From the NCBI RefSeq assembly GCF_023256255.1, contig NZ_JAGDXD010000039.1, positions 1 to 47,043 of the forward strand: a DNA stretch of 47,043 nt, given 5' to 3'. Origin of the DNA: Caldivirga sp. (GTDB taxonomy: Archaea > Thermoproteota > Thermoprotei > Thermoproteales > Thermocladiaceae). Shown piece after piece: positions 1 to 47,043 of this stretch (position 1 is the stretch's first letter; each line of letters opens with the position of its first letter). A program made the translations under genes and the position numbers. The notes beneath the pieces were generated by a model. That model saw nothing but the letters and a program-made list of their open reading frames with translations, ran no database searches and was not told the DNA's origin.

Positions 1-129
1 GAATAAACCCCAACACCCACAAAAACCCAACAAAACAAACACTTATCAACCTAACCAGGTAAATAAATGAAGACCCTTAAGGGGGATTTGTCATGGTAAT
101 TCTTATAAACGCAATTAATTATAGTAATC

Positions 130-498
130 ATGGCTATCCGCGAGGGGGATGTAATAATCACGACTGCACCATATGTTTCAGGCTACAGGGTTGTTAAGGT
201 TCTTGGCGTGGCTATTGGCGTTACAGTGAGGTCAAGGGGCCTTGGCGGCAGGTTTCTCGCAGGCTTAAGGTCACTAGCCGGTGGTGAGATTAGGGAGTTC
301 ACGGAGCTTGCTGAGCAGGCTAGGAGACAGGCCATTGAGAGGATGATTCAGCACGCTAAGGAGCTTGGGGCAAATGCAGTAATCAGTTTTAGGCTTGATT
401 CAAATGAAATAAGTGAATACATGGATGAGATAATAGCCTATGGGACAGCAGTAATTATACAACCTGAGGAGAGTTCTAGAGCGCAATCAATTGATTAA
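130..498 (+). CDS. YbjQ/UPF0145 family protein
   Basis: This 122-residue protein matches the YbjQ (UPF0145, DUF74) family over nearly its whole length. The family is small, forms homo-oligomeric rings and is sometimes labelled heavy-metal binding, but its role is unknown. Recognisable family segments are the N-terminal ITTAPYVSGYRVVKVLG stretch, the central RSRGLGG and the ELGANAVI strand near residue 75. A TATA-like CTTATAAAC at 102-110 lies about 24 bases before the ATG, so the transcript is probably leaderless. The next gene starts 10 bases downstream on the same strand, suggesting co-transcription with the membrane protein. Confidence 0.85.
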   Translation: MAIREGDVIITTAPYVSGYRVVKVLGVAIGVTVRSRGLGGRFLAGLRSLAGGEIREFTELAEQARRQAIERMIQHAKELGANAVISFRLDSNEISEYMDEIIAYGTAVIIQPEESSRAQSID

Positions 499-508
499 GG
501 GGAATTGA

Positions 509-1282
509 ATGCAGTTGGAAGCAGTAGTCCTAGTGGCTTACCTAACGGTGGCGTCAATCATCACTTACCTCCTCCTAAATAGGTTACTGTGGCGTGGTGA
601 GCGGGACTGGGTGTTTATTGGGGTTGGTTACATGATACTGGCCTTAATACTTCAATACCCAGCACAGCAAGCGCCCTTCATAGTACTACTTTTAAGCCAC
701 TTAAGGAGTATAACTGACTTAAGTAGTATCATATCTAGTGTCGTTAAGCCTAATATTTACCTCATATCCATATACATGGGTTCATTGGCAGGCATCTTCC
801 AGGAAACAGCAAGGTACTTCGCGGTTAAGGATAGGGCCATGGAGGCTTCATTATACGTAGGCTACGGTTTCGCTTTAATAGACATTGCAGTGGCCGTAAT
901 GGGGTCATTAGCTACGTTAATAATACCCAACAACCTCAACATCACCATTACTACCATGGGAGTTATTAGTCTAGTAGGCCTACTACTGCAGCCCCTGGTC
1001 TCCTTCCTATTTCACCCTGGGGCATCAATGATGCTGAGGAGTATGCAGGCTAATGGGCATGGATTAAGGGGGTTAATTGCGGTTACTACTGCCCACGCTT
1101 ACATGGACTCATTCCTGGAGTATCTTGACTTAGCCATAGTGTTCGGTGTCATTACTAGCTACGGGGATGTACTTAAGCTATCGCTCGTGTACTTCATATC
1201 TATTACAATAATACCAGCATTAATCTTCTCATACGGCCTAAGAGCATTGAGGAAATTAACCTTTACTAGTAATGCTCCTTAA
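509..1282 (+). CDS. YhfC-like multipass membrane protein
   Basis: A 257-residue integral membrane protein with about seven hydrophobic segments. Two stretches resemble the YhfC family (putative intramembrane metalloprotease-like proteins of the CPBP/Abi superfamily): a glutamate-arginine segment FQETARYF near residue 97, and a late segment with a histidine and an aspartate, AHAYMDSF near residue 195. YhfC proteins usually have EE..R here; this one has QE, so peptidase activity is uncertain. The start ATG follows a purine-rich AAGGGGAA, as expected for an internal operon gene. The family call is moderately secure; substrate and function are unknown. Confidence 0.6.
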   Translation: MQLEAVVLVAYLTVASIITYLLLNRLLWRGERDWVFIGVGYMILALILQYPAQQAPFIVLLLSHLRSITDLSSIISSVVKPNIYLISIYMGSLAGIFQETARYFAVKDRAMEASLYVGYGFALIDIAVAVMGSLATLIIPNNLNITITTMGVISLVGLLLQPLVSFLFHPGASMMLRSMQANGHGLRGLIAVTTAHAYMDSFLEYLDLAIVFGVITSYGDVLKLSLVYFISITIIPALIFSYGLRALRKLTFTSNAP

Positions 1283-1307
1283 TTTAATTGTTCATTTTGA
1301 TTCAGCT

Positions 1308-1652
1308 TCACTTCATGCTGCCTGTAACCTTTATTTCATACGCTTCCCTTACTACTGCTCCTCCTCTCCTCAATGCTTCTACTGCCTTCTGGAAGTAGCC
1401 TTCCTTAGCCTCATAGATTAGTAGTGCCATTGCTAATTCCTCATTAATAGCGTATAGGTAGGTTAAAGTTAGGTTAAGGCCTAATTCAGCCAACGCCGAA
1501 GCTAACCTAGCCAAGGCACCAGGCCTATTAGGCAATGCAATAAAGAATACGAACACACCATTAGGTGAGGATAAGATACTCCTATACACCTGCCCAAAAA
1601 CATTACCAACCTCACTAAGAACAGTGCCTAGTGTTTCACCGCTTGACCCCAT
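1308..1652 (-). CDS. Stand-alone ACT domain protein
   Basis: The 114-residue protein is one ACT fold (residues about 33-108) after a short leader. The signature loop PNRPGALARLASALAELGLN matches the ACT ligand-binding turn, where the glycine-alanine pair contacts amino acids or other small ligands. ACT domains normally regulate metabolic enzymes; a stand-alone domain may bind an amino acid and act on a partner, but no partner is encoded beside it. It is transcribed alone on the minus strand, convergent with the YhfC-like gene and 66 bases downstream of the PRPP synthetase gene. The ligand cannot be read from the sequence. Confidence 0.8.
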   Translation of the reverse strand: MGSSGETLGTVLSEVGNVFGQVYRSILSSPNGVFVFFIALPNRPGALARLASALAELGLNLTLTYLYAINEELAMALLIYEAKEGYFQKAVEALRRGGAVVREAYEIKVTGSMK

Positions 1653-1718
1653 AGTATAGCTTACGTATGCTGTTAATAAACCTTATGGTTTATTAATCTT
1701 AAGTTCAGTTCTCATTAA

Positions 1719-2573
1719 TTACTGGTTTATTAATTGAGAGACGTCGAATTGAGAGTACTTGCCTAGGATACTGTTGCTGCAGCGCACTTTATCAACGGCC
1801 TTGGTTAATTTAGTCTCAGCGTCACCGATCATTATGCAGTGGGTTGCTACTACATTAATGCTGGTGGCGCCCATGCTTCTCAGCATTCCTGCAGCGCCAA
1901 CTATAGTGCCTCCAGTTGATATTATGTCATCGATGATTACCACATCCTTACCCTTAACGTTAATGCTCCTTAGGGTGAATGAAACCTCACCACTATACCT
2001 ATCCCTATGCTTCTCCAGGTAGTCGTACTCAACCCCAAGTTCCCTAGCCAATTCCTCAGCCCTCCATAGGGAGCCTGAGTCAGGGCTAACTACAACTGGG
2101 TTACTTAGGTTCTTAAACTCCCTTGCGTATAGTTTGAATGGTTTAAGGTTAATGAAGCCTTGGTAACCCTCGAGGCTCTGTGGCTTATGAATATCAACAA
2201 CGTATAGGTACTCAACCCCAAGGTTCTTAAACACGTTGAGCATAACGTTAATGCTCACGGGCTCACCCTCAAGGAACCTTCTATCCTGCCTGGCGTAAGG
2301 CATGTAGGGTATGAATAAGCCCACCCTGGATGCGCCTAAGCCCTTAACAGCATCCAATAGCAACATTACTCTAATTAACCCCTGGTCTTGATTAGGGTAG
2401 AGCCTAGTTACGTAGAGTACATCACTGCCCTCTACATTAGCCTCAACCCTAACGTATTGCTCACCATCCGGGAACACCTTATGAGTAATCTCCTTAGCCT
2501 CAGCATTAATCCTGGATGCCACGTTAATCCCCAGGTCCCTTGAGGATTCATCATAAAGCACAATCCTCCGCAT
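1719..2573 (-). CDS. prs: Ribose-phosphate pyrophosphokinase (PRPP synthetase)
   Basis: Makes 5-phosphoribosyl 1-pyrophosphate from ribose 5-phosphate and ATP, feeding nucleotide, histidine and tryptophan synthesis in the cytoplasm. The length (284) is typical of archaeal class enzymes. Visible motifs are the N-terminal FPDGEQYVRV, the ATP-binding loop PYMPYARQDRRF (near residue 95), VVDIHKPQSLEGY in place of the usual D.H..Q.QGFF, and the PRPP-binding loop VVIIDDIISTGGTI near residue 212. It lies 43 bases downstream of the DUF1641 gene on the same strand and may be read through from the sulfur operon, although no metabolic link requires this. Confidence 0.95.
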   Translation of the reverse strand: MRRIVLYDESSRDLGINVASRINAEAKEITHKVFPDGEQYVRVEANVEGSDVLYVTRLYPNQDQGLIRVMLLLDAVKGLGASRVGLFIPYMPYARQDRRFLEGEPVSINVMLNVFKNLGVEYLYVVDIHKPQSLEGYQGFINLKPFKLYAREFKNLSNPVVVSPDSGSLWRAEELARELGVEYDYLEKHRDRYSGEVSFTLRSINVKGKDVVIIDDIISTGGTIVGAAGMLRSMGATSINVVATHCIMIGDAETKLTKAVDKVRCSNSILGKYSQFDVSQLINQ

Positions 2574-2616
2574 AAAAGGGATTAATAACTAGGATGTTTA
2601 ATGCTTAACTGAAGCC

Positions 2617-3273
2617 TTAACCCTGCTGATTAAGCTGCTTCCCAATTCCCTCAAGTAACCCAACCATGAAGAGTAAACCCCTCTTAACATTCGCATCAGT
2701 CATAAGCTTCCTAATCAAGCCAATTGTTGACGCTGATTCACTGGACTTGGCAGCCTCCACTGCGGATTCAATGGCCTCATTAAGCCTAATGCCCTGTATT
2801 AGGTTCAGTGATTCGCTCAGTGACTTAAGTAGGTTCCGTAACGCTGGGTTTAGGATAATGTCGTTAATAGCCTTAACGTTATCTTCACTACCTAGGAATG
2901 CGCCCAGGGAATCTACTAGTCCACTATTACCCATTGCGTTGATTAACTCCATCAACTTAACAGTGTTCTCAACAGTCCTCCTGTCACTTAACCTAACCAG
3001 TAGCCTAATGAGATTCTCCGCATTAGCCAGTAGTATAACGTTGTCTGTGGTTAGTAATTGGTTGAATAGTTCCTTAAGGAACTCCTCATCATTAAGCAGG
3101 TCGTTTACTAGGTCAAGTAAACCTAATTCATTAAGCCTCCTGGCTATTGAAACTAACTTAGTGATTGAGTCCAGGTTCTCAATGCTGAGTAGGCTTGCTA
3201 ACTTATCTTCACTGGTTTCATTAACCATTGCTAATTCCCCAACCTGGGCTTTTAAATCATTCACGTTAATCAC
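2617..3273 (-). CDS. DUF1641 protein, last gene of sulfur operon
   Basis: A 218-residue, almost wholly alpha-helical protein rich in Leu, Asn, Ser and Glu, with no membrane segment. The C-terminal part (about 160-205, GLIRKLMTDANVKRGLLFMVGLLEGIG) fits the DUF1641 signature. DUF1641 genes often sit directly beside FAD-dependent sulfide:quinone oxidoreductase-like genes in archaea and bacteria, and here the start overlaps the stop of that gene by 4 bases, showing translational coupling. It may act as a small partner subunit of the flavoprotein, but the biochemical function is unknown. The opposite strand is open for 203 codons only because of base composition. Confidence 0.75.
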   Translation of the reverse strand: MINVNDLKAQVGELAMVNETSEDKLASLLSIENLDSITKLVSIARRLNELGLLDLVNDLLNDEEFLKELFNQLLTTDNVILLANAENLIRLLVRLSDRRTVENTVKLMELINAMGNSGLVDSLGAFLGSEDNVKAINDIILNPALRNLLKSLSESLNLIQGIRLNEAIESAVEAAKSSESASTIGLIRKLMTDANVKRGLLFMVGLLEGIGKQLNQQG

Positions 3274-4472
3274 CTGAATACCCCAATTAACCTTTCAGGG
3301 GATGTGGCATCAAAGTAGGCTTCCATTAATGGATCCCATAATTCAGGGTACTTCAACATACTCCAGTATGATGCGGCGAAGGTTAATTTAAGGAAGTGGT
3401 TAACCCTGTTAGGCGGATACTTCACTACACCATGCTTACTATCACTTATCACGAAGGTTCCTAACCCATAACCCATGTCGAAGGGGCAGTGCGTCCTACC
3501 AGTATTACGCGCATCCTCACCGGTGAGTATCTTAGCCACAACTGTGGCCTGCAGGTGGGCGGTCACACCAGTCTTAGCTACCGGTAGTGCTGACGCGTCC
3601 CCTATTACGAAGGCGTCGTCAAACCCCTTAATCCTGTTTGTACCATTGTCGGCAAGCACGAAGCCATCCTGGTCAAGCACGTTATCTGGGCTATACTTTA
3701 TGCTTACGCCAACGTGGGGTGGTATTACTATTGCTGCATTGAACTTAAGCTCCTCACCCTCAATTGAGTAGGCTATGCCCTTCTCAGCATCAACGTGGTC
3801 TAGGGTGAAGAAGGTTACCGTCTCAATACCCCTCTCCTTAAGAATGGGCTCCACAATCTCGTTCATTGGCTCAGCAGGGTATGGCCTTGGGTATGAGGTT
3901 GCGTACACTACTCTAACCTTATCCCTAACACCCCTCCTCCTAAGAAGCTCCTCGGCTAAAAGAACACCCTCCAGTGGGCTTGGAGGGCACCTGTAGCGTT
4001 CATAGGCGAGTATGAAAGCTAACGTACCCTCATTAATACTGTTCACGGTCCTCCACACCCTCCACGCATTCTCCTCACTACTATGGTAGTCACCGTAGAG
4101 TTCAGTTAACTGGCTTAACCCAGGTATCTTGGAGTAATCCACAGTTGCCCCAGTGGCCACCACTAGGTAATCGTAGCTTAGCTTCCTACCGTTATCTAAC
4201 TCAACGTACCTATCATTAAGGTTAATTAACCTGGCTCCTGATTGAATGAAGCTTACCCAGGGCTTAATGAGGTCCCTAATCTCCCTCCTAATGCTTCTCC
4301 TAGATCCCTTGAAGGCAATGTAGAGTAGCCAGGGTAGGAAGTAATTGTACGGTTGCTTATCAACCACCGTTACCTCAAACTCATCCTTAGGTAGCCTATT
4401 AGCCAATACTAATCCACCAGTCCCCCCACCGATAATTATAACCCTCCTCCTACCGTTACTCACACTAATCAC
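3270..4472 (-). CDS. SQR-like FAD/NAD(P)-binding flavoprotein
   Basis: A 400-residue two-dinucleotide-binding-domain flavoprotein related to sulfide:quinone oxidoreductase and flavocytochrome c sulfide dehydrogenase. Seen: FAD-binding GGGTGGLVLANRL at residue 15, the YDYLVVATGA strand, and a late FAD-contact AFVIGDASALP. Only two cysteines are present, in YRCPPSPLEG and HCPFDMG. The first matches an SQR active-site cysteine position; well-studied SQRs use three, so the redox centre here may differ. The C-terminal 50 residues are hydrophobic or aromatic, compatible with monotopic membrane association. Its start overlaps the TusA stop by 4 bases. Expected role: sulfide or sulfane-sulfur oxidation to the quinone pool; the substrate is inferred. 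Confidence 0.82.
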   Translation of the reverse strand: MISVSNGRRRVIIIGGGTGGLVLANRLPKDEFEVTVVDKQPYNYFLPWLLYIAFKGSRRSIRREIRDLIKPWVSFIQSGARLINLNDRYVELDNGRKLSYDYLVVATGATVDYSKIPGLSQLTELYGDYHSSEENAWRVWRTVNSINEGTLAFILAYERYRCPPSPLEGVLLAEELLRRRGVRDKVRVVYATSYPRPYPAEPMNEIVEPILKERGIETVTFFTLDHVDAEKGIAYSIEGEELKFNAAIVIPPHVGVSIKYSPDNVLDQDGFVLADNGTNRIKGFDDAFVIGDASALPVAKTGVTAHLQATVVAKILTGEDARNTGRTHCPFDMGYGLGTFVISDSKHGVVKYPPNRVNHFLKLTFAASYWSMLKYPELWDPLMEAYFDATSPERLIGVFR

Positions 4473-4720
4473 CTCTTGGCCGTAACCTTAACAACGGCCA
4501 CTATCTTGTCCTGGTCCCTCCTAAGCTCCACAAGCTGATTACCAGTCCTATTAATCCAAGCCTTCAAGTCTGATTCAAAGCCGGGGTCGGTGGCCCAGAC
4601 CTCTATTAAGTCACCGTTCTTAGCGTTCCTATACGCCTTAATTAGCTCGGTTATTGGGCCTGGGCATGCAATACCCCTCGCGTCCACAGTCACCTTACTG
4701 CCCTGAGTCATGCCGGTCAC
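4469..4720 (-). CDS. tusA: TusA/SirA-like sulfur carrier
   Basis: An 83-residue TusA-family protein with the diagnostic CPGP motif (residues 19-22), whose cysteine carries sulfur as a persulfide or thiosulfonate. DARGIACPGPI and the GDLIEVWATDPG turn are typical. In archaea and bacteria TusA proteins exchange sulfane sulfur or thiosulfate with DsrE-type proteins. Here the gene begins immediately after the DsrE stop and overlaps the flavoprotein start, so a relay between DsrE, TusA and the flavoprotein is a reasonable inference. No heterodisulfide reductase-like (sHdr) genes appear in this window. Confidence 0.92.
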   Translation of the reverse strand: MTGMTQGSKVTVDARGIACPGPITELIKAYRNAKNGDLIEVWATDPGFESDLKAWINRTGNQLVELRRDQDKIVAVVKVTAKR

Positions 4721-5134
4721 CTATATGAATAGTACTTGCCCACCCTTAGCCACCTCAAGGAACGTGGTTACCCCAACCACATCATCAACAATACTTGGGT
4801 CGAAGTCCTCCTTCTTAAGCCCCATGGCCTCAGCCATCATTGAGCATGCGTAAACCTTAACATTACCCAACTGCTTACCCTGCTTAACCATATCAACCCA
4901 ACTCGGCGCCTTAATCCTAGCCATACCCTGCTGTAGGGCAGGCACCATTTGCTCAAACTCCTTAGGCCAAGTTGGCTGGGTAGGCTTCCTGAGAACCTTC
5001 ATTAGGGCCCAGCCAGTTACGAATATGTTAACCTCATAACCCAGTGCTGCGGCTGCCTGGGTTATTACACCAACCGGTATTAGCCTATCGTCCGTACCCG
5101 AGAAGACAATCATACTTATCTTTTCACTTCCCAT
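4721..5134 (-). CDS. DsrE family sulfur-transfer protein
   Basis: A DsrE/DsrF-like protein of about 137 residues. It opens with ISMIVFSGTDDRL and has a conserved cysteine in VYACSMMAEAMGL (near residue 95), the usual sulfur-binding cysteine of the DsrE2/DsrE3 type. A long hydrophobic helix near residue 30-45 (FVTGWALMKVL) is common in DsrE2/3 proteins. An in-frame TTG lies three codons upstream, but the ATG at 5134 is preferred because a TATA element (minus strand CTATACTA near 5160) sits about 28 bases before it. It is the first gene of the DsrE-TusA-SQR-DUF1641 operon. Confidence 0.88.
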   Translation of the reverse strand: MGSEKISMIVFSGTDDRLIPVGVITQAAAALGYEVNIFVTGWALMKVLRKPTQPTWPKEFEQMVPALQQGMARIKAPSWVDMVKQGKQLGNVKVYACSMMAEAMGLKKEDFDPSIVDDVVGVTTFLEVAKGGQVLFI

Positions 5135-5158
5135 ACTGGTCAAATGTGAAATAGGGTC

Positions 5159-5170
5159 CTAGTATAGAAA
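5159..5170 (-). promoter_or_regulatory. TATA element of sulfur operon
   Basis: The minus strand reads TTTCTATACTAG here, 25-30 bases upstream of the ATG at 5134. This is the spacing expected for an archaeal promoter giving a leaderless dsrE-tusA-SQR mRNA. Confidence 0.5.
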
Positions 5171-5380
5171 AGTAACTATTGTAAAGTAAAGGTAGGGATT
5201 AATAATGGAAAAGTTTATTAAACACAGGCATGTGAAATATCGTTTACGTAATTAATGCATAATCAGACCTGCAGGGATTAGATCATTAACTCACCAGTGG
5301 TTCAATTCATCACAATGCTTAAACCACCCCACTTAAGTATTTGAAAGTTACTGCAGTAGCCATGTTGGGATGATAAATAG

Positions 5381-5390
5381 GCTTAAAAAG
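5381..5390 (+). promoter_or_regulatory. TATA element of tRNA-Ala
   Basis: GCTTAAAAAG, followed by a G-rich stretch, is centred about 30 bases upstream of the mature tRNA 5' end at 5416. That fits a TBP-dependent promoter giving a very short 5' leader for RNase P to remove. Confidence 0.5.
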
Positions 5391-5415
5391 GGAGGGGTAT
5401 TCAGCTTAGGTGACT

Positions 5416-5492
5416 GGGCCGGTAGTCTAGCCTGGAAGGATGCCCGCTTGGCATGCGGGAGATCCCGGGTTCAAGTCCCGGCCGGTCCACCA
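5416..5492 (+). tRNA. tRNA-Ala (anticodon GGC), CCA encoded
   Basis: A full cloverleaf folds here. Acceptor 5416-5422 (GGGCCGG) pairs with 5482-5488 (CCGGTCC), including the G3:U70 wobble that is the alanine identity element. The D arm is 5425-5441 with G18G19. The anticodon stem CCCGC/GCGGG encloses loop TTGGCAT with anticodon GGC at 5450-5452. The variable loop has five bases, and the T arm 5465-5481 has loop TTCAAGT. The discriminator is A5489, followed by genome-encoded CCA at 5490-5492. There is no intron. The 70-codon open frame crossing this locus is not a gene. Confidence 0.97.
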
Positions 5493-5720
5493 CTTAATGA
5501 TTTAGTTAACGTGGGGGGACTCCTTACCGGTACCCCTTTACTCCTCCTTACCCTCTTCCTGCATTGGCTTCCCCTACAATAATTTGTTCATCCTAGTGTT
5601 GGTTAGGTTTAATCGTCAGTTCCCCTAAAACACCCTCACATCCTCGGTGACGGGGTTGTTCATCACTATTACCTGCTATGGTATTGTTAAGTTTATAAAG
5701 GTTTTAGGGTGTTTTAGAGT
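5493..5720. other. Non-coding spacer with kaiC-like promoter
   Basis: No gene is visible between the tRNA and the KaiC-like ORF. The only clear signal is GTTTATAAAG at 5691-5700, a TATA element about 25 bases before the GTG at 5721, implying a leaderless mRNA. Confidence 0.5.
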
Positions 5721-6581
5721 GTGACAATACCTAGGGTTAGGTCCTATGTACCTGGCCTTGATGAAGTACTCTACGGTGGCATTCCAGATAGGAGTGTGGT
5801 TCTTGTTTCAGGTGGCCCTGGTACAGGTAAGTCAATTCTAGGTAAGCAATTCCTGTACAATGGACTCACAAGGGGTGAGGGGGCGGTTTTCGTTACCCTT
5901 GAGGAGCATCCTGTGGCTGTTAGGAGGAGTTTCAGGCACTTTAACTGGGATGTCTCAAAGTTCGAGAGGGAGGGTAGGTTCGCGATTATTGATGCGTTCA
6001 CTACGGGTATTGGTTCAGCATCCCAGAGGGAGAAGTACGTGGTTAAGGATATTGATAATGTCCACGAGTTAATTGACCTACTTAGGCAGGCAATAAAGGA
6101 TACGGGGGCTAGGAGGATAACCATTGACTCAGTGAGCACCCTATACTTGACTAAACCCTCGATAGCTAGGTCAACGGTCATGCTGCTTAAGAGGGTTATA
6201 GCAGGCCTAGGCACAACAGCATTCTTCATTAGCCAAGTATCGGTTGGTGAGAGGGGCTTCGGCGGCCCTGGTGTTGAGCATGCTGTGGATGGTATAATTA
6301 GGCTTGACCTAGATGAGGTTGATGGTAAACTCTACAGGTCACTAATAGTGTGGAAAATGAGGGACACTAAGATATCGATGGTTAGGCACCCAATGGACAT
6401 AACTGATGAGGGCATTGTGGTGTATTGGGATAAGTACCTTAAGTTAACAGCCACCTCAGCTGAGGTTCAACCATTAGGTAAGGAGGATGTTGAGGAGATG
6501 AGGAGGGCTGTGGAGGAGGCTGAGAAGGCCAGTAGGGAGGTTAAGCCAACCCGCGGGACTGAGGAGGAAGAGGAGGATTAA
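5721..6581 (+). CDS. KaiC-like RecA-fold ATPase
   Basis: A 286-residue single-domain KaiC/RadA-like ATPase, a family used in archaeal signal transduction. Walker A GGPGTGKS lies at residues 31-38, the catalytic-glutamate region VTLEEHP near 59, and a Walker B-like [11 protein letters not shown] near 133. The C-terminus carries an acidic, lysine-rich tail with the motif [10 protein letters not shown], which recurs in the N-terminus of the HTH protein encoded convergently 35 bases away. That pairing is typical of the KaiC/near-KaiC regulator modules of Thermoproteales. The start is GTG, supported by a TATA element 25 bases upstream. The signal sensed is unknown. Confidence 0.88.
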
Positions 6582-6616
6582 TTATCTTAGTATTTATTTA
6601 AAGTAATTAATTAGGT

Positions 6617-7051
6617 TCATGAGCTTAATTCACTCAGTGCCTCATTAAGAAGCTTCCTAACCCTCTCCACCTTCTCCCTTAACCTACTCAACTCCTGCGT
6701 TGACGTTGCGGCTATTTCAGGCGGTAAATCCACCTTAAAGCCCTCCTTGGAGAGCCTCTCGTAGGCCTTCAGGACTAATTGACCCGCCTTAGTCTCACCC
6801 CTGAGGTGCTTCCTAATGGTGGCCTCGGTGACGCCAACCTCATCAGCTATCTGGGATGTGGGCATTCCAGCCTTCTCCCTGGCGAAGGCTGCTGCGGCTG
6901 TGTATAGGCTGTCAACCCATGTTAATCTCTCATGGGGGTTCTTTAGGGCCTCAAGGGTCTCCTGGGAGAATAACACCATGGCCAGTAGGGCGCTTTCAAG
7001 TTTCCTAATGTCCTCCTTACCCAGGGGTTTAAGAGGTATCGACTCAGACAT
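6617..7051 (-). CDS. HTH regulator paired with KaiC-like ATPase
   Basis: This 144-residue protein fits the near-KaiC regulatory domain family. Residues 1-20 include IPLKPLGKEDIRKLESAL. Residues about 62-95 form a helix-turn-helix (MPTSQIADEVGVTEATIRKHLRG) resembling sigma-70 region 4 or XRE-type recognition helices. The C-terminus (about 115-144) is a heptad-like coiled coil. It is convergent with the KaiC-like gene. The likely role is DNA binding controlled by the ATPase. Targets are unknown; its own promoter region, 7052-7190, is AT rich. Confidence 0.8.
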   Translation of the reverse strand: MSESIPLKPLGKEDIRKLESALLAMVLFSQETLEALKNPHERLTWVDSLYTAAAAFAREKAGMPTSQIADEVGVTEATIRKHLRGETKAGQLVLKAYERLSKEGFKVDLPPEIAATSTQELSRLREKVERVRKLLNEALSELSS

Positions 7052-7190
7052 AGTATAAGTATCTGCTTAACCTTATTTAAAGCATACGCCTTAGAATAAT
7101 GGGTATTTAATTATAACTAATGAAGCAGTTTCTTAGTCTTCATGAATCAATAAATGAATGATTTTAATTTAAATGCAGTAAGGGGACTCC

Positions 7191-7991
7191 TTAGGCTAAA
7201 GCCTTCTTAGCCATTGCGTAGGCTAATGGCACAACCACTATTGCGAAGGCTATTGCCAAACCCCAGGCCAACGCGTAGAAGACTTGGGTAACATTAGTGA
7301 AGGGTTGGACAATTATGGCCATAGCCATGAGTATTATCACCGCGTAGAGAACCAGCTTCCCGTAATCCAGCATCCCGCTCATTTCAGGATGCGCCTTGGA
7401 AATGTCTGAGACAGTCTTATTAACAATACTTATACCTGTGTATAATACCACCGAGCCTATTATTATGTCATAGAATAAATATGGGCTAATCGTAGTAATC
7501 CAGTAGAATATGGCCCATGTTACCGCAATGGTTATTAAAACAGCGTATAGGCCGAACCTAAGAATGTTAACTATGAGGTTAATGTACTCCTCACCAGCCC
7601 CAACCCTCTTCTGTATGTAGAAGGTTAATGCATCAACAAGCAGTAGGCCAAGGGTTAGGAGTATTATTAGGCCTGCTAGGTATGGTAGGTAGTCCGCAAT
7701 CATTGTGACGTAGGTTGAGGCAACCCCAAGGTAAGGTATAACGTAAGTTAACGCTATTGCAATGGCTATCAGCATTATAGTTGCCTCAACCCCACCTATC
7801 GACGTGTTAACCATATCCATGCTTAACCCAATTTGCTTAGCTAAGCCAGGTAGTAGCCTCCTAAGTATCATGGCGGCAATAATGGCGATTACGTACCCAA
7901 CAATAATAGTGACTATGAAGTATACTACAGCCCACACTACTGCAGGTATTGGATCACCAGTCAATAACACGTATGCTATTAAGGGATTCAT
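7191..7991 (-). CDS. Multipass membrane protein of unknown function
   Basis: A 266-residue protein with about seven hydrophobic helices (roughly 12-45, 65-88, 95-118, 142-166, 172-192, 212-232 and 236-262) separated by short charged loops. The paired-helix pattern and the conserved loop QIGLSMDMVNTSIGG weakly recall the transmembrane helix repeats of MscS-like channel proteins, but no MscS beta domain follows. No catalytic or cofactor motif is visible. It is monocistronic, with AT-rich DNA on both sides. Function unknown. Confidence 0.6.
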   Translation of the reverse strand: MNPLIAYVLLTGDPIPAVVWAVVYFIVTIIVGYVIAIIAAMILRRLLPGLAKQIGLSMDMVNTSIGGVEATIMLIAIAIALTYVIPYLGVASTYVTMIADYLPYLAGLIILLTLGLLLVDALTFYIQKRVGAGEEYINLIVNILRFGLYAVLITIAVTWAIFYWITTISPYLFYDIIIGSVVLYTGISIVNKTVSDISKAHPEMSGMLDYGKLVLYAVIILMAMAIIVQPFTNVTQVFYALAWGLAIAFAIVVVPLAYAMAKKALA

Positions 7992-8105
7992 AACATAAAT
8001 AACTCAATTTAGGTATTTTTAAGTATTGCTCCATACTTAGTATAATTTTAATTATATATAATGTACTTAAAAAATTGCGGCCTAAGATAAGCAGCACTCT
8101 AACTA

Positions 8106-8128
8106 ATGGCATCCCTTGAACGCCGGGG
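8106..8128 (-). repeat. GGATGCCAT-type hairpin tail, copy 1
   Basis: The plus strand reads ATGGCATCCC at 8106-8115 and GCCGGGG at 8122-8128. Read on the minus strand this is a short G/C hairpin followed by GGGATGCCAT. The same tail follows hairpins at 8942-8970 and 14479-14505. It may be the relic of a mobile-element or small-RNA 3' end. Confidence 0.4.
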
Positions 8129-8159
8129 TTACCTGGTAATAACACTTTTATAGGTAACC
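8127..8159 (+). promoter_or_regulatory. Inverted repeat around tenA TATA box
   Basis: GGTTACCT at 8127-8134 and AGGTAACC at 8152-8159 form a perfect 8-base inverted repeat. It brackets and partly overlaps the TATA element ACTTTTATAGG (8144-8154) that drives tenA (ATG at 8175). The 25-base centre spacing would put both half-sites on one DNA face, so this looks like a repressor operator; a thiamine-responsive regulator is one possibility. Confidence 0.45.
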
Positions 8160-8174
8160 TAATACTTCCTAATT

Positions 8175-8831
8175 ATGACTAAGTTAAGTGAGGTCCTCTG
8201 GTTAAGTATTGGGGACGTTTACGATGCAATAATTAAGCACCCATTCATTAGGGGGCTGGTTGATGGTTCATTAAGTGAGGATAGGTTCAAGTACTACATT
8301 GCCCAGGACCACATGTACCTTGGGGAGTACATTAAGGCATTATCAGTAATAGCGGCTAAGGCACCGAAGGTTGAGGAGGCTCAAGTATTCCTGAGGCACT
8401 CAATAGGTGCGATTGAGGTTGAGAGGAGGCTTCATGAACACTACATGAGGATTTGGAACCTTAACCCAGCTGAGTACGTAATGTCACCAACGAATAAGGC
8501 CTACACAAGCTTCCTCCTAACGGAGGCTTACTCTAAACCATACTACGAGGCAATAGCGGCAGTACTACCATGCTACTGGATTTACGAGAAGGTTGGGGTT
8601 GAGTTATCAAGGTACGAGATAAGTAATGAGAATTACAGGCTATGGGTCTCAACGTACAGTGGGGAGGAGTATAGGGCATCCGTTAGGGAGGTGTTGGGGA
8701 TAGTTGACTCCATGAGTGTAACTGAGGGTCAGTTAAACGACATGATTAAGGCATTCAGGTTAGCCTCAATATACGAGTACATGTTCTGGGACAGCGCATA
8801 CAGGATGGAGAAGTGGCCAATAAACCCATAA
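8175..8831 (+). CDS. tenA: TenA family aminopyrimidine aminohydrolase
   Basis: A 218-residue TenA protein, the all-helical fold that hydrolyses formyl- or amino-aminomethylpyrimidine to salvage the pyrimidine half of thiamine, or hydrolyses thiamine itself. Active-site features present are Asp45 in AQDHMYL, the catalytic cysteine Cys133 in LPCYWIYEKVG, and downstream tyrosine/tryptophan positions. Cys133 places it in the TenA_C class. A leaderless transcript is likely, from a TATA box within a perfect inverted repeat. No TPP riboswitch sequence is evident and no other thiamine genes are nearby. Confidence 0.92.
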   Translation: MTKLSEVLWLSIGDVYDAIIKHPFIRGLVDGSLSEDRFKYYIAQDHMYLGEYIKALSVIAAKAPKVEEAQVFLRHSIGAIEVERRLHEHYMRIWNLNPAEYVMSPTNKAYTSFLLTEAYSKPYYEAIAAVLPCYWIYEKVGVELSRYEISNENYRLWVSTYSGEEYRASVREVLGIVDSMSVTEGQLNDMIKAFRLASIYEYMFWDSAYRMEKWPINP

Positions 8832-8869
8832 CCAATAAGGCGTATTTACCATAAGAAGGAGCAAAACCC

Positions 8870-8923
8870 CTACCTACTAAAGAGTTCGACTTTCATTAGT
8901 TTCACTGGTGCCCTCCTCAAGGC
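8870..8923 (-). pseudogene. Possible TnpB C-terminal remnant
   Basis: Read on the minus strand, the frame ALRRAPVKLMKVELFSR ends in TAG at 8870-8872. Its APVK-M form recalls the disordered C-terminal tails of archaeal IS200/IS605 OrfB (TnpB) proteins. An in-frame stop lies immediately upstream and no RuvC or zinc-finger part remains. The call rests on 17 residues and is tentative. Confidence 0.28.
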
Positions 8924-8941
8924 CTACTCACAGGCTTCACA

Positions 8942-8970
8942 ATGGCATCCTCCGATTAAAACTCGGAGGA
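8942..8970 (-). repeat. GGATGCCAT-type hairpin tail, copy 2
   Basis: TCCTCCGA (8948-8955) and TCGGAGGA (8963-8970) make a perfect 8-base stem with a 7-base loop. On the minus strand the stem runs directly into GGATGCCATT. The tail is shared with copies at 8106 and 14479. Confidence 0.5.
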
Positions 8971-9218
8971 AAAGCATAGGTTTTTCTAAATTATTAAAAA
9001 TTTAGAAGAAATCAAAAATAAGGAGGAGTTACTCCACGGGGTAAAAGACTATTAAAACCACAGTGCCCTACCTTCAGAGGCAACTAGGCCTCATTCCCTC
9101 TTCTTGAGGTGAATTTATAGCTTCTCTTCAAGATCAATTTAAGCGTTTCGGGTTTAGTGAGTCAAGGCTGAGGAAGTGATGTGGAACTAATGTTAAGAGA
9201 GCTATATTAGTAACTAAT

Positions 9219-10205
9219 ATGGCTTGCAGGCTCTTTGACCCTTACCCCAAGTCCTCAAGGGGAGGAATTCTTCGACCTAGATGAGGTGATTAATGAGGTT
9301 GAGAAGCTGGTGGAAGGCAAGTTCTGGCCTCTGCTCATAGGCCCTAAGAGGACTGGTAAGACATCCATACTGAGGATAGTGGCCAGGGAGCTTAATGGAA
9401 TTTACGTAGACGCCTCAGGAATTAGGTCAGTTAGGGACCTGGGTTATTCCTTAGTTGATAAGGCTGAGGTGAAGCTTCAGGTAGACCTCAAGTTCATTAA
9501 AGTGGAGATAAATAAGAAACCAACTAGGGGTGTTCAGGCATTGCTTGATAGGCTTAGGGACTCAATAATACTCATTGATGAGGTCCAAAGCCTAATCTCA
9601 CCCTGGTTCCTTAGGCTCCTGGCCAACGCCTACAATAACTCGCAGGTGAGGTTCGCATTTACAGGTTCAATGATAGGCTTAGCTAAGTCATTAACAAGGC
9701 AGGGTAAGGGTGATGAATTGGGGAGGTCTTTTAAGGGAAGGCCAGTAATCAGAGTTGAGGTTTCATCCTTCAATGAGGATAAGGATAAGGAATTCCTCCT
9801 CACCGGGTTCAGGAACTGCGGTGTGGTAGCTAAGGAAGAGGAGGTTGAGGATGCTGTGAGGGCCTTTAGGGGATTCAAGGGTGGTTAACCTACTACGGTA
9901 ACTTCAGGGCCCTGGGCTATGGCCACGATAAGGCTAAGGAAATGGTGGCTAATGTAGCGGAGACGCTGGTTAAGGAGGAGGTTAAGGAACTGGGTGAGCT
10001 TGAGAGGGTGGTTTTAGGGGCTATTAGTATGGTTAATGAGGCTAGGTGGAGGGAACTAAAGGCAATAACCGAGAGCCTACTGGGTAGGGAGGTTAAGGAC
10101 TGGAGCTTCACCCACGCATTGAAGCAGCTGGTAAACGCGAGGCTGGTAAGGAAAATCAATGACTACTACTCCCTAATCGACCCCATGTATAAGTTGGCCT
10201 CATAG
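9219..10205 (+). pseudogene. Archaeal AAA ATPase, two frameshifts
   Basis: A gene for an archaeal ATPase (PF01637 type, STAND-like) is readable from ATG 9219 (MACRLFDPYPKSSR) to the stop at 10205, but needs two frame changes. One extra G in the run at 9258-9263 shifts frame before EEFFDLDEV. One base is missing near 9882-9888, where GFKG should continue into WLTYYGNFRALG. The two shifts cancel, giving about 328 residues. Walker A GPKRTGKTS, Walker B ILIDEVQSL, the FTGS sensor strand and the C-terminal winged-helix part (about residues 245-328) are otherwise intact, so decay is recent or the indels are sequencing errors in G runs. Confidence 0.85.
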
Positions 10206-10331
10206 GGTGAATTTTACAGGAAAGCTAAGAATAATGGCGGGTATGGGGTAATGTTGAAGCATTAGGGGATCATTATTAACCATGATTAAGTTGATCTAAA
10301 GCTTAATTAATTAGCCTTAACTATTAACCTC
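10206..10331. other. Spacer upstream of CARF gene
   Basis: No ORF is seen. The sequence is AT rich with TTAATTAATT near 10300-10315. The GTG at 10332 has no strong purine motif, so a short leader is likely. Confidence 0.3.
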
Positions 10332-11108
10332 GTGGTTGCTTACGTTGCCGTAATGGTTGGTGTATCATTACTGAGGAATGTAATTAATACTGGTTTCATT
10401 AGTAAGAAGTATGAGGTAATAATTAAAAACGCCTTAGATGGCGATCTTGATTCCGATAGGAAACTTGGGGTTACTGGGTTTAACGCTGATTTACTTAATG
10501 GTTTAAGGGAGTTCATTAAAAGCAACCCTAAGGGGTGTTGCGCCGAATTAGGTACATTAATAGCCCTTAGCGGTAGTATTAAGGATCATATTGAAGTTGA
10601 GTTCTTCTACACCGACACTAAGACCACGTGGTTATCAGCCTTAGCATTATCCAATTGCCTAAGTGAATGCGGTGTTGCTCAAGGGATTAACGTGATTGGT
10701 AGTACCCAGGTTCCATTGTTTGGTGGTAATGATCTGGATGAGGGCTTGGCATCATTGGTTAATGTTGTCGGTAGGAAATTGGCCAGTAGGGTTTCTGGAG
10801 GTGATGATGCCTACGTAGCCTTCACCGGTGGCACTAAGATTGAGGCTGTCTTAGTATCAATGGTTGCTTGGTTAATTGGCGCTAGGCCTATTTACCTAAT
10901 GGAGAGGGGGCCATTAATAGTGTTGCCTAGGCTTCCAGTGGACTTGAATAATAGTGTAATTAATGTTCTTTGTTCAGCCGTTAAGGGCAGCATTAATACT
11001 AGTGATATGCAGGACTTAATTAGGCTTGGGTTAATTAACATTAATAGGAATGGTTACATGGTACCTAAGTGGATTAATGCTTTACTTAAGGTTAAGGGCT
11101 TATGTTAA
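10332..11108 (+). CDS. CARF protein, APE2256/Crn1-like ring nuclease
   Basis: A 258-residue protein with a CARF fold of the APE2256 (PF09651/TIGR02619) type. Seen: an N-terminal strand and loop GVSLLRN (Ser12), CCAELGTLIAL, FFYTDTKTTWLSALAL, the signature AFTGGTKIEAVL (Lys169), and ERGPLIVLPRLPVD. Ser12 and Lys169 fall where Sulfolobus Crn1 enzymes use a serine near 11 and a lysine near 168 to cut cyclic tetra-adenylate. The likely job is to bind and degrade cA4, switching off type III CRISPR signalling. A short C-terminal helical part (about 212-258) follows. No effector nuclease domain is fused. It converges on HerA with a 4-base overlap. The start is GTG. Confidence 0.8.
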   Translation: MVAYVAVMVGVSLLRNVINTGFISKKYEVIIKNALDGDLDSDRKLGVTGFNADLLNGLREFIKSNPKGCCAELGTLIALSGSIKDHIEVEFFYTDTKTTWLSALALSNCLSECGVAQGINVIGSTQVPLFGGNDLDEGLASLVNVVGRKLASRVSGGDDAYVAFTGGTKIEAVLVSMVAWLIGARPIYLMERGPLIVLPRLPVDLNNSVINVLCSAVKGSINTSDMQDLIRLGLININRNGYMVPKWINALLKVKGLC

Positions 11109-12853
11109 CCCACGTGGTAGGCCATTGGGTTTACCTTAATGTAAAGTGGGTACTTGTAGGTGAATGACTTAACGTAGGCTACACCAGCATCAGCAACGGT
11201 GAGGAATCTCCTCTCTGATTGAGGCACATTAAGCCTCTCAAGGACTCTCTCATCGCTCCTAAGCACTATTTTCGTGTTAGTTAACTGCAATACGGCGTCA
11301 TTAAGGTCATCGGGAATATGGGTTGCGAAAACTACTGAAATACCCCTACCTCTACCCAGCCTAGTTAACCTGGTTAAATGTCTCTCAAGCATTGACCTCT
11401 CATCCTCACTCCTGGCCTGGGGGAAGAATAAGTGAGCCTCATCAACCAGTATGACGGCTAACCTACCCCTATTCCTAAGGTGTTCAGGACCCATGAAGCC
11501 GTAAACCTTATCCAACACCCTGTAAACGAATATCCTTTGGGCCACTGGGGGTAAGCCAACTAGGTGAAGCACCACGTAGCCTGGTTCAAGTATTTTACCG
11601 TAGCTTGGTTCATGAACCTTAAACTCAACCCCACCTTTACTATAGGCTACATCAACTATACCGGATTCATCAACGGCAAGTATGGTCCTCAATATGTTCT
11701 CAAGCGTACTCGTGTGTATTCCTAAATCCCTTGCAACAACCTCATAGTTAAGTAACAGCCTACCGCTCATTTGAACATCACTTGGGCTTGTTAAGTACTG
11801 GAAAATCCTATTGAAGGTTAATTCACCCCTTAACCTCCTCATGACCTCCCTAATGATTCTACCGTAGAACATTCTAGCTTGATCAGTTAACATTCCCGTA
11901 ACCTCATGAACCCTATAAAGTATACTCCTGGTGCTTAAAGCCCAGGGAATGAGTGTTACGTTAACCTTCTTATCCTCAAGGGTTACGTTAACCTCATTAA
12001 TAATCACTGTTCCCCCACTCTTTAATACACGGCCCTTAATCCTAATTCTTAATTTACCTAGCTTTAATCCAAAGGCCTTAAAGACATCATTAAGGTACTG
12101 CCTAGTCATCTTAAGCGCCATTGACTTAGCTAAGGCTCTAGCATCCCCTCCCCTAAGGTTTCTCTTAACCCAATTCCTCATCATGGGTATGAGGACCTTC
12201 ACTGGTACATTATTGAAGACTAGGTGATTATAATGGCCAACAGTGTCCAAAGCCATAACAGTTACGTCACCGTAATTAGTGAGGAGACTTAGGGCAATGT
12301 TCTTCAGTAACGTAGTTTTACCACTGCCTGTGGTTCCAACAACCAGCACGTGGTGGTTCAAGGCCTCTAGAGGTAACTTAACGTAATTACCCTTAACCTC
12401 ATGGCCATTTGGTAAGGCTAAGCTACCTAATTCTACGCCACCACTGGGTAATGAAAGCATGGTGGCTACTTCACCCTCCCTCGGTATCCTAACCATTGAG
12501 TGGATCCTGGGTGGTGTACTGGGTGGTTTACAATCATCCTTAATGCACTCCGCCACTAACTCAAGCTTAATGAACCTGGGAATGTACCTTACCCCCATTG
12601 CCAACTCCTGCTGGAGGGAGAGTATGGGTGTTCTTGCTATTGAGTAAATGTCCTCAACCTTAGACTCAGTTATCCTGGCTAAGTAATTAACTTCACCACT
12701 TGACTCAACGACAAGGTACTCACCCACTGGGAAATCCATATCGCACTCGGTAATCATGTAGACCTCCGAGCCCTCTAGGGAAACTGCGCTAGCCATTAAT
12801 CTAGTTATGAGTCCCACGTACGTCTTACAGTCGATGTTCTCCATGCTACTCAC
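11105..12853 (-). CDS. herA: HerA-type hexameric DNA translocase
   Basis: A 582-residue HerA/FtsK-superfamily ATPase. The N-terminal 125 residues fit the HAS-barrel, Walker A GTTGSGKT is at 173-180, the Walker B VDEAH at 470-474, and an arginine-finger region RLTRLGRGRG near 495. A basic and beta-rich insert lies around residues 230-330. HerA pumps duplex DNA through a hexamer and works with the NurA nuclease in end resection; homologues also serve antiviral defence. The gene overlaps the upstream nurA by 8 bases. Mre11 and Rad50, the usual companions in archaea, are absent here, so this may be a dedicated or second pair. Confidence 0.9.
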   Translation of the reverse strand: MSSMENIDCKTYVGLITRLMASAVSLEGSEVYMITECDMDFPVGEYLVVESSGEVNYLARITESKVEDIYSIARTPILSLQQELAMGVRYIPRFIKLELVAECIKDDCKPPSTPPRIHSMVRIPREGEVATMLSLPSGGVELGSLALPNGHEVKGNYVKLPLEALNHHVLVVGTTGSGKTTLLKNIALSLLTNYGDVTVMALDTVGHYNHLVFNNVPVKVLIPMMRNWVKRNLRGGDARALAKSMALKMTRQYLNDVFKAFGLKLGKLRIRIKGRVLKSGGTVIINEVNVTLEDKKVNVTLIPWALSTRSILYRVHEVTGMLTDQARMFYGRIIREVMRRLRGELTFNRIFQYLTSPSDVQMSGRLLLNYEVVARDLGIHTSTLENILRTILAVDESGIVDVAYSKGGVEFKVHEPSYGKILEPGYVVLHLVGLPPVAQRIFVYRVLDKVYGFMGPEHLRNRGRLAVILVDEAHLFFPQARSEDERSMLERHLTRLTRLGRGRGISVVFATHIPDDLNDAVLQLTNTKIVLRSDERVLERLNVPQSERRFLTVADAGVAYVKSFTYKYPLYIKVNPMAYHVG

Positions 12854-13844
12854 CCTCCCTCATTACCCTATTCAATTCCTCCAAGCCCTCGTAGGTTAAC
12901 CTCAATGGTGACAATGATGCAAGTAGCCTAGTTAAGCTTACGTTAAGCCTCCTGGATAACCTATCAGCTATGCTTACTGGTATTGGTACACCATCCATAC
13001 CCATGTAGACTGTTAAACGCATAGCCCCCTCCTCAGCTAACCCCTCATTAATTGCCTCAACCCTAATCACGTTAACCTCCTTACCAACCCTGGAGGCTAC
13101 GTACCAGGCGTACTTGGTGTGTTCATTAATGGTTATTTCAAGGGGACCAATCATTGCTGTGAAGAACCTCCTATCACCAAACTGCCTAACAGTCTCATTC
13201 TTAATTAAAGTATCATCATCAACACTAAAGCCCTTACACCTGGAGTAGTAGGTTGATTGACTAATCCTCTTAACAACTCCAACTGCCATAACCCCATCAA
13301 CAGCATTCACCCTACGCCTAATGAAGTCCTCATATAAGTCGGCGTAAGGATTACCCACCATTGTTAATACCCTAGGCGTAGGGAATATTGGCCCATCAAT
13401 AAGTAGTAAGGAATCCCTAACCCCCATTCCCCTATACGCTTCAGTTAACTTAACCTCAACCTCAGTCCTAACCTCATCCCTAACAGCCTCCTCATTATAA
13501 GAACCATCAAAAACCCTACCCAATACACTGGATTTAAGCAAAACATACTCCCCCGCATCACTTTCTAAACCACTTACTGAACTCTCATCAACCTTAAACC
13601 TAAGCCTAAGCCCAAGCCAACGAGCCTTAACACCACCGGGAACAAGCAAATTCTCCTCACCAACCAATGCACCAGTGACCACGTATACGTCAGCATTCTC
13701 AAACCTAAGCATGGAGGATTGGGAATCAAGGCCAAAGAGGCTCACAGGCCCAGCAGGGGCCTCATCAATAAGCCTAACCTCCAACTCCCCACACTCAACA
13801 CCAACACCAGAGTCAGAAAGGCTCACTGGACATAAAATCACCAA
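12846..13844 (-). CDS. nurA: NurA 5'-3' nuclease, HerA partner
   Basis: A 332-residue NurA-family nuclease with an RNase H-like fold. Metal ligands and motifs are recognisable: GLDSQSS (Asp40; usual form DGS.R), LLLIDGP (Asp150), and GVVKR (Lys192-Arg193). The C-terminal helical region (about 290-332) probably binds HerA. The start appears to be TTG at 13844 or the adjacent GTG, preceded by GAGGGGTAGGG; a TGA just upstream excludes a longer N-terminus. It forms a tightly coupled nurA-herA operon facing away from the CRISPR array. Confidence 0.85.
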   Translation of the reverse strand: MVILCPVSLSDSGVGVECGELEVRLIDEAPAGPVSLFGLDSQSSMLRFENADVYVVTGALVGEENLLVPGGVKARWLGLRLRFKVDESSVSGLESDAGEYVLLKSSVLGRVFDGSYNEEAVRDEVRTEVEVKLTEAYRGMGVRDSLLLIDGPIFPTPRVLTMVGNPYADLYEDFIRRRVNAVDGVMAVGVVKRISQSTYYSRCKGFSVDDDTLIKNETVRQFGDRRFFTAMIGPLEITINEHTKYAWYVASRVGKEVNVIRVEAINEGLAEEGAMRLTVYMGMDGVPIPVSIADRLSRRLNVSLTRLLASLSPLRLTYEGLEELNRVMREGE

Positions 13845-14130
13845 CCCTACCCCTCACCACATTCAAAGCCTCAACAAGCTTAAACAACTCATCCGCACCC
13901 AAGCACAGGCAATTCAATTAAAAACCTAACCAAAGGGAAGCCCATCGGAAGCCCACCATTCAAAACAAAGCTAAAACCACAGGAAGAGTAATACACTAAA
14001 AACACACTAACACATAAAACCACCAGAAACCCCACAAACCATTAATGAGGCAAAAATTAACAATTCCAAAGAACAACCACACCCCACCAATAGGGAAAGC
14101 TTAAAAACGAGGATAAAAAGACAAGCACCG
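13845..14130 (+). promoter_or_regulatory. CRISPR leader / divergent spacer
   Basis: A 286-base gene-free, strongly A-rich (plus strand) stretch lies between nurA and the first CRISPR repeat. AGCTTAAAAACGA (TATA at 14099-14108) is about 25-30 bases before repeat 1, the place for a leader promoter. Long AC-rich tracts (13990-14080) contain no open frame of note. Confidence 0.5.
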
Positions 14131-14292
14131 GAAACTCCCTAAAGGGAGTAGAAGGATGTTGCTTGCATCATCCGATGGCTGTATGGATGAAACAACTTCG
14201 AAGCTCCCTAATTAGGGAGTAGAAGGACAACACGATTAACAAAACGACCAACCCACGTATTAAATTCAGAAGCTCCCTAAAGGGAGTAGAAT
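14131..14292 (+). CRISPR. CRISPR mini-array, 3 repeats and 2 spacers
   Basis: Three near-identical repeats are at 14131-14154, 14200-14225 and 14269-14292, with spacers of 45 and 43 bases. The core is CTCCCTAAAGGGAG, a short palindrome, followed by TAGAAG, resembling the 24-base, GAAAG-ending repeats of Thermoproteales. Repeat 2 has AATTAG in place of AAAG in the loop (2 extra bases). Repeat 3 ends in T instead of G, as often seen at the distal end. Repeat polarity and the upstream TATA element indicate transcription on the plus strand with an 8-base tag of AGTAGAAG. No cas genes are in the window, so processing must be in trans. Confidence 0.85.
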
Positions 14293-14478
14293 GGTTTTAT
14301 GAGCTGTATAGGGTTTACAGGTTTTTAACGTGGTGAGAGCGTTATTGAGGGCCCGGTAAGGGAATTTGAAGATAACCTCCTCCCGTCTTAAGGGGGTGGG
14401 GTTTTTATGCTGGGGTCTCAAGACTAGGTTCACCCACCGAGGGCACCCAACCCAGAAGCTAAATATTTAAAACCCGTC

Positions 14479-14505
14479 ATGGCATCCCCACCCAAAAGGC
14501 GAGGC
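14479..14505 (-). repeat. GGATGCCAT-type hairpin tail, copy 3
   Basis: The plus strand reads ATGGCATCCCCACCC, AAAA, then GGCGAGG. As minus-strand RNA, CCTCGCC pairs with GGUGGGG using two G-U pairs, and the stem is followed by GGGATGCCATGAC. This is the same arrangement as at 8106 and 8942. Confidence 0.45.
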
Positions 14506-14637
14506 TTAAAGTACGTTGTAAAGATTAGGGGTTCAATTACTTAGAGGGTTTAATGATCATGAACCTAGGTTTAAAAATTAGGTGAAAGTTTAAAAGCTCA
14601 TAATCTCATTAGGAATTTGAGTAAGGTTGTGGAAGGA

Positions 14638-14645
14638 TTTATAAA
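14638..14645 (+). promoter_or_regulatory. TATA element of C/D sRNA
   Basis: TTTATAAA is placed 22-29 bases before box C (14667), consistent with an independent promoter for the small RNA. Confidence 0.5.
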
Positions 14646-14662
14646 TAATTGAAGGTATGAGT

Positions 14663-14722
14663 GATTGTGATGATGCGTGGCAGCAACTGAACAGTGAGGA
14701 GCCTTGTCTCACGCTGATTATT
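14663..14722 (+). ncRNA. C/D box sRNA (2'-O-methylation guide)
   Basis: All four boxes are present with canonical spacing. Box C GTGATGA is at 14667-14673, a 13-base guide follows, D' CTGA is at 14687-14690, then three bases, C' GTGAGGA at 14694-14700, a 13-base guide, and D CTGA at 14714-14717. The D guide contains TGTCTCACG, complementary to CGUGAGACA, a conserved segment of 23S rRNA just 3' of the peptidyl transferase centre. The fifth-base rule predicts methylation of the A in CGUGA. The D' guide (GTGGCAGCAA) target was not identified. Terminal stem pairing is weak. A TATA element precedes it. Confidence 0.8.
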
Positions 14723-14839
14723 GAATAAGCAATACTGTTAATTACCTGGAATCATTAAACGGCTATTAACTACGTTAAAGGTTAAGGGATTTATTAAGCC
14801 TCTGTTCAATGAGTTGAATTGGGTGTTTAAGTGCAATTG

Positions 14840-15808
14840 TTAATCATGCTCACTGGAGTATACTAAGTATTTAATGCCATTGAAGGTCACTTCCTTAGTT
14901 AAGCTCCTCACAGAATCTAGGATTAATGGGTCTAGTTTATTTCTCTCAAGAACATTCATCACCTGCTCCACTGTCATTGGTTGAACTCTAAGAATGCTTA
15001 GTATACTGTTTAATGGGTCACTCTTATCTATGTGGAATTCCCCGCTCTCCATGTAATCTATGATGAATACCTTATCACTATTCACATACCTTGATAGGTT
15101 TTTCGCAAACGTGATTAATGCGCCTGATTCAGGTGGCTTAACCCATGACTCAGCTGGGGGTCTTGTTGGTATCATCACGTACACCCTATCTGGCTTATAC
15201 CTACGTAATGCCTCCCCAATACGCCTAGCCTCATCCTCATTATCATTCACACCCCGTACTAGCATGACTTCGCTCCATATTTGCCCGTGGAAAACTTCAC
15301 GAAACTTCTCAATGCCTTCAATGAACCTTTCGAAGGTTACTTCCCTATGTGGCCTATTAATAAGCCTAAACACTCTCTCATTACCTGCATCAGTGCTTAC
15401 CTTCACTACATCTAGGTTACTTAACCAATACCTAACTCTTTCATCAGTCAACTTAGCCCCATTAGTGAGTATTGCCAATGGCTTATCCTGGTTTTCCCTA
15501 GCCCACTTTATTAATTCCCCTAAGCCTGCGTAAAGTGTTGGTTCTCCATCACCAATGAACGTTAAGTAATCGTAATCCCTAGACTTAACGGCAGTCTCCA
15601 TTTCCTTAATTATATCCTCAGGTGGGCTAAACATTCTTAGATCATTAATGAGGTACCTAGTCCTCCCAAGTTGGCAATATATGCAGTTAAAGTTGCAGTA
15701 CTTAAGTGGAACAACATTAACACCCATTGACCTCCCTAATCTACGTGATGGTACAGGGCCAAAGACGTAGTGAAACACTAGTCCCCACTGAGTTAAACTA
15801 ATCATCAC
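14840..15808 (-). CDS. Radical SAM protein (COG0731-like)
   Basis: A 322-residue radical SAM enzyme. The N-terminal VFGPVPSRRLGRSMGVN leads directly into the cluster motif CNFNCIYC (CX3CX2C), followed by QLGRTRYL. GDGEPTLY is the usual GGE-type SAM-binding strand (near residue 97). This subgroup of Fe-S oxidoreductases is widespread in archaea and bacteria without an established reaction. The C-terminal 60 residues form a small helical, winged-helix-like domain (IDKSDPLNSILSILRVQPMT). It stands alone between the sRNA and lysA. The ATG at 15808 leaves a 14-residue N-terminal extension that may be shorter in reality. Confidence 0.85.
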   Translation of the reverse strand: MMISLTQWGLVFHYVFGPVPSRRLGRSMGVNVVPLKYCNFNCIYCQLGRTRYLINDLRMFSPPEDIIKEMETAVKSRDYDYLTFIGDGEPTLYAGLGELIKWARENQDKPLAILTNGAKLTDERVRYWLSNLDVVKVSTDAGNERVFRLINRPHREVTFERFIEGIEKFREVFHGQIWSEVMLVRGVNDNEDEARRIGEALRRYKPDRVYVMIPTRPPAESWVKPPESGALITFAKNLSRYVNSDKVFIIDYMESGEFHIDKSDPLNSILSILRVQPMTVEQVMNVLERNKLDPLILDSVRSLTKEVTFNGIKYLVYSSEHD

Positions 15809-15867
15809 TATTTAAATGCCTTTAACCAAGCCTAGTGAGCTTAAATTGGCCTGGTCTTCAAGTGTGC

Positions 15868-17070
15868 TTAAATGAAGCCTGGGATTACTTGAAGCCTGGT
15901 TAATGAATCCAAGGTCTCCCTGAACCTACTTATGGCGTGTTCATTATTATAGATCACGACCTCCGCTGGCCTTAACCTACCATTATAATTACTGCTCATT
16001 GAATATACGTATGCCCCAGCATTAAGTATTACCAGTAAGTCACCTTCCTTAACCCTCGGCAACTCCCTATTAATAGCCAATTTATCAGTGTTTTCACATA
16101 TTGGCCCAACAACATCAACAACCTCAGTACCCTCACCTTCATTACATGCAACTATGTGGTGGTATGCGCCATAGAGCATTGGCCTAATTAAAACATTCAT
16201 GCCAACATCAACACCAACGTATGTCCTACTCCCCTTCCTCTTAACCTCAGTGACCCTAGTTATTAAGTAACCAGCATTACCGACAATGAACCTACCTGGC
16301 TCAACCCATAGTTCACCGGGGAAGAGGTTCTTAAGCTTACTTAACCTACTGAGGTCAAGCGGCTTCTCACTGGGCTTATAGGGTATCCCAAAGCCACCGC
16401 CCATGTCGAAGTAGTGAATCTTAATACCAACCTTCTCCTCTATTACCTTAGCGTGTTCCCTAAGTAATTCAGCTATCTTCAGGAAGTAGTCAGGGTCAAG
16501 CACATTACTACCCATCATTGCGTGTACGCCGAATTCCTCAACACCAAGCGACTTAGCTAGCCCATATGCCTCAACAGCATCATTAAGGAACATGCCGAAC
16601 TTGCTCTCCTCACCAGCCAACGTAACACCTGGCGTGAACCCCCTCCCATAGCCTAAGTCAACCCTGAAGAAGACTAACCTAGGCTTATAACCTAAAGCCA
16701 CCGCCCTCTCAAAGGCTCTCCTTGAATCAAAGTTGAAGATCACCCCAGAGTCAATGCCGTACTTAATATCGTCGCTTGACAAGTATGCTCCAGTGTACAG
16801 TACTTCACTTGGCTTGAAGCCGGCCTTAAGCGCTAGGAATACTTCACCTGGTGAGGCTGCATCAGCCCCTGAGCCAAGCTTCCTTAGGAATGCTAGTATT
16901 GCTAGGTTTGGGTTGGCCTTAATGGAGTAGAGGACCCTGGCTCCTGTGGAATCCTTAATGGACCTGTAATTCTCCTCAATTAAGTTAAGATCATACACTA
17001 TTAATGGGGTGCCATACCTATTAGCCAGGTCAATGAGGCTTACACCCCTATTTGCTACGCAGGGATCCAT
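15868..17070 (-). CDS. lysA: Diaminopimelate decarboxylase
   Basis: A 400-residue fold-III PLP decarboxylase converting meso-diaminopimelate to lysine. The PLP lysine lies in YSIKANPN (about residue 48). The glycine loop DMGGGFGIPY (near 219) binds the phosphate. GPICENTDKL (near 321) carries the catalytic cysteine contributed across the dimer, and NAGAYVYSMSSNYN (near 350) is the C-terminal substrate site. The length and motifs fit LysA better than ornithine/arginine or carboxynorspermidine decarboxylases. No other lysine genes are adjacent. Confidence 0.92.
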   Translation of the reverse strand: MDPCVANRGVSLIDLANRYGTPLIVYDLNLIEENYRSIKDSTGARVLYSIKANPNLAILAFLRKLGSGADAASPGEVFLALKAGFKPSEVLYTGAYLSSDDIKYGIDSGVIFNFDSRRAFERAVALGYKPRLVFFRVDLGYGRGFTPGVTLAGEESKFGMFLNDAVEAYGLAKSLGVEEFGVHAMMGSNVLDPDYFLKIAELLREHAKVIEEKVGIKIHYFDMGGGFGIPYKPSEKPLDLSRLSKLKNLFPGELWVEPGRFIVGNAGYLITRVTEVKRKGSRTYVGVDVGMNVLIRPMLYGAYHHIVACNEGEGTEVVDVVGPICENTDKLAINRELPRVKEGDLLVILNAGAYVYSMSSNYNGRLRPAEVVIYNNEHAISRFRETLDSLTRLQVIPGFI

Positions 17071-17156
17071 GCTTCTAAGTGAGTTAGGGCGTATTTAATT
17101 ATTAATTAAGCGGGGAATGGGCCTTCACTGCTTTGACATTGAGTTGATTGAGGTAA

Positions 17157-17166
17157 TTTATAAAAG
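17157..17166 (+). promoter_or_regulatory. TATA element of small helical protein gene
   Basis: TTTATAAAAG lies 22-31 bases before the ATG at 17188, supporting expression of the short ORF as a leaderless mRNA. Confidence 0.55.
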
Positions 17167-17187
17167 CTCTCCGTTTAGTAACCTCCC

Positions 17188-17340
17188 ATGAGTGTTTCAA
17201 GTAAGGTTAAGGAGTTGGCTAATAGTAGGCTTGAGGAGGCTAAGAGGCAGGTGAGCTCTAGGGTTCAGGACGCTAAGGGTAGGATTATTGAGTACATTGA
17301 GTCTAAGAGGAGGGAATTACTTAAACTCACTGAACAGTAG
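17188..17340 (+). CDS. Small coiled-coil protein (50 residues)
   Basis: A 50-codon ORF (MSVSSKVKELANSRLEEAKR..., ending KLTEQ) not explained by any larger frame. The product is predicted to be one long amphipathic, highly charged helix with heptad-like spacing of V/L/I residues (KVKELA, RLEEAKRQV, RIIEYIES, RRELLKL). Lys/Arg and Glu are balanced. A TATA element 25 bases upstream argues that it is real. It is followed after 59 bases by folE. Possible roles include a small scaffold or a DNA- or membrane-associated helix, but nothing in the sequence chooses between them. Confidence 0.6.
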   Translation: MSVSSKVKELANSRLEEAKRQVSSRVQDAKGRIIEYIESKRRELLKLTEQ

Positions 17341-17399
17341 TAACCCCTGATTCATGCGCTGGTGAGTTTTTTAAAGGAATGCAGTAAACGCTTGACTCC

Positions 17400-17966
17400 A
17401 TGGGTATTGATAAGTCTCTAATTAAGCAGGCTGTTAGGCAGATACTGGTAGCCATAGGTGAGGACCCTGAGAGGGAGGGGTTGAGGAGGACGCCTGATAG
17501 GGTTGCTAACATGCTTGAGGAGTTGACTAATGGCCGTGAGGATAACGTTCAGTACACGCTCTTCGAAGGCTCCAGTAACATGGTTATTGTGGCTGGTGTA
17601 AGGTTCTCAACACTCTGTGAGCATCACCTACTTCCAATGCTTGGGGTTGCCCACGTAGCCTACATACCTAATGATAAGGTTATTGGGGTGAGTAAGATAC
17701 CTAGGATTGTGGTTAAGTACTCTAGGATGCTTCAACTACAGGAGAGGTTAACTAGGCAGATAATGAATGAGGTTTCATCAGCGACAGGCTCAACAGACGT
17801 CATGGTGCTCACTGAGGCTTACCACACCTGCATGATGATTAGGGGTGTTAGGAGCGCATCCCCCCTGGTTTCAATAGCCTATAAGGGTAAGTTCAGTGAT
17901 TCATCGTTAAGGTTAGAGTTCCTGGAGTACATTAAACCATTCAGGCTTAATAAGTTCCTCATATGA
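17400..17966 (+). CDS. folE: GTP cyclohydrolase I (FolE type)
   Basis: A 188-residue FolE (COG0302) that converts GTP to dihydroneopterin triphosphate. The zinc and active-site signature is complete: FSTLCEHHLLPMLG (Cys and His ligands), VIGVSKIPRIVVKYSRMLQLQERLT, and the late YHTCMMIRGVR cysteine. TPDRVANMLEELTNG near the N-terminus is also typical. Many archaea use the unrelated MptA instead, so the bacterial/eukaryotic-type enzyme fits with the FolB-FolK fusion 3 kb downstream. The start ATG follows a GCAGTAAACG context without a strong ribosome-binding site. Confidence 0.95.
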   Translation: MGIDKSLIKQAVRQILVAIGEDPEREGLRRTPDRVANMLEELTNGREDNVQYTLFEGSSNMVIVAGVRFSTLCEHHLLPMLGVAHVAYIPNDKVIGVSKIPRIVVKYSRMLQLQERLTRQIMNEVSSATGSTDVMVLTEAYHTCMMIRGVRSASPLVSIAYKGKFSDSSLRLEFLEYIKPFRLNKFLI

Positions 17967-18016
17967 CTAGTTTAAATGATTCATTTCACTCGAGTAAGGT
18001 ATTTTAATAACTGGCA

Positions 18017-18877
18017 TTGAGTATTAGGCGTATGATTAATGAGTACTTAAAGTTAATGAAACCCCACGTAATATGGCTACTTGTCCTCTCAGCGTTAGTT
18101 GGGTACATTGCCGCAGCGGGTCCTTCAGTGAACTCAATTAAGTTAATTGAATTAACGCTAGTGGGTTTCCTATCAACAGGTGGTTCAGCAGCCTTCAACA
18201 TGTATTATGAGAGGGATATTGATAGCTTAATGACTAGGACGATGAAGCGTCCAATACCCAGCGGCAAAGTAACCCCACTCAATGCGTTAACCTTCTCAAT
18301 CGCCGTGAGTCTCAGCGGCTTCACGTTATCCTACATTTGGCTTGGACCATGGGTAACCCTAATGATTACCCTAGGCTGGTTCTTCTACGCAGTACTATAC
18401 ACCATAATGCTTAAGAGGAGGACGTGGTTAAACATAGTGATTGGTGGTTTCGCAGGGAATGCAGCCTTACTCTCAGGGTGGCTTATGGCTAAGCCAATTG
18501 AATTAGAAGCCATCCTACTATCAATGGTAATATACGTTTGGATCCCAGCCCACATTTGGTCACTGGCCTACTACGCAAGGGATGATTACAGGAGGGTTAA
18601 TGTACCCATGCTTCCCACCGTGATTGGTGAAAAGGCAAGCGTGAGAATTATATCAATACTTAACTTAGCCTCAATAATCTACATGCTGGCCCTCTACCAA
18701 TTATACATGGCTAAGCCAATAGGCTACATCCTAGTCATACCAGCCACACTAGCGGGAATAATAGTGACGATCAGGGCCCTTATTAAGCCAAGTAATGAAT
18801 CCTTCAGGACAATGTTTAAGGCGACAAGCCCAATCCTACTGCTATTCCTATTAGCCGTAATAGTATCTAGAGTTTAA
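18017..18877 (+). CDS. ctaB: Protoheme IX farnesyltransferase (haem O synthase)
   Basis: A 286-residue UbiA-superfamily membrane prenyltransferase with about nine transmembrane helices. The first aspartate-rich motif is NMYYERDIDSLMTRTMKRP (near residue 60), the form specific to haem O synthases. The second is YYARDDYRRVNVPMLP (near 190). It transfers a farnesyl-type group to haem b, supplying haem O/A for terminal oxidases, which implies oxygen respiration in this organism. The listed start is TTG; the ATG at 18032 (MINEYLKLMKPH) is equally plausible. No oxidase genes are nearby. Confidence 0.92.
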   Translation: MSIRRMINEYLKLMKPHVIWLLVLSALVGYIAAAGPSVNSIKLIELTLVGFLSTGGSAAFNMYYERDIDSLMTRTMKRPIPSGKVTPLNALTFSIAVSLSGFTLSYIWLGPWVTLMITLGWFFYAVLYTIMLKRRTWLNIVIGGFAGNAALLSGWLMAKPIELEAILLSMVIYVWIPAHIWSLAYYARDDYRRVNVPMLPTVIGEKASVRIISILNLASIIYMLALYQLYMAKPIGYILVIPATLAGIIVTIRALIKPSNESFRTMFKATSPILLLFLLAVIVSRV

Positions 18878-18945
18878 GTATATATTAAGGTTATGGATTT
18901 AGAAATTTTAGAAAGCTTTGAAGGGGAAGAGGAAAATGAACTTAA

Positions 18946-19950
18946 TTAGTAGCCCTCAGCGTACTTATCAAGTAACCTAATCCTCTTAGCTGGGTGTGGG
19001 TGATCTGAGAATAATTCCTCAATAACTGAAGGCTTATAATTCCTCCAGTACTCTATTAACTCATCAACGTCTGATTCAGGTATCTCCTTCCAATCCTTCG
19101 GTAACGGTGAGAAGAAGAGCATGTGGCTTAAGTTAGAGCCGGCATTACGCCTAATAATCTTACCAACCCTTGGATCAACGCTTAAGTATATTTTAGCCAA
19201 AGCCCTCTGCAGGTTCCTGGCTGCGCCGGGTATCGTTATCGCTGAGTTAACGTCAGCATATGCCTCCCTCATTCTGTTTAGGGCTAGTAGGAAGAGGTTA
19301 AACACGAAGCTTACAGCTAACAGGCCTAGGCCAATCAGCATTATTATGAATGGTGAATCAGAGTTGCGTCCACCACCACCCCACCATGACCCCCATATTC
19401 CACTAAACCATAGGCTATAGCCAAGCCAGTATATTAATGCTGGTATTAGGCCTATGAACATTAGGAACTCCACATCCCTATGCCTAAGGTGGCCTAACTC
19501 ATGGCCTAGGACAGCCTTAATCTCATCCTTATTCAGTATCTTAAGTAATGGTGCAGTTATTGCAACCCTCTTACCGGCTATTGGGCTACCATACGCAAAG
19601 GCGTTTGGGAAGGGTGCATCGGCAATGTAAACCTTAGGCGTCTTAATCCCATTAGCCTCAGCAGCCTCATTAACAATGTCAACTAACCAACCGTACTTCG
19701 GGTCATCTGGGCTAACCTCCCTCGCGTGGTACATGGCGTTTATTATGTATGGGCCGAAGAGCCACTGTATAATATTTATGAACATTATGAACACCAGTAT
19801 GCCAGTTATAGTATAGGCTGTGGCGGCAACTGATCCGGTGACTAAGGCTAATACACCTAATGCTATTGCTAAGCCAAGTCCTATTATAACTATGGCTACG
19901 CCAGCCATAGACAACCTAAGTTTAACTAACTCCCAATCCATACGCTGCAT
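18946..19950 (-). CDS. htpX: HtpX-like membrane zinc metalloprotease
   Basis: An M48-family membrane protease of about 334 residues. Two N-terminal transmembrane helices are followed by the zinc-binding helix VLGHELGHLRHRD (HEXXH). Another hydrophobic pair lies near the glycine-rich WGSWWGGGGRNS loop, and the third ligand glutamate is in MREAYADVNSA. The C-terminus ends with LFSDHPHPAKRIRLL, the HP..RI motif typical of HtpX. It degrades misfolded membrane proteins. The frame extends to 20010, but the ATG at 19950 (MQRMDWELVKL) is preferred because a TATA-like TTTTTAAC lies about 25 bases before it on the minus strand. Confidence 0.9.
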   Translation of the reverse strand: MQRMDWELVKLRLSMAGVAIVIIGLGLAIALGVLALVTGSVAATAYTITGILVFIMFINIIQWLFGPYIINAMYHAREVSPDDPKYGWLVDIVNEAAEANGIKTPKVYIADAPFPNAFAYGSPIAGKRVAITAPLLKILNKDEIKAVLGHELGHLRHRDVEFLMFIGLIPALIYWLGYSLWFSGIWGSWWGGGGRNSDSPFIIMLIGLGLLAVSFVFNLFLLALNRMREAYADVNSAITIPGAARNLQRALAKIYLSVDPRVGKIIRRNAGSNLSHMLFFSPLPKDWKEIPESDVDELIEYWRNYKPSVIEELFSDHPHPAKRIRLLDKYAEGY

Positions 19951-20197
19951 GTATATTAAGCAGTTAAAAACCTTTCTCACGATAGTTAAGTAAACCATTA
20001 CTAACCCCATACCTTACGTTTCACCAATGAAAGGAAGCCCCAGTTCTTCAGGGTGGTGAGTCAACGGTCTCACCCTTATCCCTAAAGCTGACTTTAAGGA
20101 GATGGACGTGATTCACGAGGCCATGGAATGGTTAATGAACTTAATACTGCACTGTTAAGCGCGGAATAAATATGAGTATGCGGGTTCACCTTGAGGT

Positions 20198-20941
20198 ATG
20201 GTGGATTCAATTAAGGGTAAGACAGCCCTAGTTACTGGTGGTTCAAGTAGGATAGGTAAGGTAATATGCAGTTACTTGGCTAGGGAGGGGGTTAACGTCA
20301 TCATTCACTACAACTCCTCGATGGAGGAGGCGCTAAGGGTTAAGGAGGAGGTTGAGGGCTTAGGTGTGGAGTCATGGGTCATTAAGGCGGATTTATCCAA
20401 GCCAAGTGGGGTTGATGAATTGATTAATGAGTCATTTAAGCAGGCTGGTGAGGTTAACTTTCTAATTAATAATGCGTCAGTGTTCCCGAAGATAGGGTTA
20501 AGTGACTTAAACATTAATGACCTTAACTGGATTATGCAGGTTAACGCCTGGGCCCCATTAATGCTCACCTTGAAGTTCGCAAGCATGGTTAATGAAGGTA
20601 AGGTTGTTAACGTACTGGATTCAGTGATTGATGGGTATAATTTCGAGAGGTACGCCTACTACCTAAGCAAGGTGATGCTGGCAGCCATAACAAGGTCACT
20701 TGCCCTGAGGCTTGCCCCAAGGATAATTATCAACGCGGTTGCCCCAGGGGTCATACTGCCTCCTAGAGATGAGGGTAATATAGAGGCTATGATTAACCAA
20801 GTCCCCTTAAGGAAACGTGGGCTCCCTGAGGACGTGGGTTACGCGGTTATATTCCTCCTTAAGAGTAGTTACGTAACCGGCCAGGTAATATACGTTGATG
20901 GTGGTGACCACCTTAAGCCAAGGGTGGTTTACGGTGAATGA
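20198..20941 (+). CDS. SDR oxidoreductase, pteridine reductase-like
   Basis: A 247-residue short-chain dehydrogenase/reductase. The Rossmann motif reads TGGSSRIGK (residues 14-22), followed by NNASVFP, VLDSV in place of the catalytic serine strand, and the YYLSK catalytic Tyr-Lys pair near residue 157. The SxRIG form, IIHYNSS and NNASxF resemble pteridine reductase and dihydromonapterin reductase (PTR1/FolM) more than acyl carrier protein reductases. Its stop overlaps the FolB-FolK start by 8 bases. It is likely a dihydropteridine or dihydrofolate reductase in the local folate pathway; the exact substrate is inferred. Confidence 0.78.
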   Translation: MVDSIKGKTALVTGGSSRIGKVICSYLAREGVNVIIHYNSSMEEALRVKEEVEGLGVESWVIKADLSKPSGVDELINESFKQAGEVNFLINNASVFPKIGLSDLNINDLNWIMQVNAWAPLMLTLKFASMVNEGKVVNVLDSVIDGYNFERYAYYLSKVMLAAITRSLALRLAPRIIINAVAPGVILPPRDEGNIEAMINQVPLRKRGLPEDVGYAVIFLLKSSYVTGQVIYVDGGDHLKPRVVYGE

Positions 20942-21812
20942 GGGCTTGTTTAAGATAAGCATCAGGGGGCTTAGGGTAGAGACTATAATTGGTGTTAAAC
21001 CCAGTGAAAGGGCTAAGCCTCAGCAAGTGGTTATTGATGTTGATGCTTGGGCTGACTTAAGTGAGGGGGCAGCTAAGGATTCCATTGAGTGCACTGTGGA
21101 TTATAAGGTTCTTAAAGATGAGTTAATATCATACGTGAGTAACGTGGATTTCAAGCTCATTGAGACGCTTGCGGATAAGGTGGCTAAGGTTTGCCTACAG
21201 GATCATAGGATTAGGATGGTTAGGGTTAAGGTTGAGAAGCCAGGTGCCTTAACAGGCGCCGAGGCAGCCAGTGTTGAGGTTGTTGAGGAGAGGCGTAGTA
21301 AATTAGTTGACGTGTACATAGCCGTGGGCTCCAACATTAATCCCAGTGGTAACGTTAAGGAGGCGATTATTAAGTTAAGGAATGAATTCGGTCCACTAAA
21401 GGTATCCACTGTATACTTGACTAAACCAATACCAGATAATCAACCACCCTACTACAATTGCGTTGTGTGGGTTAAAACAGCCTTAAGCCCCATCATTATT
21501 AAGGAGACCCTAAGGAGTATAGAGGATGAGCTTGGGAGGACTAGGGTAGGTGATAAGTATGCGCCAAGAACCATAGACCTAGATCTAATACTCTACGGTA
21601 ACCTAATCATTAATGGCAGTGGATTAAGGATACCTGACCCTGAAATAAACTCCAGGCCCTTCCTAACCATACCATTATTTGAATTAAACCCAGACCTAGT
21701 TATCCCTGGTTTAAATAAGTCGATTAGGGAAATAATAAAGGGGGTTAATGGTAAAGACATGAAGCCATTACTTGAGTTTACGGAGGAATTAAGGAAATTA
21801 GCTGAGGGCTGA
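20934..21812 (+). CDS. FolB-FolK fusion protein
   Basis: A bifunctional protein of about 292 residues. Residues 1-118 are a dihydroneopterin aldolase (FolB) domain: KISIRGLRVETIIGVKPSER, ECTVDYKVLKDEL, KPGALTGAEAASVEV. From about residue 123 comes a HPPK (FolK) domain: VDVYIAVGSNINPSGNVKEAI, YYNCVVWVKT, then DKYAPRTIDLDLILYG with the metal-binding aspartates, and PEINSRPFLTIPLFEL. It converts dihydroneopterin to hydroxymethyl-dihydropterin diphosphate. The GTG at 20934 is chosen because it overlaps the SDR stop and fits the domain start; the frame is open to 20895 without homology. Confidence 0.92.
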   Translation: MNEGLFKISIRGLRVETIIGVKPSERAKPQQVVIDVDAWADLSEGAAKDSIECTVDYKVLKDELISYVSNVDFKLIETLADKVAKVCLQDHRIRMVRVKVEKPGALTGAEAASVEVVEERRSKLVDVYIAVGSNINPSGNVKEAIIKLRNEFGPLKVSTVYLTKPIPDNQPPYYNCVVWVKTALSPIIIKETLRSIEDELGRTRVGDKYAPRTIDLDLILYGNLIINGSGLRIPDPEINSRPFLTIPLFELNPDLVIPGLNKSIREIIKGVNGKDMKPLLEFTEELRKLAEG

Positions 21813-21886
21813 GTCTTGCAGAATACTTCTAGCAAACCTCTATAAGTATCCACTTATTATTATAATGTGAAATATTGCGATGCAAT

Positions 21887-21929
21887 AATCATGACTCCTC
21901 TTGAAGGGGGCGGAACAGTCAGCATGATT
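21887..21929. repeat. Large imperfect inverted repeat before mntA
   Basis: AATCATG (21887-21893) pairs with CATGATT (21923-21929), extended by ACT/AGT with a three-base bulge, and the interior CCTC/GGGG segment can also pair. A smaller ATTGC-GAT-GCAAT hairpin precedes it at about 21874-21886. It lies 60 bases upstream of the MntA-like start. It may be an operator or a small RNA fold. Confidence 0.4.
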
Positions 21930-21990
21930 AAAGCTAACTGTTAGGTGCTTAAGTTTTAATTTTAAATGCTGGTGCACTTTTCTAAGTTGA

Positions 21991-22503
21991 ATGATTATTA
22001 AGCCATTAAACAATTATGTAGGGATGTATGGGTGCAGCCAAACATGCGTTAACATAGCTAATAGGCTTAAAGGCCTTGTCCTCCGTAAGTATCAAGGAAT
22101 GTTCGAATTAGTTCTATTATTTGGTTCATTGGTTTATGGTAGGTACACGCCATTAAGCGATATTGATATTGGCGTTGAGTTCACTAATGATGAAGCGTTT
22201 AATGCCCTGCCAAGCTTCATCAGTGATGTAGCGCTTGAACTTAATCTTCCTGAGGATAGGATAGACGTTGTTCCGCTCAATGCTGATGATTTACCCATTG
22301 GCCTTATGTACGATGCGGTGGTAAGGGGTTTACCGATATATGTTAGGGATTGGGGGAAGTATGTTTATGAGAAGGTTAAGGTCTTTAGCGAGTACGCGGA
22401 CTTTCAGGTGTTTCTTAGGACCAAAGGCATTAAGGACCTATACCTCAAGTCATTGAGGAGGATTTTATATGAGCAGGATAAGCGACTTAGTAGCCCTCAT
22501 TAA
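21991..22503 (+). CDS. MntA-like minimal nucleotidyltransferase
   Basis: A 170-residue MNT-fold nucleotidyltransferase. The motif GS-X10-DXD is complete: Gly45-Ser46 in LFGSLVYGRY and Asp57-Ile-Asp59 in LSDIDIGV. A third acidic position is likely in DRIDVVPL near residue 92. In type VII toxin-antitoxin systems MntA AMPylates its HepT partner. The gene overlaps the HEPN gene by 35 bases, giving the standard antitoxin-toxin order. A TATA-like GTTTTAATTTTAAA 25-40 bases upstream suggests a leaderless message. Confidence 0.88.
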   Translation: MIIKPLNNYVGMYGCSQTCVNIANRLKGLVLRKYQGMFELVLLFGSLVYGRYTPLSDIDIGVEFTNDEAFNALPSFISDVALELNLPEDRIDVVPLNADDLPIGLMYDAVVRGLPIYVRDWGKYVYEKVKVFSEYADFQVFLRTKGIKDLYLKSLRRILYEQDKRLSSPH

Positions 22504-22900
22504 GCGTAATATTGAAACTGTGGATAACTTAGTTAAGAGCCATGGTGTTGATTATGTTATTAATGATTATGTTCTCTTAAATGCCGTACTGCACATGCTT
22601 CAGGTTAGTATTCAATCACTGATTGATATAGGCTCAATAATATTAAGCCAATCCGCATATAAAGTCCCCTCCACCTATTCAGAGATTCCTAAACTCCTCG
22701 TTGAGATTGGAGCCTTGGGCAATGATGATGCCGAGTTATTCCGGCGAATGATAAGTTTCAGAAACATTGTGGTTAACCAATACTCCACGGTGTCCCTAGA
22801 ATTGGTGCGGCGGATGATTAAGGATTCATTACACCTGGATATACTAAGAATTGCTGAAGGGCTATATGAATTTTCTCTGAGTAAAGGAATTGATTATTAA
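22469..22900 (+). CDS. HepT-like HEPN protein with altered RX4H motif
   Basis: A 143-residue all-helical HEPN-domain protein (DUF86/HepT type) encoded with MntA. HepT toxins cut RNA using RX4HXY. Here the motif reads RNIVVNQY (Arg98, Asn103, Tyr105): the arginine and the AMPylated-type tyrosine remain but the catalytic histidine is asparagine. The protein may therefore be a weakened or inactive RNase, or use another residue. Length and the four-helix pattern are otherwise normal. The gene's start lies inside the upstream ORF, so translation is probably coupled. Confidence 0.82.
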   Translation: MSRISDLVALIKRNIETVDNLVKSHGVDYVINDYVLLNAVLHMLQVSIQSLIDIGSIILSQSAYKVPSTYSEIPKLLVEIGALGNDDAELFRRMISFRNIVVNQYSTVSLELVRRMIKDSLHLDILRIAEGLYEFSLSKGIDY

Positions 22901-23000
22901 TTAGGGAAACCTTAAAACTGAGCGCATGAAGTCGCTACTCAAAGCATAAGGGAGTTTAGGAGACTGATTAAATTACTAAATTAATCAAAGTGATTTATAT

Positions 23001-23468
23001 CTACTGTTGTTGAGACTGCTGAACCCCCATTACCTCAGGGTTAACTGAGGTTACATCGTCCGGTCTCTTGCCAAGCACTACGAAGGATATGAACTTAGCG
23101 AGCGGTCTCGTTTCACCTATTACTACGTAGTCGCCGACGTTAACCCTTATGCATGGTGGTAGGTGGGCGTGAATGTTCTTCCTCTTCCTCATGTACCTCT
23201 TATACTTGGGTGAATAATGGAGCCACTCATGCTGAATAACCACCTGCCCCATGTAGACGCTTACAACTTTACCCTCAAGTATTGTCCCCCTTACCTTAAC
23301 GTGGCCGTGCCATGGGCACTTATCATCATTGCACACTGCCTTAGGTGGAAGGAGCCACGGAACCCCAATGTGCCTAACCCTAACCCTCTCACCATTAGGT
23401 AACATGATAACCTCCCCCGGCCTGGGTCTTTCCTGGAGTTCAACCACGAGTCTACTGGATTGAGCCAT
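23001..23468 (-). CDS. rps17: 30S ribosomal protein S17
   Basis: Archaeal S17 (uS17) of about 155 residues, somewhat longer than most because of N- and C-terminal extensions ending in a Gln-rich SQQQ tail. The OB-fold part contains VKVRGTILEGKVVSVYMGQVV, HYSPKYKRYMRKRKNIHAHLP and IRVNVGDYVVIGETRPLAKFISFVVL, the usual rRNA-binding signature. An ATG at 23468 (MAQSS) is preferred over the upstream GTG-type start because GAGGTG precedes it. It is coupled to rps19, whose stop is 12 bases upstream. Confidence 0.95.
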   Translation of the reverse strand: MAQSSRLVVELQERPRPGEVIMLPNGERVRVRHIGVPWLLPPKAVCNDDKCPWHGHVKVRGTILEGKVVSVYMGQVVIQHEWLHYSPKYKRYMRKRKNIHAHLPPCIRVNVGDYVVIGETRPLAKFISFVVLGKRPDDVTSVNPEVMGVQQSQQQ

Positions 23469-23479
23469 GGGCACCCACC

Positions 23480-24043
23480 TCACTTAGCCGCTATGTGTAG
23501 TGTTGACTTAGAGGCCTTCAAGCCTGGTTCACCATGCTGCACTATCTTAGCGGTTATAGCGAATTCACCTAAGTAGTGCCCAATGTGCCATGGGGATATG
23601 GGTACTGGAATGTAGGTTATGCCATTGTAGACGTATACCGTTAAACCAACCATCTCAGGTAATATAATCATGTCTCTACAATGAGTCCTAACGGGTATGT
23701 TCTTACCCTTAGCTGCAAATGCCCTAGCCCTCCTAATCTTCTCAAGCAACTGCCTATGGCATGGCCTCAACCCCCTCCTAAGGGTTCGCCTCTGCCTAGC
23801 TGGAAGAAGCTTAATGAATTCATTCATAGGCATCTTCATTAAATCATCAAAGGTAAACCCCCTATACCTGAAATTCTTCCACTCCTCCTGGGGGATTGGA
23901 GTAGGCATTATCCAGCCTCTCCTACCAGCTTCAGCACTACTCTCCTCCTCAGCACCAGCGGCCGCTGCAGGTGCGGCTGCAGCAGCCTCAGTTGCCTTAG
24001 CGGTTGGCTTAGCCTCAACCTTGCCTTCAGGCTTCTTAGACAT
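23480..24043 (-). CDS. rps19: 30S ribosomal protein S19
   Basis: Archaeal uS19 of 187 residues. The core (about 45-187) shows [53 protein letters not shown] and the C-terminal [25 protein letters not shown]. The first 40 residues are an alanine-, lysine- and glutamate-rich low-complexity extension not needed for the fold. Promoter: minus-strand TATA near 24066-24075, giving a short leader. S19 and S17 are here away from the usual large ribosomal operon, as is common in Thermoproteales. Confidence 0.95.
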
Positions 24044-24065
24044 TACTAACCCAATATAGGCTTAC

Positions 24066-24075
24066 CTTTATAACC
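24066..24075 (-). promoter_or_regulatory. TATA element of rps19-rps17
   Basis: The minus strand reads AAGGTTATAAAGG around these positions, 23-33 bases before the rps19 ATG (24043). Confidence 0.5.
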
Positions 24076-24130
24076 TTTACCCAACCTAAATCCTTAATCT
24101 TTGATTAAACACACTAGAGCTTCATGAACG

Positions 24131-24138
24131 TTTATAAG
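24131..24138 (+). promoter_or_regulatory. TATA element of structured RNA candidate
   Basis: TTTATAAG lies about 25 bases before the proposed 5' end of the RNA at 24156, divergent from the rps19 promoter. Confidence 0.45.
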
Positions 24139-24155
24139 CTAAGGCTTATTAATAG

Positions 24156-24234
24156 GAGTGCCCCGTAGGTGTGGGTAAGGGTGAGTTGGGGTAACCCCAC
24201 CCGTGATCCCAGCCCCTCCGGGCGGGGTACATTA
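24156..24234 (+). ncRNA. Structured RNA candidate, H/ACA-like
   Basis: This GC-rich island has its own TATA element. GTGCCCCG (24158-24165) pairs with CGGGGTAC (24223-24230). Inside, TGGG (24172-24175) pairs with CCCA (24208-24211), GGG (24179-24181) with CCC (24200-24202), and TGGGG-TAA-CCCCA makes a terminal hairpin, with unpaired TGAG and GTGA that could form a kink-turn. ACA (24229-24231) at the 3' base of the stem fits the box of an archaeal H/ACA pseudouridylation guide. Target unknown. It could alternatively be the leader of the downstream Rpp29-like mRNA. Confidence 0.45.
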
Positions 24235-24280
24235 TTCAAGGTAAGTTAACGCATATTAAAGGGTAAGTGACTTAAGCAAG

Positions 24281-24508
24281 ATGCCCCTCAGGGTTGAGCT
24301 TGTTGACTGCAGGAACAGTAACATGAATAAGCTAAGGGGTTTAGTGATTGGGCACACTGAAGGCACAATTAGCCTCCTCACGGAGACTGGGAGAGTGTTG
24401 ACTATACCGGTTAAGTCGTGTAGGTACTACGTTTGGTTAAACGACTGCGTAGTATTAATGACACCAAGGGGGCTTAAGAAGCTTATTAAGAGGATTAACG
24501 CTCAGTAA
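24281..24508 (+). CDS. Short Rpp29-like protein (RNase P component 1)
   Basis: The 75-residue product aligns end to end with the Sm-like barrel of archaeal Rpp29/Pop4: VELVDCRNS, LRGLVIGHTEGTISLLTETGRVLTIP, a cysteine after the IP strand, and YVWLNDCVVLMTPRGL. Methanocaldococcus Rpp29 has the matching pattern GVVVDETKNTLKI and VIPKDVC. Signature acids and lysines (DETKNT, PK) are replaced here, so the RNA-binding surface differs. Rpp29 supports the specificity domain of RNase P RNA; this gene is shorter than most. Its last 54 bases overlap the 3' end of cobS on the other strand. Confidence 0.6.
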   Translation: MPLRVELVDCRNSNMNKLRGLVIGHTEGTISLLTETGRVLTIPVKSCRYYVWLNDCVVLMTPRGLKKLIKRINAQ

Positions 24509-25240
24509 GTAACCCAGCGTGGAGTAGGCTACAAGTAAGGTTACCTTACTTAACTCGAAGGAGAAGCCCAGTACATCGCCGTTAACGAACCCCAACCTGG
24601 AGTGGCTTAGCCTAACCGTAAGCAGGGCCATTAGTACACTTACCAGTGCACTAACAGTAATAGTTATGGATATGGTCCATATGCACCAATGGTAAAGTAA
24701 CGGTACGGTAACTACAATGACTGCGTACACTAGGGTGGATAATGCTAACCCACCCCTCCCCTTAGCCTCAATTACGAATACTCTCCCTAACCCACCCTCA
24801 CTTGGCTTGCCCAAGTATGCCGTAATGAACATTACGTAGGCTGCTGAGGCTTCGGTAATGGGTAAGGTAACCAGGGCGTTCTTACCCATTGAAAGCAGTG
24901 ATGAGTAAACTAGGATAACGTTGATTAAGCCTAGTGTTAACGCGAAGGACCCCCTATGGGGATCCTTAAGTATCCTCACGGCGTCCTCACCCCTTCTGCC
25001 GGTTAATAGGGCTTCACCGAAGTCTAGGAAACCATCCATGTGTTGAAACCCATTGATTAAGTAGGTTAAGGCCGTTGCTAATGCCGCCCCAATAGGCTTA
25101 TTAACCAGTAATGGTGATGCTGATAAGAGTCCCTCGAGTAATCCGATTAAGGGGGCAAGGTAGAAGTACCTGGGTGCATACTCGAAGCTTCCCCCAGCCG
25201 GTATTATTGTTAGGAAGGAAACTAACCCCCTAAGCCCCAT
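24455..25240 (-). CDS. cobS: Adenosylcobinamide-GDP ribazoletransferase
   Basis: CobS, about 261 residues, is an integral membrane enzyme joining adenosylcobinamide-GDP with alpha-ribazole in the last steps of cobalamin assembly. Markers are GLVSFLTIIPAGG at the N-terminus, the metal-binding GFQHMDGFLDFGEALLTG with its aspartates, KDPHRGSFAL, and six or so hydrophobic helices. The frame is open to 25282, but the ATG at 25240 fits the family start and leaves only a 10-base overlap with cobD upstream. Its 3' end overlaps the Rpp29-like gene on the opposite strand. Confidence 0.9.
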   Translation of the reverse strand: MGLRGLVSFLTIIPAGGSFEYAPRYFYLAPLIGLLEGLLSASPLLVNKPIGAALATALTYLINGFQHMDGFLDFGEALLTGRRGEDAVRILKDPHRGSFALTLGLINVILVYSSLLSMGKNALVTLPITEASAAYVMFITAYLGKPSEGGLGRVFVIEAKGRGGLALSTLVYAVIVVTVPLLYHWCIWTISITITVSALVSVLMALLTVRLSHSRLGFVNGDVLGFSFELSKVTLLVAYSTLGYLLSVNPLNKLLKPPWCH

Positions 25241-26270
25241 TAAGGATTCTCTTAATCTCCTCAATAAGCCTCTCCTCATCATTAACCCCCCTTACAGCTA
25301 TTCTAACGTGTTTGCCTCCAAGCCCCACAAAGCCCTTAGGCATCCTCACCACTATCCCTTTATTGAGTAGGGCTTCGTAAAGCTTACTAGCCTCAATGGG
25401 TGCCTCAGCCAGTACGAAGTTGACTGCGGATTCATAAACCCTGAACCCTAATTCAACAAGCCCATTAACCAGAATCCCCCTCAGCCTACTCACCGCCATC
25501 CTCGACTCCTCAAGGAATGAGGAGTATTCTCCACTATACTTACCGTAAACCTCCCTAGCAACCTTATCTGCGCAGCTGTTAACGTTCCATGAGGGTAACA
25601 CAGCCCTCATTAACCCCATTACTTGAGTATTAGGAGTGTAGACGTAGCCTATCCTTAACCCAGGTAGCCCAATCTCCTTAGTTAAGGACCTTACCACAAT
25701 CAGGTTACTGTACCTGCTGCCAATTAGGCTCATTGATGGGTCCACGGATAAGTTAATGTAGGCCTCATCCACTATTACTAAACCAGCATCATTAACTAGG
25801 TTAATTAACTCCCCCCTACTGTGCAGGGTGCCCGTTGGGTTACTTGGATTACTTAGGAGGATGACGTCATCATCCTGCGCCTTAACATCCCCAAGCAGGT
25901 AGGATGAGTCACTGTGGGGCATTATGTGGTGGTTAACCTTAAGCCCAATTAACCTGCAGTACTCCTCAAACTCAAGGTCACCGTAGTTTGGTGAGATAAT
26001 TAGGCACCTTCTCTTACCAAGTAGCCTAGCAACCATTAGTGATGCGTAAAGCCCCTCAGAGGCACCGTTAACCGGAGTGACCTCATCCTCACTCACTCCA
26101 TTAAACCTAGCCACGGCCCCCCTTAAGTCAGCGTAGGTGTAGTCAGGGTATGTTGAGTACTCGCACTCCTTAATCAACCCAGTAATGAAGCCTGGGGGTG
26201 CAAGGGGGTTAATGTTGGAGCTGAAGTCTAATTCACCACGTTTAGCTAACCCACCGTGATACTTCACCAC
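25230..26270 (-). CDS. cobD: Threonine-phosphate decarboxylase-like CobD
   Basis: A 346-residue fold-I PLP enzyme. It starts with KYHGGLAKRGELDFSSNINPL, the HGG and SSNINP forms typical of CobD/CobC. LSNPSNPTG is near residue 139, IVDEAYINL near 165, and the PLP lysine sits in RSLTKEIGLPGLRIGY. It makes (R)-1-amino-2-propanol phosphate, the linker of the cobalamin nucleotide loop, which fits the adjacent cobS. Histidinol-phosphate aminotransferase is the close alternative, but the N-terminus and the neighbour favour CobD. Confidence 0.88.
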   Translation of the reverse strand: MVKYHGGLAKRGELDFSSNINPLAPPGFITGLIKECEYSTYPDYTYADLRGAVARFNGVSEDEVTPVNGASEGLYASLMVARLLGKRRCLIISPNYGDLEFEEYCRLIGLKVNHHIMPHSDSSYLLGDVKAQDDDVILLSNPSNPTGTLHSRGELINLVNDAGLVIVDEAYINLSVDPSMSLIGSRYSNLIVVRSLTKEIGLPGLRIGYVYTPNTQVMGLMRAVLPSWNVNSCADKVAREVYGKYSGEYSSFLEESRMAVSRLRGILVNGLVELGFRVYESAVNFVLAEAPIEASKLYEALLNKGIVVRMPKGFVGLGGKHVRIAVRGVNDEERLIEEIKRILNGA

Positions 26271-26382
26271 GTGCCTCTCATTACCCTTGAAATATAAACT
26301 TACCTAATTACCGCTTGCCCGAGAACGGTCATGAAATTAGTTACAGCCCTGAGAGAGGTTTTTATTCAGTGGTTTTAGGAGA

Positions 26383-27393
26383 ATGCTAATGCAAAGTGAT
26401 TCCAAGGACCTGCTAGGATCATTACCAACATTATCCAGTTTACTTAGACGTGAACCAGTAAGCATGGAGACTAAGGTGGTTAAGGCTATTAGGGAGAAGG
26501 GCGTTAATAATATACTTAAGTCACTTGAATCAAGCCTCAGGGGGCTTGGTGAGGCAACGCTTGACGTGTTAAGTGGTTTATCCGTGGGTAGGCACGTGAT
26601 GATAATGGGCCCTGTGGGTGTTGGTAAGACAACCCTTGCGGAGGAGATAGCTGGTATACTTGCCTTAGATAATCCACCCTACATTGAGGTGGCTTGCCAC
26701 AGCCACATGACGGCCACTGAGCTCACTGGGGATATTGACATAGCGGTTGCTCTTCAGGCAGGCCTAGACCACCCTCTAGCCTACATACCAGGCCCCCTGG
26801 TCCTCTCCCACGGTAAAGTTCTCATAATGGATGAGATAAATAGGCTTAACCCATATAGTCAAGCATCACTGCTTCAGGTTCTTCAAGAGCACTACGTCTT
26901 CATTAGGGGTTTTAGGATTAGGAGTGACTTCCTAATGATAGCTACATCAAACCCAGCTGAGTACTCTGGGGTGTATGAGCTTAGTGAGGCGTTGGCGGAT
27001 AGGATGAAGGTTGTTGAGATTCAGTACCCTGATAAGGAACTGCTTAAGGCTATATTGGAGTGGAAGGCTAACTTAACCTTAAGCCACATTGGGGTTAAGA
27101 CACCAAGCATGCTTACTGAGGTTTTAACAAACTTCATAACCTTAATGAACCAGGACGGTATAATTGAAGTCTCACCAAGCATAAGGGCTTCAATATACGC
27201 CCTAGCCAACACTATGGCTAAGGCATGGATAGAGAGGAGGGAGCCGGCATTAAGTGACCTTAAGAAGGAGGTATTAGCCAACATGGCTCACGTAGTTAGG
27301 GGAAGCTTCTCAAGCGAGGGGGAGAAGAGGGATTACATAGCGAGGAAGTTCGATGAGGCAGTAACCATAACCACGAGGACAATGAGGAGGTGA
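26383..27393 (+). CDS. MoxR-type AAA+ ATPase
   Basis: A 336-residue MoxR-family ATPase. Walker A GPVGVGKT is near residue 76, Walker B VLIMDEINRLNP near 146, sensor 1 MIATSNPAEYSG near 185, and a lid domain with LADRMKVVEIQYPD follows. The N-terminal 60 residues are variable and helical. MoxR ATPases act as chaperones, often with VWA-domain proteins for metal-centre assembly; no VWA gene is adjacent here. The ATG at 26383 or GTG-like alternatives nearby are possible. Confidence 0.9.
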   Translation: MLMQSDSKDLLGSLPTLSSLLRREPVSMETKVVKAIREKGVNNILKSLESSLRGLGEATLDVLSGLSVGRHVMIMGPVGVGKTTLAEEIAGILALDNPPYIEVACHSHMTATELTGDIDIAVALQAGLDHPLAYIPGPLVLSHGKVLIMDEINRLNPYSQASLLQVLQEHYVFIRGFRIRSDFLMIATSNPAEYSGVYELSEALADRMKVVEIQYPDKELLKAILEWKANLTLSHIGVKTPSMLTEVLTNFITLMNQDGIIEVSPSIRASIYALANTMAKAWIERREPALSDLKKEVLANMAHVVRGSFSSEGEKRDYIARKFDEAVTITTRTMRR

Positions 27394-27610
27394 AGATCCC
27401 CTGAAGCATTCCTCACCATCCTCAGCCGCATTTGAAGCCGAGTGCTAGTTCTTAGTTACCTGCGTCATGGAGCTTCATTAGGTTAACTGCCGTAAGCCTT
27501 AACTAGGCTTCCACGCAGTCTAGGGTTAATGCACTAAGTAACCAATATTGAAACCTATGGCATGTGGCATTAGAGTTAGTGTTATTAATAGTGCTTAGTT
27601 TAGCTGAACG
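27394..27610. other. Spacer between MoxR and csl4
   Basis: No ORF or convincing RNA box set was found in these 217 bases. AGGCTTCCACGCAG and CTGCGTCATGG at 27458-27520 form scattered complementary segments, but no continuous stem. Confidence 0.3.
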
Positions 27611-28174
27611 ATGCAGGGTACTTCCATAAGTAAAGCCTTAGTCACGCCTGGTGAGGAGTTGGGTGTTGAGGAGGAGTATCTCCCCGGTGATAATGCTTAC
27701 GTTGATTCAGGTTACGTTAAGTCAATGGTTCTTGGAATTGCTGAATGGGATAGGCTTAACCATGTGGTTAACGTTAAGCCACTTAAACTAAGCCTAATTA
27801 GACCTGGGCAGATAGTGTACGGTAAGGTCTACTACTTCCCAAACGATAAGGTCGCCATGGTTAGGATCTTCGCTGTTCAACAGCAGGATGGGGTCAGGAG
27901 GATTCAGGCTGAGACAGGGATACTTTACGTAACCTACGCCTCGGAGGAGAGGTTAGGCACAATATACGATGCCGTGGGTTTAGGGGACTTAGTTAAGGCG
28001 AGGGTTTTATCAAGTAAACCCCCATACCACATAAGTCTAAGAGGCCCATTACTTGGGGTTGTTGAAACCAAATGCCCCCAGTGTAGAGCAGTCATAGTGC
28101 CCTCATCAACAACCAGTAAGATAACCTGCCCAGTCTGCGGCTTCGTCTTTAGAAGGAAGGCGGCGCCATCATGA
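27611..28174 (+). CDS. csl4: Exosome RNA-binding subunit Csl4
   Basis: A 187-residue Csl4 cap protein of the archaeal exosome. The N-terminal beta domain has VTPGEELGVEEEYLPGDNAYVDSGYV. A central S1 domain (about 60-150) has RPGQIVYGKVYYFPNDKVAMVRIFAV. The C-terminal zinc ribbon uses CPQC (near residue 155) and CPVC (near 175). Csl4 recruits RNA and the DnaG-like subunit to the Rrp41/Rrp42 ring. Linkage with ATP synthase subunit C downstream is loose (77 bases). Confidence 0.95.
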   Translation: MQGTSISKALVTPGEELGVEEEYLPGDNAYVDSGYVKSMVLGIAEWDRLNHVVNVKPLKLSLIRPGQIVYGKVYYFPNDKVAMVRIFAVQQQDGVRRIQAETGILYVTYASEERLGTIYDAVGLGDLVKARVLSSKPPYHISLRGPLLGVVETKCPQCRAVIVPSSTTSKITCPVCGFVFRRKAAPS

Positions 28175-28253
28175 ACCAGTCCATTGCCCTACTTCAATGG
28201 GCATCGTTACTGAGGCACTAATGCTTAATAATCAATAGGGTGTGGAGTAGGTG

Positions 28254-29300
28254 ATGTGGGTTGTAAGGAATCCCTACATTGGACCTAGGGTGAGGGGTGT
28301 TAAGGCTAGGTTGATTTCAATGGATCAATTAAGGAACATGGTGTTCTCAACCAGTGTTGATGATTTTCTATCCCTCCTTGCCCAAACATCCTACAGGGAG
28401 GTTGCCGATAAGATAACGAGGGATACACCACCTGAAGTAGCCTCCGAGTTAATACAGGGATTGGTGGTTAATGAACTATGGAGTATGGTGTCCACAATGC
28501 CCACCGGCATTAGGGATGCCTTGAGGATTTATTTACTTAAGTATGAGATAGATAACATTAAGGCCATAGTTAGGTTAATGCTGTCCGGCCAATTCAGCCG
28601 TGAGAAGGCTGAGAAGATTATTAAGTGGTATTTCGAGGATGCAATGGGCCGGAGATTCATAGTGGTGGATTTACTGAATGCAAGTAATGTGGATGAGTTG
28701 GCCAGTCGTTTAGCCGCCTTGAGGCATCAGTCTTATGAGTATCTACTTAAGGCGATAGACATGGCTAGGAACAATCCAGGCTTTGATGAGGTTATCTTTG
28801 AAACAATGCTGGATAGGTCCTGGCTTGAGCCCCTCCTAAAGGCTGTTGAGCCAATGCCGCAGGTATCCGACTTCATGGTTGACTTCTTCAACATTAACAT
28901 TGCCTTAAGGAGTAAGCTCTGGAACCTACCTGTACAAGTGAGTAGATCCTTAATGATACCGAGTGGTATTGGGGTTGAATTGGAGAAGAGGCTTCAGGAG
29001 GATGCGCCAAGGATACTTGAGTACCTTGCCGGTGACCCAATAGTATCACGCATATTGTCAAGTGGGTTCAATGAATTAAGCGACGTGGTTAGGTACCTTC
29101 ACGTGTCTTACTTCACAGCCTACAGGAGGTTCGCCTCATCAGTGTTCAACATGGGCACCGAGTTCTCCCCAGCCTCAGCGTTAGCCATGGTTCACTTAAG
29201 GGACCTTGAGGCTCAAGTGCTGTCATCAATATATAACGTCGTGTGGAGTAATGCCCCAAGGGGCATTAGGGAAAGGATGTACCTACTGCTGATTTCGTAG
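28254..29300 (+). CDS. atpC: A-type ATP synthase subunit C
   Basis: A 348-residue V/A-type ATPase AC39/C subunit, the funnel-shaped spacer joining the central stalk to the membrane rotor. MWVVRNPYIGPRVRGVKARLISMDQLRNMV is typical of the N-terminus, and the repeated YEIDNIKAIVRL and YRRFASSVFN segments are typical of the family helices. ATG 28254 is chosen because GGAGTAGGTG precedes it; a GTG one codon earlier is also possible. No other ATP synthase subunits are in the window, so the complex is encoded in scattered pieces. Confidence 0.88.
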   Translation: MWVVRNPYIGPRVRGVKARLISMDQLRNMVFSTSVDDFLSLLAQTSYREVADKITRDTPPEVASELIQGLVVNELWSMVSTMPTGIRDALRIYLLKYEIDNIKAIVRLMLSGQFSREKAEKIIKWYFEDAMGRRFIVVDLLNASNVDELASRLAALRHQSYEYLLKAIDMARNNPGFDEVIFETMLDRSWLEPLLKAVEPMPQVSDFMVDFFNINIALRSKLWNLPVQVSRSLMIPSGIGVELEKRLQEDAPRILEYLAGDPIVSRILSSGFNELSDVVRYLHVSYFTAYRRFASSVFNMGTEFSPASALAMVHLRDLEAQVLSSIYNVVWSNAPRGIRERMYLLLIS

Positions 29301-29306
29301 AGTAAA

Positions 29307-29316
29307 GTTTTTAAGC
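29307..29316 (+). promoter_or_regulatory. TATA element of wtpA
   Basis: GTTTTTAAGC lies 23-32 bases before the ATG at 29339, consistent with a leaderless tungstate-transporter message. Confidence 0.5.
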
Positions 29317-29338
29317 GTTATTATTTTATGGATAACGC

Positions 29339-30526
29339 ATGGCATCCAATTCCATACTAGCCACGGCTGTTGTGGTTGCTTTAATAGTGGGTGTGGTTGC
29401 TGGTTACGGAGTTGCCTCAACCCATGTAAGTAAGGTAACCAGTGTAACAACGTTGATCTCAACAACAACAGTTACAACTACAACTACTTCACCAGTTACC
29501 GTTACGGTAACGTACGCTCCATCGCCTACTCAACCATTCATAGTTGGCGCCGCAGGTACATTAAAGTTCGCCTTCACTGATTTGCTAAACATAATGAAGA
29601 GCATGTACCCTAACTTGAACATAGGTCAACCATACTTCAAGGGTAGTGGTGATGTGGCTCAGTATGAGCTTCGCACCAATCAACTCAGCATAATGGCTTC
29701 AGCAGACACAACAACCATACCGTCAGTGCTCTTCACGCATAACTACACTGATTACGAGATAGCCTTCGGTGTAACGCAAATGGTGATAATAGTTGACTTA
29801 AACACAACAGCTGGACAGGAGGTTTATAGGCTTTGGCAGGAGGCGCAAAGTTACCCACCCTTATCTGCCCAGTGGAATAACACCTGGAGGGAAATATTCA
29901 CCATAATAGCGCTCAACTCAAGCACAGTAGTGGGTGTCTCAAACCCATTCACTGATCCATCTGGTTACCAGGCCCAGTGCATGATTAAGTTGGCTGGTTT
30001 AACATTCTTCAACAACGCCTCATACCTATACAACGCAATTTACGGTAACCCAAGCAAGTACTTCATGAGGAATACTGAGGTTGATTTATTCACGCTAATG
30101 GATGCTGGGCAGATTCAATTCATACTATCAGCCTACAAGAGTAATGCAATACCGCAAACCAAGGAGTATAAGGGAACAGCCTACATAACTTTACCCTTCA
30201 TGATTAATCTAGGTAACTTAAGCTACGTACCCTATTACCACCAGGTTAACGTAACTTGGACTGAGGTCGGCGTCACTAAAACTTTCATATGTAATCCAGT
30301 GGTCTACACAATAACAATACCTAATAATGCCCCCAACCCAACGGCAGCATTATACTTCCTAACCCTACTCTACAGCCCAATAGGCCAGAAGATACTTATG
30401 GAGAATGGTATTCAACCAATAGTGCCAGGGATAGTGTACGGCAATTACAGTAATGTACCAGCTCCCTTAAGGCCATTCACAGCGCCTGTCAGTCAATACC
30501 CACAATATGCCCCAATATTCCCCTAA
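29339..30526 (+). CDS. wtpA: Tungstate/molybdate-binding protein WtpA
   Basis: A 395-residue solute-binding protein. An N-terminal hydrophobic helix (about 6-27) and a Thr/Val/Ser-rich linker (about 33-62) anchor it to the outer face. The periplasmic-binding fold follows: VGAAGTLKFAFTDLL, YFKGSGDVAQYELRTNQLSIMASADTT, and GVSNPFTDPSGYQAQC, the WtpA-type segment near the oxyanion site. Several NxS/T sites suggest glycosylation. It delivers tungstate or molybdate to WtpBC for pterin-cofactor enzymes. The WtpB gene begins 54 bases downstream with its own T-rich gap. Confidence 0.88.
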   Translation: MASNSILATAVVVALIVGVVAGYGVASTHVSKVTSVTTLISTTTVTTTTTSPVTVTVTYAPSPTQPFIVGAAGTLKFAFTDLLNIMKSMYPNLNIGQPYFKGSGDVAQYELRTNQLSIMASADTTTIPSVLFTHNYTDYEIAFGVTQMVIIVDLNTTAGQEVYRLWQEAQSYPPLSAQWNNTWREIFTIIALNSSTVVGVSNPFTDPSGYQAQCMIKLAGLTFFNNASYLYNAIYGNPSKYFMRNTEVDLFTLMDAGQIQFILSAYKSNAIPQTKEYKGTAYITLPFMINLGNLSYVPYYHQVNVTWTEVGVTKTFICNPVVYTITIPNNAPNPTAALYFLTLLYSPIGQKILMENGIQPIVPGIVYGNYSNVPAPLRPFTAPVSQYPQYAPIFP

Positions 30527-30580
30527 GCCTAAAATTTACTTTAAACCCTTTTTAAACTCCCTCTTTTAGGTGTCTTTAAC

Positions 30581-31498
30581 ATGGTTTACGTAGGTGGGCT
30601 TCCCCTTAAAGTGGCTTTGGCGGTTTCATTACTCATACTAGTGATACTGATAATTTACCCACTACTATTAATTATAGCATTAGGGTCAACGCAGCTTACC
30701 TCAGCCTTATCCATGGGCAGCTTCATAGAATCCATTGAGGTCACGGTCATTATGTCGACGCTATCAGCCCTAGTGGCAATAGTAATGGGCACCCCCCTAG
30801 CCTACCTACTGGCTAGGTATGAGTTCCACTTTAAGCAGTTGCTTGACTCAATAATAGACATACCAATAATGATACCTCACGTGATAGTTGGGATAATGAT
30901 AGTTCTGGCCTTCGCATCAAAGTACAATGTACTATTTAATTCACTCAACGCAGTCATACTGCATTTAAGGGTCTTTAACTCAAACCTACTTCACTATGGG
31001 ATCCTACACTTCTTCCTCACACCAGTGGTTAACGCGTTAATATACGCCTTATCAGCAATAGTGGGTATTAAATTCATAAATACGCTTTGGGGTGCTGTTG
31101 CGGCTGTTGCGTTCCTATCATCAACATACTACATTAGGGTTACTGAGGCAGCAATAGTAATGGTTAATCCCGAAATGGAGATAGTTGCCAGGACTCTTGG
31201 TGCAAGTCCAAGTAGGGTTTTCACGTCAATAACGTTACCTAAGGTGTGGAGGGCTATGGCTAATGGCGCATTACTATCATGGGCGCGTTCAGTGTCTGAG
31301 GCTGGCGCATTATTCATAATAGCGTACAGCGTGTACTTCAACGGTAATTACGTTTACCCGGCCTCAGTCTACATTTACGAGAGTTACGTTGGAATTGGGT
31401 TAAGTGACGCGGTTAAGTACTCAGCTGCATTACTCGTGGTTGTGCTACTAATATTCATAGTCTATAGGGTTGTTTTAAGCCTTAGGAGGGGTGGTTAA
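30581..31498 (+). CDS. wtpB: Tungstate ABC transporter permease WtpB
   Basis: A 305-residue permease with six or seven membrane helices. The EAA-type coupling loop reads EIVARTLGASPSRVFTSITLPKVWRAM (near residue 205), which docks on the ATPase. The helices around DIPIMIPHVIVGIMIVLA match molybdate/tungstate permeases. An inserted hydrophobic loop with two histidines (HLRVFNSNLLHYGILH) sits mid-protein. The wtpC GTG follows the stop codon with no gap. Confidence 0.92.
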   Translation: MVYVGGLPLKVALAVSLLILVILIIYPLLLIIALGSTQLTSALSMGSFIESIEVTVIMSTLSALVAIVMGTPLAYLLARYEFHFKQLLDSIIDIPIMIPHVIVGIMIVLAFASKYNVLFNSLNAVILHLRVFNSNLLHYGILHFFLTPVVNALIYALSAIVGIKFINTLWGAVAAVAFLSSTYYIRVTEAAIVMVNPEMEIVARTLGASPSRVFTSITLPKVWRAMANGALLSWARSVSEAGALFIIAYSVYFNGNYVYPASVYIYESYVGIGLSDAVKYSAALLVVVLLIFIVYRVVLSLRRGG

Positions 31499-32536
31499 GT
31501 GGAGGCTACCCTTAAACTGATTAATGTTGAATTAAGGCTTGGTTCCTTTAAACTAGGCCCAATAACAACCTCAGTAAGTGGCGGAACATACAACGTTGTG
31601 ATGGGGCCCACAGGCAGCGGTAAGTCGACGTTAATTAAAGTGATAGCGGGAGCCTATAGGCCCACCTCAGGTTCAGTAATCATTAATGGAGAGGACGTTA
31701 CAGGTAAGCCCCCTGAATTAAGGGGAATAGCCTATGTTCCCCAGGGTTACGCCCTCTTCGACCACATGACTGTTTACGAGAACATTGAGTATGGTCTCAA
31801 GGTCAGGGGGGTGCCTAGGGGGATTAGGGCTAGTGAGGTGCGTAGGATTGCTGAGGACTTAGGTATACTTAACCTACTTAACCGGAGGGTTAATGGGTTA
31901 AGCGGTGGAGAGAGCCAGAAGGTTGCCTTAGCTAGGGCTCTTGTCATTAAGCCAAAGGTCCTACTGCTTGATGAACCAATGTCAATGATGGACGTCAGCA
32001 CCAGGGAAAGCCTAATACCCCTCTTAAGGAGTATACCAACCAAGTACAATACCGTGGTGGTGCACGTGACTCATGATAGGAATGAAGCCTACGCCCTAGC
32101 CGATAAAATACTAGTGCTTAATAATGGGCAGTTAGTTGAGGAGAATGAGCCTGAGGTAATATTCACGAGACCTAGGAGCATCTTCACTGCACAGTTCGTG
32201 GGCTTCAGTAATATAATACCCGCAGTAGCCGTTAAGACACCTGAGGGCTCAATGGTACACATTGGTAGCCACGTCTTACGTTCAACAGAGAAGGTTGAGG
32301 GTAGGGTCTACGCCTGCATTAGGCCGGAGTGGTTTAAGGAGGGTAATGGGGATGATGGTAACGTTATCAGGGGTACAGTGGTTGAGGTTGAGAGGGCTAG
32401 TATGGGTTTCAGGGTTACTATTAACGCAGATGGAGTGCTCTTCACGGCTATCACCCAATCGAAGCCAGGTAAGGGGGAGTTAGTGAACTTAACCATACCA
32501 CCCAACCTAGTTCACTTAATACCAGCCGCTGAGTGA
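31499..32536 (+). CDS. wtpC: Tungstate ABC transporter ATPase WtpC
   Basis: A 345-residue ABC ATPase. Walker A GPTGSGKS is near residue 37, Q-loop VPQGYALFD near 82, signature LSGGESQ near 135, Walker B VLLLDEPMSMMD near 155 and H-loop VHVTHD near 189. A C-terminal TOBE-like domain (about 235-345) follows, as in ModC/WtpC. The GTG start abuts the WtpB stop with AGGAGGGG just upstream as the ribosome site. It energises tungstate uptake. Confidence 0.93.
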   Translation: MEATLKLINVELRLGSFKLGPITTSVSGGTYNVVMGPTGSGKSTLIKVIAGAYRPTSGSVIINGEDVTGKPPELRGIAYVPQGYALFDHMTVYENIEYGLKVRGVPRGIRASEVRRIAEDLGILNLLNRRVNGLSGGESQKVALARALVIKPKVLLLDEPMSMMDVSTRESLIPLLRSIPTKYNTVVVHVTHDRNEAYALADKILVLNNGQLVEENEPEVIFTRPRSIFTAQFVGFSNIIPAVAVKTPEGSMVHIGSHVLRSTEKVEGRVYACIRPEWFKEGNGDDGNVIRGTVVEVERASMGFRVTINADGVLFTAITQSKPGKGELVNLTIPPNLVHLIPAAE

Positions 32537-32569
32537 TACTGCTTTAATAGGGATTAGGCAGGAGCATTA

Positions 32570-33715
32570 ATGATGAAGAGCTGGTTCATACTGATTCAGG
32601 GACTACTACCAATGATGCTCATATCTGCTTACCAGTACAGTTGGAATCTGCTCATAACGCCATTAATGAGGAGCCTCAATGTTGATTTACCTGCGATTCA
32701 AGTAGCCTACTCCCTATTCGTACTATTCTCCACTGTTTCACAAGTGCTTGGTGGTTACATTGCCGATAAGAGGGGGCCTAGGCTAGTTGGCGTGACTGGG
32801 GGTGTATTGGCTGGTTTAGGAATGATGGCGTCACCGCTGGTTAATGGAATTAATCAATTCTACATCCTTTGGTCAATGGGGAGCATTGGCGTTGGCTTAA
32901 TCTACGGGGTATCAATAAACCTGGGGGTTAAGTGGTTTAGTAGGACTAGGGGGTTAGCAACCGGTATAATAAACATGGGCTTTGGACTTGGGGCAACGTT
33001 CTTCAACCCACTAATATCACTATTGATAATTAAGGGTGAGTACAAGTACCCCATGATACTGATAGGCGCCCTAATACTGGCAGTGGTCATACCCCTAATG
33101 GCAACCGCAAAGTATCCTACAAGCCAGGTTAAGGGCATGCAACTTACTAAAATACCCCCAGGCTTCTGGCTTGCCTTCACCTCATTCTCACTTATGGGTA
33201 TTCCACTTCAGTTATTCTCATCCAGCCTCTCAGTGCTTGGTGGGGATTATGGCTACGTCACCGTGGCGGCAGCGGCATCGCTACTACCCCTCTTTAGTGG
33301 GATTGGTAGGCCAATAATGGGTTCAATCTCCGATAAGTTAAGTAGAAGGAGGACCATTATCATAACGGGCCTAGTGCTAACAATCTCAATGCTTACGCTG
33401 CTTATTCACTCACCCATCGCGTACATAGCCTCAACAGTAATCACTGGGGTTTTCGGGGGTTCATTAATAACCTTATTCGCGTCCCTGGTGGGTGATGAAT
33501 ACGGTATAGTTAATTCAACGTTCCTATTCGGCATACTTTATAATGGTAAATTCATCGCGGCCTTAATGGGTAGTGTAATGTTCGCTGAGTTAATAAGGGT
33601 CATTAACCTAACTGGATCGCTCATACTTGAGACTTCACTAACAGTGGCCTCAATAATAGTGTTCATAGCCTTCACTAAGCTTCACCCCAGGGGTTATTAT
33701 TTGAAAAACACTTAA
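32570..33715 (+). CDS. MFS transporter, oxalate/formate antiporter type
   Basis: A 381-residue major facilitator protein with 12 predicted helices. The family loop between helices 2 and 3 reads GGYIADKRGPRLVG, with the counterpart GSISDKLSRRRTII in the second half. ISAYQYSWNLLITPLMRSL and GVKWFSRTRGLATGIINMGFG match the OFA (oxalate/formate antiporter-like) group. The cargo is probably a carboxylate, but this cannot be fixed from sequence. It lies 33 bases after wtpC and may be the last gene of that transcript. Confidence 0.85.
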   Translation: MMKSWFILIQGLLPMMLISAYQYSWNLLITPLMRSLNVDLPAIQVAYSLFVLFSTVSQVLGGYIADKRGPRLVGVTGGVLAGLGMMASPLVNGINQFYILWSMGSIGVGLIYGVSINLGVKWFSRTRGLATGIINMGFGLGATFFNPLISLLIIKGEYKYPMILIGALILAVVIPLMATAKYPTSQVKGMQLTKIPPGFWLAFTSFSLMGIPLQLFSSSLSVLGGDYGYVTVAAAASLLPLFSGIGRPIMGSISDKLSRRRTIIITGLVLTISMLTLLIHSPIAYIASTVITGVFGGSLITLFASLVGDEYGIVNSTFLFGILYNGKFIAALMGSVMFAELIRVINLTGSLILETSLTVASIIVFIAFTKLHPRGYYLKNT

Positions 33716-33739
33716 TAATACACCACCTCAGGGTCCTGT

Positions 33740-34222
33740 ATGGACACTAGTAAGGTGCTGAACGCAATTGGTTACGTTGCATTAGCAGTAATACTGGTTT
33801 ACCTCGTGTTAAGCATCGCCGGCATCGTTAAGATACCGTGGGCCACAGTGGGTGGCTTCAGTATGGAGCCGACGCTGGAGTCCGGTACGTTAGTTGTCCT
33901 GTGTCCAGTACCCAGTAACGCCACTGCGCTCCTTGGTCACGTGGTTGTTTATGACCATTATGGTGAGTACATAATACATAGGGTTATAGACGTTTACCAG
34001 TCAGCTAACACCTACTACGTGGTCACTAAGGGTGATGCAAACCAGGTGGCGGATCCATGGGAAACACCAATTAATCAAGTGTATGGGGTAGTGTGCTTAA
34101 GTATGCAGTACGTGGGTTTAATAACCCTGGTGTTGAGGAAGCCGCCCACGCTACTGTTAGCTATCGTGACTATGCTGGTTCTTTGGCTTGTCTTAAGTGA
34201 GGCTGAGAAGAGGGTTAAATGA
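33740..34222 (+). CDS. Type I signal peptidase (archaeal Sec11-like)
   Basis: A 160-residue membrane protease that removes signal peptides on the outer face. One N-terminal helix (about 11-30) precedes the catalytic serine in GGFSMEPTLESG, the histidine in YIIHRVID and the aspartate-bearing KGDANQVADPWETP. A second hydrophobic segment ends the protein. The Ser-His form without lysine is the ER/archaeal type. It sits just upstream of rps13. Confidence 0.92.
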   Translation: MDTSKVLNAIGYVALAVILVYLVLSIAGIVKIPWATVGGFSMEPTLESGTLVVLCPVPSNATALLGHVVVYDHYGEYIIHRVIDVYQSANTYYVVTKGDANQVADPWETPINQVYGVVCLSMQYVGLITLVLRKPPTLLLAIVTMLVLWLVLSEAEKRVK

Positions 34223-34261
34223 AGTGAAAATGCATATAAAGGGAGGTTAGCCTGGTTCCTG

Positions 34262-34756
34262 ATGTCTGAGGCTGGCCAAGGTAGGCAGATTGTGCGTATT
34301 GGGGACACTGACCTAGATGGCTCTAAGGCTGTTGCGTATGCTCTAGCTAGGATTAAGGGTATTGGTGTATCAACAGCCGTGGCGATATGTAGGAACCTCG
34401 GCATTAATCCACTGGTTAAGTTAGGGGAATTGAATGAGGAAATGATTAGGAAGATAGATTGGACAGTTAGGAACCTTCACCAAGCAGCCCCAGCCTGGTT
34501 TGTTAATAGGCCGAAGGACCCTGAAACAGGCAGGAACATTCACCTAATAGGCGCTGACTTAATACTAACTGCCAGGAATGACATAGAGAAGGAGAAGCGT
34601 ATACTGTCCTGGAGGGGAATTAGGCATAACCTAGGCCTAAAGGTTAGGGGCCAGAGGACTAGGACTACGGGTAGGCTTGGCCCAGTGGCTGGTGTTCAAC
34701 GTAGGAGAACACCCACTGGTGCTGGCGGTGGAGGGGAGGGCGGCGGCCAGGGTTAA
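34262..34756 (+). CDS. rps13: 30S ribosomal protein S13
   Basis: Archaeal uS13, 164 residues: IVRIGDTDLDGSKAVAYALARIKGIGVSTAVAICRNLGI, then the C-terminal SWRGIRHNLGLKVRGQRTRTTGR that contacts tRNA and 16S rRNA in the head, followed by a glycine-rich tail. A TATA-like CATATAAAG lies about 25 bases before the ATG. The usual S4-S11-RpoD companions are not here. Confidence 0.96.
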   Translation: MSEAGQGRQIVRIGDTDLDGSKAVAYALARIKGIGVSTAVAICRNLGINPLVKLGELNEEMIRKIDWTVRNLHQAAPAWFVNRPKDPETGRNIHLIGADLILTARNDIEKEKRILSWRGIRHNLGLKVRGQRTRTTGRLGPVAGVQRRRTPTGAGGGGEGGGQG

Positions 34757-34801
34757 TCAACTCTGAATAATGCTTATTAACTTCCCCTCATTAGGCTTCC
34801 A

Positions 34802-35641
34802 ATGCTGAGGATACACCTAATTCAGTACGCCAGTAAGTTAGGTGATCCTGAGTACAACATAAGTAGGCTAAGGGAGTACGCGAAGAGGAACTGTAGAGGT
34901 GACGGTAACGACGTGTTAATCACCCCTGAACTATACGTATCAGGCTACATGTCGAAGGACCTCCTCCTCCAGATAGCTGAGCCACTTGATGGGAATTCAA
35001 TCAGTGAATTAACGGAGATAGCTAGGGAGGGTAAATGCACAATAGTGACTGGGATTGCTGAGAGGGATAAGGACACTGGGGTTGTTTACAATTCTGCAGT
35101 AGCCGTTGGGGAGAATGGCTTAGTAGCGTTCTATAGGAAGAGGCACCTACCCAGTTACGGAGTCTTCGATGAGTCAAGGTACTTCGGGATAGGTAGGGGT
35201 GATGCCCCCGTCTTCCCAATAAACGGCACTAAGGCTGGGTTAGCAATATGCTACGACGCCTTCTACCCTGAAGTCTCCCGGTCACTAATGCTTAAGGGCG
35301 CTAAGGTTCAATTATACATAAGCGCCGCCCCAGATATGTCTAGACCCCACTTTGAAACATTCATTAGGGCTAGGGCAATGGAGAACGTTTCCTTCGTAGT
35401 ATACGTAAACACTATTGGGCAGTATGATGGCTTAGGCTTCTTTGGGGGAAGTTTCATAGTGGATCCACTGGGGGAGGTTGTGGCTAAGGCGAAGTACTAT
35501 GAGGAGGACACTGTGGTTGCTGAGATTGACCCAAGCCTTGTGGATAACTACAGGTCAATAAGGCCAATACTGAAGGACTACGCTTGGGATGACGTTAGGT
35601 ACCTGCTTAGGAATTATAAATCAGGCTTCAGGGTATATTAG
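34802..35641 (+). CDS. Carbon-nitrogen hydrolase (nitrilase fold)
   Basis: A 279-residue nitrilase-superfamily hydrolase with the Glu-Lys-Cys triad: Glu in LITPELYVSGY, Lys in YRKRHLPSYGVFDE, Cys in GLAICYDAFYPEV. The PSYGVFDESRYF stretch resembles the glutaminase-type domains of NAD synthetases and the predicted amidohydrolases related to them. The substrate is unknown; it could supply ammonia to a separately encoded NadE. The ATG is 46 bases after rps13. Confidence 0.87.
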   Translation: MLRIHLIQYASKLGDPEYNISRLREYAKRNCRGDGNDVLITPELYVSGYMSKDLLLQIAEPLDGNSISELTEIAREGKCTIVTGIAERDKDTGVVYNSAVAVGENGLVAFYRKRHLPSYGVFDESRYFGIGRGDAPVFPINGTKAGLAICYDAFYPEVSRSLMLKGAKVQLYISAAPDMSRPHFETFIRARAMENVSFVVYVNTIGQYDGLGFFGGSFIVDPLGEVVAKAKYYEEDTVVAEIDPSLVDNYRSIRPILKDYAWDDVRYLLRNYKSGFRVY

Positions 35642-35701
35642 TGGTTAAATTAGTTAAAATGATGCGTGGAAAAACTATAAAAATGGTTACCCACAGCATT
35701 A

Positions 35702-36607
35702 GTGAAGTTCACTATGGCTTTCATTTTTGAGCTGCCTAAGGAGATAAACGATGCGTTGAGCCTCATCATTAATGAGCTTAGTAACCTACTCAATGGGATT
35801 AACATGCCTCCCAACTTAAGAGAATCAGCAATGCATTATATCCACAATAAGGGTAAAATGATTAGGCCCCTCTTAACCCTAATAACAACACGCATACTTG
35901 GTGGTAAACTAATGGATGCAATTAACCCAGCTGTAGCAGTGGAGTTGGTTCACGTTGCCACTTTACTTCAGGATGACATAATTGATGGGCACTTAATGAG
36001 GAGGGGTTTTGAAACCCCATTCAAGAAGTATGGGACGGAGTACACTATATTAGCCAGCGACCTACTGATAGCTAAGGCCATTGAGTATTCACTGAAGTCT
36101 AAGACTAGGAGGATAACCATGGAGTTAACTAACGCTGCCCTGAGACTGGCCATAGGGCAATCCTATGAGCTTGAGTATAAGCTCAGTGGTAAAGTGGATA
36201 TGAATATTTACATGAGGATTATTGAGAATAAGACAGCCTCCCTAATATCAGCCTCAATAGTGTTAGGCGGCTACGTTGCTGAGGCCGACAGCAATACAAT
36301 TAACCTACTTAGATCCCTTGGGGAGAAGCTTGGCGCCGCTTACCAGATAAGGGATGATATGATAGATTACTTGAACCTTGACAAGGATAACCCAAGGGGT
36401 CTAAGGAGTGTTGACGTTAATGTGATTGACGCATTGAAGGCAGAGGGCTTCAGTGACCCACTTAAGGAGGCCTACAGATTATTCATGAACTACATGAGTG
36501 AGGCGAGGACAACAGCAGCATTAATAAGGGGTGGTGAGGTCTTCATAAGCATCATTGATTTCCTACAGGACCCCTTAACTAAGCTTATTGAGGGTAGTAA
36601 GAAGTAG
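35702..36607 (+). CDS. Polyprenyl diphosphate synthase
   Basis: A 301-residue trans-isoprenyl diphosphate synthase. The first aspartate-rich motif is LLQDDIIDGHLMRRG (near residue 91) and the second YQIRDDMIDY (near 221). NKGKMIRPLLTL is the substrate-binding lysine/arginine. It likely makes C20 or longer chains for membrane ether lipids or quinone side chains. The fifth residue before the first motif is small, which usually permits chains beyond C15. A TATA element (35674-35683) fits the GTG at 35702; the ATG at 35714 is an alternative. Confidence 0.88.
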   Translation: MKFTMAFIFELPKEINDALSLIINELSNLLNGINMPPNLRESAMHYIHNKGKMIRPLLTLITTRILGGKLMDAINPAVAVELVHVATLLQDDIIDGHLMRRGFETPFKKYGTEYTILASDLLIAKAIEYSLKSKTRRITMELTNAALRLAIGQSYELEYKLSGKVDMNIYMRIIENKTASLISASIVLGGYVAEADSNTINLLRSLGEKLGAAYQIRDDMIDYLNLDKDNPRGLRSVDVNVIDALKAEGFSDPLKEAYRLFMNYMSEARTTAALIRGGEVFISIIDFLQDPLTKLIEGSKK

Positions 36608-36636
36608 GTTTAAGAAATAACTATTCCTTAAGTAAA

Positions 36637-39312
36637 TTAGTACTCGGCAACCTTAGGTGCCTTACCAAGTATCTTAAGTGACTCCTGGGCAGACACAAGC
36701 CTAGCCACTGGAACCCTGTATGGTGATGCGCTGAAGTAGTCTAATCCCCTGCCAACAACCTCAGCAAGTATCCTTATTGAATCCGCGTCACCACCATGCT
36801 CACCACATATGCCTATCTCTATGTCTGGCTTAACGCTTCTAGCTAAGTCAACGGCTATCTTCATTAACTTAGCCACGCCATCACGGTCAATGGTTACGAA
36901 TGGGTCATAGGGCAGTATGCCTAGGTTCAGGTACTGGCTCATGAACTTGTTCTCCACGTCATCCCTACTGAAGCTGAACACTGCTTGGGTTAAGTCATTA
37001 GTGCCGAAGCTCATGAAGTCAACAATCTTCGCTATCTTATCGGCTGTTAAACTGGCCCTAACGGTCTCCATCATTGTACCTATCTTAAAGTCAATGCGTT
37101 CACCGTAATTCTTAAACACCTCCTCAGCGGTTGGCTTAACAACATTATTTATCACGTACTCAAGCTCCTTATACTCAGAGACCTGTGGGATCATTATCTG
37201 TACCTGTATACTCTTACCCCTCTTCTTGAGTTCAAGGGCAGCCTCAAGAATCGCCTTAACCTGCGCCATGTATATGTCTGGGAACGTTATGCCTAATCTA
37301 ACACCCCTATGACCCATCATTGGGTTAGCCTCCATTAAAGCCCTAACCCTAGCTAACAACGCTTCCTTCTCTGGGTCAGGCCTACCAAGCGTCCTTGCCT
37401 TAGTTACCTCGGCAACCAATTCCTCAACGTTGGGTAGGAACTCATGGAGTGGTGGATCAAAGAGCCTCACCGTCACCGGGTAACCCTCCATTATTTCAAA
37501 TATCTCCTCAAAGTCCCTCCTCATTAACTCAGCCAACTTGTTGAGGGCGTCCCTCCTCTCATTGGCGTTTGTGGACAGTATTACGCTTCTAAATAATTCA
37601 AGCCTACCGGGGGCTCTAAACATCCTCTCAGTCCTAAGTAAGCCTATTCCCTTAGCCCCAAACCTCCTAGCTATTGTAGCGTCCTCAGGCGTGTCTGCGT
37701 TAGCCTTAACACCGAACACTGATACTGAATCAGCCATGTTAAGTAACTCGTAGAATTCAGGCGGTAGCTTTGGTTCAATGGTTGGGACTTGACCAACGTA
37801 TACGTTACCCGTGAAGCCATCTATGGTTAACCAGTCCCCCTCCTTAATCACTACGTCACCGGCCTTAGCAGTCCTAGTGGTGTAGTCGATCTTAAGCCCC
37901 TCAGCACCCACTACCGCTGGTCTACCTATTGCCCTAGCCACAACCGCAGCATGGCTTGTTGCACCACCCCTACTGGTTAATATGCCCACTGAGGCGTAGA
38001 ATCCGTGGACGTCATCAGGCTTAGTCTCCTCCCTAACCAGTATAACCCTCTTACCAGCCTTAGCCCACTCAACGGCGGAGTCTGGGTCGAAAACCGCCTG
38101 GCCGCTGACCGCCCCAGGTGATGCTGCAATACCCTTAGCAATGGGTTTAGGTGCCTTGGCTTCATCAATCCTTGGGTAGAGAACCTGCAGTATGTGCTGT
38201 GGCTTAATCATCATTACCGCCTCCTCCTTAGTCATCCAATTCTGCTTAACCATGTCGACCGCAACCTTAATCATGGCCAGTGGATTCATCTTAGCGTTCC
38301 TAGTCTGAAGGAACCACAGCTTACCCTTCTCAATAGTGAACTCAACGTCCTGAACAGCCTTCTTAGTCCTCTCAATTAGCTTAACGCCCTTGTATAATTG
38401 ATCGTAAACCTCAGGCATCTCCTTCTTAAGCTCAGAAATAGGCTTAGGAGTCCTAATACCGGCAACAACGTCCTCACCCTGGGCGTACGGTAAGTACTCA
38501 CCGTACAGCTCATCCTCACCGGTTGCTGGATTCCTTGAAAACACAACACCGGTTGCTGACCTCCAGTCAGCGTTACCGAACACCATTGTGACCACTGATG
38601 CCGCAGTGCAGTCAGCTATGTCGGGGGTTATCTTATTAGCCTCCCTGTAGAACTTAGCCCTAGGTGAATTCCAGGACTTAAACACTGCATCTATGGATAA
38701 TCTCAACTGCTCCCATGGGTCATCAATAACCTTACCCACCCTCCTTATGTAGACCTGCTTATATAATTCAACCAACTCCTTAAGGCCCTGTAGGGGTATT
38801 TCAGGGTCCTCTTTAACACCGTACTTCTTCTTCACCTCATCAAGCGGCTTATTGAACTCCTCCTCAGGAATGCCTAAGACTATTCTACCGAACATTGCCA
38901 GGAACCTCCTGTAGGCGTCGTAGGCCGCGTGTTCACTGCCTATGAACTTTATGAAGCCTTGAAGGGTCTTATCGTTGAGGCCTACGTTAAGCACGGTGTC
39001 CATCATGCCGGGCATGGATACTGCCGCACCAGACCTAACACTAACCAGCAGTGGTGTACCGTCTCCCCCGAATTTCCTACCGGTCTTGGCTTCAAGGTAC
39101 CTTACACCCTCAATAACCTCATCCATTAATCCCTCAGGTAACTTCTCCCCATTCTTGTAGTACTCCTTACAAGCCACGGTTGTTATGGTGAAGCCTGGTG
39201 GTACTGGTAGGCCTAGTCTAGTCATTAATACGAGGCTTGTTGCCTTACCTCCAAGGAGCTTAACATCATCAGGGTTTGCCTCCTCAAACGTTAATACGTA
39301 CTTCCTAGCCAT
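36637..39312 (-). CDS. ppdK: Pyruvate phosphate dikinase
   Basis: Full-length 891-residue PPDK, interconverting pyruvate, ATP and phosphate with PEP, AMP and pyrophosphate. The ATP-grasp domain comprises the first 340 residues (GGKATSLVLMTRLGLPVPPGF, SVRSGAAVSMPGMMDTVLNVG). The phosphohistidine domain has GGATSHAAVVARAIGRPAVVG near 440. The C-terminal TIM barrel has GIGLLRTERMF and GEHGGDADS near 840-855. Motifs and length match PPDK rather than PEP synthase (GMMDT..N). It enables reversible glycolysis or gluconeogenesis. Monocistronic. Confidence 0.96.
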   Translation of the reverse strand: MARKYVLTFEEANPDDVKLLGGKATSLVLMTRLGLPVPPGFTITTVACKEYYKNGEKLPEGLMDEVIEGVRYLEAKTGRKFGGDGTPLLVSVRSGAAVSMPGMMDTVLNVGLNDKTLQGFIKFIGSEHAAYDAYRRFLAMFGRIVLGIPEEEFNKPLDEVKKKYGVKEDPEIPLQGLKELVELYKQVYIRRVGKVIDDPWEQLRLSIDAVFKSWNSPRAKFYREANKITPDIADCTAASVVTMVFGNADWRSATGVVFSRNPATGEDELYGEYLPYAQGEDVVAGIRTPKPISELKKEMPEVYDQLYKGVKLIERTKKAVQDVEFTIEKGKLWFLQTRNAKMNPLAMIKVAVDMVKQNWMTKEEAVMMIKPQHILQVLYPRIDEAKAPKPIAKGIAASPGAVSGQAVFDPDSAVEWAKAGKRVILVREETKPDDVHGFYASVGILTSRGGATSHAAVVARAIGRPAVVGAEGLKIDYTTRTAKAGDVVIKEGDWLTIDGFTGNVYVGQVPTIEPKLPPEFYELLNMADSVSVFGVKANADTPEDATIARRFGAKGIGLLRTERMFRAPGRLELFRSVILSTNANERRDALNKLAELMRRDFEEIFEIMEGYPVTVRLFDPPLHEFLPNVEELVAEVTKARTLGRPDPEKEALLARVRALMEANPMMGHRGVRLGITFPDIYMAQVKAILEAALELKKRGKSIQVQIMIPQVSEYKELEYVINNVVKPTAEEVFKNYGERIDFKIGTMMETVRASLTADKIAKIVDFMSFGTNDLTQAVFSFSRDDVENKFMSQYLNLGILPYDPFVTIDRDGVAKLMKIAVDLARSVKPDIEIGICGEHGGDADSIRILAEVVGRGLDYFSASPYRVPVARLVSAQESLKILGKAPKVAEY

Positions 39313-39565
39313 TACGCCTCACTTAACTTAATCCTTTTAAACATTACTCCTTTAAAGAGAAACATATCCTAAAAATTTGTACTTATCATAAGTAATTATA
39401 GTATATTTATTACAATACTGTGAATTTACTTAAACCTACTACATATTGTATTTCTTAAAGTGAAATACTGAGTGGATTATTGACGGATAACCTTAGATTT
39501 AGGCTAAACTTACCAAGTCCCCATTAACCCAAGCGCTAGTCCTTACCGAACCATGAGTATTAGCC
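39313..39565. other. AT-rich spacer
   Basis: This 253-base gene-free, AT-rich region contains the ppdK promoter in its left part. No ORF, tRNA or sRNA box set is seen. Confidence 0.4.
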
Positions 39566-40408
39566 TTAACTCAGGTTCAAGTAGCTTAACAGGTCCTTAC
39601 CATTAATAATAACCCTATTGTTATCTATAATGTAGCTTCCCCTACTCCTCTCAATTAAAGCCTCAGTGAGCTTCCCCTCATCCACCGTTGATGCGCCCAG
39701 TTTACTGAAGAACCTGTTTATGTTCCTAATATCCCTGTATAGGAGATCGGTGGAGTTTGGGTGGGATGAATCCACTGCTGAACCCCAGTCAATTATGTAT
39801 AATTTACCGTTCCAGTTCAAAATATTGTACTCACTTAAGTCAGCGTGAATTAACTTACCAATAATAAGAGCCTTCTCCACGTTTAGGATTACGTCAATGT
39901 AGGCGGACTGCACGTCACTTGGAGGTACATCCTTCAGTAATGGTGCTGGTGCACCATCCTCACCTATGAATTCCATTACGAGTATATTATTGTAGAAGGC
40001 TATTGGCGTGGGAACAAGTACCTTAGCTTCATAGGCCCTCTTCATGTTCCTGAACTCCTTCCTACACCACATGCTTGCTAACTTAAACGGATTACTGGGT
40101 TTCCCACTAAACCTCCTATCACCCATAATGTAGGGGTTCCTGTTAATGAACCTATTAGCCAACGTGTAGTAGACTTTAAGCGCCAGGTCCTTACCCTCGT
40201 AATCCTTACCCCATATTACCTTAGCCTCCTTACCCTGGGCAATGGGTCCGTAAACCTCAAGAATAATCCTCCTATTCATTAATTCATAGAGGGCCTTCAG
40301 GGTGTACTCGTTAAAAACATCATCAACGAGCTTAAGCTGATCAATGTCCTTTATCTTAAACCTCCTCCTCTCAATCCTATCCCTCTCAATCTTAGCCTCA
40401 TCAGGCAC
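39566..40408 (-). CDS. rio1: RIO1-family protein kinase
   Basis: A 280-residue atypical serine kinase/ATPase. A nucleotide loop reads GPIAQGKEAKVIWG where RIO1 normally has STGKEANV. The ATP lysine is in LALKVYY, the hinge in ILVMEFIGEDG, and the catalytic loop is LIHADLSEYNIL with the Asp and Asn. The metal-binding strand is YIIDWGSAVDSSHPNS, where classical RIO1 reads IDVSQSV, so the loop has diverged although the Asp is kept. RIO1 proteins act in late 40S/30S subunit maturation. Confidence 0.88.
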   Translation of the reverse strand: MPDEAKIERDRIERRRFKIKDIDQLKLVDDVFNEYTLKALYELMNRRIILEVYGPIAQGKEAKVIWGKDYEGKDLALKVYYTLANRFINRNPYIMGDRRFSGKPSNPFKLASMWCRKEFRNMKRAYEAKVLVPTPIAFYNNILVMEFIGEDGAPAPLLKDVPPSDVQSAYIDVILNVEKALIIGKLIHADLSEYNILNWNGKLYIIDWGSAVDSSHPNSTDLLYRDIRNINRFFSKLGASTVDEGKLTEALIERSRGSYIIDNNRVIINGKDLLSYLNLS

Positions 40409-40490
40409 AGTTATTAAGATTCAACCATATTAATAAGCATTCCCTACCTTGGAATTAAAGCTTATTAGGGTTAAGTCCAGGAACCATGCG

Positions 40491-41525
40491 ATGAAAGTAA
40501 TAGTAGTAGGCGGCGGCATAGCGGCCTCATTCACGGCCTACTTCCTGAAGTCCATGGGCGCTGACGTAGTGGTTATTGGTGAGAAGCCTAAGTACCCCTT
40601 GGCTTCACTTGTCTTAACTCAATCAATGCCCTATGTTGATGATATTCTATTAGCCAAGGAAAGCCTCACTGTGTATAGGCAATTCACTGAACCTAAGCCA
40701 GTCACCTCAATAGACATTATGCCCAAATGGATTAACCTAAATCCCCTTAAGACCGCTGGTGTTGATTACAGGATTATTGAGGAGGCTAATTGGGTTAGGT
40801 TAAGTAGGGATGAGTTCATTGTTGTGACAACGGACTACATGATACCCATTAGGCACATAGTGAGTGAGTTAAGGAGAAGGATGAATGCGGTTAAGGCTAA
40901 GGCATCCCTAAAGCTAATCAATGGATCATTAACAGTGGTGGCTAATGGTAAGAGATACATAGGGGACTCAATAGTACTGGCCGCTGGACCTGGAAATACT
41001 GAATTAGCCATGCAAGTGGGCGTTAAACTACCCCTGAAGAGTTACCAATGCTATGCCTCAGTTATGACTGGGCCAATTAAGGTAATGAACCTAAGCATTG
41101 GTGACGATGTGTTAGGCTGGTACAGTAGGCCATTCATACCAGGCCTATTCATAGCCGGTGATGGGTGTGGTAAACCCAATGAGGGAGTACCCCCTGGTTA
41201 CGGTCGGCGTATAGCTAGGTTAATCTCAATTAGGTTCGGTTGGGCATTACCAATATTCACCAGGTCAGGTACATGTGAGGTTTCACCAAGCGGTGGCCCA
41301 GTCTACGGTATGGTTAAGGATAATTTATACGTGATAGGTGGCTTAGATGGTTACGGTTCAATGAGTGGCCCAGCCTTAGCGAGGAGGTTGGCTGAATTAA
41401 TAATTAAGGGTAATGCACCCATGGATGATTACAGGATTGAGAAGTACCTTAACCATGGGGATTGGGACGCATGCAGTGTTGAGAGGCATAATTGGTTAAT
41501 TGCAACTCAAGTTAAGGGGCAGTGA
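40491..41525 (+). CDS. FAD-dependent amine/amino-acid oxidase-like protein
   Basis: A protein of about 344 residues of the DAO (D-amino-acid oxidase/glycine oxidase) fold. It starts with the FAD motif MKVIVVGGGIAASFTAYFLKSMGADVVV. A strand ADSIVLAAGP-like (DSIVLAAGPGNTELA, about 170) and the late NLYVIGGLDGYGSMSGPALARRLAE contact FAD. Five cysteines are present. The substrate is not deducible. The frame extends upstream to a TTG at 40449 without homology, so ATG 40491 is used. Confidence 0.8.
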   Translation: MKVIVVGGGIAASFTAYFLKSMGADVVVIGEKPKYPLASLVLTQSMPYVDDILLAKESLTVYRQFTEPKPVTSIDIMPKWINLNPLKTAGVDYRIIEEANWVRLSRDEFIVVTTDYMIPIRHIVSELRRRMNAVKAKASLKLINGSLTVVANGKRYIGDSIVLAAGPGNTELAMQVGVKLPLKSYQCYASVMTGPIKVMNLSIGDDVLGWYSRPFIPGLFIAGDGCGKPNEGVPPGYGRRIARLISIRFGWALPIFTRSGTCEVSPSGGPVYGMVKDNLYVIGGLDGYGSMSGPALARRLAELIIKGNAPMDDYRIEKYLNHGDWDACSVERHNWLIATQVKGQ

Positions 41526-41526
41526 C

Positions 41527-41892
41527 TTAAGTTAACTTAAGAATGGAGAGGATGAACATTATTACTAATATGGCGTCCGTTGTTAAGCAGTAGAGGCAGT
41601 AGGCACCCTTGCGAACCTGTAGGTATAATCCATAGGCACCGATTACTAACCCAATTACTGAGAGGACCATTACGTATAGGTATAGGTTAAGTAGAACTAA
41701 GGCTGCCATTAACGCTAAGGTAACCATAGCCCCCACGGCCATTAACAGCCTAACTCGCCTAGGCACTAGGAAGCTGAATAATTCGCAATTAAAGACTCCA
41801 GGCAGGCATGCGTTAACCCTCCTTGAGTTCGCGTACGTGTAGTAAGCCATTAGTAATGATCCAGCGGCTGGAAGTAGGGCTATGTAATCCAT
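41527..41892 (-). CDS. Small VKOR-family membrane protein
   Basis: The 121-residue protein has four hydrophobic helices and two cysteine pairs. NACLPGVFNC is in the first external loop, and CLYC before the last helix is the active CXXC facing the membrane quinone. This is the layout of vitamin K epoxide reductase homologues, which reoxidise disulfide-forming partners with quinone. At 121 residues it is near the minimum size. It converges on the FAD oxidoreductase gene with one base between stops. It fits the disulfide-rich proteins of hyperthermophilic crenarchaea. Confidence 0.75.
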   Translation of the reverse strand: MDYIALLPAAGSLLMAYYTYANSRRVNACLPGVFNCELFSFLVPRRVRLLMAVGAMVTLALMAALVLLNLYLYVMVLSVIGLVIGAYGLYLQVRKGAYCLYCLTTDAILVIMFILSILKLT

Positions 41893-42057
41893 GGGTGCGC
41901 TGCATTGGGTTTAGTAATAAAATCGATGGCCATTGCTTAAAATGCATTCGCCGCACCTACGCCTAATCATGCATAGTGGCTTTTAGACCCTATTATCCTC
42001 CTATCCCTTTAATCAACTTAGTATGTTTTTTAAACGTAATCCAGGCAACTAACCACT

Positions 42058-42333
42058 ATGGGGTTGAGTAGGCGGGGTACCACTGGTAAGAAGTACATAG
42101 TCATAGTATTCAAGGTCAGTGATGATGTTGAAACCAACCAGTACAATAAGGAGTTCATTAGGAACCTGCTCAGTGAAAGCGTATCATGGTGGCATAGTTA
42201 CTTGGGCGCTAATGATAATTTATCCCTAGATAAATGGAGCATCTACCTAATGGAATGGGCTGATGAGGTTATGGTTGCTAGGGTACTTAACGCACTGGGT
42301 AAGGGTAGGGATTACGTTGAGGGTAAGATATGA
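42058..42333 (+). CDS. Hypothetical small protein
   Basis: A 91-residue soluble protein not recognised. It begins with a basic MGLSRRGTTGKK, followed by a beta strand KYIVIVFKVSDD and two amphipathic helices rich in Trp (SVSWWHSYL, WSIYLMEWADEV). There are no cysteines or obvious catalytic residues. GTTTTTTAAACG lies about 27 bases before the ATG, a possible promoter. Convergent with the aldo/keto reductase gene. Codon use matches the neighbours, so it is probably a real gene. Confidence 0.6.
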   Translation: MGLSRRGTTGKKYIVIVFKVSDDVETNQYNKEFIRNLLSESVSWWHSYLGANDNLSLDKWSIYLMEWADEVMVARVLNALGKGRDYVEGKI

Positions 42334-42347
42334 GTAATCCTTAGGCC

Positions 42348-43301
42348 TTAAACATAACTTAACTCAACCTTAATTACCTCATCGTAAAGCTTCTCCAGTT
42401 CACTTACAACCCCTGGGCTTAGGTAGTCGCCATCTGCCGCATCAATGTACTCCTCAAGCTCCTTAACAGACGTAACCGTAACCATTACTGTGGATATTGG
42501 GTAAGATAAAACGTACTTTAAGGCTAATTGACCTAGCGTTAACCCTAATTCATCGCTAATCGGCTTAATGTACTCATCCACGATTGACTTAGCCTTAATT
42601 AACCATTCACGGTTCCTCAACCTTCTATGATCCCCAGGTTGAAAGTTAAGCGTGAAGTTACTGGTTAGTATGTTTGAGGCATGCGGCACCCTGGTTATTA
42701 ACCCAACCTTACCATTACCAAGCCTTATCAGTGTCCTAGCAGGCTCCTGTTCAAGGACGTTAAACACGAACATTAATGCCTCATAGCCTGTTTCCATGGC
42801 TGCTAAACCCTCATTAAGAACATTGATTTCTGGACCAAGGGCAACACCAACATGCTCAATGTAACCATCCTTAACCAGCCCCATGAGGGTGTCGTAAAGT
42901 TCCCTGCTTCTCACAACCTCAAGGGGTGGATTATGTATTTGAAGCAAGTTCACTCTCCTACCCAGTCTTTCAATTGACTTAAGTGCAGCATACTTAATGT
43001 AACTCGGGTCAAATGATTGAGTTAACTTACCCCCTGATGCCTCATATATGTTGTAACCCACCTTAGTGAAGACGTAGACGTCATCATGACCCCTCAGCAC
43101 TTCACCCAGAAGCTTCTCACTTAATCCATTACCATACACGTCGGCAGTATCAAAGACGTTTACCCCAAGATCCAGGGCCTTCTTAATTATTGCCTTAGCT
43201 TCATCCAAAGTAACGTCACCGTACATGCCGCCAATGAACCATGCACCCAACCCAACCTCAGAAATCCTTAAACCAGTAACCCCAAGAGGCCTAAGCCTCA
43301 T
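42348..43301 (-). CDS. Aldo/keto reductase
   Basis: A 317-residue NAD(P)H-dependent oxidoreductase of the AKR TIM-barrel fold. The tetrad is recognisable as Asp in NVFDTADVYGNG with the Tyr, Lys in YVFTKVGYN and His in LLQIHNPP. LGVTGLRISEVGLGAWFIGG is the family N-terminus and SVKELEEYIDAAD the cofactor-end helix. Substrate unknown. Minus-strand promoter in the AT-rich 43302-43428. Confidence 0.92.
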   Translation of the reverse strand: MRLRPLGVTGLRISEVGLGAWFIGGMYGDVTLDEAKAIIKKALDLGVNVFDTADVYGNGLSEKLLGEVLRGHDDVYVFTKVGYNIYEASGGKLTQSFDPSYIKYAALKSIERLGRRVNLLQIHNPPLEVVRSRELYDTLMGLVKDGYIEHVGVALGPEINVLNEGLAAMETGYEALMFVFNVLEQEPARTLIRLGNGKVGLITRVPHASNILTSNFTLNFQPGDHRRLRNREWLIKAKSIVDEYIKPISDELGLTLGQLALKYVLSYPISTVMVTVTSVKELEEYIDAADGDYLSPGVVSELEKLYDEVIKVELSYV

Positions 43302-43428
43302 TATTCACGTAATTAACTTAACCAGTTATAATACTTACTTGAGAGTGCAGTATTGGTTAACCCCTAAATTACGCTTAAATTCAACCCTGAATAAAGTTTA
43401 TATTAAAGTCTCTAGGATAAGGTAGTTT

Positions 43429-44733
43429 ATGAGAATGGTGGCACTGCTCCTTATGCTCTTATCGATTTCACTAGTGAGCTTAGCTACTTACGTTCCTTCC
43501 CCTCCAGTTTACGTTACTGTCACTAAGATTTACGTAATAAGCATGAACCTATCCCATTCAGAGCCACCATGGGGCTACATTGAGTCCATTAAGGCTGGTC
43601 ATCCATTAACCTACAGTGAACTAACCAGTGAAGAGAATGCTACAGCACCATGGATTGGGGCCAGTGGCTTAACTTTAACCTTAACAATAGTCAACGCCAC
43701 ACCTACACCATACCCCATAGCTCTAAGCAACGCCGCCTTAAGTAATAGTACTGGTGGCGTAAGATGGATTATTAATGTAACTTACCTGGCCTCAACATTC
43801 AACACGCTTCAATCTCCCTTAAGCCTAAGGGCCAGGTGGTTCATATTAATCACGGCATCCATCAATGGCCTTAACTTAACGGTCTTCGCCTTTAAAACAG
43901 GCTACGAGATGCTGAGTGATGTTTTAGGTAACTTATCTACCATTGGTGGCTACCTAACGGAACCTAGCGGTTATAAGTATAGCCTGTGGCATCATTACCT
44001 CTACAATGGGACGCTGTGGTATGTTGTCCCCTTACCTGGTATTGTGGTGTTTTACACGTGGTTTGGTAATTACGTAGGTAAGTTAATGCCCTTACCCACC
44101 ACCATTAATAATCAAGGCACCTTCCCATCATACTTAAGGTATTTCACGGTAGCATTGAGGCAGTACTATAACTCCACGGTTATTAACTCATCATTAGCCA
44201 GCGTTAATTATGCATTGGGTAATGAGACTGACTACGGCTACTACATATTTAACATAGTGAGATTAGCGCCACTAGGCCCATTAGCCTACTACACCCCCAT
44301 AATAATGCTTAATAATGGCACCTTAGCTAACCCAAGTTGTCTCCCCATTTATTACGAATTAAGTGTGGTGTTTCAATTCGAGAATCCAGCCTACGGTAGC
44401 TTCACACCATATTTACTATTCAATGAGCTTTCACACGCCTCAAGCCTAATTACAATCAATGACTCATTACTGCTGGGTGGGTTCCTGATTAGCTATGACT
44501 TCTACAACTCAACGACCTTAACCATTACCCCACTTAACAGTGTAATATCCGAAGGCGTTAACTACACCAGTTGCCTAGTCCCCATTTATGATCCAGTTAA
44601 TGTTAATAAGCCATTGGTAATAGGTGGTGCACTGGATGCGTCACCACCTAATAAGCCTAATGGCGTCATGATACCTAAGCCCCTACTTAATGCATGGTTA
44701 TTTAGGCTACTTAGAATCATAATTAACCTCTAA
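43429..44733 (+). CDS. Secreted glycoprotein, unknown function
   Basis: A 434-residue exported protein. The N-terminal signal-like helix (about 2-22) ends before TYVPSPPVYVTVT. The rest is beta-rich and dominated by Asn, Thr, Ser and Tyr, with more than fifteen NxS/T sequons (for example NVTY, NGTLW, NSTVINSS, NDSLL, NYTS), so it is probably heavily N-glycosylated on the cell surface. Only two cysteines are seen (NPSCLP, NYTSCLV), possibly a disulfide. There is no C-terminal membrane helix, but the last 15 residues are hydrophobic and basic. No known family recognised; S-layer-associated or polymer-binding roles are guesses. Confidence 0.7.
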   Translation: MRMVALLLMLLSISLVSLATYVPSPPVYVTVTKIYVISMNLSHSEPPWGYIESIKAGHPLTYSELTSEENATAPWIGASGLTLTLTIVNATPTPYPIALSNAALSNSTGGVRWIINVTYLASTFNTLQSPLSLRARWFILITASINGLNLTVFAFKTGYEMLSDVLGNLSTIGGYLTEPSGYKYSLWHHYLYNGTLWYVVPLPGIVVFYTWFGNYVGKLMPLPTTINNQGTFPSYLRYFTVALRQYYNSTVINSSLASVNYALGNETDYGYYIFNIVRLAPLGPLAYYTPIIMLNNGTLANPSCLPIYYELSVVFQFENPAYGSFTPYLLFNELSHASSLITINDSLLLGGFLISYDFYNSTTLTITPLNSVISEGVNYTSCLVPIYDPVNVNKPLVIGGALDASPPNKPNGVMIPKPLLNAWLFRLLRIIINL

Positions 44734-45137
44734 TGTAGCCACTTAGTTTAATTAAGGTGAATTTTAGGCTAAGTTAAGTTACGTGCCTCATCCATGCCTT
44801 TTAACTCCCCGGCAAGTATTCTTAGCGTAACATGAGGGTGTGGTGGCTTAACCCAGCCCTGTTAGGTATACTTCACGCTTTACTTACCGGTTCTGCCTAG
44901 TTACTTACCCTGCTTGGGTAATACTAGTGGTAAGGTTTCTTAAGGGAGTAGGCTAATGAGGGTGTTGAATTAAGTTTAACCATTAACTTACCAGGGCCCG
45001 CTTTCCTTAAGCTAAGCCTTAACCTATTGAATCAACAGCTGTTAGCTACTATTATGCTTAAGTTACTGTTAAGTACGCATGATTCATTGCTACGTGATGC
45101 GCATTTAATTTAAAAAGTAATCCACAGGGGGTTTGTT
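44734..45137. other. 404-base spacer, no supported gene
   Basis: No intact gene is seen. A 22-codon frame (MRVWWLNPALLGILHALLTG, from 44832) ends quickly and could be a broken membrane-protein start or chance. ATTTAAAAAG at 45109-45118 is the likely TATA element of thrS. Confidence 0.4.
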
Positions 45138-46979
45138 ATGAGACTGCTCTTGATACATGCAGGGTCCTTTTCATTTGAGGTTAGGGATAAGGCTGTTGAG
45201 AACCCTGAACCATTGAGTGAAGAGTTGAAGAAGGGGAGTGCTGAGAATACTCTTGTTGTTTTCACTACTGTTGAGGAGAATGATAATGATTCGCCAAGCT
45301 TCCTGGAGAGGGTGGCTAATGATGTGCTTGACGTTGCCGGTAAGGTTAAGGCATCATCAGTTTTCCTCTACCCTTACGCTCACTTAAGCCCAAACCTAGC
45401 TCCACCACCTAGGGCAATAGCCATTCTTAACGCCCTCTATGAGACGCTTAAGGTTAAGGCCAATATACCGGTTCATAAGGCACCCTTCGGCTGGTATAAG
45501 GCATTCACAATAAGCTGCCTTGGTCATCCACTCTCAGAGTTGAGCAGAACCATAACACCCCAGGAGCCTGCCCCCCAAAGGAAGCCGTACACTAGGGATT
45601 ACTACGTGATTGTTTCACCAGATGGCTCAACTTATGACCCAGCCGGCTACAGCTTCAGTGAGAGGGATGCTGACTTGAAGGTTCTTGTTGATAAGGAGGT
45701 TTTTAAGAAGGAGCTTGAGGGTAAGGAGCAGCCTAGGTACATTGACTACTGCGTTAAGTTTGGTTTCGAGTGGGAGTCGTTATCGGATGTTGGCCACATG
45801 AGGTATGGGCCATACGCCACCGTGATGATTGAGCTCCTTGATGATTACTCATACCAGGTAGCTAAGTCACTGGGTATACCTGTCTTTAAGGTTAAGGGAA
45901 CAAACATGTTTAGGCTTTCAGATAAGGCTATTAGTGAACACGCTGGGTTATTTGGGGAGAGGATGTACATCACTGAGTCCGATGAGGAGTTAGTCATGAG
46001 GTACGCCGCCTGCTTCCAACAGTTCGCAATGATTAAGGACTGGGTGTTAAGCTACAGGAACTTACCCTTAGGTATGCTTGAGGTTGCGGACAGTTACAGG
46101 TATGAGCAGCCTGGTGAGACTGTGCTGTGTTTTAGGCTTAGGCGCTTCTACATGCCTGACCTACACATATTCGTTAAGGACCTTAAGGAGGCTATGGAAG
46201 TTGGGTTAAGGCTCCACGCCAAGATATTTGAGGAGATTAGGAAGATTGGGAGGGATTACGTTAGCCTCTATAATGTTAGTAAGGAATTCTTCGACCAGAA
46301 TAAGGATTACTTAGTGGAGTTAGCTAAGAGGGAGGGTAAGCCAATACTGGTTAGGGTTCTTGAGGGGGCTAGGTACTACTGGGTGCTTAACGTTGAATAC
46401 CACATAATTGATGAACTCAAGAGACCTAGGGAAATAGCCACCTTCCAATTCGACATTGGTAACGCCCAGAGGTTCGGCATTAAGTACAGGGATGAGGGCA
46501 ATAACATCAAGTACCCGGTAATAATACACACTGCAGTGTTAGGGAGCATTGAGAGGTATGTTTTCGCCCTACTGGACACCGCGGCTATTAATGAGGCTAA
46601 CGGCAAGGTACCCAGCCTACCAACCTGGATAGCCCCAGTTCAAGTTAGGGTTATACCAGTATCCAGTGGTTATAATGAGGCTGCGGTTGAGTTGGCTAGG
46701 AGGATTGAGGAGGCTGGCTTCAGGGTTGAGGTTGATGATAGGGATGAGACGGTGGGCAGGAAGATTAGGGACGCTGAAACACTCTGGGTACCTTACATCG
46801 TGGTCTTTGGTGAACGTGAGGCTAAGACAGGTGTATTAAGCGTGAGGATTAGGGGTGTGGGTCAAGTAGGGATGAGGATTGAGGAATTATTAAGTAGGCT
46901 GGACTCGGAGACCAAGGGTTACCCAAGGAAACCCTTAACGGCGCCAATGCTGCTTAGCATTAGGCCACCCTTACCTTAA
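45138..46979 (+). CDS. thrS: Threonyl-tRNA synthetase, archaeal type
   Basis: A 613-residue full-length archaeal ThrRS. Residues 1-140 form the archaeal editing domain, related to D-Tyr-tRNA deacylase (MRLLLIHAGSFSFEV, SSVFLYPYAHLSPNLAPPPRA). The class II catalytic core spans about 195-500, with motif 2 EVADSYRYEQPGETVLCFRLRRFYMPDLHIF and an AACFQQF segment at the zinc cysteine. The anticodon-binding domain comprises the last 110 residues (PVQVRVIPVSSGYNEAAVELARRIEEAG). Both editing and synthesis are present, unlike crenarchaea with split ThrRS-1/ThrRS-2. A GGGGG-type purine run precedes the ATG. Confidence 0.95.
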   Translation: MRLLLIHAGSFSFEVRDKAVENPEPLSEELKKGSAENTLVVFTTVEENDNDSPSFLERVANDVLDVAGKVKASSVFLYPYAHLSPNLAPPPRAIAILNALYETLKVKANIPVHKAPFGWYKAFTISCLGHPLSELSRTITPQEPAPQRKPYTRDYYVIVSPDGSTYDPAGYSFSERDADLKVLVDKEVFKKELEGKEQPRYIDYCVKFGFEWESLSDVGHMRYGPYATVMIELLDDYSYQVAKSLGIPVFKVKGTNMFRLSDKAISEHAGLFGERMYITESDEELVMRYAACFQQFAMIKDWVLSYRNLPLGMLEVADSYRYEQPGETVLCFRLRRFYMPDLHIFVKDLKEAMEVGLRLHAKIFEEIRKIGRDYVSLYNVSKEFFDQNKDYLVELAKREGKPILVRVLEGARYYWVLNVEYHIIDELKRPREIATFQFDIGNAQRFGIKYRDEGNNIKYPVIIHTAVLGSIERYVFALLDTAAINEANGKVPSLPTWIAPVQVRVIPVSSGYNEAAVELARRIEEAGFRVEVDDRDETVGRKIRDAETLWVPYIVVFGEREAKTGVLSVRIRGVGQVGMRIEELLSRLDSETKGYPRKPLTAPMLLSIRPPLP

Positions 46980-47043
46980 ACTCAACGCGCCTATTCTATG
47001 TATATTCCTGTTGTTTGTATTTTGTGTTTTATGCTTTCCCTCT

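Follow-up and report, generated by a model that had tools for sequence, protein, structure and literature searches.

C/D box sRNAs are common in hyperthermophilic archaea. In these RNAs, as described by Dennis 2015 (PMC4644070) and Breuer et al. 2021 (PMC7994747), helices 90-93 of the 23S rRNA are a methylation hotspot, and a guide to one residue of the hotspot, U2552, is predicted in five of the species studied (PMC4644070; PMC7994747). Dennis 2015 (PMC4644070) further describes a double-guide rule, according to which both targets of a double guide lie within 100 nt. The element that we describe here, found in a stretch of 47,043 bases from the genome of a hot-spring archaeon of the genus Caldivirga (the window), is, judged by its sequence, a conserved C/D box sRNA and an ordinary member of this known RNA class.

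The window carries a canonical archaeal C/D box sRNA on the plus strand at positions 14667-14717, measuring 51 nt from box C to box D. Box C (GTGATGA, 14667-14673) is followed by a D' guide of 13 nt (TGCGTGGCAGCAA, 14674-14686) and by box D' (CTGA, 14687-14690). After a linker of 3 nt come box C' (GTGAGGA, 14694-14700), a D guide of 13 nt (GCCTTGTCTCACG, 14701-14713) and box D (CTGA, 14714-14717), all on the same strand. The order and span are those of archaeal C/D box sRNAs (RTGATGA, CTGA, an RTGATGA-like box and CTGA within 50-70 nt), with box C' departing from RTGATGA at one base. The original prediction had named a C/D box sRNA with these boxes and 13-base guides, and the strict layout indeed occurs once in the window, whereas 100 first-order Markov copies of the window contain 0.0 on average. 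The TATA element that it named is present as a TATA-like sequence, TTTATAAATA, read at 14638-14647 on the plus strand, about 20 nt 5' of the C box, and A/T-rich TATA-like stretches are also seen 5' of several homologues. Besides the strict layout, the gene call draws on these homologues and on a sequence model, R1, both of which are described below.

The locus was likewise correctly placed in empty DNA beside a CRISPR array, being intergenic between a NurA-like ORF (12846-13844) and a radical-SAM ORF (14840-15808). The window is one contig (C39) of a 2.07-Mb metagenome-assembled genome of 71 contigs that is 97% complete. Three CRISPR-like repeats, with the core CTCCCTAAAGGGAGTAGAA or close to it and a spacing of 67-71 nt, lie at 14131-14298, and near them are a gene with a Cas_APE2256 domain (10332-11108) and HerA/NurA-like genes (11105-13844). 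A link between the sRNA and these repeats was sought at the locus, and none was seen beyond adjacency.

Conservation is what makes the sRNA call safe, since the strength of the guide matches alone is not rare. The sRNA is 92-96% identical to that of the window in all four other Caldivirga genomes, with the 150-nt flanks at 15-43%. When 61 genomes were searched by a blastn-type method with a 141-base query, strong matches were confined to about 50-65 bases, that is, to the sRNA itself, and were also found in three genomes of the same family as the window (G011, G014 and G017). Of 398 Thermoproteota genomes, 21 contained a pattern that joins TGANGA, the 8-base complement of the 23S sequence GUGAGACA and CTGA: 19 belong to the window's family, one (G026) to another family of the same order and one (G385) to the same class. 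A reversed control pattern matched none of the 398. The forward pattern also occurred at 35 loci of a collection of named genomes, 16 of them in Thermoproteota and 19 scattered across bacteria, the latter being taken as chance matches. Model R1, for which 19 of the 21 pattern-matched sRNAs served as input, gave the window sRNA 54.2 bits and detected a homologue in 22 of the 25 genomes of the family, namely the 19 used in its building and three new ones (G006, G012 and G024), together with weaker homologues in Pyrobaculum and its allies. In the homologues of G010, G018 and G019 (L087, L090 and L091) the stretch from the D' guide to box C' is some 8-12 nt longer than in the others.

To assign targets we used the rRNAs of relatives, because neither a 16S nor a 23S gene is present in the window's own assembly; positions are numbered as in E. 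coli K-12 rrlB (23S) and rrsB (16S). Between the D guide and 23S C2594-G2604 there are nine Watson-Crick pairs, one G.U pair and a further Watson-Crick pair, so that against the 23S of another Caldivirga (G001) positions 1-11 show zero mismatches, with the sole G.U at position 10. The match of 9 bases that had been predicted, CGUGAGACA, is found at 2594-2602, and the adenosine selected by the N+5 rule is A2598 of helix 93. It lies four bases from A2602 of the peptidyl transferase centre, which agrees with the predicted location, as far as can be read from the relatives' 23S. The segment had been called universally conserved; it is not quite universal, as it reads CGCGAGACA in two Pyrobaculum-side genomes (G036 and G038). 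In the 23S of Caldivirga sp. MU80 (G003, L062), helix 93 contains an insert of 46 nt right after CGTGAGACAG, i.e. after position 10 of the duplex; this is presumably an archaeal rRNA intron, with the guide target abutting the exon junction.

For a guide of such composition, the strength of the 23S match stands out only slightly: 169 of 3000 shuffled D guides scored at least as well against 16S plus 23S. Family-wide pairing is more telling of the target. All 21 D guides form at least 9 base pairs at A2598, 8 of these being imposed by the search pattern, and the pairing extends from N+1 to N+11 in Caldivirga and from N+2 to N+10 or more in the others (N+2 to N+9 being required by the pattern). 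When D sites were ranked by their duplex energy against each genome's own rRNA locus, A2598 came first in 7 of the 11 genomes. In G001 it comes second to another rRNA-locus site by 0.4 kcal/mol (-17.8 vs -18.2 kcal/mol), in G006 it falls outside the best four sites, and in G038 it is second to A2577, a site that ranks third in G036; G006 and the Pyrobaculum-side relatives do not fit A2598 well. With the 23S and the 16S of close relatives, the D guide is complementary over at least 10 nt and Watson-Crick paired at N+5. We predict 23S A2598 as the main target of the D guide and as a likely methylation site.

The D' guide, in turn, most likely addresses the A-loop of helix 92. This proposed site is 46 nt upstream of the A2598 site, a distance in keeping with the double-guide rule (Dennis 2015, PMC4644070). 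When each D' guide was scored against the 23S of its own genome, the lowest-energy duplex was at the A-loop in 11 of 11; with the rRNA of G001 as common reference, 18 of the 21 sRNAs pair best at the A-loop. In that comparison the sRNA of G014 prefers another site, with the A-loop next, and those of G026 and G385, which have unrelated D' guides, find their best duplex slightly upstream of the A-loop in 23S. Vulcanisaeta-type sRNAs form nine perfect pairs with N+5 at U2552, if box D' is read as starting with the invariant C of the alignment. In G015 (sRNA L093, 23S L065), the A-loop carries CCCGU in place of CCCGC, matched by A in place of G in the guide, so that nine Watson-Crick pairs are kept; in a scan against G001, the A-loop is no longer the site preferred by that guide. 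By its sequence, this is a change of the compensatory type.

A clear D' complementarity near the D target is found in Vulcanisaeta and in the Pyrobaculum-side relatives. The Caldivirga D' guide has one extra base, and a bulge divides its A-loop duplex into six pairs and three pairs. Shuffled D' guides did as well as the window's in 67 of 200 cases, and another 23S site, which is mismatched at N+5 and lies some 120 nt downstream of where the D guide pairs, comes within 0.3 kcal/mol. Since its own duplex is bulged, no better than shuffles and nearly tied with a second site, the target given for the window's D' guide is drawn from the relatives, and on their evidence the D' guide (14674-14686) most likely addresses U2552 of the A-loop. 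The bulge, the shuffles and the near-equal, N+5-mismatched alternative would all suit a D' guide that is an orphan, or that acts only as a chaperone or anchor, with a complementarity decayed from the form seen in Vulcanisaeta and Pyrobaculum. We regard this as possible, though less probable than a functional guide, because all five Caldivirga genomes, and the neighbouring genus as well, retain the core of the D' guide, and the sRNA is the only candidate guide to U2552 seen in Caldivirga: a search of four Caldivirga genomes with a single pattern, designed for another sRNA-like site that would pair with U2552 without a bulge, gave a match in none of them. A tRNA target for the D' guide was also considered. 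The complement of its core, GCTGCCACG, has 13 exact matches in G000 and G001, of which two are the sRNA genes and the other 11 lie at loci without a tRNA gene, and the candidate was rejected on this search of exact matches; tRNA targets paired with wobble or mismatch may exist.

The D guide has an alternative site, which the original prediction overlooked; that prediction also gave the D' guide no target. Its bases N+3 to N+12 pair with 16S 323-332 (UGAGACAAGG) through 10 Watson-Crick pairs, placing A325 at N+5, and 97 of 3000 shuffled D guides scored at least as well against 16S plus 23S. This ten-base match is present in 7 of the 21 sRNAs (the five of Caldivirga and those of G014 and G017); the other 14 pair with 16S only over the 7 bases common to both sites. 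One may imagine that 23S A2598 and 16S A325 are both methylated by one RNP, whose single D guide would act on the two subunits, since each duplex has at least 10 pairs with the N+5 adenosine paired. We think this rather unlikely, as the dual pairing is kept in only a third of the homologues (7/21) and may be a chance effect of three extra matching bases beside the shared heptamer.

That A325 is the main target, the 23S match being a by-product of the shared UGAGACA, is improbable. Its contiguous Watson-Crick pairing is longer (10 pairs, compared with 9 followed by a G.U and one more in 23S), and the form of the guide that fits 16S occurs in three genera (7/398 genomes). Against it, the 14 sRNAs with only seven pairs to 16S have at least 9 to 23S, and in the genomes with this 23S-only form the 16S guide pattern picked out no additional sRNA. 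Moreover, N+1 is G in all seven of the 16S-fitting forms and pairs with 23S C2594, not with 16S, and the D' partner guide aims at nearby 23S. The 16S site was accordingly set aside as the true target, not being kept by 14 of the 21 related guides. On the pairing across the family and the energy ranking, we retain A2598 as the main target, with A325 possibly a second.

At the gathering score, Rfam gave zero matches at the sRNA locus; at a relaxed threshold, the best 9 of 10 matches were C/D box sRNA families over 14663-14720, all of them well below their gathering scores. That the box-like motifs came together by chance, or are what is left of a decayed gene, can hardly be credited, even with a score under every Rfam cut-off, as the conservation limited to the element, together with the zero matches of the control, refutes a chance reading.

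The machinery for such an RNA is encoded in the genome, as judged by family-level matches to L7Ae, Nop5 and fibrillarin: a Fibrillarin-family protein (C1:545-1225, E 6.5e-100), a Nop-domain protein (C69:7970-8653, E 4.3e-69) and three genes of the Ribosomal_L7Ae family. Taken as a whole, the reading of the element as an archaeal C/D box sRNA of the double-guide type, with the proposed D and D' targets, is very probable. The sRNA would be transcribed from its own TATA promoter; L7Ae would bind the two k-turns, C/D and C'/D', and Nop5 and fibrillarin would then be loaded. Placed on helix 93 (2594-2604), the D guide would direct the 2'-O-methylation of A2598, and the D' guide, placed on the A-loop, would direct methylation of U2552 or at least anchor the RNA there. 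The RNA would bracket the peptidyl transferase centre during assembly of the large subunit.

The Pyrobaculum-side relatives resemble the window sRNA in one guide and depart from it in the other. Four of them (G036, G038, G039 and G041; L160-L163) have the D' guide core of the window sRNA, GGGCAGC, and in G036 and G038, as checked on their own 23S, the D' guide aims at the A-loop. Unlike that of the window, the D guides of G036, G038 and G039 fit 23S 2573-2582 (CGUGAGAUGG, selecting A2577) better than 2594-2602, of which the former is a near-repeat lying 21 nt upstream; the D boxes of these three are degenerate and the register of the D guide was judged by eye, which makes the assignment tentative. 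A2577 corresponds to a known methylated adenosine of yeast. One may speculate that an RNA bracketing the peptidyl transferase centre (A-loop plus helix 93) exists across the Thermoproteales, in which the D guide hopped between A2577 in Pyrobaculum and A2598 in Caldivirga and Vulcanisaeta, and that Caldivirga gained 16S A325 in addition, so as to mark both subunits; taken in full, this scenario is unlikely.

A2598, next to A2602, is a likely added methylation site in the helix 90-93 hotspot of hyperthermophilic archaea, and the sRNA family offers a compact natural series in which guide and target co-vary while a guide RNA retains or changes the ribosomal sites that it addresses. Apart from these two points, the element belongs to routine ribosome maturation. 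A literature search for A2598 methylation in 23S returned no relevant report, and one for 23S position 2577 with box sRNA returned nothing; the main text of Dennis 2015 (PMC4644070) names neither alignment position 2872 nor 2851, to which A2598 and A2577 convert. The A2598 site may already have been published, and the retargeting of the D guide between A2577 and A2598 may be new.

Compared with described systems, the window sRNA shares box layout and length with the Rfam families sR35, sR2 and snoPyro_CD, the guides being different, and scores 20.3, 19.9 and 19.8 bits against their respective cut-offs of 60, 42 and 45. The seven species of Dennis 2015, as given in its text, do not include Caldivirga (PMC4644070). 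A close counterpart among them is sR10 of Nanoarchaeum equitans (PMC4644070), whose D' guide is directed to alignment position U2826, which is E. coli U2552 by the offset of that paper, and whose D guide is directed to helix 93, where it selects E. coli 2606, eight nt 3' of A2598; the two RNAs are likened by their target positions alone. Like the window sRNA, the known archaeal C/D sRNAs (PMC4644070; PMC7994747) have four boxes and two guides of 10-13 nt that obey the N+5 rule; their targets, like those predicted here, lie within 100 nt in a hotspot of 23S helices 90-93. Between them and the window sRNA we see no difference in kind.
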